Positions 1-47,587 of a stretch of DNA of 47,587 nt are shown in pieces. The notes under the pieces are model-generated. The model was not told the DNA's origin, did not search any database, and saw only the letters and a program-made list of their open reading frames with translations. The stretch's first letter is position 1; each line of letters starts with the position of its first letter. Source of the stretch: Clostridiales bacterium (GTDB taxonomy: Bacteria > Bacillota > Clostridia > Christensenellales > Borkfalkiaceae); NCBI GenBank assembly GCA_015069295.1, contig SVIW01000012.1:1-47587 (forward strand). The letters are read 5' to 3'. Both the position numbers and the translations under genes were made by a program.

Positions 1-79
1 TTCCGAACACAGAAGTTAAGCTCTTTTACGCCGAAAGTACTTGCGAGGTATCGCCGGGAGGATAGGTAGCCGCCGCTTT
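1..79 (+). rRNA. 5S ribosomal RNA, 3' part
   Basis: The window opens inside a 5S rRNA gene; its 5' end lies before base 1. The conserved CCGAACACAGAAGTTAAGC block (3-21) and the closing GGATAGGTAGC block (60-70) are present, followed by an intrinsic terminator. This is probably the last gene of an rRNA operon on the plus strand. The exact 3' end is estimated. Confidence 0.93.
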
Positions 80-85
80 TCACTT

Positions 86-113
86 AAAGACAACCTTTTC
101 GGTTGTCTTTTTT
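86..113 (+). terminator. intrinsic terminator after 5S rRNA
   Basis: A 10-bp perfect stem AAAGACAACC / GGTTGTCTTT with a TTTTC loop is followed by a T run. It lies just behind the 5S 3' end and should end the rRNA operon transcript. Confidence 0.9.
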
Positions 114-160
114 CTTTGCTTGGATATCCTATTTGAGCATACCAGGTATGCGTTGAAATT

Positions 161-189
161 AAAAAAGCCCCGCCAAAAGCGGGGCTGTT
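161..189 (-). terminator. intrinsic terminator of the mutarotase gene
   Basis: Read on the minus strand, AGCCCCGC / GCGGGGCT closes over a short loop and is followed by six T. It lies 13 bp behind the stop codon of the minus-strand gene at 202-624. Confidence 0.85.
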
Positions 190-201
190 AAAGGAACAGA
201 A

Positions 202-624
202 TTATTTAATGACGCCTTTTTTAAGAATGATATTAGCGTATACTGCGCCTTCGCCCGTTGCGATAACGGCATAGGCCTTTTTTGCGCGCTCGTAGAATTC
301 GAAACGTTCCAAGTTTCCTGCGCGTAAATTTCCGTCGTGCTTTTTGGCGATGGCGAAATAGCTGTCCCAAATAGCGGGGATGGGGTCGCCGTTCGTCGTT
401 TTCATCAAAAGAAAGTTTTCAAGCGCGTAGGTATCCAAGGGGATCAAGGAAAGTACGGCGTCGAGCATTTCTTCGCCTCCAAGCCCGTCTGCGCGAATTA
501 CCCGTTGTCCGTAGGCCTCAGCGGGGAAGTTACCGTCGGCGATGACGATTTCGTCGCCGTGTCCCATTTCACAAAGAATTTTTAAAAGGGCGGGGGAGAT
601 TATTTTGGGGATATTTTTTAACAT
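202..624 (-). CDS. fucU: RbsD/FucU family sugar mutarotase (FucU-like)
   Basis: 140 aa. The RbsD/FucU fold interconverts pyranose or anomeric forms of fucose or ribose in the cytoplasm. The GHGDEIVIADGNFPA block near residues 21-35 contains the family's catalytic His and Asp, and the whole length matches the family. An upstream in-frame TTG (633) lies only 2 nt behind the AGGAG Shine-Dalgarno, so the ATG at 624, 11 nt behind it, is preferred. The gene is alone, with its own promoter (651-679) and terminator (161-189). No sugar transporter or kinase adjoins it, so the sugar (L-fucose or a relative) is inferred from family similarity only. Confidence 0.85.
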   Translation of the reverse strand: MLKNIPKIISPALLKILCEMGHGDEIVIADGNFPAEAYGQRVIRADGLGGEEMLDAVLSLIPLDTYALENFLLMKTTNGDPIPAIWDSYFAIAKKHDGNLRAGNLERFEFYERAKKAYAVIATGEGAVYANIILKKGVIK

Positions 625-650
625 AAAGACCAATACTCCTTTTTTCTTTT

Positions 651-679
651 AGTCTACCATATTTTTTTGAAAAAGTCAA
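651..679 (-). promoter_or_regulatory. SigA-type promoter of the mutarotase gene
   Basis: On the minus strand TTGACT (674-679) and TAGACT (651-656) are separated by 17 nt, upstream of the AGGAG site and ATG at 624. Confidence 0.65.
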
Positions 680-726
680 CGATTAAGAAAAAAAAGAGCA
701 AGAATACGATAAAAGAACAAAAAAGT

Positions 727-800
727 GGGGCAGGTATGAGGATATTGAACGCGTACCTGCCCTATTGTTTTTTATATATCGAGGGGGCAGGTGTGCGTTG
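727..800. repeat. cluster of three GGGCAGGTAYG motifs in the 634-965 intergenic region
   Basis: GGGGCAGGTATGAG (727-740) is followed by its near inverse ending TACCTGCCC (754-762), making an imperfect palindrome. A third, GTG-variant copy GGGGCAGGTGTGCG starts at 784. Exact GGGCAGGTA or its complement also occurs near 15613, 17268, 19745, 22567, 28935, 33063, 40786, 44616 and 46073. Apart from these copies and the flanking promoters I see no gene in 634-965. Confidence 0.6.
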
Positions 801-841
801 AGTTGGGAAATCTTGTGGAGGGAGAAAGTGTAAAAAAGCTG

Positions 842-870
842 TTGACAAATAAAATACAGAATGTTATAAT
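842..870 (+). promoter_or_regulatory. consensus SigA promoter of the polysaccharide operon
   Basis: TTGACA (842-847), 17 nt, TATAAT (865-870): a perfect consensus. The start is predicted near 877, leaving a leader of about 90 nt before the first gene at 966. The leader contains TATGTATACATA, a short palindrome. No other strong promoter is visible before the terminator at 8881, so the seven genes are probably one transcript. Confidence 0.85.
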
Positions 871-965
871 AATATCGGTTAGGCTCTTTTTATGTATACA
901 TAAAAAGAAAATTTACCCGTAAGAGGAAAACTTTGTTTTAACAGTTAAGAGGAAATTAGAAAAGT

Positions 966-1691
966 ATGTACGGACATTTTTTTAAACGGTTTTTTGATAT
1001 ACTCATCAGCTTTACCGCTTTGGTGATATTGGCGCTTCCGATGCTGATTATTGCTATTATTATCCGCATAGACAGCAAGGGGCCCGCGATCTTTAAAACG
1101 CACCGCGTGGGGAAAAACTGTAAAAGTTTTAAATTCTACAAATTCCGCAGTATGCGAACCGAAGCGCCGGAGGACTGTGCTCCCCGTCTTTTGAAGACGG
1201 AGGATTACGTTACGAAGGTCGGCGCGTTTTTACGAAAGACGAGCTTGGACGAGCTGCCCCAGCTGTTTTGTATTTTAAAAGGGGATATGTCCATTGTCGG
1301 ACCCCGTCCCGCGGGGCTTTCCGAGCAGGACCTTATCGAGGCGAGAGAGCGGCACGGCGCGAATAAAGCGACGCCTGGCCTTACGGGTTTGGCGCAGGTT
1401 TGCGGTAGAGATATTCTTGCCAGCCACCCCGAAGAAAAGGCGAAAATCGACGGCGAGTACGTGCGCAAAATCACGATGTGGGGGGATATTAAGATCTGCT
1501 TTAAGACGATCGGCAAAGTGTTTAAGCACGACGGCGTTGTAGAGGGCGAGGCGGCTTTGGAAGAAGAATTGCCCGAAGAGGCGGAAAAGGAATTGGAAGC
1601 GGCGGAGATTTCCGAGCAGTTAGAATGGCAGGCAACGCACGCAGCGGAAGGATTGCAAGAAACGGGCGAATCGTCCGAGGCGGTCGTATAA
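966..1691 (+). CDS. undecaprenyl-phosphate sugar phosphotransferase (bacterial sugar transferase family)
   Basis: 241 aa. It should transfer a sugar-1-phosphate from a UDP-sugar to undecaprenyl phosphate, starting the lipid-linked repeat unit at the inner membrane. Family hallmarks are an N-terminal hydrophobic hairpin (about 10-35), KTHRVGKNCKSFKFYKFRSM (about 44-63), the catalytic-region block TSLDELPQL, then GDMSIVGPRPA and PGLTGLAQV. It is the short form with only the catalytic domain (PglC/WecP-like), without the extra N-terminal helices of WcaJ. The last ~50 residues form an unusual Glu/Ala-rich tail beyond the normal domain end. A GAGG-type ribosome site lies about 12 nt before the ATG. 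The sugar is not predictable. Confidence 0.9.
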   Translation: MYGHFFKRFFDILISFTALVILALPMLIIAIIIRIDSKGPAIFKTHRVGKNCKSFKFYKFRSMRTEAPEDCAPRLLKTEDYVTKVGAFLRKTSLDELPQLFCILKGDMSIVGPRPAGLSEQDLIEARERHGANKATPGLTGLAQVCGRDILASHPEEKAKIDGEYVRKITMWGDIKICFKTIGKVFKHDGVVEGEAALEEELPEEAEKELEAAEISEQLEWQATHAAEGLQETGESSEAVV

Positions 1692-1707
1692 GCCGTAGGA
1701 GGGAAAA

Positions 1708-2529
1708 ATGAAATTTTCCGTGTTAATGAGCGTATATAAAAACGAGAATCCCGAGTATTTTCAAAGGGCGATGGAGAGCGTTTTGGGACAAACGTTACCG
1801 CCTGATGAAATCGTTTTGGTGCGGGACGGGAAAGTTCCTGATTCGCTGCAAACCGTAATTGATAAGTATTTGGGAAATCCCATCGTAAAATATTGTCCGT
1901 TAGAGGAAAACGTGGGCTTAGGCAACGCGCTCAACGAGGGACTGCAACATGCAACGCACGAATTTGTAGCGCGCATGGATACGGACGATATTTGTTTGCC
2001 TGATCGATTCGAGAAACAAATGCGGTTTTTGCAAGAAAACCCTTCCGTGGATATGCTCGGCGGTCAAATTGAAGAGTTTCTCGAAGAAGAAGAAAACGTA
2101 ATCGCTTTGCGCAACGTGCCTTGTGAGGATGGGGAGATAAAGGAGTTTATCAAAACTCGAAACCCGTTCAATCACCAATCGGTTGTTTTCAAGAAAGAAA
2201 AAGTGCTTGCCGTTGGCGGGTATATAGAACTGCATTATTTGGAAGATTATTATCTTTGGTGTCGGTTGTGGAAATCGGGCGCGACGTTTGCGAATTTGGC
2301 AGACGTATTGGTGAAAGTTCGCACGAGCGAAGATTTGTATAAACGACGCGGGGGGAGAAAATATTTTAAAAGCTTTAAGGCTTTGGAAGCGTATAAAAAA
2401 GGCGTCGGAATGATCGGCGCGGGAAAGAAGTTTAAAAATTTGTGTATTCGATTTGTGCAAACCCACACTCCGAATTTTGTTCGAAAATGGGGATATAATC
2501 GGATGGCGAGAAAAACGGTAAAAAAGTAA
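1708..2529 (+). CDS. family 2 glycosyltransferase
   Basis: 273 aa, GT-A fold. It should add the second or a later sugar to the lipid-linked intermediate on the cytoplasmic face. The N-terminus FSVLMSVYKNENPEYFQRAM and SVLGQTLPPDEIVLVRDG is the nucleotide-binding half; ARMDTDD (about 88-94) carries the DxD metal site; HYLEDYYLW is the acceptor-side ED motif. It resembles AmsE/WaaE-like enzymes. It lies 16 nt after the phosphotransferase gene, with AGGAGG before the ATG. Donor and acceptor cannot be read from sequence. Confidence 0.9.
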   Translation: MKFSVLMSVYKNENPEYFQRAMESVLGQTLPPDEIVLVRDGKVPDSLQTVIDKYLGNPIVKYCPLEENVGLGNALNEGLQHATHEFVARMDTDDICLPDRFEKQMRFLQENPSVDMLGGQIEEFLEEEENVIALRNVPCEDGEIKEFIKTRNPFNHQSVVFKKEKVLAVGGYIELHYLEDYYLWCRLWKSGATFANLADVLVKVRTSEDLYKRRGGRKYFKSFKALEAYKKGVGMIGAGKKFKNLCIRFVQTHTPNFVRKWGYNRMARKTVKK

Positions 2530-2548
2530 ACGTACGCAGGAAAGAAAT

Positions 2549-3733
2549 ATGCAATACTCCATAAAAAAATTGTTCAATCATATCAAGTGGTCAGACATAG
2601 GACATTTTTTCCTGTGTCTGTTCGTCTTTCCTTGGGCAATTTGCGCAAAGCTGTTTTTGCGCGGATATTGGCTAGTTTGCGAGGATAAAAACGAGGCGCG
2701 GGACAACGGGTATCATTTCTTTAAATGGGTGCGCGTCCATCGTCCAAAGCAGAAAATTTTATACGCGATTTGTAAAAAATCTCCCGATTACGACAAAGTA
2801 AAAGGGCTGGGAAAAGTCATCGGCTACGGGACGATTTCTCATTGGTTTTGGTATCTCGTGGCGGATAAAAATATCAGTTCGCAAAAGGGCGGAAAACCTA
2901 ACGCGGCGGTCTGTTATTTCTTCGAGGTCGTTTTAAAATTACGCAAGAAAAACCGCGTTTTCTTACAGCACGGTATCACCGTCAGCAACGGAACTTGGCT
3001 CTATTATAAAAATACGGGCTTTTGGCGGTTTATTACGGCGGCGAAGGACGAGCACGACTACGTAACGGCACAGTTTGGATATCCGAAAGAAAACGTAAAG
3101 CTTTTAGGATTTTCCCGCTTTGACGCGCTGCACGATATCGAGGTAGATAAGGACTTGATTTTGGTAATGCCCTCGTGGCGGCAATGGCTGGGCAGAGAGT
3201 CGCAGGAAAACAAAAACCTCGACTTTACCACGACATCGTATTATCAGCATTGGAACGGATTTTTAAACAGCGAAAAATTAAAAGAGCTTTTAGAAAAGCA
3301 CGATAAAAAATTGCTGTTCTATCCCCATCGCAATATGCAAAAATTCTTGCGGCATTTCTCCGCAAACTCCGATCGTATCGAAATTGCCGACTGGAAGAAG
3401 CACGACATACAGGCGCTTTTGAAACGCGCGGCGCTTATGATTACCGATTATTCGAGCGTCTTTTTCGATTTTTCCTATATGTCCAAGCCCGTTATTTTCT
3501 ATCAGTTTGACGAGCGGGAATTTAGAGAAAAACAGTACGCCGAGGGGTATTTCGATTATCATACTACCGTTTTAGGGGACTTTGCTGCAACGGAAGAAGA
3601 AACGCTGGATTTGTTAGAAAAACAGTTGCAAGACGGGCTTTCCTTGCGCAGCGAAGAGGTGACGAGAAGTTTTTTCCCGCTTTGGGACAAGCATAACAAC
3701 GAACGTATTTACGAAGAGATAAAGCGAAAGTAA
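2549..3733 (+). CDS. CDP-glycerol glycerophosphotransferase family protein
   Basis: 394 aa. Members move glycerol phosphate (or ribitol phosphate) from the CDP-alditol to a lipid-linked saccharide or polymer at the membrane. Visible signatures are FLQHGITVS (about 144-152), GFSRFDAL, VMPSWRQWLG, FYPHRN and the C-terminal ITDYSSVFFDFSYMSKPVIFYQFD, with the two catalytic His positions typical of TagF/TagB. A short hydrophobic or amphipathic N-terminus (about 15-38) fits peripheral membrane binding. The tagD gene at the operon end supplies the matching CDP-glycerol, supporting glycerol rather than ribitol. A second, divergent family member is at 5748. Confidence 0.9.
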   Translation: MQYSIKKLFNHIKWSDIGHFFLCLFVFPWAICAKLFLRGYWLVCEDKNEARDNGYHFFKWVRVHRPKQKILYAICKKSPDYDKVKGLGKVIGYGTISHWFWYLVADKNISSQKGGKPNAAVCYFFEVVLKLRKKNRVFLQHGITVSNGTWLYYKNTGFWRFITAAKDEHDYVTAQFGYPKENVKLLGFSRFDALHDIEVDKDLILVMPSWRQWLGRESQENKNLDFTTTSYYQHWNGFLNSEKLKELLEKHDKKLLFYPHRNMQKFLRHFSANSDRIEIADWKKHDIQALLKRAALMITDYSSVFFDFSYMSKPVIFYQFDEREFREKQYAEGYFDYHTTVLGDFAATEEETLDLLEKQLQDGLSLRSEEVTRSFFPLWDKHNNERIYEEIKRK

Positions 3734-3746
3734 GGAACGAAAGAAA

Positions 3747-5717
3747 ATGACGAAAGACGTTGAAAGAGTTTTTGATAAGGGGTTGCATAGTATTGCGTAC
3801 ACGCTTTTGGGCGTGTTCTTAGCGCGTATTTTCCTTTGCTCGACTTTTTTTGAAATGCCTGCTTTCGTTATTAAAACGTTTACGTATTCGTTGGTCGCTT
3901 TGACGGGGGCGGCGTTGGCGTTTGCTCTGCCAAAGCTTATAAAAAACAAGCTGCTCGTGGCGCTTTGGGTGCTTTTGTTCGCGGCGTTGTTTGCCTCTTA
4001 TTTTCATCACGGTTCGGCGTTGGAATATATCCGCAATACCTTCTTATTGCTGGGCGTTTTGACGATATTGCCCTACGTTCGAATGAAAGAGCGTACTATG
4101 TGGATTTTCATTGGGGCGTTTTTGTTGTACGTGCTGTTGCTGGCGATATTCGTCAATCGCAGTAAAGAATCGGCTGCGTTTATCCAGATGAACACGAACG
4201 ACAGTTCGTTCGTATGCTTTTTGGCGGAGGTGTTGTTGCTTTGCCTTGGCGAGCGCTTTTCAGATTGGAGGAAGAAGTTGTCCTTTTTCTTATTGGCGCT
4301 TGGGACCTTGGTATTGCATATTTTCTTGGGCGGACGATCCACCTTAATCGGTTCGGTGCTGTTTTTAGGGTTTTTCCTTTTAAAGCGCTTGTTTTCCAGG
4401 GTGAATAAGAGTGCAGTCTTTTTCATTGTGGCGGCGGTTTTTGCGTTTGGCGTATTCTTTGCTTATTTCTTTTCGGAAGTTTTATACGATTGGGTGGGCG
4501 GATACGGACAGCTGACTATTTTAGGTAAGGATATTTTCACGGGCAGACAGCGCATTTGGCAAGACGCCTTCGAACAAATCAACGGTGATTGGCTGTTGGG
4601 GCTTGGATATTCGTTCGTTACGTTTTATCGCCAAGGCGACGTGGACAAGCGGGGCTGGAATTTACATAATCAGCCGATGGGCTACTTGATAGGGTTTGGG
4701 GTCATAGCTTTCTTGCTGTATACGTTGCTGTTGTCGCTATTGACGGCGAAAGCGGGAAAGGGCAGAAAATTGACGGTAGGATTTATGATTGCCCTTATCG
4801 TCAACACCTACTTTGATACTAGTCTCTTCTCGACTAGTCGCGTGATGTATTTGCCGATAGCAATCTTTATACTCTATCAAATCGATTGGCGCAAAGAAGA
4901 GGAGAAATGCCCTATAACGTCGATTAGGGAGAAGATTTCGGTCTCGGAAGAAGGGAAAATCGATTTGAAAACTACGGAGGGCGAGAAGATGAAATTGCAT
5001 TATTGCTGGGTCGGCGGCGCGGAGAAAAGCGAAAAGATAAAGAATTGCATCGAAAGCTGGAAACGAGTTTGCCCAAGCGCGGAAATTATCGAATGGAACG
5101 AGGAAAATTACGACGTCAACAAAAACGCGTATATCCGTCAGGCGTACGAGCAAAAGAAATACGCGTTCGTTTCCGATTATATGCGCTTTGATATTTTATA
5201 TCGTTTTGGCGGGGTGTATTTGGATACGGACGTAGAGTTGTTAAAGGATATAACTCCGTTGACCAAGAATAATTTTACGGGTTTCGAATCGGAGAAAAAC
5301 GTAGCGCCGGGCTTGATTCTTTGCGCAAAAGCGGGGAACCCGCTAATGAAAGAAATCGTCGAGTATTACGATAATCAAACGGCGTTTTCCATAGACAAAA
5401 CGGTCGTGCAAATCATGACGGAAATTTTACAAAAGCATGGTTTAAAGCAGGACGGGAGCTTGCAGACGGTCGCCGATTTCGTGATTTATCCCACCGAATA
5501 TTTCAACCCCAAGGGGGGGGAATACGGCAAGGATAAGATCACGGAAAACACCTATTCGATTCACCACTACGAGGCGTCTTGGAAATCTCCGCTCGATCAA
5601 AAGATTATGCGTTATAAGGTAAAATACGGCAACAAAAAGGGTAGAATTTTATTCGCCCTGCGCCATCCGCTATTGACTTTGCAAAAACGCAAAGAGAAAA
5701 AACAAAAGTCGAACTAA
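3747..5717 (+). CDS. fusion: O-antigen ligase/polymerase-like (Wzy) domain plus GT32 glycosyltransferase
   Basis: 656 aa with two normally separate proteins. Residues about 15-390 are a multi-spanning membrane protein with the large loop and ITGRQRIWQDAF / GLGYSF / HNQPMGYL features of Wzy-type polymerases, which join repeat units outside the membrane. Residues 415-656 are a GT32 (OCH1-like) cytoplasmic glycosyltransferase: HYCWVGG at its start, SDYMRFDILYRFGGVYLDTDVE with the DTD metal site near 492-494. The junction is Lys/Glu-rich. An ATG at 4989 (residue 415) has a GGAGG site 8 nt upstream, exactly where an independent GT32 gene would begin, so a separate 242-aa GT32 may also be made. No stop or frameshift separates the halves. 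Confidence 0.85.
   Translation: MTKDVERVFDKGLHSIAYTLLGVFLARIFLCSTFFEMPAFVIKTFTYSLVALTGAALAFALPKLIKNKLLVALWVLLFAALFASYFHHGSALEYIRNTFLLLGVLTILPYVRMKERTMWIFIGAFLLYVLLLAIFVNRSKESAAFIQMNTNDSSFVCFLAEVLLLCLGERFSDWRKKLSFFLLALGTLVLHIFLGGRSTLIGSVLFLGFFLLKRLFSRVNKSAVFFIVAAVFAFGVFFAYFFSEVLYDWVGGYGQLTILGKDIFTGRQRIWQDAFEQINGDWLLGLGYSFVTFYRQGDVDKRGWNLHNQPMGYLIGFGVIAFLLYTLLLSLLTAKAGKGRKLTVGFMIALIVNTYFDTSLFSTSRVMYLPIAIFILYQIDWRKEEEKCPITSIREKISVSEEGKIDLKTTEGEKMKLHYCWVGGAEKSEKIKNCIESWKRVCPSAEIIEWNEENYDVNKNAYIRQAYEQKKYAFVSDYMRFDILYRFGGVYLDTDVELLKDITPLTKNNFTGFESEKNVAPGLILCAKAGNPLMKEIVEYYDNQTAFSIDKTVVQIMTEILQKHGLKQDGSLQTVADFVIYPTEYFNPKGGEYGKDKITENTYSIHHYEASWKSPLDQKIMRYKVKYGNKKGRILFALRHPLLTLQKRKEKKQKSN
4976..4991 (+). 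promoter_or_regulatory. internal ribosome binding site and ATG for a separate GT32 product
   Basis: GGAGG (4976-4980) lies 8 nt before an in-frame ATG (4989-4991). The protein starting there begins MKLHYCWVGG, the usual N-terminus of GT32 enzymes. This suggests recent fusion by loss of an intergenic stop, or deliberate production of both forms. Confidence 0.6.
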
Positions 5718-5747
5718 CAAAGAAAAAATTACGGGAGGGATTGTCAA

Positions 5748-6947
5748 TTGAATACGTTTTTGAAATTGTTACGCTACAATCTTACGCCCGTAAAGAAGGG
5801 CAGATGGGTATTTACCAGTTTCCGCGGCCATTATTCGGACAATCCGAAAGCGATTTCGGAAAAACTGCACGACCTCGCGCCCGAGATAGAAATCGTTTGG
5901 TTGGTAGAGGAACGGTTTTTGTCCTTATTGCCTAGCTACGTTACAGGCGTGGAGATCCATACGAAAGCGGCGGAAAAATACCGCGCGTCGGCGCAGGTTT
6001 TGGTGGATAACGTCTATGCCGAGCGGGCTTGTCCCTTACAAGGAAAAGGGTTTGCAACGAGATTAAAAGCGGGCTTGCTCTCCTTTTTCTATAAGACGAA
6101 ATCGAAAAAACAAAAGGTGTTTACCACCTGGCACGGCACGCCGTTAAAGCGAATGGGCAAGGACCAAATCGGCAGCACGGCCTCGGGTTTCGTTGGACAA
6201 AAAACGGTGGGGTTGATGGGGAATCGTTTCACCGCCGAGATCATAGAGGGGATTACTTACGGAAAAATCAAGACGGTGTTGACGGGTTCGCCTCGCAACG
6301 ACTGCTTGTTGGTAGACGAAGACAAAGCAAAGATAAAGAAAAATCTGGGCTTACCGACGGATAAAAAATTGGTATTGTTTGCGCCTACCTTCCGCAACGA
6401 CGGCAAGGATTTACACGAACAGAACATAGAAAGGAGTGGTTTGGGGCAGTTGCAAGCAATTGATTTTGAACGCCTTTTTGCCACATTGAAGGAAAAATTT
6501 GGGGGCGAGTTTGCGCTTGTCTGCCGTTTCCATTACCACGTGGAAAACGCGGTGGATTGGGCGGCGCTGGAAAAATTGAGCGGCGGCAGAATTTTTAACG
6601 GCAATCTGCACGACGACATGGCGGCGTACTTGGCGTGCGCAGACGTTTTGATTACGGACGCGAGCTCGTCGATGTTCGATTTTGCGTTGACCAAACGCCC
6701 TTGTTTCTTATTCTTCCCCGATTTGACCTATTACGAGGAAAAAGAACGTGGTTTTTATCTGCCGATAACGACTTTGCCTTTTCCCGTTAGCGAAAATTTT
6801 GAAACGCTGCTGCAAACGATAACCTCGTTTTCAAAAGAGGAGTATCTTAATGGGCTTGTTTCCTTGGAGAAAGACTTGGGCTATGCAGAGGACGGCTCTG
6901 CCGCAGAAAACGCCGTAAAATACATACTAGAGAGGACGGGGGAATGA
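5748..6947 (+). CDS. CDP-glycerol glycerophosphotransferase family protein (second copy)
   Basis: 399 aa. It belongs to the same enzyme family as 2549-3733 but is divergent in sequence. Signatures are FTTWHGTPLKRMG (about 124-136), a TGSPRND block, VLFAPTFRND, FRFHYH-like His region (CRFHYHVENA), and LITDASSSMFDFALTKRPCFLFFPD. The start codon is TTG at 5748: GGGAGGG at 5733-5739 is 8 nt away and no ATG fits as well. The following gene overlaps by 4 nt (ATGA). Two transferases in one operon suggest either a primer and a polymerase (TagB/TagF-like) or two different glycerol-phosphate substitutions; sequence does not decide between them. Confidence 0.88.
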   Translation: MNTFLKLLRYNLTPVKKGRWVFTSFRGHYSDNPKAISEKLHDLAPEIEIVWLVEERFLSLLPSYVTGVEIHTKAAEKYRASAQVLVDNVYAERACPLQGKGFATRLKAGLLSFFYKTKSKKQKVFTTWHGTPLKRMGKDQIGSTASGFVGQKTVGLMGNRFTAEIIEGITYGKIKTVLTGSPRNDCLLVDEDKAKIKKNLGLPTDKKLVLFAPTFRNDGKDLHEQNIERSGLGQLQAIDFERLFATLKEKFGGEFALVCRFHYHVENAVDWAALEKLSGGRIFNGNLHDDMAAYLACADVLITDASSSMFDFALTKRPCFLFFPDLTYYEEKERGFYLPITTLPFPVSENFETLLQTITSFSKEEYLNGLVSLEKDLGYAEDGSAAENAVKYILERTGE

Positions 6948-8446
6948 AATCGGTACTGTCGCGTTGGCGGAATATGCCAGTTTCGGCTCGTTCCGCTATC
7001 ATATTTGTAATCAGTTCGTTTGCGCTCAAAGGCATCGCTTTTTTAACGACGCCGATTTTCACCCGTTTGCTGTCGCAAGAACAATACGACGTCATTACGA
7101 CGTACGGCGCGTGGACGACCATATTAGAAGTGTTTGCCTTGCTGGGTATGACCTCGGCGGGGGTATTTAACGTTGGATTGAACGATTATAAGGGTAGGCG
7201 AGATTCGTATATCGCCTCGGTGTTGTTGCTTTGCAACCTCGTTACGATCGTCTTTTTCGTCGGGGTCTTTGCCGTCAAACAATGGGTGGGAGACACGTTT
7301 TCCGTCAGCAATAACTTGTTGTTTTTAATGTTCATGAATATGCTTTTCCACCCTGCGCACGTCTTTTGGATTACTAGACAAAAATACGAATACAAATACA
7401 AACTCGCGTTCGTATTGACGGTTGGGGCGGCGGTGCTGTCGCAACTGTTCTCTATCCTCTGCGTTACGTTCTACGACGGCACGAACGCGGGCGAAGTCAA
7501 GCTTTGGTCGATGACCCTCGTCAATATTGCGTTTAGCTTGCCGTTATATTTCTACATCTACGGCAAGGGGCTTTCTAAAAAGATTTTCTCCTATTGGAAA
7601 CCGATTTTATTGTTGGCGCTTCCCTTGTTGCCGCACTATTTGGCGCAGCACGTTATGAGCTCGGCAGACAGAATCATGCTCGAATCGATGATGCCCGAGG
7701 GGGTGGCGGCGATTTATGCGGTGGTGGCAAACGTGGGGATGATTGCCTCGCTGATTTGGACGTCCGTCAACGCATCGCTCGTGCCGTTTACCTTTGATAA
7801 ACTAAACGTTAAGGACCATAAACCCATCAACCGCACGGTGATTTTATTGTTGGCGTTCTTTGCCGTGGCGTGCGTGGGCGTATCGCTGATTGCGCCGGAG
7901 ATTATGAAAATCCTTGCGCCCGAAAGCTATTACGGTGGGGTGTACGCCGTACCGCCCGTGGCGGCAGTCGCCTTTTTGACGGCGCTGTATAACGTGTATG
8001 CGAACGTCGAATTTTACCATAAGAAGACGGGATTTATCGCCCTGTCCACGATTGTGGCAACGATAATTAATATCGGCTTGAATTGGTGGTTGATTCCCAA
8101 ATACTCGTACGTGGGCGCGGCGTATACGACGCTTATTTCGTATTCGGTGCTCGTCCTTATGCACTATTTGGGGTATAAGCGCGCGGCGAAAGGGAAGAAG
8201 ATTTACAACAACGCGTTGATATTCCTTTTGGCGCTCGTCTGCGTTGGGTTGTGTTTACTTAGCAGTTTGCTATATTTTAGTATCGCGATCCGCTACGTGT
8301 TGGTTGGATTGGTATTGTTGGTTGCTATTTGGAAACGCAAAACGATTCTTAATCTATTAAAACGGAAAAAACCGACGGCGAAAAAATCGCAAGAAAATAT
8401 CCCGACGGCGGAAGCGCTGCCGATGGGCGAGGATAAGGAGGCATAA
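6944..8446 (+). CDS. polysaccharide flippase (Wzx-like, MATE/MOP superfamily)
   Basis: 500 aa. It should move the completed undecaprenyl-linked repeat unit across the membrane before polymerisation by the Wzy-like protein. About 14 hydrophobic segments are visible, beginning SAIIFVISSFALKGIAFLTTPIFTRLLSQEQYDV, a characteristic opening of polysaccharide biosynthesis proteins of this superfamily. The segment SADRIMLESMMPEGVAAIYAVVANVG is the conserved half-repeat. The last ~45 residues are charged (Lys-rich then Glu-rich) and probably cytoplasmic. It overlaps the previous gene by ATGA, so translation is likely coupled. Confidence 0.92.
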   Translation: MKSVLSRWRNMPVSARSAIIFVISSFALKGIAFLTTPIFTRLLSQEQYDVITTYGAWTTILEVFALLGMTSAGVFNVGLNDYKGRRDSYIASVLLLCNLVTIVFFVGVFAVKQWVGDTFSVSNNLLFLMFMNMLFHPAHVFWITRQKYEYKYKLAFVLTVGAAVLSQLFSILCVTFYDGTNAGEVKLWSMTLVNIAFSLPLYFYIYGKGLSKKIFSYWKPILLLALPLLPHYLAQHVMSSADRIMLESMMPEGVAAIYAVVANVGMIASLIWTSVNASLVPFTFDKLNVKDHKPINRTVILLLAFFAVACVGVSLIAPEIMKILAPESYYGGVYAVPPVAAVAFLTALYNVYANVEFYHKKTGFIALSTIVATIINIGLNWWLIPKYSYVGAAYTTLISYSVLVLMHYLGYKRAAKGKKIYNNALIFLLALVCVGLCLLSSLLYFSIAIRYVLVGLVLLVAIWKRKTILNLLKRKKPTAKKSQENIPTAEALPMGEDKEA

Positions 8447-8449
8447 ATT

Positions 8450-8857
8450 ATGAAAAGAGTCATCACTTACGGAACGTTTGATTTGCTGCATTACGGGCAT
8501 ATCAATTTGTTGCGACGCGCAAAGGCGCTTGGTGACTATTTGGTCGTTGCGCTGTCCACGGACGAATTCAATTCGATTGAAAAGGGCAAGAAAACCTATT
8601 TTTCGTACGAGCAGAGAAAACTGTTGCTCGAATCCTTGCGCTACGTTGATTTGGTAATCCCCGAAAGCGGTTGGGATCAAAAAGCGGAAGACGTAAAGCT
8701 GTATAAGATTGATACGTTCGTAATGGGCGACGATTGGGAGGGCAAGTTTGATTTTTTGAAAGAGCATTGCGAAGTCGTCTATTTGCCCCGCACGCCGGAG
8801 ATTTCCACTACGCAGATTAAAAAAGACCTTTTTGAAAAGGATATCTCGAAAAAGTAA
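8450..8857 (+). CDS. tagD: glycerol-3-phosphate cytidylyltransferase
   Basis: 135 aa. It makes CDP-glycerol from CTP and sn-glycerol-3-phosphate in the cytoplasm, the donor for the two glycerophosphotransferases upstream. It has the nucleotidyltransferase signature YGTFDLLHYGH (7-17, HxGH at 14-17) and the closing RTPEISTTQIK, the family's ISTT motif. The length matches TagD. It is the last gene of the operon, 3 nt after the flippase gene, and is followed by a strong terminator. Its presence is the best evidence that the polymer carries glycerol phosphate. Confidence 0.93.
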   Translation: MKRVITYGTFDLLHYGHINLLRRAKALGDYLVVALSTDEFNSIEKGKKTYFSYEQRKLLLESLRYVDLVIPESGWDQKAEDVKLYKIDTFVMGDDWEGKFDFLKEHCEVVYLPRTPEISTTQIKKDLFEKDISKK

Positions 8858-8880
8858 TTGCAACGTAAACGAACAAAAAA

Positions 8881-8912
8881 ACTCCCGACGGAAATCTCCG
8901 TCGGGAGTTTTA
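8881..8912. terminator. bidirectional terminator between tagD and fba
   Basis: ACTCCCGACGGA / TCCGTCGGGAGT form a perfect 12-bp stem with an AATC-type loop. A runs on the left and T run on the right let it serve the plus-strand operon and the minus-strand fba gene. Confidence 0.88.
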
Positions 8913-8927
8913 TCATTTTGTTTTTAA

Positions 8928-9866
8928 TTAAAACGCTTTGCCTGCCGAGCCAAGCACGTTGACGATCTTATGTTTTACCATTTCTTTCATCATCGCGCGC
9001 GCGTCGCCAAGGTATTGACGAGGGTCAAAGTGGCCGGGGAATTCGCTGTAATGTTTACGGATAGCCGCCGTGAACGCTACGCGAAGGTCGCTATCGATGT
9101 TGATTTTGCAAACCGCCATCTGCGCTGCCTTTCTAAGCTCGGATTCGGGGATACCGATTGCGTCGGGCATATGGCCGCCGTATTGGTTGACGATAGCAAC
9201 CTTATCCTGAGGAACGGAAGACGCGCCGTGCAATACGATGGGGAAACCGGGTAATCTGTTGCCGATTTCTTCCAAGATATCCAAACGGAGTTTGGGGTCC
9301 TGACCGGGCTTGAATTTATAAGCGCCGTGGCTCGTACCGATAGCAATCGCAAGCGAGTCGATACCCGTTCTTGCGGTAAATTCTTCTACTTCGTCAGGGG
9401 AGGTGAAATGCGCGTGCGCCGCGTCAACGTTTACGTCGTCTTCGATACCTGCAAGCGTACCAAGTTCGGCTTCAACGACAACGCCGTGGTCGTGTGCGTA
9501 TTCAACGACCTTTTTCGTGATAGCGATGTTTTCTTCCCAAGGATGGGAGGAAGCGTCGATCATAACCGAGGTAAAGCCGCCGTCGATGGAAGCTTTGCAG
9601 ATTTCGAAATCTGCGCCGTGGTCAAGGTGCATTGCGATAGGAATATCGTTCGTTTCCACTGCGGCTTGTACGAGGTGCTTCAAATATACGGGGTTCGCAT
9701 ATTTTCTTGCGCCTGCGGAAACCTGCAAGATAACGGGGGATTTTTCCTCGTTAGCGGCTTCGACGATTGCCTGAATCATTTCCATATTGTTTACGTTAAA
9801 AGCGCCGATAGCGTATTTGCCTGCGTACGCTTTTTTAAACATTTCGGTAGTAGTTACCAAAGGCAT
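8928..9866 (-). CDS. fba: class II fructose-1,6-bisphosphate aldolase
   Basis: 312 aa. It reversibly cleaves fructose-1,6-bisphosphate to dihydroxyacetone phosphate and glyceraldehyde-3-phosphate, using zinc, in glycolysis. Signature 1, MHLDHGADF (79-87), holds the catalytic Asp82 and zinc ligand His83; signature 2 is VVEAELGTLAGIEDD; GTSHGAYK and IVLHGASS give the other zinc histidines and phosphate contacts. The start is the ATG at 9866, 8 nt behind GGAGG; an in-frame TTG at 9881 overlaps the ribosome site itself. Monocistronic with its own promoter (9908-9936) and the shared terminator at 8881. Length and motifs are normal. Confidence 0.97.
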   Translation of the reverse strand: MPLVTTTEMFKKAYAGKYAIGAFNVNNMEMIQAIVEAANEEKSPVILQVSAGARKYANPVYLKHLVQAAVETNDIPIAMHLDHGADFEICKASIDGGFTSVMIDASSHPWEENIAITKKVVEYAHDHGVVVEAELGTLAGIEDDVNVDAAHAHFTSPDEVEEFTARTGIDSLAIAIGTSHGAYKFKPGQDPKLRLDILEEIGNRLPGFPIVLHGASSVPQDKVAIVNQYGGHMPDAIGIPESELRKAAQMAVCKINIDSDLRVAFTAAIRKHYSEFPGHFDPRQYLGDARAMMKEMVKHKIVNVLGSAGKAF

Positions 9867-9907
9867 AATTTTGTCCTCCAAAAATTTTACATTTTTCGTA
9901 CGAAACT

Positions 9908-9936
9908 ATTATAGCCTATTTTTTATAAAAAAGCAA
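9908..9936 (-). promoter_or_regulatory. SigA-type promoter of fba
   Basis: On the minus strand TTGCTT (9931-9936), 17 nt, TATAAT (9908-9913), about 40 nt before the fba start codon. Confidence 0.7.
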
Positions 9937-10155
9937 TGAAAAGAGGGGGCGTAGGGAAATTTCGTAAAAAATTTTACTTGACTTTGGGGATTTTGCTTTC
10001 GTCTTCGTTTCCTTATAATATATATAGAAAGGCGTAAAAAGACGGAAAAAACGGGGAAAAATCGTTTGCGATAGCGGGAAAAATAAGAAAAATAAAGATT
10101 TCAAAAAAAAGTTTGAAAAAAATAAAAAAAGTTGAAAAAACGCTTGCAAAACAGC

Positions 10156-10184
10156 TTGACTTAAATTTTTTTTCATAATACAAT
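10156..10184 (+). promoter_or_regulatory. SigA-type promoter of rplM-rpsI
   Basis: TTGACT (10156-10161), 17 nt, TACAAT (10179-10184). The transcript would start near 10191 and carry a structured leader of about 120 nt. A second TATAAT at 10014-10019 has no good -35 at the right distance. Confidence 0.7.
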
Positions 10185-10205
10185 AAATAGGCAGAAAGGG
10201 GGAAC

Positions 10206-10258
10206 CCCTTGGAAAACCCGTTTTTCCCCGTTAGTTGAACGGTTTTTTCTAACCAAGG
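10206..10258 (+). promoter_or_regulatory. candidate ribosomal-protein L13 leader
   Basis: Outer arms CCTTG (10207-10211) and CAAGG (10254-10258) enclose an inner pair GTTAG (10230-10234) / CTAAC (10249-10253) and a GGAAAA / TTTTCC hairpin. The position directly upstream of rplM in a Firmicute fits the known L13 leader class, in which excess L13 is thought to repress its own operon. I could not match the full published consensus, so the class is inferred. Confidence 0.5.
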
Positions 10259-10311
10259 CTATCCCGATCGAGAAAATGAAAAAATACACACGAAACAAGG
10301 AGTAACATAGT

Positions 10312-10743
10312 ATGAAGACCTATATGGCTAAGGCCGAATCGGTTGAAAGAAAGTGGTACGTTGTAGACGCGGCAGGCGTTCCCATGGGACGTTTGGCAAG
10401 CCGTGTTGCATCCGTACTTCGCGGTAAAAACAAACCTACCTATACCCCCAACGTAGACACCGGCGATTTCGTAATCGTTATCAATACCGACAAAGCGGTT
10501 TTGACGGGTAAGAAGTTGGAAAACAAGTTCTACAGATACCATACCGGTTATATCGGCGGCTTGAAGGAAATCTCTTATAAAAAGATGATGGCGGAAAAGA
10601 GCGACCTTGCCGTATACGAAGCGGTAAAGGGTATGTTGCCCAAGAACAGCCTTGGCAGAGCAATGCTCAAAAAGCTGAAGGTATACAAGGGTGCAGAACA
10701 CAACCACGCGGCGCAAAAACCCGAAGAACTTAAAGTTGACTAA
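10312..10743 (+). CDS. rplM: 50S ribosomal protein L13
   Basis: 143 aa. Early-binding protein of the large ribosomal subunit. [17 protein letters not shown] near residue 17 and the block HTGYIGGLK followed by [24 protein letters not shown] are diagnostic for L13. AAGGAG precedes the ATG at a normal distance. It is followed after 17 nt by rpsI, the near-universal bacterial pairing, and is preceded by a structured leader that probably gives feedback control. Confidence 0.98.
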
Positions 10744-10760
10744 GGAGAGGATAACGAATT

Positions 10761-11174
10761 ATGGCTAAAGCAAACGTTAAAAAGAAGCTTCAATTCTGGG
10801 GAACGGGCAGAAGAAAAAAGGCAATTGCTCGTGTACGTCTTATTCCCGGCGGTAACGGCACGATTATTATCAATGATCGCGCATTCGAAGATTATTTCCC
10901 TCAGGGTACTCTCCAATATATCGTAAAGCAGCCCATCGCGCTTTTGGAAGTTGAATCCAAATACGATATCATTGTAAACGTAATCGGCGGCGGTTACACC
11001 GGTCAGGCAGGCGCGATTCGTCTTGGCGTAGCGCGCGCGTTGCTTGAAGCGGAAGAAAACAGCCGTTCGGCATTGAAGGCAGCAGGTTTCTTGACCCGCG
11101 ACCCTCGTGCGAAGGAAAGAAAGAAGTACGGCTTGAAGAAAGCTCGTCGTGCACCTCAGTTCTCGAAGAGATAA
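10761..11174 (+). CDS. rpsI: 30S ribosomal protein S9
   Basis: 137 aa. Small-subunit protein whose basic C-terminal tail reaches the P-site t[19 protein letters not shown] opens the conserved part, [20 protein letters not shown] is the core motif, and the C-terminus [23 protein letters not shown] ends in the conserved KR. The last codons of this gene and its terminator are duplicated 390 bp downstream (see the repeats at 11148 and 11539). Confidence 0.98.
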
Positions 11175-11244
11175 CAAAAACGAAATCCACCCTTTATGGT
11201 GGATTTCTTTTTTTGTTACTGCGAGGTGCGAAAAGACGAGCTTT
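11148..11244 (+). repeat. 97-bp direct repeat, copy 1 (rpsI 3' end plus terminator)
   Basis: Identical over 97 bp to 11539-11635. It starts within the rpsI codons for the final residues, spans the stop codon and terminator, and ends GACGAGCTTT. Its ends carry the inverted sequences GCACCTC and GAGGTGC, so the whole block can also fold as one long imperfect hairpin. Confidence 0.9.
11183..11212 (+). terminator. terminator of rplM-rpsI
   Basis: AAATCCACC / GGTGGATTT with a CTTTAT loop and a long T run, 9 nt after the rpsI stop. An exact second copy is at 11574-11603 inside the duplicated block. Confidence 0.9.
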
Positions 11245-11538
11245 ATAAAAGGCTGCGTAACGACAAGCGGTTGATTAGCGTTAGCGATCTGTCGTTAAAA
11301 AATGCAAGCAAAACAAGCACGACGTGAAGGCGCGTACGCGGTCTAGTACGAAACGGAGCGTCTATGCGCTGTGTTGCGCCGTATTTTATAGACAGAAATC
11401 AACCGAGGGTTGTTACACAGCCTTTACCGGGCTCCCGAAAAAGATTTGCAAGGCAAAGATTTTTTGGGAAGAGGAAAAACGAATGCAAAAGGGCAGGTCT
11501 GCTTTGCCGACCTGCCGAAAAGGAATTCGTTTTGACGA
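11245..11538. other. 294-bp hairpin-rich insert between the 97-bp repeats
   Basis: No convincing gene. Several inverted repeats are visible: AACGACA / TGTCGTT (about 11258-11296), GTCTAT / ATAGAC (about 11360-11395), CAACC / GGTTG (about 11400-11413), and a long hairpin with outer arms AAAACGAAT / ATTCGTTTT and inner arms GGCAGGTC / GACCTGCC (about 11475-11533). It could be a small mobile element or a structured RNA. An open frame of about 130 codons crosses it, but runs into the duplicated block and has no ribosome site. Confidence 0.5.
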
Positions 11539-11635
11539 CGTGCACCTCAGTTCTCGAAGAGATAACAAAAACGAAATCCACCCTTTATGGTGGATTTCTT
11601 TTTTTGTTACTGCGAGGTGCGAAAAGACGAGCTTT
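11539..11635 (+). repeat. 97-bp direct repeat, copy 2
   Basis: Exact copy of 11148-11244, including a truncated rpsI tail (the final codons and stop) and a second terminator. Directly behind it begins the palindromic element at 11636. Confidence 0.9.
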
Positions 11636-11768
11636 GGAGAATTCGGAGTTGCGGAAGAAATTAAAAGAGAGATACGCTCCATTCGCTTGCGCTCAGTCGG
11701 TATGACAGGAACGTAGCCGTCATACCGAGCGGAGCAACTTTGTTGCGAAGTCGAGCGTATTTCAAAAA
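11636..11768. repeat. dispersed palindromic element, copy A
   Basis: It begins GGAGAATTCGGAGTTGCGG and continues into nested inverted repeats: ATACGCTC (11672-11679) with GAGCGTAT (11753-11760), and GTCGGTATGAC with GTCATACCGA (11719-11728). A related copy starts near 31696 with the same opening (GAGGAATTCGGAATTGCGG) and the same GTCGGTATGACA core. The form resembles REP or MITE-like intergenic elements; no protein is encoded. Confidence 0.65.
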
Positions 11769-11791
11769 GGAATACTTATACTGCGCAAAGT

Positions 11792-11818
11792 AAAAAAGAC
11801 GGGTTTTTACCGTCTTTT
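11792..11818 (-). terminator. terminator of the small minus-strand gene
   Basis: AAAAGACGG / CCGTCTTTT stem with a 7-nt loop. On the minus strand it ends in a T run, and the stop codon of the gene at 11817-12026 overlaps its first arm. Confidence 0.7.
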
Positions 11819-12026
11819 ACCTTTTCCGCACGTTTTTTACTCGCTCGTCGTGTCGGGCAAGGAAGTCCAAGCAGGCGTTTTGTATAGGCGTTTCTGTGCC
11901 GTTTTCCGCCTTTTCAGAAGTGGCTTGAAGGGAAGGGGAATTCCCTTCGTCTGCCCCGTCTTCCGCCCTTTCTTCCGTTTTTGGTAACAGCGATTGCAAC
12001 AAATGAAACAAGCCGAAAGCTTCCAT
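11817..12026 (-). CDS. small hypothetical protein
   Basis: 69 aa, no recognised family. It has a hydrophobic N-terminus (AFGLFHLLQSLLP), a polar Glu/Ala/Ser/Thr-rich middle and a basic end, FLARHDERVKNVRKR. No signal peptide or metal motif is visible. Supporting evidence is a terminator immediately at its stop codon and a plausible but G-only (GGGGG) ribosome site about 11 nt upstream. It is transcribed away from the lipoprotein gene at 12509. It may be a real small conserved protein; function unknown. Confidence 0.5.
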   Translation of the reverse strand: MEAFGLFHLLQSLLPKTEERAEDGADEGNSPSLQATSEKAENGTETPIQNACLDFLARHDERVKNVRKR

Positions 12027-12091
12027 TACAAAAAACCCCCAAAAATATAAAAATTTTCAAGCAAAAATCCCGAAAAGCAAGGCGTTTTCGA

Positions 12092-12120
12092 TTGCTTTAA
12101 TTGACAATTTGATATATAAT
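12092..12120 (+). promoter_or_regulatory. SigA-type promoter of the membrane lipoprotein gene
   Basis: TTGCTT (12092-12097), 17 nt, TATAAT (12115-12120). The start is predicted near 12127, so the mRNA would have a leader of about 380 nt containing the 122-bp tandem repeats. Confidence 0.7.
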
Positions 12121-12156
12121 AGAATATGCGTTAATATTGTCGGTTAGTCTATCGAA

Positions 12157-12424
12157 ACGAAGAATCTGCGGCGAAATGCTTCGTCGGGCTTGCGTTTCTC
12201 CTCGCTCACGTACGAATCAGTACGCTCCCGTCGGAGAAGCCGCGCTCTCCTTGCCTTTCTTGCATCTTGCTTCATTTCACGAAGAATCTGCGGCGAAATG
12301 CTTCGTCGGGCTTGCGTTTCTCCTCGCTCACGTGCGAATCAGTACGCTTCCGTCGGAGAAGCTGCGCTCTCCTTGCCTTTCTTGCATCTTGCTTCGTTTC
12401 ACGAAGAATCTGCGGCGAAATGCT
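12157..12424 (+). repeat. 122-bp tandem repeat, two full units and a partial third
   Basis: Units begin with ACGAAGAATCTGCGGCGAAA at 12157, 12279 and 12401. The first two are nearly identical over 122 bp; the third stops after about 24 bp. Each unit has a small hairpin around CTCACGTACGAATCAGTACG. A related sequence lies at 45736-45835. The array sits in the predicted 5' leader of the gene at 12509, not in its coding sequence. I see no other gene in 12027-12508. Confidence 0.85.
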
Positions 12425-12508
12425 ACGGCGAACTTACGTTTTCGAATAGGCAAAACCAAACAATACAACAAAGAAGAATCAGACATTATTTTAAGGAGTC
12501 CTTATACA

Positions 12509-14746
12509 ATGAGGGGTAAAGGCAACAAGATACTTGGTATTATCTCGGCGGTAACGATGCTTGGCGGTACGATTGCGTTTGCAGGTTGCAGCGGCGAGGT
12601 ATATAAAGGCGAATCGTTATCCGCAGGCTACGTTTCGAACGCGGAAGTAACGTCTAACGGCGGTTTTGCGGTAGAAAAAGGCGATTTTGTTTATTTCATC
12701 AACGGGAAAGAAGAGTACACGGCGGAAAACGTATACGGCGAAGTCGTAAGAGGCGCGCTGATGCGTATTTCCAAAGAACAGCTCCAAAAAGGCGAATACG
12801 ATAAGGCGCAGATCGTCGTGCCTTCCGTGCTTTCTACGCAGAACTATTCCAGCGGTATTTATATCTACGGCGATTACGTATATTATGCAACGCCGACGAC
12901 GGACGAAGACGTAGACGGCGTCGTACAAAACTCGTCGCTTGACTTCAAGCGTTCGAAGATCGACGGTACGGAAGCGCCGATGGACGGGTATTTCTTCCGT
13001 CTTTCGTCGAACACCGTAAACTACCGTTTCGTACAAGCGGGCGTGGATAGAGACGGCGACGGACAAAAGGACGTATTCTGTCTTTACGAAGACGACGGCG
13101 CGTTGAAATCGTACAACACGGCGACGGGGGAAAATATGACCCTCGTTACGGGTGCGACGGTTTATTACGACCAAAGCGATTTGGAAAACCCCAACGTTTA
13201 TTACACGATGAACGTTACCTATAACATCGAAGACAGCGCGATTGCGCACACGCCTGGGTATAACCAGATCTATTGCGTAAACGCGGCGGCGCGCGCTACC
13301 GTCAACGCAGACGAAGCTTCGTACACCGTAGAAGGCGGCAAGACGTACGACTTTGATAAAGCGGTGATGGAAAAGGCGAACGAGGACGCGGAAGAAGCGC
13401 AGGATAACGGCGAAGACGTAGAAATTCCTTACGATTTCGAGGACTATTCGACCTATCCGTACGTCAACCTTGGTAAACTTGTATTGGACGGCGTAGGCAG
13501 CCAAAAAGTTGCGTCTTTGCAGCCGGATACGAGATTTAACCAAGACGACGCAAAGGACGCAGGCGAACCTTTCGGTTACACCTACACGATTGCTCGTTAT
13601 GAAAACGGCGGCGTATATTTCACCCGCGCGGCAAACGGCAGCGAAACCAAGCTGTATTATATGACGGACAACAGAAAGTCCACTCTCAATACGGTTACGG
13701 CAAACAACTTTGGCGAAAACGTAGACGTAGACCTTATCGCAAACGATACCACGAAAGCTTCGGGCTCGGCAATCTTCCAGCTTGCAACGGGGGATAACGG
13801 CGCGCGTACGCACACCTATATCTATCTTTCGGGTTCGGAAATTTGGCGCGCAACGGTTGGCGCAAACGCTGAAACGACGGAAGTTCGTGTCGCAAGCAGC
13901 GCGGCGGGTACGTTGTGGCAGACCCGTGGCGAGTATTTGTACTATTACGGAACGGGTACCAACGGGTATAATCTCAGCCGTGTCAACTATACGGGCGATG
14001 AAGAAGACTACAACGCAATTTCTATGCTGGAAACGGACGAATACAAGCCCATTACGGTGGCGCTCGTCGATTGGCATAACGATTGGTACAAGCCCGAATT
14101 TATCGGCGGTACGGACGTTGTATTGTACTGTAACGCACAGTCCTATGCAGGCGGCGACGTAAGCTATAACTATATCTACGCGGCAAAGGTCGGCACGACG
14201 GACGAAATCAAGAAAAACAACGACTTGTATCAAGAGGTAAAAGAATATCTTGACGAATACAGCACCAACGAAACGGCTACGAAGCTTATCGAATATTATT
14301 TCCAGACGGAAGGCGGCGTTAGCAAGGAAGTAGAAGAACTTTACGATAAAGATTTCTTCAAAGAAGTCGTTGAAAAGTTCGGGAAAGACGGTGAATTGGT
14401 AAAGGAATCCAAGCTCATCGCTTTGGTGGGTAAGATGTCGGACGCGCACGCGGAAGAAATCGATACGCTTTGGACGGAATATCTTTTACAGCCTGAAGAA
14501 GAAGCTGCGGAAGAAGAAACGGGTATGCCTGGTTGGGCAATCGCGTTGATTGTCGTTGGCAGCGTGCTTGTCGTTGCAGTAGCGCTTGGAATCCCCGCAT
14601 ACCGTGCGCATCAAAAGAAAGTGGAGGCGAAGAGAGAGGCGGAAGCAACTGTCAACGCTTACAAACGTCAGCGTATTGATACGACGGACGACAAGTCTAT
14701 CGACGTATATGCAGACGAGGACGAAGAAACGAAAGACGAAGAATAA
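12509..14746 (+). CDS. large lipoprotein with a C-terminal membrane anchor and acidic tail
   Basis: 745 aa. The start is the ATG at 12509, 11 nt after AAGGAG; an upstream in-frame extension runs through the tandem repeats, lacks a ribosome site and is rejected. The N-terminus is a lipoprotein signal ending in AFAGC (lipid-bearing Cys near 26). The exported body has repeated Tyr-rich strands such as GDYVYYA, GGVYFTRA and GEYLYYYG, suggesting beta-propeller-like blades of the DUF5050 type (inference). Near the end PGWAIALIVVGSVLVVAVALGIPAY is a transmembrane segment, followed by a basic then Asp/Glu-rich tail. With the lipid and helix both in the membrane, the body would be tethered at both ends. 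Function unknown. Confidence 0.85.
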   Translation: MRGKGNKILGIISAVTMLGGTIAFAGCSGEVYKGESLSAGYVSNAEVTSNGGFAVEKGDFVYFINGKEEYTAENVYGEVVRGALMRISKEQLQKGEYDKAQIVVPSVLSTQNYSSGIYIYGDYVYYATPTTDEDVDGVVQNSSLDFKRSKIDGTEAPMDGYFFRLSSNTVNYRFVQAGVDRDGDGQKDVFCLYEDDGALKSYNTATGENMTLVTGATVYYDQSDLENPNVYYTMNVTYNIEDSAIAHTPGYNQIYCVNAAARATVNADEASYTVEGGKTYDFDKAVMEKANEDAEEAQDNGEDVEIPYDFEDYSTYPYVNLGKLVLDGVGSQKVASLQPDTRFNQDDAKDAGEPFGYTYTIARYENGGVYFTRAANGSETKLYYMTDNRKSTLNTVTANNFGENVDVDLIANDTTKASGSAIFQLATGDNGARTHTYIYLSGSEIWRATVGANAETTEVRVASSAAGTLWQTRGEYLYYYGTGTNGYNLSRVNYTGDEEDYNAISMLETDEYKPITVALVDWHNDWYKPEFIGGTDVVLYCNAQSYAGGDVSYNYIYAAKVGTTDEIKKNNDLYQEVKEYLDEYSTNETATKLIEYYFQTEGGVSKEVEELYDKDFFKEVVEKFGKDGELVKESKLIALVGKMSDAHAEEIDTLWTEYLLQPEEEAAEEETGMPGWAIALIVVGSVLVVAVALGIPAYRAHQKKVEAKREAEATVNAYKRQRIDTTDDKSIDVYADEDEETKDEE

Positions 14747-14750
14747 CACA

Positions 14751-14789
14751 AAAAAGAGCTGTTCGAGAAAAAGAACGGCTCTTTTTTTT
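14751..14789 (+). terminator. terminator of the lipoprotein gene
   Basis: AAAAAGAGC...GTTC / GAAC...GCTCTTTTTTTT, a long stem with an A-rich loop and eight T, directly behind the stop codon at 14746. Confidence 0.88.
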
Positions 14790-14829
14790 GTAAAAAAGAA
14801 AAAAATTTTTCAAATCAGGTAAAAAACAG

Positions 14830-14858
14830 TTTACAAAATCTGCAAATACTAATATAAT
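14830..14858 (+). promoter_or_regulatory. SigA-type promoter of the zinc-ribbon gene
   Basis: TTTACA (14830-14835), 17 nt, TATAAT (14853-14858), 45 nt before the ATG at 14903. Confidence 0.75.
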
Positions 14859-14902
14859 ATAGCAAAATCACGGTGTAAAAACCGATAACGAGGGAAAATC
14901 AG

Positions 14903-15439
14903 ATGGCGAGATATATTATTTGTCCAAGATGTGAATTAAATTTCATTGACGCGGACGCGCAAGAATATTGCGACGTTTGCGTAAAAGAGCTCAGCGGGGA
15001 GAAAACCTTTTCGGACGGCTTTGAAAGCGAAGAGGGGGTAGAAGAAACCGAGCTTTGCCCTGTTTGCGGGGAAAATTATATGCCCTTAGGCGAAAAGATG
15101 TGCGAAGAATGTAAAAAGCAGCGTCAAGATTATGAGGTAGAGGAAGAGGACGACGAGGACGAAGAGAAGGAAGACGCTTCGTGGAGATCCTACCTTGACG
15201 ATGAGGAAGAAGAAATCGATTTGGGGATTCCCGATTCCGAATTCGACGAGGAGGAAGAAGAGGAAGAGGAAGAAGAAATCGAAGAAGAAAAAGACGATTT
15301 CGAATACGTCTCCGCCGACGATTATTACGATATGGACGACGAGGACGACGATGATGACGACGACGATTTCGATTCGTTTGACGATGACGACGCGCCTACT
15401 CCCAAGACGAGCCGTAAAAAGAAAAACGACGATTTTTAA
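14903..15439 (+). CDS. zinc-ribbon protein with a very acidic C-terminal domain
   Basis: 178 aa. Two small metal-binding units open the protein: CPRC...CDVC (about 8-27) and CPVC...CEEC (about 53-74), each two CxxC knuckles. From about residue 78 onward it is almost wholly Asp/Glu with a few Tyr and Ser (including runs of seven or more Glu or Asp), ending in a basic TSRKKKNDDF. It has no signal peptide or membrane segment. Such acidic tails occur in RNA-polymerase delta subunits and DNA mimics, but the zinc units argue against a simple delta homologue. It is monocistronic with its own promoter and terminator. Function unknown. Confidence 0.82.
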   Translation: MARYIICPRCELNFIDADAQEYCDVCVKELSGEKTFSDGFESEEGVEETELCPVCGENYMPLGEKMCEECKKQRQDYEVEEEDDEDEEKEDASWRSYLDDEEEEIDLGIPDSEFDEEEEEEEEEEIEEEKDDFEYVSADDYYDMDDEDDDDDDDDFDSFDDDDAPTPKTSRKKKNDDF

Positions 15440-15450
15440 TGGAGAACGTT

Positions 15451-15490
15451 AAGAAAAAAGCCAATCCTTTTTTAGGATTGGCTTTTTCTT
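15451..15490. terminator. bidirectional terminator
   Basis: AAGAAAAAGCCAATCC-type stem with GGATTGGCTTTTTCTT; A and T runs on either side allow it to end both the zinc-ribbon gene (plus) and the two tiny genes at 15494-15768 (minus). Confidence 0.85.
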
Positions 15491-15493
15491 TAT

Positions 15494-15649
15494 TTACAGG
15501 TCGTCCGCGTCTTGAACGGGGACTTCCCGTTTGTTTTTAGGTCTTCCCGTATAACTGCCGTTTACGTCCGTGTTAGAAGGCCCGTTTAAGACGTCCAAAG
15601 CGCGTTTCGTGGGGGCAGGTATGCGTTTAACCGACTTTTTTGCAGGCAT
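15494..15649 (-). CDS. small conserved-looking protein ending in QDADDL
   Basis: 51 aa beginning MPAKKSVKRIPAPTKRALD and ending SYTGRPKNKREVPVQDADDL. I do not recognise a named family, but a basic start followed by an N/G-S-Y-T-G and a V-Q-D-A-D-D-L ending looks like a recurring short clostridial protein (from memory, unverified). Its ATG overlaps the TGA of the upstream small gene by one base (TGATG), so the two should be translationally coupled. The shared terminator follows directly. A GGGCAGGTATGCG motif copy lies inside it. Too short for usual ORF cut-offs. Confidence 0.62.
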   Translation of the reverse strand: MPAKKSVKRIPAPTKRALDVLNGPSNTDVNGSYTGRPKNKREVPVQDADDL

Positions 15650-15768
15650 CAGTCGTTGTTGCCGCCGTGCTGATAGCTGTGGTTTTCGCTGTTTTTGCCA
15701 CAGTCCTTATTGCCGCAATTTTTGTTTTTCTGATTGTTTTGATTGTTCTGTTTGTTCTGGTTTTTCAT
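15649..15768 (-). CDS. tiny Asn/Gln-rich protein with CGNKDCGK motif
   Basis: 39 aa beginning MKNQNKQNNQNNQKNKN and then CGNKDCGKNSENHSYQHGG. Over half of the residues are Asn, Gln or Lys; two Cys and two His near the end could bind a metal (inference). AGGAG lies 9 nt before the ATG, a strong start. It is 62 nt downstream of the rubrerythrin gene on the same strand and may share its transcript. Its stop overlaps the start of the 51-aa gene. Comparable Asn/Gln-rich mini-proteins occur among spore coat and small spore proteins, but that is only a suggestion. Confidence 0.62.
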   Translation of the reverse strand: MKNQNKQNNQNNQKNKNCGNKDCGKNSENHSYQHGGNND

Positions 15769-15830
15769 AAACTTTTACTCCTTTTAAAAATGAAAAATAC
15801 AAAAGCCGACTTCGGGCAATTTGTTTCGTT

Positions 15831-16427
15831 TTATTGCCGTACGCCTTCAAAAGGCAGGTGTAAATCCACGTAGCCTTGCTCTGCTTTACAAAGCGGGCAT
15901 ACTTTCCACGCCTCGGTAGCTACGTGCATATAACCGCATTCGCTGCAAATCCAAAGGATTGGACTTTCGCTTTTATACAGCGTGCCGTTTCTTACGCCGT
16001 CGTAAAGATACTGAAAGACGATTTTGTGCTGACTTTCTACCTCTGCGACCATTTTAAACAGCGCTGCAACGTCCTCAAAGCCTTCTTTTTTCGCTGTTAA
16101 GGAAAAGCTTGGATAGATATCCTCCGCTTCGCTAAGCTCGTCTCCTGCCGCAAATTTCAACCCTTCTGCAAGCGTACCTAAATGGAAAGGGTATCCCGCG
16201 TCCACGTGAACGTTTTCTCGGTTTCCGCCCTTTTCAATCAATTTGTTAAAAAATTGAGTGGCGTGCAAGGTCTCGTTTTTCGCAATCGTGCGGATAGCGT
16301 CCGCCAACGTTTTCATTTTTTCCTTCATAGCAAGTTTTGCAATCATCTGATAGCGCATACCCGCCTGACATTCTCCCGCAAAGGCGCGGGCAAGGTTTTT
16401 AAAGGTTTCCGTGTTTTCAAATAACAT
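15831..16427 (-). CDS. rubrerythrin
   Basis: 198 aa. It reduces hydrogen peroxide in the cytoplasm of anaerobes using a diiron site, fed with electrons through its own rubredoxin domain. The N-terminal ferritin-like four-helix domain has the ExxH-type ligands (AGECQAGMRYQ, AKNETLHATQF, EVESQHKIVF); the C-terminal domain carries CSECGY and CPLC (rubredoxin iron). The start is the ATG at 16427, with GGGAG 8 nt upstream; a longer open frame reaching to 16718 has no ribosome site and runs across the divergent trmL promoter. A PerR-type regulator at 20589 is a plausible controller. Confidence 0.95.
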   Translation of the reverse strand: MLFENTETFKNLARAFAGECQAGMRYQMIAKLAMKEKMKTLADAIRTIAKNETLHATQFFNKLIEKGGNRENVHVDAGYPFHLGTLAEGLKFAAGDELSEAEDIYPSFSLTAKKEGFEDVAALFKMVAEVESQHKIVFQYLYDGVRNGTLYKSESPILWICSECGYMHVATEAWKVCPLCKAEQGYVDLHLPFEGVRQ

Positions 16428-16535
16428 AATAAACTCCCTTTTTGCCCGAAGAGGCTTTCTGTCGTCAGTATGCGCGGCAAGTTTCTTTTTATGCGTTTCC
16501 TTTTTGACAAAGTATGCCAAAGGCGGGAAAAACAC

Positions 16536-16564
16536 TTGCAAAATCCCGCAAGGCATAGTAAAAT
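16536..16564 (+). promoter_or_regulatory. SigA-type promoter of trmL
   Basis: TTGCAA (16536-16541), 17 nt, TAAAAT (16559-16564), about 30 nt before the trmL ATG. Confidence 0.65.
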
Positions 16565-16593
16565 AAGGATATACAAAAAAGGTAGGTAGTTTT

Positions 16594-17097
16594 ATGTTCC
16601 ACATTGTTCTTGTCGAACCGGAAATCCCGCAAAACGCTGGCAATATCGCTCGTACTTGCGCCGCGACCGGCACGCATTTGCATATGATTAGACCGCTTGG
16701 ATTCGAGGTTACGGACAAATATTTAAAAAGAGCGGGGCTAGATTATTGGCACCTCGTCGAGATCTCTTATTACGATAGCTTCGCGCAGTTAAAAGAGCAA
16801 TATCCGAACGGGCGGTTTTTCTTCTTCACGACGAAAGGGCGTCGTCGGCACAGCGACGTCAGCTTTCAGGACGGGGACTTTCTCGTGTTTGGCAAAGAAA
16901 CGAAAGGGTTGCCCGAAGAATTGTTGCTGCAAAATGAAAAAACTTGTCTTCGAATCCCGATGTTTTCTCAGGCGCGCTCTTTAAATTTGGGGAACTCGGC
17001 GGCGATTGCCCTGTACGAGGCGCTCCGTCAAACAGAGTATGCAGGATTGAAAGAGACGGGCGAATTGCACGAACATAAATGGTCGGATTTGCAATAA
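16594..17097 (+). CDS. trmL: tRNA (cytidine(34)-2'-O)-methyltransferase
   Basis: 167 aa SPOUT methyltransferase. It uses S-adenosylmethionine to methylate the ribose of wobble base 34 in leucine tRNAs. The N-terminus FHIVLVEPEIPQNAGNIARTCAATG is the TrmL/YibK opening; FGKETKGLPEELL and the trefoil knot RSLNLGNSAAIALYEALRQ form the cofactor site. Length matches the family. It faces away from rubrerythrin and is separated from spoIIR by a hairpin whose 3' arm contains the spoIIR ribosome site. Confidence 0.95.
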   Translation: MFHIVLVEPEIPQNAGNIARTCAATGTHLHMIRPLGFEVTDKYLKRAGLDYWHLVEISYYDSFAQLKEQYPNGRFFFFTTKGRRRHSDVSFQDGDFLVFGKETKGLPEELLLQNEKTCLRIPMFSQARSLNLGNSAAIALYEALRQTEYAGLKETGELHEHKWSDLQ

Positions 17098-17134
17098 AAT
17101 GATAAAACAAGGTATAACTTCATAAAATTATGTC

Positions 17135-17169
17135 AATAACTTCCGTGTACAAAACGGAGGTTATTTTTT
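17135..17169 (+). terminator. terminator-like hairpin that includes the spoIIR ribosome binding site
   Basis: AATAACTTCCG (17135-17145) pairs with CGGAGGTTATT (17155-17165), 11 bp with one G-T pair, followed by a T run. It can end the trmL transcript. The GGAGG in the 3' arm is also the only good ribosome site for spoIIR (ATG at 17170). Upstream, GTATA and GTCAATAAC are spaced 15 nt and weakly resemble a SigF promoter, which could start inside this region. Confidence 0.65.
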
Positions 17170-17742
17170 ATGAAAAAGTTTTGCATAATTTTTTTGTTGT
17201 CAATCATAATAAGTTTAACGACGCTCGGCTTTTCGGGTGCGATTGGCTTAAAAACGGGAAATGGCGAGGGCAGGTACGAAACGAGCTTGCTTACCGACCA
17301 GTATTTGCGTATCCATATTCGCGCCGATTCGAACGAAGCGCAGGCGCAGGCTGTCAAATATTACGTACGCGACGAGCTCGTCGAATTTTTAACTCCTTTG
17401 GTTGCGGACTATCAAGAGAAAGAGGCTGCGGTAAAGGGGATCGCTTCAAAGTTAAAGGAAGTAGAAGAGATTGCCTCTGCCGTTTTGCGAGCAAAAGGTT
17501 TTTCTTACGGCGCGACGGCAGAAATTACCAAAGAGAGCTTTCCTACTCGCGTTTACGGCGAATATACTTTGCCTGCCGGCGAATATACCGCTTTGATTAT
17601 CCGTTTGGGCAGGGGAGAGGGGGATAATTGGTGGTGCGTGGTTTATCCGCCGTTATGTTTTGCCGCGCCCTCAAACGAGGTTATATACAAAAGCAAGCTA
17701 AAAGAAATTATAGACGGGCTTTGGAAGAAAATGACGAAATAA
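17170..17742 (+). CDS. spoIIR: stage II sporulation protein R
   Basis: 190 aa. In spore formers SpoIIR is made in the forespore and secreted into the intermembrane space, where it activates SpoIIGA to process pro-SigE in the mother cell. An N-terminal hydrophobic signal or anchor (about 3-24) is followed by the characteristic LRIHIRADSNEAQAQAVKYYVRD (about 46-68) and the C-terminal GEGDNWWCVVYPPLCF. The ATG follows GGAGG by 9 nt. Expression should be forespore-specific (known biology). A GGGCAGGTACGAA motif copy lies in the early coding region. Confidence 0.95.
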   Translation: MKKFCIIFLLSIIISLTTLGFSGAIGLKTGNGEGRYETSLLTDQYLRIHIRADSNEAQAQAVKYYVRDELVEFLTPLVADYQEKEAAVKGIASKLKEVEEIASAVLRAKGFSYGATAEITKESFPTRVYGEYTLPAGEYTALIIRLGRGEGDNWWCVVYPPLCFAAPSNEVIYKSKLKEIIDGLWKKMTK

Positions 17743-17808
17743 AAGCTTTCAACGCGTACCTGGTAGGCTCTTTTTCTTAGTTTTGCGCTACATATAGGAG
17801 GAAACGGG

Positions 17809-18579
17809 ATGAAGAAGTCAACGAAAAAAGGCATCGTATTGGCGGCAGCCGCCCTTACGCTGACTTTGACCGCGACAGTCGCGGCGATAGAAAATAAAGA
17901 CGTGAATACTCTGTCTTTGGCAGAAACGTCTACAATGGAGCAAGAGATAGCGTTGCCCACGGCGGTATTAAAGCAAGGGGCAAGCGGGAGCGAAGTGCGC
18001 GAGGTGCAGCGCCGCTTAAAGCTTTGGGGGTATTATAACGGCAGCGTGGACGGCGTGTTTGGGAAAGGGACCCGCGCGGCGGTCATTGCTTTCCAAAAAA
18101 ACAACGGCTTGACGGCAGACGGCGTCGTGGGGAAAGCGACCTATAAGGCACTGGGTATGAACAGTTCGTATCAAGCGCTTGTGGGAAATTCTACTTCCTC
18201 GCAATCGCAGGGCACAAACGGATTTTCCAGCTCGGACGTGTATCTTTTGGCGAGGACGATTTATGCCGAGGGACGGGGCGAGCCGTACACGGGGCAGGTG
18301 GCAATCGGTGCGGTGGTTTTAAACCGAGTCCGTAGTTCGTCCTTCCCCAACACGATTGCGGGCGTAGTCTATCAAAAGCACGCGTTTACGGCGGTGTCGG
18401 ACGGGCAAATCAATTTGACCCCCAACGAAACGGCGATGAAAGCGGCGAGGGACGCGTTAAACGGCTGGGATCCTACGGGCGGCGCTCTGTATTATTATAA
18501 CCCTGCCGTCGCCACGAGCGCGTGGATTTTCGATCGGCAAACGGTAACGGTAATCGGCAAGCACGTGTTTGCTATTTAA
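17809..18579 (+). CDS. sleB: spore cortex-lytic enzyme SleB
   Basis: 256 aa. It degrades cortex peptidoglycan, recognising muramic-delta-lactam, during germination. An N-terminal export signal (about 1-26) is followed by a peptidoglycan-binding domain (about 52-115: GASGSEVREVQRRLKLWGYYNGSVDG) and the SleB/hydrolase-2 lytic transglycosylase domain (about 140-256) with catalytic Glu in IYAEGRGEP. AGGAGG precedes the ATG. It is followed after 9 nt by ypeB, its obligatory partner, forming the classic sleB-ypeB operon. Forespore (SigG) control is expected, but I do not see a clear promoter. Confidence 0.95.
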   Translation: MKKSTKKGIVLAAAALTLTLTATVAAIENKDVNTLSLAETSTMEQEIALPTAVLKQGASGSEVREVQRRLKLWGYYNGSVDGVFGKGTRAAVIAFQKNNGLTADGVVGKATYKALGMNSSYQALVGNSTSSQSQGTNGFSSSDVYLLARTIYAEGRGEPYTGQVAIGAVVLNRVRSSSFPNTIAGVVYQKHAFTAVSDGQINLTPNETAMKAARDALNGWDPTGGALYYYNPAVATSAWIFDRQTVTVIGKHVFAI

Positions 18580-18588
18580 GGAGAGATT

Positions 18589-20463
18589 ATGAAAAAAGAA
18601 GAAAGACAGATTGCGACGAACCTCTCTTCGGGAGCGGAAAAAGTGGAAAAAATAACGAAAGAAACCCGCCGCGCGGACGGAAAAACGGCGACGAAAAAGA
18701 CTATGCAAACCAAGAAACAGACGACGGCGAAAGGGGAAGCGGCGCTCGGTGCGCCGAAAGAAGCCGCAAAGGAAGTCAATGCAAAGAAACTGAACTCTGC
18801 CCATAGCGGCGCGGCGGCGGAAAAGGAAAGCCAACGGGCAAAGCAACGGGTGGAGGCGGCGCTCAAAAAGAAAGAGGAAAAAGAAAAGAAAAAGGCGGCG
18901 GCGAAAGCGGCGCGGGCAAAGCGCAAAGAGGCGCGTAAAAAACGGCTTGCCGAATGGAAAGCGCAAATAGCAAAGCGAAACGCCGAAAGAAAAGCGCGCG
19001 CGGAGAAACGCGCAGCCGAAAGAAAGGCGTTGGCGGAAAAGCGCGCGGCGGAAAAAGAAGCAAAGCTTCGCGCGAAAAAGGAAAACGCCAAAAAGTCGGC
19101 TAAAAAACGCCAATCGAAAAAAGAATCGCAAGGCGAACGGAAAAATAACCGCAGCCAAGGGTATGGCGGTTGGCTGGCGGCAGTGGTAACCTTGGGAGTC
19201 GTTTCCTTGGCTTTGGGCGCGACGGCGACGGTGGAAAGAATGGAAACGCAAAGCGCGATGCAGGCAACGATGTCTTCGTATCGGGCTACTATGTACGAGT
19301 TGACGGGGATTATGGAGAACGTAGATAACGATCTTGACCGCGTCCGCGTTTCCGATTCTTCCGTGCAGCAAGAGCGGATTTTAACCGACCTTTTGGTGCA
19401 GACCCGTATGGCGGAACTCGATTTGGAAAAAATGCCTTTGACGGCGGAAGCCGACCGCAACGTTACCAGCTTTATCAACCGTACCGCGATGGAATGTGAA
19501 CGTATGCTGTCCATTTTGAGAAACGGCGGCGAGTTATCGCAGGCGGATAGAGCCCGTTTAAACGAACTCTATCAGATCAATCACGCGATTAGACAAGAAA
19601 TCAACGGTATGATGTCGAAGATGACGGATAAAGATTTAAAAGCCTTTATCAAAGAGGGCAAAGGCAGCATTGCCGACGCAATCAGCAAGGTGGAAAAGCT
19701 GACCTTGGAAGAAAATAAAGCCCGCCTTGGCGGCGATATGGGCGGGGCAGGTACGAAACGAAACACGCCCAACAGGGAAGAAGAGTCCGCGAGCAAAATC
19801 GACCCTGCGGAAGCGGAAGAGCTTTGCAAGGGGTATTTTAAGACCTACGATATCGGGGATTTCCAATGCGTAGGCGAAACGATCGGGCGGTTCTATACGG
19901 CGTATAACGTGCAGGGGTACGATGGCAAAGGCTCGATGCTGTTTGCCGAAGTCAGCAAGACGGACGGCGCGTTGCTCCGCTTTGATTATTATGAAGAATG
20001 TAAAGGAGACACGTTCGATATCGCGAACGCCGAAAAAATAGCGGAAGAATTTTTACAAAGCTTAGGCTATGCGGATATGGAAGCGGTGCGCTTGCGCCAT
20101 AACGGCACGACTACTGATTTTACCTTCGTGTACGAGGCGGACGGGGTTGCCTATTATCCCGACGCCGTACGCGTAAAGGTCTGCCGTACCCGCGGCGTGG
20201 TTTCGGGCTTGGACGCGACGCAATACGTGCACAACCATAAAGCGCGCGAAGGGGTAAAAACGGAAATCTCGCTTGCAGAGGCTTACGAAAAGCTGTACGA
20301 CGGTTTGGAAGTTGAGGCTTCCCGTCTTGCCGTCGTGCGTACGATGCGCGGCGAACGCCCCGCCTACGAGTTCTATTGTTCCTACGGCGAGGAAAACTAT
20401 CTTATCTATTTAGACGCGTTAAGCGGCGAGGAAATCTCTATCGTCAACACGAAAAATCTTTAA
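18589..20463 (+). CDS. ypeB: germination protein YpeB with a long Lys/Ala-rich N-terminal extension
   Basis: 624 aa; usual YpeB is about 450 aa. YpeB protects SleB in the dormant spore. Residues about 1-190 are an extremely Lys/Ala/Glu-rich, helix-prone segment with recurring AEKRAAE and KAKRKEARKK units. A transmembrane helix follows (about 192-213, GWLAAVVTLGVVSLALG), then the YpeB domain with PepSY-like modules (AEELCKGYF, AEKIAEEFLQSLGYADMEAVR, VSLAEAYEKLYDGLEVEASRLAV-like). The extension would face the forespore cytoplasm. It resembles histone H1-like or RNA/DNA-binding tails by composition only. The gene uses the same GGAG start pattern as its neighbours and continues without frameshift. 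Confidence 0.9.
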   Translation: MKKEERQIATNLSSGAEKVEKITKETRRADGKTATKKTMQTKKQTTAKGEAALGAPKEAAKEVNAKKLNSAHSGAAAEKESQRAKQRVEAALKKKEEKEKKKAAAKAARAKRKEARKKRLAEWKAQIAKRNAERKARAEKRAAERKALAEKRAAEKEAKLRAKKENAKKSAKKRQSKKESQGERKNNRSQGYGGWLAAVVTLGVVSLALGATATVERMETQSAMQATMSSYRATMYELTGIMENVDNDLDRVRVSDSSVQQERILTDLLVQTRMAELDLEKMPLTAEADRNVTSFINRTAMECERMLSILRNGGELSQADRARLNELYQINHAIRQEINGMMSKMTDKDLKAFIKEGKGSIADAISKVEKLTLEENKARLGGDMGGAGTKRNTPNREEESASKIDPAEAEELCKGYFKTYDIGDFQCVGETIGRFYTAYNVQGYDGKGSMLFAEVSKTDGALLRFDYYEECKGDTFDIANAEKIAEEFLQSLGYADMEAVRLRHNGTTTDFTFVYEADGVAYYPDAVRVKVCRTRGVVSGLDATQYVHNHKAREGVKTEISLAEAYEKLYDGLEVEASRLAVVRTMRGERPAYEFYCSYGEENYLIYLDALSGEEISIVNTKNL

Positions 20464-20489
20464 AAAAGGGGGGCGTTTGCCCCCCTTTT
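20464..20489 (+). terminator. terminator of sleB-ypeB
   Basis: AAAAGGGGGG / CCCCCCTTTT with a CGTTTG loop, overlapping the end of ypeB. Confidence 0.88.
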
Positions 20490-20523
20490 CCATACCTTTC
20501 CAATATTTTTTATCAAAAACCCC

Positions 20524-20552
20524 TTGACAAACCCCCTCCGCTATGGTATAGT
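20524..20552 (+). promoter_or_regulatory. SigA-type promoter of the PerR/Fur-like gene, with a possible operator
   Basis: TTGACA (20524-20529), 17 nt, TATAGT (20547-20552). Directly after it TATAATCAGTATTC (about 20552-20565) loosely resembles a Per/Fur box, which would allow autoregulation. The box is weak. Confidence 0.6.
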
Positions 20553-20588
20553 ATAATCAGTATTCAATCTCAATAAGGAGAGGGTAAT

Positions 20589-20963
20589 ATGCAAGAACGG
20601 CAGACAAAGCAAAAGCAAATCATATACGATGCGCTAAAGACCTTGGATCATCCGACGGCGACGGAGGTATACGGGTACGTGCACGAATGTTACCCGACGG
20701 TATCGCGTGCGACGGTGTTTCGCGTGTTGAACGGCTTTGCGAGCAACGGCAAAGCGCTTGAACTGCGGGTTGCGGGCGACGAAGTGCGCTACGATTATAA
20801 CGTAGAGCCGCATTATCACGCGCATTGTACGTCGTGCGGGAAGGTGGCGGACGTGCAAACCGAGGGCTTGAAAGGGGATTTGCGGGTCAAGGCGGAGCAC
20901 GGCTTTGCGGTCAGTGGGTATAGCGTAGAATTTTACGGGACTTGTAAAGACTGTCAATCGTAA
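20589..20963 (+). CDS. Fur-family metalloregulator (PerR-like)
   Basis: 124 aa. A winged-helix DNA-binding half (residues about 8-75; HPTATEVYGYVHECYPTVSRATVFRVLNGFASNGKALEL) is followed by the metal-binding dimer half (PHYHAHCTSCGKV and the final CKDC, which together supply the four structural zinc cysteines). The short length and the EVRYDYNVEPHYHAHC segment are more PerR-like than Fur- or Zur-like. PerR represses peroxide-defence genes and is inactivated by metal-catalysed oxidation. Rubrerythrin at 15831 is a likely target. The exact subtype is not certain. Confidence 0.85.
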   Translation: MQERQTKQKQIIYDALKTLDHPTATEVYGYVHECYPTVSRATVFRVLNGFASNGKALELRVAGDEVRYDYNVEPHYHAHCTSCGKVADVQTEGLKGDLRVKAEHGFAVSGYSVEFYGTCKDCQS

Positions 20964-21027
20964 GACGAGGCGAGAGAAATTGCGATAGAATAAAGAGAAA
21001 AAAATAGAAAAGAGCAGTGAAAAATCG

Positions 21028-21056
21028 TTGACAAAAGGGAAGAAAAGGGCTATAAT
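21028..21056 (+). promoter_or_regulatory. consensus promoter of tRNA-Gly
   Basis: TTGACA (21028-21033), 17 nt, TATAAT (21051-21056), 13 nt before the tRNA 5' end. Confidence 0.85.
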
Positions 21057-21069
21057 GGGAGAACGAAAT

Positions 21070-21144
21070 GCAGGTGTCGCCTAGCGGTATGGCGGCAGCT
21101 TCCCAAGCTGTTCCCGGCGAGTTCGACTCTCGTCACCTGCTCCA
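21070..21144 (+). tRNA. tRNA-Gly (anticodon CCC)
   Basis: Cloverleaf: acceptor GCAGGTG / CACCTGC, D arm GCC...GGC, anticodon arm GCAGC / GCTGT with loop TTCCCAA (anticodon CCC at 21102-21104), T arm GCGAG-TTCGACT-CTCGT. Discriminator T and an encoded CCA (21142-21144) follow. It reads GGG glycine codons. Confidence 0.95.
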
Positions 21145-21147
21145 AAA

Positions 21148-21182
21148 TAAAAGTAGGACGTCTTGTGCGTCCTACTTTTATT
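21148..21182. terminator. terminator after tRNA-Gly
   Basis: AAAAGTAGGACG / CGTCCTACTTTT, a perfect 12-bp stem followed by T-rich sequence. It also lies just behind the minus-strand stop of the helicase gene (21185) and can end the R-M operon. Confidence 0.88.
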
Positions 21183-21184
21183 TT

Positions 21185-24073
21185 TTATTTAATTTCCAAG
21201 AAACCCATTTCAAAAGCGGAAGGGAATACAAAAGTCTTTTCACCTTGTCCGAAATCGACTTTGATGTACTTTTGTGCTTTATCGATACGGATAATCTTGC
21301 CTTCGCCAAACTTTTTGTGAAGAACGGTTGCTCCTGCGACTGCACCCGAAAGGTCAAGTTCTATCTTTTGCGGTTCTTCTTTTGCCGTAACCGTCGTGGT
21401 AACGGTCGGTTTTACGCCATACGTAGCCGTGATGGAATCGCTCGCTTTAGGCGGTGTTTTCGGTTCGTCAACGGCAGGGGCGATTTCTTCAATAACTTCG
21501 GGTATAGCTTCCGCCGCAAAATCCATAGTCGCTTGTTGATTGAAGAACAACTTTTGATATTCTTCCCTGCGGATAACCGTATCCCAACCGCCGATTTCGT
21601 CGGAAATGTTCTTCTCGATACCCGTATAGGACAGCGACGAATCTTCATAACGCTTGAACTTGAAAATAGCATCGTTCATTAAGCTCGCATTGAATACACC
21701 GATTTCGCAAAGCAAATTAAAATCGTTTACGTCCAAACCCGTAACCTTCTTGAAAAGCCCAGGCTCTAACTGCGTAATAACGTCTTTCAAACAACGTTCG
21801 CGGTAGTCCGTCAAGTACATAAAGATAGGAATACGAGTAGCAAACTTGATAAGCTTTTCTTGAATTTGCTTGCGCAAAGACTTTGCCTTTTTATCTTCTT
21901 CGGAAATCTCTTTCTTTTCCTTTTCGGTCATTTTTTCCGTTTCTTTTTTGGCTTTTTTAACGGCTTCCGATTTGTTGATAATCGTTTGAATATCTTGATT
22001 AAGGGAACGGAATCCCTCGATATTCATAATCGCGTCCAAGGCTTCCTGATTCGCAAGCAAACGTCCCAAAGTGTAGTTGTCTACGTTGACAAGTAACGCC
22101 GATTCCCAACGTCTTGCAAGGAGCGTTGCACTCGTACCTGCCATAGCGATATCGAGAATATCCTGCGCGTTGATTTGCTTCATCGTACTGCCGTCGTAAG
22201 CCAAAACGGGCAAGAAATGAATGAAATCCGCAACCTTCTTTTCGGGGTTAGATTCGTCCACGTTCAGTCGGCAGGAGTAATCGGAAATTTGCCGTAAGGC
22301 TCTATCCAAAGCAAAGTCGAATACGTAACATTCCTGCTTTAAAAGTTGTTCGTTGCCGAAATCGTCTTTAATCTTCCAAGGCGATTGTACACGGAACGCC
22401 GTTTGGAAATACGTCTCGGGGGATTTGAGATTGCGGAGCATAAACACACCCGTCCACGGACGAATGGTAACCCCCGTCGTAAGCTTACCGCAAGAAAGGG
22501 TAATCGTCTTGGTTTCAAGCGGATTGCCCATCGACGCTTGCACGGGTTTGAGCGCGTCTAAACCGATACCTGCCCCCGTCCCAGCGCATACGTTTACCTT
22601 GTAATCGTGATAAAAAGTGTTTTGTTTTTGTGCAAGCAAATTCGCCATTGCTTGACAGCTTGCTACGTTTGGCAAGAACCATAACGTATGTGATAACACG
22701 TTTAATAAGCGCGTATCCGAAAAGGGCATAGGCGGACGCTTGTCCTGCCCAAGCTTCAAATCGTCCACGCTTGACGGCAAGTAAGAACCGCGTATCAAAT
22801 CCAACCACTTTTGCACTTCGTTTTCGTAAACGAACTTCGCTTCGTCGCCTTTGCCTTTTGCGGAAAAGAATACGTTAAGGTCAAACTCGTCATACTCACC
22901 TTGTACGGCGATTTGACGGATGCTTTCGGGAATACGATAGGTCAGCATCACCATACGTGGCAATTCTAAATAAGGATTGTTAGAGCCTATCCACGATTCC
23001 TTTGCGTTTTGTTCGTCCGAATACGTCCAGTTATAGATTTGGTCTTCAATGAACTCACCGCTGTTGATAGCGCGGAAAGGCGTACCCGAAAGGAAAAGAT
23101 AATATCCCGTCGAAATAGGCAAAAACGTTTCGTTGTATGCGTTGTCCGCTTCCGTGCGCTTGTACTGTTCCATATCGAAATCCGCGTTTTCTTCTTCGTC
23201 GGGATTTTCAAACAGTTTTTTCGCATTTTCACGCCACGCGCCGAAATGGTATTCGTCAAAGATAACCAAATCCCATTGCGTAGCGTGGATGAACTCGTTT
23301 TTCGCCTTGATACCGCCGTTTTCGTTCGTACCTAAAAGGTCTTGGAATGAACCAAATACCACGATAGGGCGCGACTTGTCCGCGCTTGCAAACTGCGTAT
23401 CAATATTGATTTTATTGTCGTGTGCGTCCTTGTTGGAAACGAATTGCCAACCCTCAAAATCCACGTGGGAAACGAGGTCTTCACGCCAAGCCGATTCCAC
23501 GGCAGGCTTAAAGGTAAGCACCAAAACGCGCTTAAAATTCATTTTCCGCGCCAACTGATAGCTTGCAAACGTTTTACCAAAGCGCATTTTCGCATTCCAA
23601 AGGAACTTCGGCGATTTTTCAGGTTCTTCCTTTTTCGCCAAAGCAAAATATTCCATCGTTTTTTGCACCGCAATTACCTGTTCGGGGCGCATTTTGAAAT
23701 TCGCATTGCGGTTTTCTTCCGAATAGATACCTTCGCGGACTTCTAAAATCGCCGATTGCACGTCTTTTACTGTGCAACGGAACCATTCGTTTTTGTCTTC
23801 GCCTTCGTTGAGCTGTCTAAATCCCTTACGGCGCAAAACGGTATGTATATCGTGGTCGGTAAAGCAAGTGCCGTCCGTGCGCATAGCCGATTCTTTCAAA
23901 AGAATGCGGTACGGAATAGCGCTTGTATGGAGCTGTTCCTTGATACGCTCTTCGGCGGTACGGTCGGTAAAGCCGACTTTGATATAATTTTTATGCGATT
24001 CTACACCGACAAACTCATACGCGTAAATGGTCGGCGTAACCTGCGGTCTTTGAATAAAAAATTCTTGTGGCAT
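21185..24073 (-). CDS. GIY-YIG nuclease-SF2 helicase fusion of a restriction-modification system
   Basis: 962 aa. Residues about 15-60 have a T5orf172-type GIY-YIG nuclease pattern (YAYEFVG...YIKVGFTDRTAEERIKEQ). A superfamily 2 helicase core follows: Walker A AKMRFGKT (161-168), Walker B DEYH (273-276), FLSGTPFRA motif III-like, and a C-terminal helicase half with TGVTIRPW and RVQSPWK. A Lys/Glu-rich coiled coil (about 690-730) leads to a final ~50-residue domain (GATVLHKKFGEGKIIRIDKAQKYIKVDFGQGEKTF) resembling the Tudor-like end of UvrD/PcrA. It should be the restriction subunit: translocation plus cleavage of unmodified DNA. It starts 9 nt behind the two-TM gene, with a weak ribosome site. 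Confidence 0.82.
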   Translation of the reverse strand: MPQEFFIQRPQVTPTIYAYEFVGVESHKNYIKVGFTDRTAEERIKEQLHTSAIPYRILLKESAMRTDGTCFTDHDIHTVLRRKGFRQLNEGEDKNEWFRCTVKDVQSAILEVREGIYSEENRNANFKMRPEQVIAVQKTMEYFALAKKEEPEKSPKFLWNAKMRFGKTFASYQLARKMNFKRVLVLTFKPAVESAWREDLVSHVDFEGWQFVSNKDAHDNKINIDTQFASADKSRPIVVFGSFQDLLGTNENGGIKAKNEFIHATQWDLVIFDEYHFGAWRENAKKLFENPDEEENADFDMEQYKRTEADNAYNETFLPISTGYYLFLSGTPFRAINSGEFIEDQIYNWTYSDEQNAKESWIGSNNPYLELPRMVMLTYRIPESIRQIAVQGEYDEFDLNVFFSAKGKGDEAKFVYENEVQKWLDLIRGSYLPSSVDDLKLGQDKRPPMPFSDTRLLNVLSHTLWFLPNVASCQAMANLLAQKQNTFYHDYKVNVCAGTGAGIGLDALKPVQASMGNPLETKTITLSCGKLTTGVTIRPWTGVFMLRNLKSPETYFQTAFRVQSPWKIKDDFGNEQLLKQECYVFDFALDRALRQISDYSCRLNVDESNPEKKVADFIHFLPVLAYDGSTMKQINAQDILDIAMAGTSATLLARRWESALLVNVDNYTLGRLLANQEALDAIMNIEGFRSLNQDIQTIINKSEAVKKAKKETEKMTEKEKKEISEEDKKAKSLRKQIQEKLIKFATRIPIFMYLTDYRERCLKDVITQLEPGLFKKVTGLDVNDFNLLCEIGVFNASLMNDAIFKFKRYEDSSLSYTGIEKNISDEIGGWDTVIRREEYQKLFFNQQATMDFAAEAIPEVIEEIAPAVDEPKTPPKASDSITATYGVKPTVTTTVTAKEEPQKIELDLSGAVAGATVLHKKFGEGKIIRIDKAQKYIKVDFGQGEKTFVFPSAFEMGFLEIK

Positions 24074-24082
24074 AACTTATTT

Positions 24083-24829
24083 CTATTTCTTTTTCCCTTG
24101 TGTTTTTTGCGTGTATTTATCTAATTTTGTATGGTGGACAAACTTGTTGAGAAGCGCATTTATTTCGTCTAAATTACTATCTAAAATTTTCGTTTTAGTA
24201 TTATAGCTTGTTAAAACATCTCTTAACCAAATAGAAGGCTCAAATTTGCGACTATCCACTTGTTGGACTTTATAGCGAAAATCAAAATCATCGAGGTATA
24301 AATTGTAGTCAAATGTGTTAAATTTATCCCTAATCGCAAACATAATTTTTTTAACGTCATCAATATCACGGAATAAACCGCTATAATCATCAATTAGGGT
24401 GTAAAAAGTTTCAGTGTCAAAATCGGAATAGTTCTTAATTGTGCACACGCCTTTTTTGACAGTATCTTTGAAAATATCATATAATCTTTGTTCATTATCA
24501 TTTTCGGGTAAAATAGGAGGTTTTGTTTGTATGAGTCGTTCGTAATTTTCGTTATACCAACTTTTTATATCGATTAGCTTGCCTAACCTATTGAAGCATT
24601 GGTGGTAAAATTTTATTTGAGCTTGTCTCCGTGCAGAAAAATAATAAATCAAAGGGGTAATAATACCAACTATTGAACCTGCAAATAATGAAATGAAAAT
24701 TGAGCTGATAAAATTAAGAATTTCGTTGTAATCTCGCACAGTAATTTTGAACGTGCAAAAGAAAGAAATTGCAAAAGTTATAATGGCAAGAATAATACAA
24801 GAAACAGTAATGGTTTTATTGGTTTTCAT
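24083..24829 (-). CDS. two-TM protein of unknown function inside the R-M operon
   Basis: 248 aa. Two hydrophobic segments open the protein (about 8-28, ITVSCIILAIITFAISFFC; and about 38-64, ILNFISSIFISLFAGSIVGIITPLIYYF), followed by about 180 cytoplasmic residues that are helical, charged and Tyr/Asp/Lys-rich, ending KYTQKTQGKKK. No known domain is recognised. An AAAGGAG site lies 6 nt before the ATG, and TATAAT on the minus strand (24863-24868), with a poor -35, suggests a promoter of its own. It is markedly more AT-rich than the methylase and helicase genes around it, suggesting separate acquisition. Its position implies a role in defence (effector, anchor or regulator), but that is inference. 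Confidence 0.75.
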   Translation of the reverse strand: MKTNKTITVSCIILAIITFAISFFCTFKITVRDYNEILNFISSIFISLFAGSIVGIITPLIYYFSARRQAQIKFYHQCFNRLGKLIDIKSWYNENYERLIQTKPPILPENDNEQRLYDIFKDTVKKGVCTIKNYSDFDTETFYTLIDDYSGLFRDIDDVKKIMFAIRDKFNTFDYNLYLDDFDFRYKVQQVDSRKFEPSIWLRDVLTSYNTKTKILDSNLDEINALLNKFVHHTKLDKYTQKTQGKKK

Positions 24830-24909
24830 AAAAATCTCCTTTTACTTTTTATGTTAATTTACATTATACTTACCCTAAAAATGTTATTTTGAAACACTTT
24901 TTTGTTAAT

Positions 24910-26415
24910 TTATTCCATTTTCTTAATCATAGACTCGATAAAATCGATTTCTTCTTGTGTTAGGGCGTACTTTGCGTATAATTCTTCGTCTGTCCAAGAT
25001 TTTGAGAAATCCTGCATAGGGACAAAAGTATATACATTTTTAGCAGCATTTTGCGTGTTTTTCTTAAATAAAACGAAAAAGCGGAAAAACTTAGTCATCA
25101 TATAGTTTTTGATGTTTTCAACTATCGCTTTATCGTCATTTGCTCCAATCACAAGATAGGTTTCAGTACAGCATGTGCCTTTCTCTCCAATAAAGGGTTT
25201 ACCTAAAACAAAATACGGGAATTCACCACGTTCACCATAGGCTTTAGAAATAAATACTTTATATTGATTTATCCATTCTTTGTTTTGACGAACATTGTAT
25301 TTTAGTATGTAGCCGTTTTTGGGATATGCAAATACAGGAATCAGATTTACATCTTCTTTTTCATAAATTTTGTCCGTGGCTTCTATTCCAAAGGGTTTAC
25401 GTGGGCTGACTATCTTTTCAAAAGAGGATTCATTGTAATTGCGGACTTTACGCAAAATGCTGATAGCGTTGTTAAAGCGCACAAAACTTTCCGCGTTATC
25501 TTCTAAAAGGGGTCGTGTCATTTCGGTCGTTTTTTGCCCTTCGTGTGAAATAATAGTGCAATCACCCTCATTATCTCTATCCCATAAGAAAAAGCATACA
25601 CCACCTGAAATATCGACGCCAGGAAAACATTCTTCGGCGTTAAAATAGTCTACCAAATGGCGAATGCGTTTATCAGAAAGCATAGTGGCACGAAATTCGT
25701 CTAACCCTTTACCACCCGAAAACCAACGGGACGGAATAATCATAGATAAATAACGCGGTTTCAACTTCTTCGCTTGCTCTACGAATAATTGATAAATAGG
25801 CTTTGCGCTTGAACCTGTACCGCCACCATCGCTGATTTGATACGGGGGATTGCTGATAATTACGTCGAATTTCATATTGAGTATTTCCTTTGCGTCTTTC
25901 TTGTGGATAAATTCGTATGCGTGAGTTTCTAATTCGTCGCCACGGTCGTATTGCCCTTTGTTTGCACCGCAGTAAATACATTTTCCACCCACCCAGGTAT
26001 GGGGCGAACGCTTAAAACGGATATTTCCTTCGGCGGTGTCAAACTTGCTTACCGAAAAATCGGTGTTCGGGTATTTACTGCAATAGATTCCGCGACGGGA
26101 AAGTAAACTCGTGAGTTCGGTAATCGCTATCCCGAAAAGCTGTTTATGAAAAATATGGTTGATACGTTCTTGCAAATCGGGGAATTGCGGTTCAAGCCCT
26201 TTAATCAAGCGTTTTGCAATCTCGCGCAGGAACACGCCCGTTTTACACGCAGGGTCTAAAAACGTAGTGTCGGGGTTTTTGAATAGCTCCTGCGGCAGCA
26301 TATCCAACATTTTGTTTACGATTTCGGGCGGCGTAAACACTTCGTCGTTGGAAAGGTTGGCAAGGCAACTCAAAACGTCGGGGTTATATACTTTGTTGAA
26401 TAAATTTTCACTCAT
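24910..26415 (-). CDS. Eco57I-like N6-adenine DNA methyltransferase
   Basis: 501 aa. It should methylate adenine in the recognition sequence and protect host DNA. Motif X-like DEVFTPPEIV (24-33), SAM-binding motif I FLDPACKTG (52-60, Lys where Gly is usual) and catalytic motif IV NPPY (189-192) are present. CIYCGANKGQYDRGDELETHAYEFI (146-170) holds a CxxC typical of this restriction family. The C-terminal third is the probable target-recognition region. GGAGGG precedes the ATG, which lies within the end of the upstream gene (8-nt overlap). It is presumably the active methylase of the pair. Confidence 0.9.
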   Translation of the reverse strand: MSENLFNKVYNPDVLSCLANLSNDEVFTPPEIVNKMLDMLPQELFKNPDTTFLDPACKTGVFLREIAKRLIKGLEPQFPDLQERINHIFHKQLFGIAITELTSLLSRRGIYCSKYPNTDFSVSKFDTAEGNIRFKRSPHTWVGGKCIYCGANKGQYDRGDELETHAYEFIHKKDAKEILNMKFDVIISNPPYQISDGGGTGSSAKPIYQLFVEQAKKLKPRYLSMIIPSRWFSGGKGLDEFRATMLSDKRIRHLVDYFNAEECFPGVDISGGVCFFLWDRDNEGDCTIISHEGQKTTEMTRPLLEDNAESFVRFNNAISILRKVRNYNESSFEKIVSPRKPFGIEATDKIYEKEDVNLIPVFAYPKNGYILKYNVRQNKEWINQYKVFISKAYGERGEFPYFVLGKPFIGEKGTCCTETYLVIGANDDKAIVENIKNYMMTKFFRFFVLFKKNTQNAAKNVYTFVPMQDFSKSWTDEELYAKYALTQEEIDFIESMIKKME

Positions 26416-27079
26416 TTTCCTGTACCCTCCGATAGTGGGTTACGTATTTCTTAAGGAACGTTCCTTCGTCGCTTGGTATATCGTCTATGCGCATTTGCTT
26501 TTTATCGTCGTTTTGGGCAAGCAATTCCGCGAAGGTGTAATCGCTACGTTGCATTTGAAAGCCTGTGATAAACGCCCATTCGGAAAAGACAATCGGTTCG
26601 TCCGTGTCGTTGCCGTTTTCGTCCACGCATTTCAGCGTAAGCGCGTTTCCGCAAACGATATTGCGTCTGAAGATAAAGCGCACGGCGTCACGCGTCTGGT
26701 TGCTACATTCTTTCTTGCAAACGGCTTTGTATTCCTTATCCCAAATCTTGAACATTCGCTCCCTACAAGCGATAACGTTATCGATTAAAATATCCACGCC
26801 GTAAATGCTTGACGCCGCCAACACGGCGTTTTTTTCATAATCAAGTGCGGATTTTTTGTACTTGCGCTTGACGATTTCAAGTTTGCGCGTAAGGATTTCA
26901 GCAAGGAAATTGCCATCACCGCACGCAGGCTCTAAAAACCTACTGTCAATGCGTTCCGTTTCGTTTTTTACAAGGTCGCACATGGCTTTCACTTCGCGTT
27001 CGTTGGTAAAAACTTCGCCGTGGTCGCGCACCCGTTGCCTTGATTTTGTTTGAGATTTTTGCATAATTTTATCTTTCAT
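26408..27079 (-). CDS. partner methylase-like subunit lacking the catalytic motif
   Basis: 223 aa from the ATG at 27079. It carries HGEVFTNEREVKAMCDLV and SAM motif I RFLEPACGDGNFL (about 47-59), but no NPPY/DPPY motif IV, so it is probably a non-catalytic partner of the 501-aa methylase. An upstream in-frame start (to 27127) is excluded because it lies across the consensus promoter 27087-27115. The predicted transcription start falls at or one base before the ATG, so the message is nearly leaderless; a second in-frame ATG at 27064 is an alternative start. It overlaps the next gene and heads the four-gene R-M operon. Confidence 0.82.
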   Translation of the reverse strand: MKDKIMQKSQTKSRQRVRDHGEVFTNEREVKAMCDLVKNETERIDSRFLEPACGDGNFLAEILTRKLEIVKRKYKKSALDYEKNAVLAASSIYGVDILIDNVIACRERMFKIWDKEYKAVCKKECSNQTRDAVRFIFRRNIVCGNALTLKCVDENGNDTDEPIVFSEWAFITGFQMQRSDYTFAELLAQNDDKKQMRIDDIPSDEGTFLKKYVTHYRRVQENE

Positions 27080-27086
27080 ACCATAT

Positions 27087-27115
27087 ATTATATGTGCAAT
27101 ACACATATTTGTCAA
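27087..27115 (-). promoter_or_regulatory. consensus promoter of the R-M operon
   Basis: On the minus strand TTGACA (27110-27115), 17 nt, TATAAT (27087-27092). The start is predicted near 27080, immediately before the ATG at 27079, giving a leaderless or near-leaderless mRNA. Confidence 0.85.
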
Positions 27116-27130
27116 TGTGTAAAGCACATT
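27091..27130. promoter_or_regulatory. two matched dyad operators in the divergent R-M control region
   Basis: TATGTG-N5-CACATA (27091-27107) and AATGTG-N5-CACATT (27114-27130) are perfect 6-bp inverted repeats with equal 5-nt spacers, centres 23 bp apart. The first covers the -10 and spacer of the R-M promoter, the second its -35 and the region upstream of the regulator gene. This paired arrangement is that of C-protein operators in type II R-M systems. Confidence 0.75.
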
Positions 27131-27147
27131 TTTGTTAAAATATATTT

Positions 27148-27363
27148 ATGGATTTTGGCAAACATTTCAGACAATGCAGAAAGGATGCGAAGCTTTCGCA
27201 AAAATACGTGGCAGATAAATTGGGGATACACCAATCTAATGTTAGTGATTGGGAGAATAATGTTTCACGCCCAGAATACGAAAAATTGATAGAACTTGCA
27301 AAAATTTATAACGCTACGCTGTATGAACTACTTGGGTTGGACGAGAGGGAATTTTTTCGTTGA
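27148..27363 (+). CDS. XRE-family regulator, probable R-M control (C) protein
   Basis: 71 aa, essentially one helix-turn-helix domain (FGKHFRQCRKDAKLSQKYVADKLGIHQSNVSDWENNVSRPEYEKLIELAKIYNATLYELLGL). It diverges from the R-M operon and shares the two-dyad control region. A -10-like TAAAAT (27136-27141) ends 7 nt before the ATG, and there is no ribosome site, so this message also looks leaderless, as for many C genes. After the stop, a +1-frame reading through a T6 run (27352-27357) would extend the protein by 29 residues ending LTEKQKQLLNDFLNSL at 27448, so the present gene may be truncated by a single-T insertion. Confidence 0.85.
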   Translation: MDFGKHFRQCRKDAKLSQKYVADKLGIHQSNVSDWENNVSRPEYEKLIELAKIYNATLYELLGLDEREFFR

Positions 27364-27448
27364 TAAGCGTATAACGTTGATTTTTTTTCCTTCTTCTCTT
27401 ACTGAAAAGCAAAAGCAATTATTAAACGACTTTTTGAATAGTTTATAA
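27364..27448 (+). pseudogene. possible out-of-frame 3' remnant of the C-protein gene
   Basis: Removing one T from the T6 run at 27352-27357 joins the regulator to 29 further codons (VDKRITLIFF...LLNDFLNSL) and a TAA at 27446-27448, giving a 99-aa protein. The tail is amphipathic and protein-like, but only 29 codons long, so chance is possible. Confidence 0.3.
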
Positions 27449-27459
27449 AAAGTAAAACG

Positions 27460-27485
27460 CCCTGTGGAAATCTCTCTCCACAGGG
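27460..27485. terminator. hairpin behind the regulator gene
   Basis: CCCTGTGGA / TCCACAGGG, a 9-bp perfect stem with an 8-nt loop; T tract poor on both strands, so a weak terminator or a processing hairpin. Otherwise the 27364-27602 interval shows no gene beyond the possible tail above. Confidence 0.5.
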
Positions 27486-27602
27486 TTAGTTTAATATAAG
27501 AAAGCGCGGCAAAAAAACTTTTCAAATTTTTGTTTATTTACTAAAAAAAGCGGTTATATATACTTATCTTGAATTTTAGGGGGCGCGAACTCTCTTTGCG
27601 TA

Positions 27603-27636
27603 TTGACAAAAAGGGAAATTCGTGGTATACTATACC
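27603..27636 (+). promoter_or_regulatory. promoter of the SecB-like gene with a palindrome over the -10
   Basis: TTGACA (27603-27608), 17 nt, TATACT (27626-27631). A perfect palindrome GGTATACTATACC (27624-27636) covers the -10, a likely repressor site. Confidence 0.7.
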
Positions 27637-27662
27637 AAGAGAATAATTTTAAGAGGTTTTTT

Positions 27663-28088
27663 ATGAAATACGCACTTGCAAGAATTATGGCGGAAGAAGT
27701 CAGCTACTCGATGAACCGTATCAAGGTCGACAAAGATACGAAGTTCGAAATCAATCCTAAATTTTCCCGTACGGTTAGACGTGCCAACGACAACGAAAAG
27801 ATTTGGTTCGTTACGTTAGAAGTCAACGTAGAATCCACGGAAGATTCGCCCAAGCCTTTCAATTTGAAGGTTCGTTTGGTTGGTATTTTCGAGGCGGAGG
27901 ACGTCAACGACGAAATGGACAGACGCGACCTCGTTATCAATATGACCGAAGTCGTATATCCCTACCTTCGCGCGGCGGTTTCCTCGCTGACGGCAAACGC
28001 GTTCATCAACCCGATGATGTTGCCCGTTATTCCCGCAGGTACGATGTTCCCCGAAGACCGCGGCGAAGCGCCTGAACTGAAAAACTAA
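27663..28088 (+). CDS. SecB-like chaperone family protein
   Basis: 141 aa. The protein resembles SecB-type export chaperones, which keep precursors unfolded for SecA or stabilise toxin-antitoxin pairs: an N-terminal strand region with long beta strands (IWFVTLEVNVES...FNLKVRLVGIFEAED) and a C-terminal helix PYLRAAVSSLTANAFINPMMLPVIP matching the SecB end (YARE-ISDLV..G-FPP--L). The ATG at 27663 follows AAGAGG; a longer TTG start at 27603 coincides with the promoter and is rejected. SecB is scarce in Gram-positive bacteria; no toxin-antitoxin partner adjoins. Identity is moderately supported. Confidence 0.65.
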   Translation: MKYALARIMAEEVSYSMNRIKVDKDTKFEINPKFSRTVRRANDNEKIWFVTLEVNVESTEDSPKPFNLKVRLVGIFEAEDVNDEMDRRDLVINMTEVVYPYLRAAVSSLTANAFINPMMLPVIPAGTMFPEDRGEAPELKN

Positions 28089-28092
28089 AAAC

Positions 28093-28125
28093 AAAACTCC
28101 GTCCCATTGCGGGGCGGAGTTTTTT
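28093..28125 (+). terminator. terminator of the SecB-like gene
   Basis: AAAACTCCGTCCC pairs with GGGGCGGAGTTTT (one G-T pair) and is followed by a T run. Confidence 0.88.
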
Positions 28126-28129
28126 ACGT

Positions 28130-28906
28130 TTAGTTTAATTTTTGCTGTCGCAGCCAAATCCGCATTACGAGTCGGTGGGGCAACAGCTTAACAAGCAGTC
28201 TTTGACCGCGCGTGTAAAGTCCGAAAACGGACACGTCGCGGTTTTTCTTTTTCGCGTCTTTCCACGCCCGCGTTACGATTTGTTTAGGCTCGTACATCAC
28301 GGCGTATTTTTTGACAATCGTATCTTCCGATTTTGCCCGATCGAAAAACGCCGTTTTCGTCCAGAACGGACACACGCACAAGCACCGCGCGCCACGCTTT
28401 TTTTTCAGTTCTCTATTAAACGCCCGACCGTAGGACAGCACGAACGCTTTGCTCGCGCCGTAAGTGGCGATATAGGGTATCGGCTGGAACGCCGCAACCG
28501 AGGCGATAAGGATAACGAGACTGCCCTTTTCAAGGTACGGACAGACCGATTTCGTAACTGAAACGATCGAACGGCAGTTAAGGTCAATCATATTCTCTAA
28601 AACGGCGGTTTTATCGTCCTCAACGGCGGAAAAACGCCCGAACCCCGAAGCGCAAATAAGATACTTAACGCAAGGGTTTTCTGCCTGTAAAGCCGCCGTT
28701 AAAATCGCCGTGGACTCCGTTTTGGACAGGTCGAGAGCAAAAATGCGCAAGGGCAGAGGGGAGAGGGGCTGTAACGCTTTCAAATTCTCCTCGCTGCGCG
28801 CAACGACCCAAATTTCGTCCAACGGCTCGTCTTTTTTTAAAAGGGAAAGGAAGAATTCCTTTCCAATGCCGCTAGATGCGCCCGTAACGATGGCGATAGT
28901 TTTCAT
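28130..28906 (-). CDS. short-chain dehydrogenase/reductase (SDR)
   Basis: 258 aa. Rossmann-fold NAD(P)-dependent oxidoreductase: TGASSGIG (9-16) binds the cofactor, LICASGFG is the NNAG-like position, and S..YGASK (Ser and Tyr-x-x-x-Lys near 135-152) is the catalytic set. The DLNCRSIVSVTKSV helix is the dimer interface. The C-terminal ~60 residues are basic and hydrophobic (GQRLLVKLLPHRLVMRIWLRQQK), as in membrane-associated DltE/YqjQ-like members. It precedes mnmA's end on the same strand with a 42-nt gap. The substrate is unknown. Confidence 0.88.
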   Translation of the reverse strand: MKTIAIVTGASSGIGKEFFLSLLKKDEPLDEIWVVARSEENLKALQPLSPLPLRIFALDLSKTESTAILTAALQAENPCVKYLICASGFGRFSAVEDDKTAVLENMIDLNCRSIVSVTKSVCPYLEKGSLVILIASVAAFQPIPYIATYGASKAFVLSYGRAFNRELKKKRGARCLCVCPFWTKTAFFDRAKSEDTIVKKYAVMYEPKQIVTRAWKDAKKKNRDVSVFGLYTRGQRLLVKLLPHRLVMRIWLRQQKLN

Positions 28907-28948
28907 AAAAATTCCTCCAAAAGGGAAATGATAGGGGCAGGTACGAGT

Positions 28949-30046
<1,098 letters not shown>

Positions 30047-30092
30047 CTAAAGAAATTTTTTTCAGATTTTGAAAATAGTATACCATAATTGC

Positions 30093-30122
30093 TTGCAAAA
30101 TGGAAGTAAAAAATAGTAAAAT
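30093..30122 (+). promoter_or_regulatory. promoter of tRNA-Arg
   Basis: TTGCAA (30093-30098), 18 nt, TAAAAT (30117-30122), 26 nt before the tRNA. Confidence 0.5.
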
Positions 30123-30148
30123 ATAGGTACTTTTTAAAAAGAGGCTAT

Positions 30149-30225
30149 GCACCCGTAGCTCAGCTGGATAGAGCACAGGCCTCCGACGCCTGGTGCCGTT
30201 GGTTCAAATCCAATCGGGTGTACCA
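30149..30225 (+). tRNA. tRNA-Arg (anticodon CCG)
   Basis: Acceptor GCACCCG / CGGGTGT, D arm GCTC...GAGC, anticodon arm CAGGC / GCCTG with loop CTCCGAC (anticodon CCG), T arm GTTGG-TTCAAAT-CCAAT, discriminator A and encoded CCA (30223-30225). First pair is G-T. Confidence 0.95.
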
Positions 30226-30226
30226 A

Positions 30227-30253
30227 AAAACCGCTCCTTTCGGGGCGGTTTTT
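30227..30253. terminator. terminator shared by tRNA-Arg and the XRE gene
   Basis: AAACCGCTCC / GGGGCGGTTT (one T-G pair) with a TTTC loop; A run left and T run right. The stop codon of the minus XRE gene (30252) is at its edge. Confidence 0.85.
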
Positions 30254-30461
30254 AATATTCTTTTAATCCTAACAAATAATCTACGCTCACTTCGAAAAAA
30301 ATAGCCATCTCCGCAAGCACGGATAACGGCGGTTCGCGTTGCGCCTTTTCATAACGCAAATAGGTTACGCTGTTTAACCCTAACTTTTCCGCGGTTTGCC
30401 GTTGCGTTAAGCCCTGTTCTTCCCGTAATTCTTTTAAGCGTTCCCCTAACAATATCTTCAT
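30252..30461 (-). CDS. small XRE-family transcriptional regulator
   Basis: 69 aa, a single HTH domain: [65 protein letters not shown]. It has no sensor domain, so it may act constitutively or through a partner. It diverges from the BspA-like lipoprotein gene (30549); the promoter of that gene contains two ACCANNNTGGT palindromes that are the natural candidates for its binding. AGGTG precedes the ATG. Confidence 0.88.
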
Positions 30462-30477
30462 TTTTCACCTCTTCTAT

Positions 30478-30529
30478 TTGACATATTACCATTTTGGTAG
30501 TATAATATTTGAAAAACCACCAAATTGGT
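30478..30529 (+). promoter_or_regulatory. consensus promoter of the BspA-like gene with two operators
   Basis: TTGACA (30478-30483), 17 nt, TATAAT (30501-30506). ACCATTTTGGT (30488-30498) sits in the spacer and the perfect palindrome ACCAAATTGGT (30519-30529) lies just after the start site; centres are 31 bp (about three helical turns) apart. Each is followed by AGTATA. Confidence 0.8.
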
Positions 30530-30548
30530 AGTATATTGGAGGCTGTAT

Positions 30549-31697
30549 ATGGGAAAAATGAAAAAATGGTTACTTGGGGCGTTGTCCGTTTTGACGCTGT
30601 GTGCGGTATCCGTAGGGGCTTCGGCTTGCGGCGGGCAGAACGGCGCAGACGGTAAGGACGGCGCGGACGGTAAATCGGCATACCAAATTTGGTTGGACAA
30701 CGGACATACTGGCACGCAGGCAGACTTTTTAGAGTGGTTACAGGGTGATGGCAAAGACGGTGTGGACGGTAAAGACGGTGTGGACGGCAAAGACGGCGCA
30801 GACGGTAAAGACGGCACTGACGGCAAAGATGGTGTGGACGGCAAATCGGCATACCAGATTTGGCTGGATAACGGCTATAAGGGTACGGAAGCGGACTTTT
30901 TAGAATGGTTAAAAGGAGACGGCGTTTCTTCGGCGGAAATTTTGCAATATCAGCGGATCAGCGGTAAGGAGGAATACCGCGTTATCGGTATCGGCACGGT
31001 ATCTTCTTTGGATATAGAGATTCCTGTAACCTATAAGGGGTTTCCCGTAACGGAAATCGGAGAAAGAGCATTTTATGAACAAGTCTATTTGGAAAGCGTA
31101 TCGATACCCGATTCTGTTGCGAGTATCGGCAATTCTGCGTTCTATGGTTGCAAGAGCTTGACGAGCGTAGAAATCTCCGATTCGGTTGCGAGTATCGGTG
31201 ATTCTGCGTTCTATAATTGCACCAGCTTGACGAGCATAGAAATTCCTAATAGTGTAACGAATATCGGTGGTAATGCATTTGCCTATTGTAGCAGTTTAAC
31301 GAAAATCTATTACAATGCAGAGACCGCTACGTGTGGAATCTGCTTATTCACAAGGGCGGGAGCAAACGGCGATGGGGTCACGCTGACGATTGGTGCTAGT
31401 GTGAAGACGCTCCCTTATGAGCTTACTTATGTGGTAGACGAATTTAATAAGCCTAAAATCACCAAGGTCGTTTTTGAAGAAGGCTCGGTTTGCGAAAGTA
31501 TCGAATACACGTTTAAAAATCTCAGTAGTTTGACTAGCATAGAAATTCCTGATTCCGTTACGAGTATTGCGGAGGGCGCGTTCTCTGGTTGCAATAGCTT
31601 GACAATTTATTGCGAGGCGGAAAGTCAGCCGAGCGGTTGGGAGAATAATTGGAATGGCGGTTGTACCGTAGAATGGGGATATAATAAAACGGCTTGA
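30549..31697 (+). CDS. surface lipoprotein with collagen-like GKDG repeats and BspA-type leucine-rich repeats
   Basis: 382 aa from the ATG at 30549 (GGAGG 6 nt upstream). The lipoprotein signal ends GASAC (Cys near 27). Two copies of a short domain, GKSAYQIWLDNGxxGTxADFLEWL (about 41-66 and 98-123), flank a collagen-like run of GKDG(V/A/T)DG triplets. LRR_5/BspA repeats follow (about 160-345), each of the form SLTSIEIPDSVTSIGxxAFxxC. BspA proteins are often adhesins. It is regulated probably by the divergent XRE protein. The collagen-like region is made of nearly identical DNA repeats and is likely to vary in length. Confidence 0.85.
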   Translation: MGKMKKWLLGALSVLTLCAVSVGASACGGQNGADGKDGADGKSAYQIWLDNGHTGTQADFLEWLQGDGKDGVDGKDGVDGKDGADGKDGTDGKDGVDGKSAYQIWLDNGYKGTEADFLEWLKGDGVSSAEILQYQRISGKEEYRVIGIGTVSSLDIEIPVTYKGFPVTEIGERAFYEQVYLESVSIPDSVASIGNSAFYGCKSLTSVEISDSVASIGDSAFYNCTSLTSIEIPNSVTNIGGNAFAYCSSLTKIYYNAETATCGICLFTRAGANGDGVTLTIGASVKTLPYELTYVVDEFNKPKITKVVFEEGSVCESIEYTFKNLSSLTSIEIPDSVTSIAEGAFSGCNSLTIYCEAESQPSGWENNWNGGCTVEWGYNKTA

Positions 31698-31808
31698 GGA
31701 ATTCGGAATTGCGGTAGAAATTAAAAATGAGATACACTCCACGCGGTCGTGTTACTCCCTTGGTCGGTATGACAAATGCGGAATTCGGAATTATGGTGGA
31801 GATTTAAA
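31696..31808. repeat. dispersed palindromic element, copy B
   Basis: Opens GAGGAATTCGGAATTGCGG, continues AGAAATTAAAAATGAGATAC, then GGTCGGTATGACAAATGCGG and a second GGAATTCGGAATTATGG. It is related to copy A at 11636-11768 but ends differently. It begins within the stop codon of the BspA-like gene. Confidence 0.6.
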
Positions 31809-31813
31809 AAGGG

Positions 31814-31841
31814 GAAACGCCCTCGTTTTGGGGGCGTTTTC
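31814..31841 (+). terminator. terminator behind the BspA-like gene
   Basis: AAACGCCC / GGGCGTTT with a TCGTTTTGG-type loop and a T run, about 120 nt after the stop codon. Confidence 0.75.
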
Positions 31842-31896
31842 GTATGCCATTTTTTCAGGAAAGCGTGTTAAAGATTATTATTTTTCGTGCATAGGC

Positions 31897-31925
31897 TTGA
31901 CAGGAATTTCCCCAAAGGCTATAAT
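31897..31925 (+). promoter_or_regulatory. consensus promoter of the phosphatase lipoprotein gene
   Basis: TTGACA (31897-31902), 17 nt, TATAAT (31920-31925). Confidence 0.85.
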
Positions 31926-31952
31926 ATAAACAACAACCGTAAGGAGAAAATT

Positions 31953-33059
31953 ATGGGAATATTCAAAAAAATCGGCGTGTTTGCCCTGACTGCGTGCTGC
32001 GTAGTCGGTGGGTTTAGCGCCTGCGGAGAAGAGGAACGGGCTGTGGAAGAGACGATTAAAGCGGTATCGCCTAAAGAGGGTAAAATCGTGGTGCTTGCCA
32101 ACGACGAAGTGGCGGAATTTGCTTTTAGCTATGAAAGCGGATACAACCTTGCCGAGCCTTATTACGGCAAAGGCGATCATTATTTTATGAAAACGCTGAC
32201 TTTGGAATGGAGCGCGAAAAATCCCGCGGACGAATACGAGGTTGCTCTTTCCGAAAATGCGAATATGTCTAACAAAACGGTATACCTTGCGCAGGAAGAA
32301 AGCCTTACTTTGTCCGATTTGTTTGTCAATACTACCTATTATTGGCAGGTAAAGGGCGGGGAAGATACTTCGCGCGTATTCTCGTTTAAGACGGCGAATA
32401 CCCCGCGCACGATAAAAATAGACGGGGTTTCCAATACTCGCGATATCGGCGGGAAAGCGACCGAAGACGGGCGTATGGTTCGCCAAGGAATCGTATACCG
32501 CGGCGGAAAGCTGGATAACATTACGCCGTCGGGTATTGAAGCGTTTACAAACACCTATAAGATAAAGACCGACCTCGATTTGAGAAAAGAGGGCGAAGGG
32601 AAGCAAGGCGGCTCGCCCGCAGGGGAAGAAATTGGCTATTACAACTATTCCTGCCCCTATTATACGGGCGGTAAAGTCGGTATCGACTGCGAAGATAACT
32701 ACGAAAATCTTGCGGCGGCAATGCGTATTTTTGCCAACGCGGACAATTATCCCGTGTACATACACTGTTCCATCGGTAGAGACAGAACGTCGATGGTATC
32801 GATGCTGCTTTTGGGGGTTTGCGGAGTTTCCGTAAACGATATTTCCCTCGATTACGAGATGTCCTTCTTCTCGGAAAGCGGTTGCGCGGACAGTGCGACG
32901 GTAGAGCAAATGACGGGGAGTTTAGCCACGACGATGGCGTATCTTTTCCGTAACAGCAGTACGACGGGAACCTTTAAAGACGCCTGCGAAACCTATCTTT
33001 TACAGATTGGTTTAACGCAAGCCGAGATTGACGCAATTCGTCAAAATATGATAAAATAA
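31953..33059 (+). CDS. exported tyrosine-phosphatase-like lipoprotein
   Basis: 368 aa from the ATG at 31953 (AAGGAG upstream). The lipoprotein signal ends GFSAC (Cys near 24). A fibronectin III-like domain (about 60-150, LTLEWSAKNPADEYEVALSEN...TYYWQVKGG) is followed by a Y_phosphatase3-type domain: VSNTRDIGGKATEDGRMVRQGIVYRGG (about 158-184) and the active site HCSIGRDRTS (catalytic Cys near 272, Arg near 278; CX5R). The protein would act outside the membrane on phosphotyrosine, phospho-lipid or phospho-sugar substrates; the target is unknown. A longer start (31887) overlaps the promoter and is rejected. Confidence 0.88.
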   Translation: MGIFKKIGVFALTACCVVGGFSACGEEERAVEETIKAVSPKEGKIVVLANDEVAEFAFSYESGYNLAEPYYGKGDHYFMKTLTLEWSAKNPADEYEVALSENANMSNKTVYLAQEESLTLSDLFVNTTYYWQVKGGEDTSRVFSFKTANTPRTIKIDGVSNTRDIGGKATEDGRMVRQGIVYRGGKLDNITPSGIEAFTNTYKIKTDLDLRKEGEGKQGGSPAGEEIGYYNYSCPYYTGGKVGIDCEDNYENLAAAMRIFANADNYPVYIHCSIGRDRTSMVSMLLLGVCGVSVNDISLDYEMSFFSESGCADSATVEQMTGSLATTMAYLFRNSSTTGTFKDACETYLLQIGLTQAEIDAIRQNMIK

Positions 33060-33079
33060 AGCGGGCAGGTACGAGATGA

Positions 33080-33109
33080 AAGCCCCCTCGCCGATTGGCG
33101 AGGGGGCTT
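33080..33109. terminator. bidirectional terminator
   Basis: AAGCCCCCTCGCC / GGCGAGGGGGCTT, a perfect 13-bp stem with a GATT loop, between the phosphatase gene and the convergent zinc-ribbon gene. A GGGCAGGTACGAG motif (33063-33075) lies between stop codon and stem. Confidence 0.88.
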
Positions 33110-33114
33110 GTGTT

Positions 33115-33561
33115 TTAAAGTAATGCAATCAACCAAGTCAAGAAATTGACGGGAACGGTAACCGCCGTGCCAAGCGCGAGGGCGCAAGCGACGATGCCGA
33201 GGACGAGGGTTGCCACGGGCAGGGGCTGCCCTGCTTTTTTAAGCCGAACGGATAAGAGAATGGAATGAATCCCCATAATGGCTGCGGGTACGCAAAAGAC
33301 GATTGCCGCCGCTAAAAACAAAAGACCGAGGATTGCGCCGAACCAACCGCTGTATAAGAGCGCGACGGAAACGGCGGCTACGATTTGCGCGATGGCGGCG
33401 GCAATCGCTCCGGTCAGCGCGGGTTTAAAGCCTACCATTCGGGGATTGTATTCCGCCGTAGGCGGGGGAGTAAGAAGTTCGTTTTCAGCAGCTTTTGCCT
33501 TACATTCGTCGCAAACGTCCGCTTCGCAATCGAGTTCTTTGCCACAATGTTTACAAGTCAT
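33115..33561 (-). CDS. zinc-ribbon membrane protein
   Basis: 148 aa from the ATG at 33561 (GGAGG upstream; the longer frame to 33654 has no site). CKHC...CDEC (3-21) is a zinc ribbon, then a short polar linker and three or four hydrophobic segments (about 49-72, 76-97, 115-148), similar to DUF4190-type small membrane proteins. It is 34 nt behind the LRAT-PPTase gene on the same strand and may be its last co-transcribed gene, though GGAGG and a spacer also allow independent translation. Function unknown. Confidence 0.75.
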   Translation of the reverse strand: MTCKHCGKELDCEADVCDECKAKAAENELLTPPPTAEYNPRMVGFKPALTGAIAAAIAQIVAAVSVALLYSGWFGAILGLLFLAAAIVFCVPAAIMGIHSILLSVRLKKAGQPLPVATLVLGIVACALALGTAVTVPVNFLTWLIALL

Positions 33562-33595
33562 AATTGCCTCCTTATAAGGTGTATTTTTTCTTTCG

Positions 33596-34600
33596 TTACA
33601 GTTTTTCGTGGGGTACGAAAACAAGCTTTCGTTTGGCAAGGTCGGGAGAAGCAACCGTTAGCAGGTACTTTTCGCCCGCAATTTCGATTTCTTGCGTTTC
33701 GACTTGTTCGTTTGCCGTTTCAATGTGCTCAGGATGAAAAACGGGCTGGTTTAAACTTTTAAACACACTTTCCTTTTGCGTCCATTTTTCCAAAAGATAA
33801 CGGTTTTTCTCTTCGATAGGCAAAGCGGAAAACTCGTCTTTTTCTCTCGCCGTCAGAATTTTATTTTCCACGCCCGATTTTACGGCGGCTATCCGTTCGA
33901 TATCCACGCCCAAGGTTTTTCGTGAGAGCGCGACGGCGACGGCGTTGCCGCTGTGAGAAAGGGAAAAAGCGCAGTCAGGACATTCCCATTTTCCGTTTTT
34001 ATTTTTCGTAATCGAGAGTTTTTTTAGTTTTTTTCCAAACGTCCGTTCCAAGGCGTATTCGAGCAGTTTCCAAACGTAATATTTTTCCCGTCGTACCTTT
34101 TCCGAGCCGCACGCGTGGATTTCTGTGTTCCGTTCGGGGGGGTGGACGGTTTTTATTTTGCCGTTTTTTGGCAGTTCACTGACGTAAATATCCAAAAGCG
34201 GCAGGCTTTGAAATAGGCTGCGCACGTCTTCCGTTTGCGAGCAGTATTTTTCGCCGAGGTAACACTCGTAGGCGAAGTGTTCGCAGTTGTTGTACAAAAT
34301 ATGATAACCCGTCTCGCCGATTCGGCTGCGTGCAAAGGAAACAATTTCTTCGACCTTGCGTTTCTTTTTCAGTTCTTTTTTATCAGGCACGCCGACCTCT
34401 AAAAAGCTTCCGTTTAGAAATTCTTCCATATTGGATGCGCACACCGCTACGTCCTTTGCCGCCAAAGCAGGGCGCGCGGTGGGGGCTAAGCCGAACTGAA
34501 TCACTTCGTCGTCCGATACGTAAATGCCATAATGATGAAACTGCCCGAAAGACATACGTATCATGTCCCCGCAAACGGGCTCTTTTAATTCCCAGTTCAT
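33596..34600 (-). CDS. fusion: LRAT-like acyltransferase/hydrolase domain plus Sfp-type 4'-phosphopantetheinyl transferase
   Basis: 334 aa. Residues about 1-140 look like an LRAT/NlpC-type thiol fold: GDMIRM, HHYGIYV (22-28, catalytic His) and NNCEHFAYECY (104-114, catalytic Cys106), then SQTED. LRAT enzymes take an acyl group onto Cys from phospholipid and pass it on. Residues about 155-334 are a phosphopantetheinyl transferase: FSLSHS (212-217), GVDIE (231-235) and WTQKESVFK (273-281), the P1-P3 signatures; it should activate the carrier protein at 34597 and the carrier domain at 38075. It overlaps the ACP gene by ATGA. I know no standard family with this fusion, though this is from memory. 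Confidence 0.82.
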   Translation of the reverse strand: MNWELKEPVCGDMIRMSFGQFHHYGIYVSDDEVIQFGLAPTARPALAAKDVAVCASNMEEFLNGSFLEVGVPDKKELKKKRKVEEIVSFARSRIGETGYHILYNNCEHFAYECYLGEKYCSQTEDVRSLFQSLPLLDIYVSELPKNGKIKTVHPPERNTEIHACGSEKVRREKYYVWKLLEYALERTFGKKLKKLSITKNKNGKWECPDCAFSLSHSGNAVAVALSRKTLGVDIERIAAVKSGVENKILTAREKDEFSALPIEEKNRYLLEKWTQKESVFKSLNQPVFHPEHIETANEQVETQEIEIAGEKYLLTVASPDLAKRKLVFVPHEKL

Positions 34601-34857
34601 TCTTCGTTGACTTTTTTCTCGATGTAGTTAAGGACGTCGGAAACCCTTTTAAAATCGCCAAACCCCACGTCGTCGAAACGGATAGAGAAAAATTCTTCAA
34701 TCGCGATGACGATAAACAAAATCCCGACCGAATTTAACCCCAAATCGTCGGTTAAAACCGAGTCTTCTTGACACTTGTCGGCAAGCGTGGGATTGCCCGT
34801 CGCCGTGGTGATTACTTCTTTTAACTTATCTACAATTTCCGTTCTTGTCATCGCCAT
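34597..34857 (-). CDS. stand-alone acyl carrier protein
   Basis: 86 aa. Small acidic four-helix protein with the phosphopantetheine site Ser43 in DDLGLNSVGIL (37-47), where housekeeping ACPs read GADSLD; the LNSVG form is typical of specialised carriers. Its 3' end overlaps the LRAT-PPTase start by 4 nt, and its start lies within the end of the upstream acyltransferase gene (32-nt overlap), so translation is tightly coupled. An in-frame ATG two codons later is an alternative start. Confidence 0.92.
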   Translation of the reverse strand: MAMTRTEIVDKLKEVITTATGNPTLADKCQEDSVLTDDLGLNSVGILFIVIAIEEFFSIRFDDVGFGDFKRVSDVLNYIEKKVNEE

Positions 34858-35539
34858 TTTTCATTCTCTCTTTCTTTTTATTTTCACAGTACGTTTGATA
34901 ATACTGCACCAGTTCGTTTTCCTTTTGCTGTAAATATTCGCTTGCCTTTTGTAAATCGGCGAGGGTGGGCTTTTCGCCGCAGAGCTGCTTCAAATCGATT
35001 TTGTCGCCCAACACCACGATTTGTCGGTTGTACCAATGCGTTCTCTTGACGATATACACGGGCACAATCGGGGCGTTGCCTTTAAGCGCCATCATCGCCG
35101 CTCCCCATTTGAAGGTCAAAACGGATTTTGACTCGTCGCGGTTGACCATGCCTTCGGGAAAAATCGAAATCACGCCGCCGCTTTGCAGTCCGTCGCAAAC
35201 CTCGTGGGTTGATTGCATACTGAAATTTTCCTTGTCGACGGGGATACAGTGCAAATGCCTGAAAAACCAAGCTCCCAGCTTAGTTCTGTAAAGATGTTTG
35301 GTCGCCAAAAACCGTACCCGTCTTCTCCAAAACAGGCAGTTGATAATAATCGGGTCTAAAAAGGTAACGTGATTGGAAGATATCAACGCCGCGCCTTTGA
35401 TTTTTTCCGATTTCGTATTGCCGGCGCGTATCTTCTTTAATCGGAAAAACAGCAGCATAGGAATTGCGCCTGTAATTTTCACGAAATCGAAGAAAAAATA
35501 ACGCCTACGCTTTTTTTTCTGATTTTCTTTCGAGCTCAT
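34826..35539 (-). CDS. PlsC-like acyltransferase
   Basis: 237 aa. 1-acylglycerol-3-phosphate acyltransferase fold. SSNHVTFLDP contains HX4D (His57, Asp62), IFPEGMVNRDE gives the acyl-acceptor phosphate motif, and IVPVYIVKR the third block. An N-terminal hydrophobic helix (about 14-33) fits membrane binding. It overlaps the previous gene by 35 nt. The acyl donor may be the ACP encoded directly after it. Two such enzymes in tandem suggest sequential acylation of one acceptor, or two different acyl chains. Confidence 0.88.
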   Translation of the reverse strand: MSSKENQKKKRRRYFFFDFVKITGAIPMLLFFRLKKIRAGNTKSEKIKGAALISSNHVTFLDPIIINCLFWRRRVRFLATKHLYRTKLGAWFFRHLHCIPVDKENFSMQSTHEVCDGLQSGGVISIFPEGMVNRDESKSVLTFKWGAAMMALKGNAPIVPVYIVKRTHWYNRQIVVLGDKIDLKQLCGEKPTLADLQKASEYLQQKENELVQYYQTYCENKKKERMKNGDDKNGNCR

Positions 35540-36164
35540 ATTGCAGTTCTATTATTTTGTCCCGTAAATACTTAGTAATATTGTTGACGTTTTCCTTTTC
35601 GCTTAAACTTTCGTCGTACAGCGCCGCCGCGTCGATGGGCTTGCCAATCATAACGCAAGTGCGCTTTTTAGAGAAAAGCTTGCCGTTCGTTGCAACGGGG
35701 ATAATCGGCGCGCCGCTTTTTAGCGCCAAATATACCGTGCTGGGCTTAAAGGGCAGGGGGGATTCCTCGCCTTTTCTCGGCAGGCGGGATTCGGGATAAA
35801 TTTCCACGACCCCGTTTTTATCAAGAATTTTTTTGCAAGAATCTAAAAACCGAAAATCGTTTGCGTTTCTGTCTACCTTGATACTGCCCATCGAGCGCAA
35901 AAAGAAGGACAAAAACGGGTTCTTTTCAAACATCAGCTCCGCCACTACGCAGCGCGGATTGCGCCAGAAAAATGTCATCATCATCGTCCCGACGTCCCAT
36001 ACCGAAGTATGCAGGGGCGCGATAATCGCTTTGCCTTTTAGTTTACGGCTTTGCGCCTTTTTGTCTTCATAATAAAATTTCGGTCTGCAAGCAATCCAAT
36101 AGGGCAAAACTCCCGTGAGTTTTACAAACCAATGAAAAATTGCTCGCCAAATCGCCCGCCACAT
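35505..36164 (-). CDS. PlsC-like acyltransferase (second, divergent copy)
   Basis: 219 aa. APLHTSVWD has HX4D (His52, Asp57), and VEIYPESRLPRKGE replaces the usual EGT-type motif by PES. PIIPVATNGK is the later conserved block. The sequence shares architecture but little identity with the 237-aa copy next to it. Its ATG overlaps the transporter stop by one base (TAATG), indicating coupling. The altered PES motif may indicate a different acceptor. Confidence 0.85.
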   Translation of the reverse strand: MWRAIWRAIFHWFVKLTGVLPYWIACRPKFYYEDKKAQSRKLKGKAIIAPLHTSVWDVGTMMMTFFWRNPRCVVAELMFEKNPFLSFFLRSMGSIKVDRNANDFRFLDSCKKILDKNGVVEIYPESRLPRKGEESPLPFKPSTVYLALKSGAPIIPVATNGKLFSKKRTCVMIGKPIDAAALYDESLSEKENVNNITKYLRDKIIELQYELERKSEKKA

Positions 36165-38038
36165 TACGTCGCCGCCTTTTCTTCTTCCGCGTACAGCTTA
36201 TTGGCTTTGCTTTGTAACAGCGCAAGGGAAAGGAAGTTGAGGGGTAAAATCGGCAAAACACAGCCAAACAGGATATGGAAAACTTTTTTACTCTTACAAG
36301 CCACGCCGCGCGATTTTGCTTCGCCGCAAAGAGCCTCGTCCGCCTTGCAGGCGAGGAAAAGTCCAAAGAAAGGCAGACAAGAGGACAGCGCCCACAAAAG
36401 CGCGGGTTTGCCCTTGCCCGTCAAGGCTTTTACCGAACGCAGTAAAAACGCGCTCCAAATAAACCCGAAGATACCGCCCGAAAGCACCCAAAGCCCGATT
36501 TGCACGAAACCGATTTCCTCTTTTTCTTCCTTTACCTTATACTCGTCTAAGTCAAGCACGGACAAATCGATAGAGGGGTCTTGTTCTTTTAATTCTTTCC
36601 CAACGAGCTGGGGCGTGTATTCTTTGGGCATTCTAAAAGCGAGAATTGCACCTAAAATGCAGGCGATACAAACGATAAAGGGCACGAGCAAAGTGCCGAG
36701 ATTTAAAAGCTGGCTTTCCGCAACGCCGAGGGTAGCAGCCGCTTCTTCCGCGCTTTCCGCCCAAGTAATACCGCCCGATTTGTTGATAAACACCATACGA
36801 ATCAAGCCGTAGATAAGCGAGCCGGAGAGCGCGCCGACGATGGAAGAGAATACGGCGTTTGCCGCGAAATACATTGCCGAGTGGTTTTTCTTCGTCAATT
36901 TTTCCTCCACGCTGGAAATTTGTGCGGTAACGAGGTAGGGCATCATAAAGAACGCGCCGATCGCCCAACTGCCGACCATACCGCCGACGCAGCCGATAAT
37001 ATATTTCGGCATAGAGTTATCTCCCCAAATCAAGGACGAGCCGAAGAAGAAAGACAGTATCGATACAGCAAAGGCGATTAGGCAGGTTTGATAGGTAAAA
37101 CGAATCCCTTTCTTTGCCTTGACCTTGTTGAAAAGGTACAGCATCACGGGCACGGGCGCGAACGCGCACGTGTTGAGTATTGCCATTCCTACGCCGCTCA
37201 TACCCATACCGTCGCCGATAAGCGAGTTCATCGAGGCGAGGAACATTTGCAGACCGAAGAAGGTGCAGCAGTTGACCGCCTGCCAGCGCATAAAGGGTTT
37301 GTTTTTTAAGGTGATACGCAGGCTTTCGAAAAGCTTTACCCGCTGAGGGGCTAAGCCCTCGTTTTCGGGATAGCCGTATTTTGCGCCCTCTTTAATGAGG
37401 AAGAGGGGGATCAGCATCGTCAGCATCAACGGCAGGGAAAGGAAGACGAAGGTGTCGATTTGGATTTTTAAGGTTTCCAGCAACAAGGGAACGAGCGCGT
37501 ATACCAAACAGTAGGAAATGGTGTCGAAGAAGGATTTATACCCCGAAACGCGCAGTCTTTGCGGCTCGTCTACGCAAGTGGTGGACAAGGAGCCGTAGAA
37601 AGAAATCAAAGACATCGTGTAGGTAGCAAAGAAGATAATCGACCAAAAGAAGGACCAAATCGTGTTAAGAAGCTGTCCGTCCGCGCCGCCGATCGGCAAC
37701 CAGCACAGCGCAAAGGAAAGGACCATCGGGATAAAGCATACCGCAATCGCAGGGCGGCGTCTGCCCCATTTCGTCGAAAGGGTATCCGTGATATGTGCAA
37801 AGGGGATATCGATAATCCCGTCAAACACCTTTGCCAAGGCGTAGAGGATAGGGAAAAGGGCGGGCAGGATAAAACAAGTACCGCCCAAAATTGCCTGATA
37901 CCCCTCGTTTGCGCCGAGGTTGACGGGGTTGAGCGCGCCCATATAATACGCGCCCATCAATACCATTAAAAAGTTAGGGCCAAAGCCCGAAAAGCCGAAG
38001 AGGAATTCTTTCCATTTGGAATTAAGCGATTTAATCAT
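36164..38038 (-). CDS. GPH-type MFS transporter with a C-terminal membrane extension
   Basis: 624 aa, longer than the usual 450-480 of glycoside-pentoside-hexuronide (MelB-like) carriers. About 12 transmembrane segments with FDGIIDIPFAHITDTLSTKWGRRRP (about 73-97, the D-x-x-x-G/RxGRRRP loop of the family). After a charged linker (about 470-510) an additional three to four hydrophobic segments (about 513-600, GLWVLSGGIFGFIWSAFLLRSV..., resembling DUF4234) follow. In this operon it could flip or export the acylated product or import its acceptor, analogous to LplT beside Aas in E. coli, though the family differs. Confidence 0.85.
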   Translation of the reverse strand: MIKSLNSKWKEFLFGFSGFGPNFLMVLMGAYYMGALNPVNLGANEGYQAILGGTCFILPALFPILYALAKVFDGIIDIPFAHITDTLSTKWGRRRPAIAVCFIPMVLSFALCWLPIGGADGQLLNTIWSFFWSIIFFATYTMSLISFYGSLSTTCVDEPQRLRVSGYKSFFDTISYCLVYALVPLLLETLKIQIDTFVFLSLPLMLTMLIPLFLIKEGAKYGYPENEGLAPQRVKLFESLRITLKNKPFMRWQAVNCCTFFGLQMFLASMNSLIGDGMGMSGVGMAILNTCAFAPVPVMLYLFNKVKAKKGIRFTYQTCLIAFAVSILSFFFGSSLIWGDNSMPKYIIGCVGGMVGSWAIGAFFMMPYLVTAQISSVEEKLTKKNHSAMYFAANAVFSSIVGALSGSLIYGLIRMVFINKSGGITWAESAEEAAATLGVAESQLLNLGTLLVPFIVCIACILGAILAFRMPKEYTPQLVGKELKEQDPSIDLSVLDLDEYKVKEEKEEIGFVQIGLWVLSGGIFGFIWSAFLLRSVKALTGKGKPALLWALSSCLPFFGLFLACKADEALCGEAKSRGVACKSKKVFHILFGCVLPILPLNFLSLALLQSKANKLYAEEEKAAT

Positions 38039-38074
38039 TCGTACACCTGCTTTTTATTCTCAATAAAGGGGGGA

Positions 38075-40006
38075 TTAGTTTTTGGAAATACAGTCGCAAA
38101 TTTCGCGCACGGTGGAAGGGGCTTGCTCTTCCTCGGCGGAAAGCTGTACGCCGTACCTCGTTTGAATACGGTCGTTTAACGCGAAATAATCGAGGCTGGA
38201 GCCGTCGAGGTCGCGGAAGAAGTTGGCGTCCACGCCCACCGTAGCGGGGTCTTTGTCTAAAACCTCGGCAACGCAAGCGCGCACTTCCAGTTCTAACGCG
38301 GAAAGCATTTCGTCGAGATGGCGTTGCATATTTTGCCAGTCAATCAAACGGAATTCGCCGTTTTTAAACCTTTTCGCGACCTTTTTGCGGCTGATTTTAA
38401 AATCGCCGTCCTCTAATAACGAGTCTGGGGTTACGTGGATTTTTCGCACGACCGTTTCCAGGTTTGCCGTTTTTATATTTTCCAATATTTTATCGTAAAC
38501 GCCTTGCAGCTTTTCGGAAGAATAACAGTCTTTCACGTGGACAAGCAGTACGGGCTGCCCTTCGCTTTCAAACAAGCACACGGCTTCCGCGCTTTCGACG
38601 AGCAAGGCTTTTTCCGTTTGTACGGGGTTCAGGTTTTCGCCGTTTTCGCACACGATCAAATCGTCGTGGCGGCCGCCGACGTAATACCGTCCGTTTTCAA
38701 AGCTCGCAAGGTCGCGCGTTTGAAACCATTCGTTATAATCAGTCGCGCGCTTTATCCCGCCTTGCCATATCGAATGGGCGCGGGTTTTCCCTTTTACTTC
38801 CAACTCGCCCGTGTCGCCTATGCGGTATTGCGTATAGTTGAACGGTCTGCCGATAGAGCCGCTTGCCAAGGTTTTCTTGTTATCGCTAATTTCTACCGAG
38901 GTAATCCCGATTTCCGTCATACCGTAGCCGTTGGTAAGGTGATAACCGATTCCGTTGAAGAAGGACAGCGTTTCCTTTTGGATAAAGCTGCCGCCCGAAA
39001 TAAGGAACTGCACGCTTTCTCCAAACAGCCCTTGGCGGATTTCCTTGAAGGCTTTGCGAGCGAACCAATCGCCGAACTTGCCGCGCTTTTCCGCAAAACG
39101 CAGAGCTTTTTCAAACTTTGCAAACGTCTTTTCGCCTCGCAGGCGGATTTTTTTCAGCGCCGCCTTATAGATGGAATCCCATACGAGCGGGACGGCGAAA
39201 ATATGGGTTACGTTGTGTTTTTTGACGGTGTTTAAAACGGTCTGCGCCTGTAAATCCTTGGGGAAAACGAAGGTGCGGGAGAAAAATCCGAACCAAACGT
39301 AAACCGCGATAAACCCAAACACGTGGTAAAAGGGCAATAAAACGAGTTGTTTTAATTCGCCGTGATAATGGGCTGCTATTTTCGGGCAGTGCTTTACGAT
39401 GGAAACGCTGTCGGCGATTTGGTAAAAGAGATTTTCGCCCGTATAGACGCACAGTTTTACCTTTTCCGTCGTGCCCGAGGACATAAATACGATTTCGTTT
39501 TCCCATACGGGGTTTTGCAAGGGCGACATTGCTTTCGTTCGTACGTTTTCCGAAAGCTCGTCGGTCAATAGCGTTTTTACGGAAAAGATTTTTCCGTCCG
39601 AAAGCACCGCTTCTACGCCGTAGTCGGCAAGAATGCTTTCCAATACCCGTTCGTTTAATCTCGAATTCATAAGCAAGGGCTTATACCCGCAAAGAAGAAG
39701 CGCCCAAAAAATCTCAATCCATTCGAGGCTGTTTGCCATATACAGTCCGACCATACTCCCTTTTTTTACGCCGTCAAGAGCAAGCGCAAGGTGCGGGGCA
39801 AGGGCAAGGATTTCCGCTTTACATTCGCCGTAGGTTATCTTTTTCACGCGGTAGCCGTCCGACGATTCCGCCATAATATTGTCCGACTCGCGAAACATAT
39901 ACGAAAACAGCGTTTCAAAGGTCTTTTCTTCCCTTTCAAAGTCCGCCAATTTTTGCGTAACGTATTTATCGATAGTTCTATATCCGTCGATGTTCGTCAG
40001 TCTCAT
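38075..40006 (-). CDS. AMP-forming acyl ligase fused to an acyl carrier domain
   Basis: 643 aa. Residues about 30-500 are an ANL-family adenylating enzyme: P-loop SSGTTEKVK (176-184), LPFYHVFGF, NGYGMTE (near 350), TRDLASF and YVGGRHDDLIV. A lid domain (about 460-540) ends GDFKISRKKVAKR with the catalytic Lys region. Residues about 560-643 are a carrier domain with the attachment Ser in FFRDLDGSSLDYF. It should activate a fatty or aryl acid with ATP and load it on its own carrier domain. It is the first gene of the operon, with its promoter and palindrome upstream. Confidence 0.9.
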   Translation of the reverse strand: MRLTNIDGYRTIDKYVTQKLADFEREEKTFETLFSYMFRESDNIMAESSDGYRVKKITYGECKAEILALAPHLALALDGVKKGSMVGLYMANSLEWIEIFWALLLCGYKPLLMNSRLNERVLESILADYGVEAVLSDGKIFSVKTLLTDELSENVRTKAMSPLQNPVWENEIVFMSSGTTEKVKLCVYTGENLFYQIADSVSIVKHCPKIAAHYHGELKQLVLLPFYHVFGFIAVYVWFGFFSRTFVFPKDLQAQTVLNTVKKHNVTHIFAVPLVWDSIYKAALKKIRLRGEKTFAKFEKALRFAEKRGKFGDWFARKAFKEIRQGLFGESVQFLISGGSFIQKETLSFFNGIGYHLTNGYGMTEIGITSVEISDNKKTLASGSIGRPFNYTQYRIGDTGELEVKGKTRAHSIWQGGIKRATDYNEWFQTRDLASFENGRYYVGGRHDDLIVCENGENLNPVQTEKALLVESAEAVCLFESEGQPVLLVHVKDCYSSEKLQGVYDKILENIKTANLETVVRKIHVTPDSLLEDGDFKISRKKVAKRFKNGEFRLIDWQNMQRHLDEMLSALELEVRACVAEVLDKDPATVGVDANFFRDLDGSSLDYFALNDRIQTRYGVQLSAEEEQAPSTVREICDCISKN

Positions 40007-40028
40007 TATACCTAGCCTTTTTATAGGT

Positions 40029-40048
40029 GCATAGAATGTATTCTATGC
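40029..40048. promoter_or_regulatory. palindromic operator before the acyl-ligase operon
   Basis: GCATAGAATGTATTCTATGC, 9-bp arms around GT (flanked by T and A, extending the symmetry by one base). It lies between the predicted transcription start (about 40063) and the start codon at 40006, where a bound repressor would block elongation. No TetR or similar gene adjoins, so the regulator must be elsewhere. Confidence 0.65.
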
Positions 40049-40069
40049 AAAAAACGTCGTATTTTGTTT

Positions 40070-40098
40070 ATTATATCACACAATTATCAAAAATGCAA
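40070..40098 (-). promoter_or_regulatory. SigA-type promoter of the acyl-ligase operon
   Basis: On the minus strand TTGCAT (40093-40098), 17 nt, TATAAT (40070-40075). Confidence 0.75.
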
Positions 40099-40233
40099 AA
40101 GTTTGAAAGCCAAAAACCAAAAAAAAGCAATCCCTCGCGCGCTCTTTTTTTGTTTTGCTTTGCCTATAAAAGGGGGGCGGGGAAGTTTCTTCAACGCATA
40201 CACGGTGCCTTCGTTTTTAAAAAAGCAAAGCAA

Positions 40234-40257
40234 AAAAACGCTTGAACAAGCGTTTTT
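40234..40257 (-). terminator. terminator of spmA-spmB
   Basis: AAAAACGCTT / AAGCGTTTTT with a 4-nt loop, followed on the minus strand by a T run; about 9 bp behind the spmB stop codon. Confidence 0.85.
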
Positions 40258-40265
40258 GAAAGGGG

Positions 40266-40781
40266 TTAGAGTATTCTGCACAAAAAACAGCAAAAGACGA
40301 CGGAGGCAAGGTAGGAGATAATGGAAATCAGCAGGGCAGAGGTCAACCGTTTCCGCTTCAACCCCGCAAAATAGACGGCGCCGATATAAAATATCGTTTC
40401 GGACGAGCCGTAGGCAACGCAGGCGCAGCGGGCGGGATAGCTGTCCACGCCGTACCGTTCTAAAATATCCGACAGTACCGCAATCGAGCCGCTGCCCGAA
40501 AGGGGCTTTATCAAGACGAGCGGGGCGATTTCCTGCGGGATTCCCGTAAAAGAGAACACGGGGGAAAGAAAGTGGGTTATTTTTTCGCCAAGCCCGCTGA
40601 TTTCCAACAGCTTTGACAGCATCGTTACGGCGGCTATGTAGGGAAAGACGGACAAAATCAAAGGGATTGCCCCTTTGACCCCCTCGGTAAACGAGTCGTA
40701 CACTTTTACTTTTTTAAAAAAGGCGGCAAGAAAGGTCAAAAGAAAGATTGCGGGGAAGAAAAAAGCCAAAACTGTCGTCAT
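40266..40781 (-). CDS. spmB: spore maturation protein B
   Basis: 171 aa. Multi-spanning membrane protein of the nucleoside-recognition (Gate) family. With SpmA it is needed for full spore-core dehydration and heat resistance. Four to five hydrophobic segments; GVKGAIPLILSVFPYIAAVTML and LIKPLSGSGSIAVLSDILERYGVDSYPARCACVAYGSSETIFYI are the conserved blocks. Its ATG overlaps the spmA stop by 4 nt (ATGA). Confidence 0.93.
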   Translation of the reverse strand: MTTVLAFFFPAIFLLTFLAAFFKKVKVYDSFTEGVKGAIPLILSVFPYIAAVTMLSKLLEISGLGEKITHFLSPVFSFTGIPQEIAPLVLIKPLSGSGSIAVLSDILERYGVDSYPARCACVAYGSSETIFYIGAVYFAGLKRKRLTSALLISIISYLASVVFCCFLCRIL

Positions 40782-41389
40782 CTCGTACCTGCCCTTGTCG
40801 TTTTTGGTATAAAATCGGGGACAGCTCCCGCGCTTTCTTTCTTTTTAAACAAAAATATCCTCGTTAAGATTACCCCCACGGCGGTAGAAAAAAGGGTGGC
40901 GAGAAAGGAGGGCAATACGATGTCCGTGGGATTGCTGCTGTGCATCGCTACGCGCACGGCGATAAGAGAAGTGGGGATAAGCTGCAACGAGGTGGCGTTT
41001 AAAACGAAAAACATCGCGGAAGAATATTCGGCGTTTTCCGTTTTATCCAGCAGCTTTGCAGCTTGTATGCCGTACGGGGTCGCCGCCCCCGATATCCCCA
41101 GCATATTCACGGACATATTCATACATACCGCGGACAGCGCTTCCTCGTCGTTCGTTTTCAACAGTTTTTTCGCCGCGGGCTTTAACAGCTTGGATGCGCC
41201 CCGCGCCACGCCGCAATCCTCCCAAACCTTAATAAGCCCCATCCACACGGCGTAGGTGGCAAGCAGGGAAACACAAAGGGTAGCGGCGCGGCTGGCGCCC
41301 TCTAACATCGCGGGCAGAAAATTTTCGGGCGAGGTGCAAAGCAGTAAAAAAGTGCATACGGCAAAAATAGCGGAAAAAAGGGTGTTCAT
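40778..41389 (-). CDS. spmA: spore maturation protein A
   Basis: 203 aa from ATG 41389; a 24-codon longer TTG start (41461) is possible but less like the family. Gate-family membrane protein: LLATYAVWMGLIKVWEDCGVARGASKLLKPAAKKL and VNMLGISGAATPYGIQAAKLL (about 96-116) are SpmA signatures. No ribosome site is visible; CATATAGT (minus strand, 41396-41403) ends about 6 nt before the ATG and matches a SigE -10, so a mother-cell-specific, nearly leaderless transcript is possible (SigE control of spmAB is known in Bacillus). The last codons fall on the motif GGGCAGGTACGAGATGA shared with spmB's start. Confidence 0.9.
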   Translation of the reverse strand: MNTLFSAIFAVCTFLLLCTSPENFLPAMLEGASRAATLCVSLLATYAVWMGLIKVWEDCGVARGASKLLKPAAKKLLKTNDEEALSAVCMNMSVNMLGISGAATPYGIQAAKLLDKTENAEYSSAMFFVLNATSLQLIPTSLIAVRVAMHSSNPTDIVLPSFLATLFSTAVGVILTRIFLFKKKESAGAVPDFIPKTTRAGTR

Positions 41390-41448
41390 AGGGTTACTAT
41401 ATGCAGGATTTCGAGCGTTTACGCCCTCGCCGAGCAAATTTATAACAT

Positions 41449-41480
41449 AAAAGGAACGCAAATCAACTGCGTTCCTTTTA
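41449..41480. terminator. hairpin upstream of spmA
   Basis: AAAAGGAACGCA / TGCGTTCCTTTT, perfect 12-bp stem, 7-nt loop. It has only four T on each side. It may insulate spmA from transcription entering from the right. Confidence 0.55.
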
Positions 41481-41577
41481 CGTGTGTGCCAACCTTGCGA
41501 TACCGATATGTTTTAGTCGTCGCAAGCTCTACGAAAGTGTTTATAGTATATCATTTCAAACAAGAAAAGGATTAGAA

Positions 41578-41631
41578 TAGAACTATAGTTCTAAAAAAAA
41601 TGAATAGTGGTTTTTAAGTCTTATTAGACTT
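41578..41631. promoter_or_regulatory. two palindromes upstream of the small XRE gene
   Basis: TAGAACTATAGTTCTA (41578-41593), a perfect 16-bp palindrome, and AAGTCT-TATT-AGACTT (41616-41631). They lie 40-95 bp upstream of the XRE gene at 41671 and are candidate autoregulatory sites. Confidence 0.5.
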
Positions 41632-41670
41632 ATCAAATACTTTTCCTTTTATAAGGTGTATACTGTAACT

Positions 41671-41871
41671 ATGAAATTTTCTACACGGTTGAAAGAACTT
41701 CGCATAGAAAAGGATATGACCCAAGCGGATTTGGCAAAAGAGATAGGGTATTCCCAGAGGGCTGTTTCAAAATGGGAGCTTGGCAAGACGGAGCCGACGG
41801 CTTCCGCTCTGATTAAGTTGTCCGAATTTTTCGGGGAAACGGTACAGTATTTACTTGGTATAGAAGATTAA
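41671..41871 (+). CDS. small XRE-family transcriptional regulator
   Basis: 66 aa, a single HTH: FSTRLKELRIEKDMTQADLAKEIGYSQRAVSKWELGKTEPTASALIKLSEFFGETVQYLLGIED. AAGGTG lies 12 nt before the ATG. TATACT (41659-41664) ends 7 nt before the ATG, so a leaderless message is also possible. It has no neighbour of obvious common function; spmA faces away and metG follows with its own promoter. No effector domain. Confidence 0.85.
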   Translation: MKFSTRLKELRIEKDMTQADLAKEIGYSQRAVSKWELGKTEPTASALIKLSEFFGETVQYLLGIED

Positions 41872-41876
41872 GAAAG

Positions 41877-41896
41877 CACCCGCAAGGGTGTTTTTG
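41877..41896 (+). terminator. terminator of the XRE gene
   Basis: CACCC / GGGTG with a GCAA tetraloop and five T, just after the stop codon. Confidence 0.8.
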
Positions 41897-41979
41897 TTTA
41901 TAAAGGCTGGCGGCGTGGGGATTGTTTCCCTGCAAGGCGGTTATCCGAGCGGGATTTCAAGGCAAAACGGGCGAAAAAC

Positions 41980-42010
41980 ATTTTACTTTTAAAGTAAAAT
42001 GCTGTATAAT
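41980..42010 (+). promoter_or_regulatory. metG promoter with a 21-bp palindrome over the -35
   Basis: TTTACT (41982-41987), 17 nt, TATAAT (42005-42010). A perfect palindrome with arms ATTTTACTTT / AAAGTAAAAT around one T (41980-42000) covers the -35, so a repressor could block polymerase directly. No T-box or other riboswitch fits in the 30-nt leader. Confidence 0.65.
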
Positions 42011-42042
42011 GGATAGGAAAAAGAGTAAAAAGGAGCAAGGTT

Positions 42043-44028
42043 ATGGCAAAGAAACCTTATTACATTACGACGGCGATTGCGTATACCTCGGGCAAGCCGC
42101 ATATCGGCAACACCTACGAGGCGATTTTGGCGGACGCGATTGCAAGATTTAAGCGCAAGGAGGGCTACGACGTCTTTTTCCAGACCGGCACGGACGAGCA
42201 CGGGCAAAAAATTCAGGAAAAGGCGGAGGCTGCGGGTGTAACGCCGCAGGCATACGTAGACAAAGTTGCGGGCGAAATTAAAAATATTTGGGACCTTGTG
42301 GGGACTTCGTACGACAAATTTATGCGTACGACGGACGACGACCACGTAAAGCAGGTTGCGAAAATTTTCAAAAAATTCTACGACCAAGGGGATATTTATA
42401 AGGACTATTACGAGGGAATGTATTGTACTCCTTGCGAATCCTTTTGGACGGAAAGCCAGCTTGTAGACGGCAAATGCCCCGATTGCGGCAGAGATTGCAA
42501 GCCCGCAAGAGAGGAAGCGTATTTCTTTAAAATGGGCAAATACGCCGATAGACTTATCGAGCATATCAACACCCACCCCGAATTTATTCAGCCCGTTTCC
42601 CGTAAAAACGAAATGATGAACAATTTCTTGTTAAAGGGCTTGCAGGATTTGTGCGTGTCCCGTACTTCGTTTACTTGGGGCGTGCCCGTCGATTTTGATA
42701 ACCGCCACGTCGTGTACGTTTGGTTGGACGCTTTGACCAACTATATCACGGGGCTTGGGTTTGACGCGGACGGCAACCACGGCGAGCTGTACAAAAAGCA
42801 TTGGCCTGCCGATTTGCATCTTATCGGCAAGGATATCTTGCGGTTCCATACCATTTATTGGCCGATTTTCCTGATGGCGCTCGGCGAACCTTTGCCCAAA
42901 CAGATTTTCGGGCATCCTTGGCTGTTGCAAGGGGACGGAAAAATGAGTAAATCCAAGGGCAACGTTATTTACGCGGACGATTTGGCGCGCCTTTTCGGCG
43001 TGGATGCCGTGCGTTATTTCGTACTCCACGAAATGCCCTTTGACAACGACGGACAGATTACTTGGGAGCTTGTAACCGAGCGGTTCAATACCGAGCTTGC
43101 GAACGTTTTGGGTAACCTCGTTAGCCGTACGATTGCGATGATTGATAAATATTTTGGGGGTACGGTGGTAAAATCCCTGCCCGCAAACGAAGAAGACCCC
43201 GACGCAGAGTTTAAAGGTACGGTAACGGGGGCTGTGGAAAAGGTCAAGGCGAAAGCGGACGAGCTGCGGATTGCGGACGCGATTTCCGAAGTCTTTGCGC
43301 TTTTCCGTCGCGCGAACAAGTACATCGACGAAACGATGCCTTGGGCGCTTGCTAAGGACGAAAGCAAAAAAGCCCGTCTTAACGACGTGCTTTACAACCT
43401 TGCCGAAGCCATTCAAATCGGCGCGTCCTTGCTCGATTCGTTTATGCCCGAAACCGCGGAAAAGATTTTCGCTGCCTACGGCGGAGAAAGCAGAAGTTTG
43501 GAAGACTGCGGCAAATTCGGTTTGCGCGAATCGGTAACGGTAACGGCAATTTCGCCGTTGTTCGCCCGTCTTGATTTTAAGACGCTCGCGCCCGAAATTG
43601 AAAAAATCCGCGCGGAGCAGGCGGCGGCGTACGCCAAAGAACAGGCGCAGCCTGTGCAACCTGCGCAGCCCGCAGAAGAAGCCAAGGAGGAAGAAAAAGT
43701 GCCGGAAATCACTTTTGACGATTTTGTAAAAGTACAGCTTCGCGTGGGCGAGATTATCGCTTGCGAGGCGGTGCCCAAATCGAATAAGCTGTTGAAAGAA
43801 ACGGTAAAATTCGGCGACGAAACCCGCACGATCGTTTCGGGGATTGCAAAGCATTACAAGCCCGAAGAGATGGTCGGCAAAAAGGTGGTGTTCGTTACCA
43901 ACCTTGCGCCCAGAAAGGTGTGCGGAATTCTTTCCGAGGGTATGATTATGGCGGCGGAAGACGAAAACGGCACGCTTGCCTTAATCGTGCCCGACAAAGA
44001 CGTCGAAAGCGGCGCTTCGCTCGGTTGA
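42043..44028 (+). CDS. metG: methionyl-tRNA synthetase
   Basis: 661 aa. It charges tRNA-Met. The class I signatures are HIGN (20-23; His-Ile-Gly-His variant seen in this subtype) and KMSKS (near 301). The zinc-binding insert has CTPCESFW and CPDCGRDC (about 128-150). An anticodon-binding helical domain and a C-terminal tRNA-binding OB-fold (about 560-661, FDDFVKVQLRVGEIIACEAVPKSNKLLKE) are joined by a Gln/Pro/Glu-rich linker. AAGGAG precedes the ATG. It is followed after 1 nt by the TatD gene, forming a metG-tatD-radical SAM operon. Confidence 0.97.
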   Translation: MAKKPYYITTAIAYTSGKPHIGNTYEAILADAIARFKRKEGYDVFFQTGTDEHGQKIQEKAEAAGVTPQAYVDKVAGEIKNIWDLVGTSYDKFMRTTDDDHVKQVAKIFKKFYDQGDIYKDYYEGMYCTPCESFWTESQLVDGKCPDCGRDCKPAREEAYFFKMGKYADRLIEHINTHPEFIQPVSRKNEMMNNFLLKGLQDLCVSRTSFTWGVPVDFDNRHVVYVWLDALTNYITGLGFDADGNHGELYKKHWPADLHLIGKDILRFHTIYWPIFLMALGEPLPKQIFGHPWLLQGDGKMSKSKGNVIYADDLARLFGVDAVRYFVLHEMPFDNDGQITWELVTERFNTELANVLGNLVSRTIAMIDKYFGGTVVKSLPANEEDPDAEFKGTVTGAVEKVKAKADELRIADAISEVFALFRRANKYIDETMPWALAKDESKKARLNDVLYNLAEAIQIGASLLDSFMPETAEKIFAAYGGESRSLEDCGKFGLRESVTVTAISPLFARLDFKTLAPEIEKIRAEQAAAYAKEQAQPVQPAQPAEEAKEEEKVPEITFDDFVKVQLRVGEIIACEAVPKSNKLLKETVKFGDETRTIVSGIAKHYKPEEMVGKKVVFVTNLAPRKVCGILSEGMIMAAEDENGTLALIVPDKDVESGASLG

Positions 44029-44029
44029 T

Positions 44030-44812
44030 ATGGCGGGGTATATCGACGTACACTGTCATTTGACGGGGGGCGAATACGGCAACGTGGAAGAGATGCTTGC
44101 CCGCGCCAAGGAAAAGGGCGTGGAGCGGGTCATTTGTTCGGCGTTCGACCTCGATTCGTCCTACGCGGCGGCGGAATTGGCGGCGCTTTATAAGGAAGTT
44201 TATTTTTGCGCCGGGTTTCATCCCAGCGAGCTTGGAAAATATCAAGACGGGGATTTGGAGCGGTTAAAGCCGCTTTGCGAATTGGAAAAGTGCGTTGCCG
44301 TCGGCGAAATCGGGCTTGATTATCATTTCGAGGACAATCCCGCAAGGGAAGTACAGCGAGAATTGTTCGTGCGGCAGTTAGAGCTTGCAAACGAGTTGGG
44401 CTTGCCTGTCGTATTGCACAGCCGCGACGCGGCGAAAGAGACGCTGGAAATTTTGCGGGCGAATAAGGGCCTTTTGAAAAAGGGCGGCTTGATGCACTGT
44501 TATTCGTATTCGTCGGAGATGACGAGGGACTTTTTAGAGCTGGGCTTGTATTTTTCCTTTGGCGGACCGTTGACTTTTAAAAACGCAAAAAAGGTGCAAG
44601 AAGCGTTTCAATGCATACCTGCCCACCGCATTTTGTCTGAGACGGACTCGCCTTATCTCACCCCCGTACCCCATCGGGGGGAATTTCCCAACGAACCTAA
44701 AAACGTAAAGCACGTCGTAAATTATATGGCGGAGCTTCGCAACGAAAACGAGGAGGAGCTGAAAACGCAGATTTTGCAAAACGCAAAAACTTTGTTTTTC
44801 AGGTTAAAATAA
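44030..44812 (+). CDS. TatD family metal-dependent deoxyribonuclease
   Basis: 260 aa TIM-barrel hydrolase. HCH (about 8-10, DVHCHL), the bridging Glu in VGEIGLDYH (about 92), LHSRDA and the final SETDSPYLTPVPHRG are the metal-binding set. TatD proteins act as 3'-5' DNA exonucleases in repair; the TatD next to metG is usual in Firmicutes. It begins 1 nt after the metG stop without a clear own ribosome site, so it is probably translationally coupled. Confidence 0.93.
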   Translation: MAGYIDVHCHLTGGEYGNVEEMLARAKEKGVERVICSAFDLDSSYAAAELAALYKEVYFCAGFHPSELGKYQDGDLERLKPLCELEKCVAVGEIGLDYHFEDNPAREVQRELFVRQLELANELGLPVVLHSRDAAKETLEILRANKGLLKKGGLMHCYSYSSEMTRDFLELGLYFSFGGPLTFKNAKKVQEAFQCIPAHRILSETDSPYLTPVPHRGEFPNEPKNVKHVVNYMAELRNENEEELKTQILQNAKTLFFRLK

Positions 44813-44816
44813 CCGT

Positions 44817-45716
44817 ATGGAAGAAAATAAAAACGTAGAACAATCGGGCGTAAACGGGGGCGGGCGCAAAAGACGCCGTCGGCACAGAGGGCACGGCGGG
44901 AATCAAAACGGACAGCCCCGTCAGCCTCAGCAAAACGCGCAAAACCAAAACCAAAATCAAAACCAAAATCAGAACAAAAATCAAAATCAGCAGGGGCAGG
45001 GCAAGCAGAAAAACAAGAATCAGCAACCCCCGCAAAAGCCGCAAAACGGGCAGCCCCAGCAAAAGCAAAACGGGCATAAAAACAACGAGAAAAAGGACGA
45101 AAACCGCAAGGATACGTACGCGTACACCTTGGACGGGAATTTGTATATCAATTTGACGAATAAATGCTCGAACGGCTGCGATTTTTGCGTGCGGAACGAA
45201 CGCGCTAGCTATTACGGCAATTATCTTTGGCTTAGAAACGGCGACCCGACGGTGGAAAAAGTCGTTGCGGCAACGAAAGGGTTTGGCGATTTAAGCCGTT
45301 TTAAAGAAGTCGTGTTTTGTGGCTTTGGCGAGCCTACGTATAAAGTGGCGGAGATGGTTGCGCTTTGCGATTATTTCCACGAAAAGGGGTTAAAGACCCG
45401 CTTGAATACCAACGGGCAGGGCAATCTTATCAATAAGCGGGATATCGTGCCCGAATTAAAAGGGAAGATTGATTTCGTCAATATTTCCTTAAATGCGTCC
45501 TGTGCGGAAAAGTATCAGCCGATTTGCCGTTCGCAGTTCGGCGAAAGCGGGTTTGCGGGCTTGATTGAGTTCGCAAAACTTTGTAATAAAAACGGCGTGC
45601 CTTGTCGTTTTTCCATCGTCGATTGTATCGGGGAAGAGGAAGTCGAAGCGTGCAAGCGTTTAGCAGAAAGCGTGCGCGTGCCGTTGTACGTGCGGAAGTA
45701 TATCACCGACTCCTAA
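44817..45716 (+). CDS. TatD-associated radical SAM protein with an Asn/Gln-rich N-terminal extension
   Basis: 299 aa. The radical SAM core (about 98-299) has CSNGCDFC (CX3CX2C, near 118-125), FCGFGEPTYKV (GGE-like SAM motif) and RLNTNGQGN. Members of this family are known as TatD-linked radical SAM proteins; their reaction is unknown to me. Residues 1-95 are extra: a basic patch GGRKRRRRHRGHGG, then a run of Gln/Asn (QNQNQNQNQNQNKNQNQQ) with Lys and Pro. The extension is low-complexity, with near-identical codons, so it can expand or contract. It starts 4 nt after tatD. Confidence 0.88.
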   Translation: MEENKNVEQSGVNGGGRKRRRRHRGHGGNQNGQPRQPQQNAQNQNQNQNQNQNKNQNQQGQGKQKNKNQQPPQKPQNGQPQQKQNGHKNNEKKDENRKDTYAYTLDGNLYINLTNKCSNGCDFCVRNERASYYGNYLWLRNGDPTVEKVVAATKGFGDLSRFKEVVFCGFGEPTYKVAEMVALCDYFHEKGLKTRLNTNGQGNLINKRDIVPELKGKIDFVNISLNASCAEKYQPICRSQFGESGFAGLIEFAKLCNKNGVPCRFSIVDCIGEEEVEACKRLAESVRVPLYVRKYITDS

Positions 45717-45735
45717 TTAAAAGGGACGGCTTATA

Positions 45736-45835
45736 TACTTCGCAATACGTCGTCGAAGCTCCGTGCTCCTCAGTCACGTACGTCTATGTACGCTCCTGTC
45801 GGGGTACTCACTTCTCCTCGTCTTGCTCGTATCTA
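45736..45835. repeat. dispersed hairpin sequence related to the 12.2-kb tandem repeats
   Basis: CTCAGTCACGTACGTCTATGTACGCTCCTGTCGG (about 45770-45800) corresponds in layout to CTCGCTCACGTACGAATCAGTACGCTCCCGTCGG in each 122-bp unit at 12157-12400. The CGTAC / GTACG arms are identical, the loop differs. It lies just after the radical SAM gene; the 45717-45921 gap has no gene. Confidence 0.5.
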
Positions 45836-45921
45836 ACCCGCCCCGTGTAACCGAAAGGAAACACCGCAGAACGTAAGAAAGATAGAAAAAATTGAGTGCA
45901 GGATCATCCTGCGAGGTTTTT

Positions 45922-46761
45922 ATGCAAGAACTCCGTACCGTGCTTGAAAAACACGGATTCCATTTCAAAAAACAATTCGGTCAAAACTTCATATCCGATA
46001 CCAATCTTTTGCGCTCTATCGTGGACGCGTCGGGGATTGATAAAACGACGACCGTCGTCGAAATCGGCTGTGGGGCAGGTACGCTTACGCGTGTGCTTGC
46101 TGAATCTGCAAAGCAGGTCTACGCCTTCGATATCGATAGGGACTTGCAGCCCGTTTTGGCGGAGACGCTGTCGGGCTTAGACAACGTAGAAGTAATTTTC
46201 CGCGATTTTAACAAACTCGACTTGAAGGAATTTGAAAAGGAAATTGAAAACTACGTCGTCGTGGCAAATCTGCCTTATTATATTACGACTCCGCTCGTAA
46301 CCAAGCTGTTAGAAGAAAGCGACAAAGTGCAGGGGCTTTCGATTATGGTGCAGGAAGAAGTCGCCGAACGTTTTTGCGCCAAAGAGAATACGCCCGAATA
46401 CGGTTCGATTACGGCGGCAATCGCGTTAAAGGGGAGTGCAAAAATTGTAAAACGGGTTTCCCGCAATCTATTTTATCCTCGCCCGAACGTTGATTCCGCG
46501 GTGGTAAAAATCGAATTTGAACGGGGCAGGGTTGAGGTGAAAAGCGAAAACGCCTATCGCCAGACGGTAAAATGCGCTTTTTTAAATCGGCGTAAGACCT
46601 TAGAAAACAATCTTGTCAATTATTTCAAACTGACCCGTGACGAGGCGAAAAGTGTTTTACAAGAAGCGGGGGTAGAAGACAAGGCGAGAGGGGAAACGTT
46701 GTCGCCGTGGGGCTTAGCAAAGCTCGCCGACGTTTTGTATGCCCACGGATTTGTGAAATAA
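45922..46761 (+). CDS. rsmA: 16S rRNA (adenine(1518)/(1519)-N6)-dimethyltransferase
   Basis: 279 aa from the ATG at 45922 (GAGG about 6 nt upstream; the 10-codon longer start at 45892 lacks a site). It dimethylates two adjacent adenines near the 3' end of 16S rRNA during small-subunit maturation. KQFGQNFISD (18-27), SAM motif VVEIGCGAGTLT (45-56), catalytic NLPYYITTP (near 115-123) and FYPRPNVDSAVVKI are diagnostic. A perfect GCAGGAT / ATCCTGC stem (45897-45911) with a one-base loop lies just before the ribosome site. Confidence 0.96.
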   Translation: MQELRTVLEKHGFHFKKQFGQNFISDTNLLRSIVDASGIDKTTTVVEIGCGAGTLTRVLAESAKQVYAFDIDRDLQPVLAETLSGLDNVEVIFRDFNKLDLKEFEKEIENYVVVANLPYYITTPLVTKLLEESDKVQGLSIMVQEEVAERFCAKENTPEYGSITAAIALKGSAKIVKRVSRNLFYPRPNVDSAVVKIEFERGRVEVKSENAYRQTVKCAFLNRRKTLENNLVNYFKLTRDEAKSVLQEAGVEDKARGETLSPWGLAKLADVLYAHGFVK

Positions 46762-46870
46762 ATTAGGATAGATATTTATAGATAACGAAAGAAAAGCACG
46801 CAAGGCAAAGCGTTTTGCTCCCGCAAAACGGCTCCTACCTGCAAGTTTGTTAAGATATGAAAAAACAAGC

Positions 46871-46905
46871 AAAAATAGACAACCCGATTTGGGTTGTCTA
46901 TTTTT
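46871..46905. terminator. terminator between rsmA and the first att-like copy
   Basis: AAAAATAGACAACCC / GGGTTGTCTATTTTT, perfect 15-bp stem, 5-nt loop. It ends at 46905, directly abutting the tRNA-like end, so it could equally be the downstream terminator of a former minus-strand tRNA gene. Upstream (46762-46870) I see only a small hairpin CGTTTTGC / GCAAAACG and no gene. Confidence 0.85.
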
Positions 46906-46925
46906 GGTGCCGCTGGCCGGACTTG
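46905..46925 (-). repeat. 21-bp copy of a tRNA-Leu 3' end (att-like, copy 1)
   Basis: Identical to 47107-47127; on the minus strand it ends GGCCAGCGGCACCA, the acceptor end and CCA of tRNA-Leu. A minus-strand terminator follows directly on its left. After 21 bp the sequence diverges. An inverted relative, CAAGTCCGTCCAG, is at 47043-47055. Confidence 0.7.
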
Positions 46926-47070
46926 TTCCTTTAGCGGAGACGCCCCGGCAAACGATTATCAATCGTTTGGTTTGCCTCTAAGCCTTATTTTTTCTTCGCC
47001 GACATAGGCAAACAAATCGCTCCCGCGATTTCCTCCCACCCTCAAGTCCGTCCAGAAACGTAAAACAATA

Positions 47071-47106
47071 CAAAACCCCAAGCCCTTGTTAGGGCTTGGG
47101 GTTTTG
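47071..47106. terminator. terminator adjoining the second tRNA-Leu fragment
   Basis: CAAAACCCCAAGCCC / GGGCTTGGGGTTTTG, perfect 15-bp stem. It ends at the CCA of the 55-nt tRNA fragment, as terminators of tRNA genes do. Confidence 0.85.
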
Positions 47107-47161
47107 TGGTGCCGCTGGCCGGACTTGAACCGGCACGGATGTTACTCCGAGGGATTTTAAG
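47107..47161 (-). pseudogene. 3' fragment of tRNA-Leu, probable attachment-site remnant
   Basis: On the minus strand: anticodon loop CTTAAAA (UAA type), 3' anticodon stem TCCCT, long variable arm CGGAGTAACATCCG, T arm GCCGG-TTCAAGT-CCGGC, acceptor CAGCGGC, A and CCA. The 5' part does not continue: beyond 47161 neither the 5' anticodon stem AGGGA nor a D arm appears. The break at the anticodon loop is a typical crossover point of tyrosine integrases. Confidence 0.75.
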
Positions 47162-47587
47162 GCAAGTTTGGCTAATTTCAAGCAAATTTACAAGGCGGTA
47201 AAAAGTGCAAAAATGGGGCAATTTTACGCGAAAAACCTATCAAAACGCCCCAAAACATACAATCCGCGTGCAATCCCGATTTTGCTCAAAAATCACACTT
47301 TCCCCCGATTTCCCCACGATAGAATTCACTCTTTTTAGACGCTTTTCCAAAAGTCTGGCGTAAAAGAGTGATTTTTTTATCCATAAAACGATTGCACTGC
47401 CAAATCCATTAGCATTTTTCTGGGTTTGTCCAAAAAATAACTTGCGAGGCTTAAAGAATAGTTAGTATAACGAATGGTATTTAGAAAGATTATTATGGGA
47501 AATCAACCGATTATGGGTGTATACGACGAGCAAGGCATTTAATGTTGTCATTGTAATACTTTTTGATTGAGCCTAATGTATTATTTT
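47162..47587. other. AT-rich terminal segment, possible edge of an integrated element
   Basis: No convincing gene. A terminator-like stem CACTCTTTT / AAAAGAGTG followed by seven T (47327-47378) is visible, as are short in-frame stretches such as a 15-codon ATG frame at 47494. By the orientation of the tRNA fragment, the interior of a mobile element would lie to the right, beyond the window. Confidence 0.4.

Follow-up and report, generated by a model that had tools for sequence, protein, structure and literature searches.

Gene content and layout of the operon

The window analyzed was a stretch of 47,587 nucleotides, contig SVIW01000012.1 of a Clostridiales bacterium (genome G000), in which six intact minus-strand ORFs make up an operon; all six were found as the first-pass annotation had described them. 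The features of the region are listed below, PlsA and PlsB being our own names.

40234..40257, minus strand: terminator-like hairpin between an upstream Gate-domain pair (SpmA/SpmB-like) and the operon (consensus scan only)
40070..40099, minus strand: promoter-like site TTTGCA-18-TATAAT, the -10 preceded by TG (consensus scan only)
38075..40006, minus strand: LIG1, AMP-forming acyl ligase with a C-terminal carrier, 643 aa (Pfam AMP-binding, PP-binding)
about 38087-38284, minus strand: carrier domain of LIG1 (Pfam PP-binding)
36164..38038, minus strand: GPH/MelB-type MFS transporter, extended at the C terminus, 624 aa (Pfam MFS_2, MelB profile, Foldseek)
35505..36164, minus strand: PlsA, PlsC-like acyltransferase with HTSVWD and YPESR motifs, 219 aa (Pfam)
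34826..35539, minus strand: PlsB, second PlsC-like acyltransferase with HVTFLD and FPEGM motifs, 237 aa (Pfam)
34597..34857, minus strand: stand-alone acyl carrier protein (ACP), site LNSVG, 86 aa (homolog beside LIG1 in 41/45 loci)
33596..34600, minus strand: LRAT-PPTase fusion, 334 aa (Pfam LRAT and ACPS)
34205..34600, minus strand: LRAT/PLAAT-type domain of the fusion, residues ~1-132, with H23, Q35 and C106 (Pfam, model, fold, conservation)
33596..34204, minus strand: Sfp-type phosphopantetheinyl transferase (PPTase) domain of the fusion, residues ~133-334 (Pfam, Sfp as best match, conservation in 32 fusions)
33115..33654, minus strand: small ORF just 3′ of the operon, with CxxC pairs and hydrophobic stretches, zinc-ribbon-like by eye, of uncertain membership

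One 36-base gap occurs 3′ of the ligase gene, and the last four genes each overlap the preceding one by 1–35 bases. The scan for promoters returned 12 sites versus 7.3 expected in the region, and that for terminator hairpins 22 versus 13.5 expected. The boundary at 40098 given in the first-pass annotation covers the promoter-like site.

Conservation of the gene neighborhood

Related loci were found with LIG1 as the bait, keeping the best 80 of 548 stretches; the 548 encode some relative, and any AMP ligase may count as such. Neighbors were counted in the 45 loci with long flanks, the 35 of the 80 under 19 kb being omitted; detection was by tblastn at E 1e-4, and the absences are upper bounds. 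Both PlsC-like genes were beside LIG1 in 45/45 loci, together with the carrier protein (41), LRAT (36), FakB (35), FakA (34) and a second acyl ligase, LIG2 (32). Lipase-like hydrolases occurred in 37/45 loci, and a MelB/MFSD2A-like transporter also recurred. LRAT was not detected in 9/45 loci, seven of which keep the ACP, and a tie of LRAT to the presence of ACP was not found across the 45 loci. FakA and FakB are absent from the window operon. Beyond the labeled families, the only long ORF families seen in at least six of the 80 loci were an ABC transporter and phenylalanyl-tRNA synthetase subunits. Concerning the small downstream ORF at 33115..33654, it gave no Pfam match to 1e-3; zinc-ribbon ORFs, not equated with it, were present in 19/80 loci in one cluster and in 8 in another, and one recurrent zinc-ribbon ORF that was scanned matched Zn_Ribbon_1.

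The motif residues of the ligases, acyltransferases, carrier, LRAT and PPTase are kept in most or all relatives. LIG1 sequence distances correlated with those of PlsA, PlsB, LRAT, ACP, FakA and FakB (r 0.74–0.88) and more weakly with those of MFS (0.61) and LIG2 (0.40), the LRAT–LIG2 and ACP–LIG2 values being 0.29 and 0.23, although these correlations may reflect only species history. The neighbors are conserved across genomes, being kept in many related loci; rather than being peculiar to this locus, the operon is common to many gut Clostridia.

Ligases, carriers, acyltransferases and transporter

LIG1 matched Pfam AMP-binding at 1.6e-42 and PP-binding at 4.4e-9. Its K537 and R540, and S604 of its carrier, were invariant in a 9-row alignment; among 77 relatives, the P-loop was recognized in 61, the carrier site in 67 and the FK.R motif in 59. 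A PDB profile search with LIG1 gave only succinylbenzoate-CoA ligase at E 1e-30, which is uninformative on the substrate. No plasmid matches to LIG1 were found at E 1e-40, and a plasmid search with the fusion gave five weak partial matches, none spanning over half of it.

In most relatives LIG2 (P-loop pattern in 56/57 sequences) adjoins the stand-alone carrier. It was not found in G000 (E up to 1e-10), so that, contrary to the first-pass annotation, the window does not contain every step of acyl loading, transfer and movement. The stand-alone carrier scored below the cut-off (Pfam PP-binding, 0.0054; best NCBIfam ACP model, 5.9e-12), and the carrier-protein site pattern was present in 60/66 of its relatives. 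That it is the sole ACP of the cell was rejected, as G000 holds a better-scoring one on another contig (C1:14170-14385, 78.6 bits versus 32.2).

Both acyltransferases matched Pfam Acyltransferase (PlsA, 219 aa, 1.5e-18; PlsB, 237 aa, 2.7e-25). HX4D lay inside residues 25–110 in all relatives of PlsA (76/76) and PlsB (66/66), with PE[SG][RT] in 57/76 of the former and PEG in 62/66 of the latter. In loci L110 and L150 the two form a single protein with two Acyltransferase domains.

The transporter matched Pfam MFS_2 (GPH-type) at 1.3e-34, over the cut-off, and NCBIfam gph below it. MFS_2 and GPH were its best families, and no LplT model appeared among NCBIfam matches to E 0.1, in a library possibly without one. 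MelB was the best hit of the profile search, and the ten best Foldseek matches of the model were all MelB or MFSD2A, although with a second aligner unrelated MFS proteins scored as high as these. MFSD2A, a lysophosphatidylcholine importer, gave no match by sequence and ranked with MelB by Foldseek fold. D73 and D77 were invariant in 21 rows, a pair of aspartates which we take, by eye, to be equivalent to D55/D59 of MelB. On profile, fold and paired Asp, the protein belongs to the GPH/MelB family; a fold cannot reveal the substrate, and the cargo considered below is one that we infer.

The LRAT-PPTase fusion

The fusion matched Pfam LRAT (2.6e-19) and ACPS (2.1e-11), and its structure model (pLDDT 96) compared best with an LRAT/PLAAT-type fold followed by an Sfp-type PPTase. 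From the Pfam matches, the confident model and the fold comparison, it consists of an LRAT/PLAAT-type domain joined to an Sfp-type PPTase; the LRAT-like N-terminal domain proposed in the first-pass annotation agrees with the fold that the model takes. The PPTase half has the Sfp fold with GVDxE and WxxKE motifs, Sfp is its best match, and D233, E235, W273, K276, E277 and K281 are conserved in 32 fusions. The fused form occurs in 20 of the 45 related loci; in genome G033 the fusion lies apart from the operon. By eye, no signal peptide was seen in the fusion.

The LRAT domain has a permuted NlpC/P60 fold. Its residues were compared in alignment A3, with 61 rows (the window, nine loci and 51 of 57 LRAT-group ORFs); left out were L108, L126 and four over-long ORFs, L089, L117, L121 and L132. 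Two genomes occur in both sets, since the DNA of L126 and L136 is that of L063 and L064; A3 contains both L136 and L064. H23 and C106 were present in 61/61 rows and align with the His and Cys of PLAAT4, the NCEHF motif being present. Q35 aligns with the second His, the third catalytic residue of PLAAT4, and this position is Q in 50 rows, A in 10 and H in one. According to a passage of PMC7387801, the third catalytic residue of the permuted NlpC/P60 superfamily is given as 'polar'. The label of LRAT-type fold therefore stands, while the narrower label of PLAAT does not, since the second His is generally replaced.

So, the domain shares with PLAAT/HRASLS proteins (LRAT family) the permuted fold, the His and the NCEHF Cys, and differs from them in the Gln at the second-His position (50/61 rows) and in the fusion to a PPTase. 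PLAATs carry a C-terminal membrane anchor, which was not seen in the window protein. LnsA, which acts with LnsB in Staphylococcus lipoprotein N-acylation, is likewise a bacterial protein of permuted NlpC/P60 kind tied to acyl transfer, but it has a signal peptide and the partner LnsB, whereas the window protein carries a PPTase as its second half and has an ACP gene as neighbor. The fusion to a PPTase speaks against a role of the LRAT domain in lipoprotein N-acylation.

Fatty acid synthesis genes in genomes with the operon

FabF and FabD were not recognizable in G000. FabF over the cut-off was absent from 243/297 sampled members of the order of G000 and from 38/50 operon genomes, 45 with long flanks plus five chosen, drawn from the 80 without given completeness, so that some of the absences may be gaps. 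Ten of the 297 carry a close LIG1 homolog, and all ten were without FabF over the cut-off, but this is not beyond chance (about 0.13) because most of the order lacks FabF anyway; two of the ten were 70–73% complete, and the line for close homologs (E 1e-240) was chosen once the gap to the following genome (5e-153) was known. Alignment A1, with which these genomes were ranked, includes rows from 8/10 of the top-ranked genomes other than G136, the window counted, so that the scores of those genomes are partly by construction.

FabF is present in 12/50 operon genomes; the operon therefore does not strictly mark the loss of FASII, and it is not simply a replacement of fatty acid synthesis. The transporter gene was present in 27/38 genomes without FabF versus 2/12 with it (Fisher 0.0017), locus L116 being counted as without transporter though its sequence ends after FakB. 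As a marker of FASII loss, this gene was significant uncorrected but not on the tree (4 independent pairs). PlsX occurs twice in G000, once right after a FakA-family gene and ahead of two DegV-family genes; the FakA-family model matches 26/26 genomes. This FakA-PlsX locus and the better-scoring ACP elsewhere in G000 indicate that the operon adds to a known route.

A probable lipid-assimilation unit and its alternatives

The conserved FakA, FakB, hydrolases and GPH/MelB transporter, together with the missing FabF and FabD, point to outside acyl chains going into membrane lipid. Judging from the observed gene set, its domains and folds, and the conservation of catalytic residues and of the neighborhood, it seems fairly probable that the operon serves lipid assimilation in bacteria largely dependent on outside acyl chains, as a carrier-based salvage that combines the logic of Aas-LplT with FakAB. 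The substrates, transport direction, acyl acceptor and LRAT reaction are those we infer. The transporter would bring an acylated molecule, probably of lysolipid type, to the inner side of the membrane. LIG1 would activate a fatty acid with ATP and load its own carrier domain, the second ligase would load the stand-alone carrier in most relatives, and the PPTase half of the fusion would activate the carriers. From carrier-bound chains, the two PlsC-type enzymes would acylate lysolipid or glycerol-phosphate acceptors, while the LRAT half, through an acyl-cysteine, may release or shift chains of the lipid brought in. Where the operon is fuller, FakA/FakB and alpha/beta hydrolases would supply acyl-phosphate and fatty acid. 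The likeness to the FakAB-PlsX system of Gram-positives lies in FakA and FakB of the fuller operons, and in the FakA-PlsX-DegV-DegV run elsewhere in G000; FakAB yields acyl-phosphate, whereas the AMP-forming ligases would load carriers directly.

The comparison with the E. coli Aas-LplT pair, made in the first-pass annotation, holds at the level of logic: an MFS transporter, an acyl-ACP synthetase and a PlsC-type acyltransferase in one pathway. Here, in contrast, ligase and acyltransferase are separate genes rather than one polypeptide, the acyltransferases are two, and dedicated carriers come in addition, as do a PPTase and an LRAT domain; the transporter belongs to the GPH/MelB type (MFS_2). 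The shared logical parts (ligase, PlsC-type acyltransferase and MFS, in the portion of PMC11416262 that treats them) and the 12/50 operon genomes with FabF would suit an operon that flips and re-acylates lysolipids of the cell's own membrane, outside lipid being incidental. We regard such repair as rather unlikely: FakA (34/45), FakB (35/45) and lipase-like hydrolases (37/45) fit an outside fatty acid supply, many carriers of the operon lack FabF, and repair would hardly seem to call for two ligases, two carriers and a PPTase.

The first-pass annotation had favored a special membrane or exported lipid, for instance an N-acylated one, with LRAT doing the distinctive transfer. In line with this, LRAT is present in 36/45 loci, HRASLS/PLAAT enzymes are able to N-acylate phosphatidylethanolamine, and lipoprotein N-acylation requires both LnsA and LnsB, their individual roles not being separated in the passages of PMC7387801 concerned. 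But the operon is not accompanied by any recurrent gene that would provide an amine, a head group or a condensation step, the extras being the ABC transporter and the tRNA synthetase subunits, and the nine loci without LRAT include seven with ACP. PPTases act in the cytoplasm, and the lack of a visible signal peptide in the fusion also speaks against this reading. Such a role is unlikely; of that annotation, acyl loading and transfer are largely borne out, while nothing was found in support of a special or exported lipid, and the partners point to acyl-chain assimilation. A role in making small molecules, as in the gut fatty acid amide clusters (OaaA/ACP/OaaC type), is highly improbable and was dropped. 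Those clusters also pair a fatty-acid ligase with a free-standing ACP in gut Clostridia, but they need a condensation domain (PMC13142362), which was found neither in the six proteins nor among the families that recur in the 80 loci; PlsC-type acyltransferases occur instead. Nor does the portion of that paper describing the type include a pair of PlsC-type genes, FakA or FakB.

A further, doubtful possibility is that the fusion is an acyl-lipid:carrier transacylase, in which the PPTase would install the phosphopantetheine arm and LRAT would move a chain from imported phospholipid or lysolipid, via acyl-cysteine, onto that arm. This would explain a carrier and a fusion without a second ligase in the window. 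If true, cells lacking fatty acid synthesis could charge their carriers with chains of scavenged lipid, needing neither free fatty acid nor ATP.

In agreement with the first-pass annotation, which knew of no described pathway with this gene set, no published description or characterized pathway was found in open-licence papers, among the matches listed. Many uncultured gut Clostridia appear to be without fatty acid synthesis, and for one such order, RF39, a FakAB-type route is suggested in the relevant part of PMC6784871. The operon is a concrete, conserved candidate for a membrane-building route, in which the fusion links carrier activation to acyl-lipid chemistry, and it suggests lysolipids, monoacylglycerols and fatty acids as growth factors for cultivation.

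Organization and conservation of the operon

The six genes of the operon are unbroken open reading frames, arranged head-to-tail on the minus strand and overlapping by 1 to 35 bases, apart from a single 36-base gap after LIG1, the AMP-forming acyl ligase with a C-terminal carrier domain. Just upstream lie two sites recognized as consensus matches only:

40257-40234, terminator-like hairpin
40099-40070, promoter-like site
40006-33596, minus strand, the six-gene operon

The names given to its parts in the first-pass annotation, from sequence alone, agree with Pfam: AMP-binding plus carrier domain, GPH-type MFS_2, two PlsC-like Acyltransferase proteins (here PlsA and PlsB), and LRAT plus ACPS in the protein that fuses an LRAT/PLAAT-type domain to an Sfp-type phosphopantetheinyl transferase (PPTase). 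The stand-alone carrier scores below the cut-off in Pfam and in the matching NCBIfam ACP models. Elsewhere, the window encodes a secreted-looking protein (30525-31697, plus strand) in which repeated units of DGKDG type precede leucine-rich-repeat-like ones, as judged by eye, and a restriction-modification-like group (21185-27127, minus strand) comprising a T5orf172/ResIII protein, an Eco57I-type methylase and neighbours.

The fusion or its LRAT domain was found in nine of the 297 genomes of the window's order, the window counted (E up to 1e-20, matches covering the N-terminal half of the fusion), and in 8/8 of the others it is adjoined by PlsC-like genes and/or a second ligase (LIG2) with an ACP. 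Two more LRAT loci, in genomes G033 and G045 (L071), are without these neighbours; the LRAT-PPTase of G033 (L045:10270-11274, minus strand) adjoins his-like genes, named by eye, apart from the operon.

Public bacterial genomes were scanned with a ligase-carrier alignment, and the best 80 of 548 stretches were taken as 80 loci. Many of their titles give a gut or rumen source, and the names are mostly Clostridia-type, with Bacilli-type in three (L144, L146, L151). The full gene order is LIG1 - (transporter) - PlsA - PlsB - LIG2 - ACP - LRAT(=PPTase) - hydrolase - FakB - (transporter) - FakA - hydrolase, where the FakA, FakB and hydrolase labels derive from L063, L046, L047 and L052, whose proteins match Pfam and NCBIfam models. 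Families were counted in the 45 loci of at least 19 kb among the best 80, all with LIG1 by construction. The neighbours of the window operon do recur, with PlsA and PlsB each in 45/45; the others are ACP (41/45), hydrolase (37/45), LRAT (36/45), FakB (35/45), FakA (34/45), LIG2 (32/45), PPTase and transporter (24/45 each), LRAT and PPTase being fused in 20/45. When all open reading frames of the 80 loci were clustered, the groups apart from the operon families and short frames (mostly shadow frames) were two of zinc-ribbon type, in 19 and 8 loci, and three long families in 6-7 loci each, one an ABC transporter and the others phenylalanyl-tRNA synthetase subunits.

Two layouts occur, one window-like, with a long transporter (~620-660 aa) between LIG1 and PlsA, and another with a short transporter (~440-500 aa) between FakB and FakA; L080 has both placements. 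Reduced sets show only LIG1-transporter-PlsA-PlsB-PPTase (L052, L074, L076) or the LIG2-ACP side alone (L053, L054; likewise L047, plus PlsB), and in L110 and L150 a single protein carries both Acyltransferase domains. A P-loop of TGGTTG..K type is kept in 56/57 LIG2 proteins. LIG2 was not found in the window's own genome, G000 (E up to 1e-10), where the sole match was LIG1 itself.

Other fusions were observed. In L052 (6338-8047, plus strand), the PPTase has an alpha/beta hydrolase as its fusion partner, which makes two kinds of PPTase fusion in operons of this type. In L158 (7419-10613, plus strand), a LIG1-like ligase-carrier is joined to a class I/II aminotransferase domain, the one checked with Pfam among the open frames of 1,060-1,160 aa that match LIG1; this suggests that carrier-bound acyl chains may there be condensed with an amino acid, as in sphingoid-like or aminolipid synthesis.

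Relation to fatty acid synthesis

G000 (1.62 Mb, 96% complete) gave no FabF match and no FabD match. It has two PlsX copies. One, on contig 17, whose matched span crosses a TAA near its end, directly follows a FakA-family gene, with two DegV-family (FakB-type) genes next; the second directly adjoins the genes for ribonuclease III and SMC. The interval between plsX and rnc is occupied in many Firmicutes by fab genes and acpP. Since contig 1 encodes an ACP of normal score, the carriers of the operon are extra in this genome. No second Sfp-like PPTase was seen in G000, the fusion sequence matching only itself (E up to 0.001).

FabF exceeded the cut-off in 54/297 genomes of the order, and G037 was the only one of 26 genomes with FabF over the cut-off and also the only one with FabD. 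The remaining 243/297 sampled members are without FabF over the cut-off and 25/26 examined without FabD; the order appears to have lost fatty acid synthesis widely, mostly without having the operon. Of the ten order genomes whose LIG1 homolog is close (E below 1e-240), none has FabF over the cut-off (0/10), an outcome expected by chance about once in seven or eight at the order's base rate.

FabF was also surveyed in 50 of the 80 named genomes that carry the operon. The operon is common in FabF-less genomes and not confined to them, because FabF exceeded the cut-off in 12/50 and did not in 38/50 (genome completeness not stated); among the 38, three show nothing but a twin-KS protein (~360 bits), and six show traces alone (18-24 bits). 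A transporter gene was present in 2/12 operon loci with FabF versus 27/38 without it (Fisher 0.0017), a link not significant on the LIG1 tree, which offers four independent pairs only. FabF status made no such difference for LRAT (p 1.0), LIG2 (0.26) or FakA (0.14). Two tandem FabF-like ketosynthase matches, below the FabF cut-off, were also seen in proteins of ~740-900 aa (G163, G176, G288, G173, G342, G346, G374 and others), some of them in genomes without ordinary FabF.

Known systems and proposed role

The logic of the operon is the same as that of Aas-LplT, which differs by its one bifunctional synthetase-acyltransferase, as described in an excerpt of PMC11416262. The established route for fatty acids from outside is FakAB-PlsX, and excerpts of two further sources suggest incorporation of that kind in RF39, described as without fatty acid synthesis (PMC6784871), and report very reduced Christensenellales without lipid synthesis (PMC12306168). 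In the open-licence literature, we found no report linking LRAT and phosphopantetheinyl transferase in bacteria, and no mention of LRAT among the papers that combine such subjects as fatty acid kinase, exogenous fatty acid, Clostridia and acyl-ACP synthetase.

The profile of the window transporter finds MelB. When its model (pLDDT 76) is compared by Foldseek, MelB and MFSD2A, which imports lysophosphatidylcholine in animals, account for all of the ten best structures. The fold does not decide the substrate, because with a second structure aligner MelB and MFSD2A tie with unrelated MFS proteins. Concerning the LRAT domain, excerpts of PMC7387801 and PMC12994826 describe LnsA, needed together with LnsB in lipoprotein N-acylation, and the phospholipase Tox-Act1, both bacterial and of the permuted NlpC/P60 kind. 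Both precedents bear on acyl lipids.

In such a scheme, hydrolases, perhaps with LRAT, would release acyl chains; the GPH transporter would provide entry; LIG1, LIG2 and FakAB would activate the chains; two carriers, rendered active by the PPTase, would carry them; and PlsA and PlsB would transfer them. The LRAT step is the least certain. Taken as a whole, it seems reasonably probable, with real room for doubt, that the operon is a carrier-protein-based lipid salvage unit.
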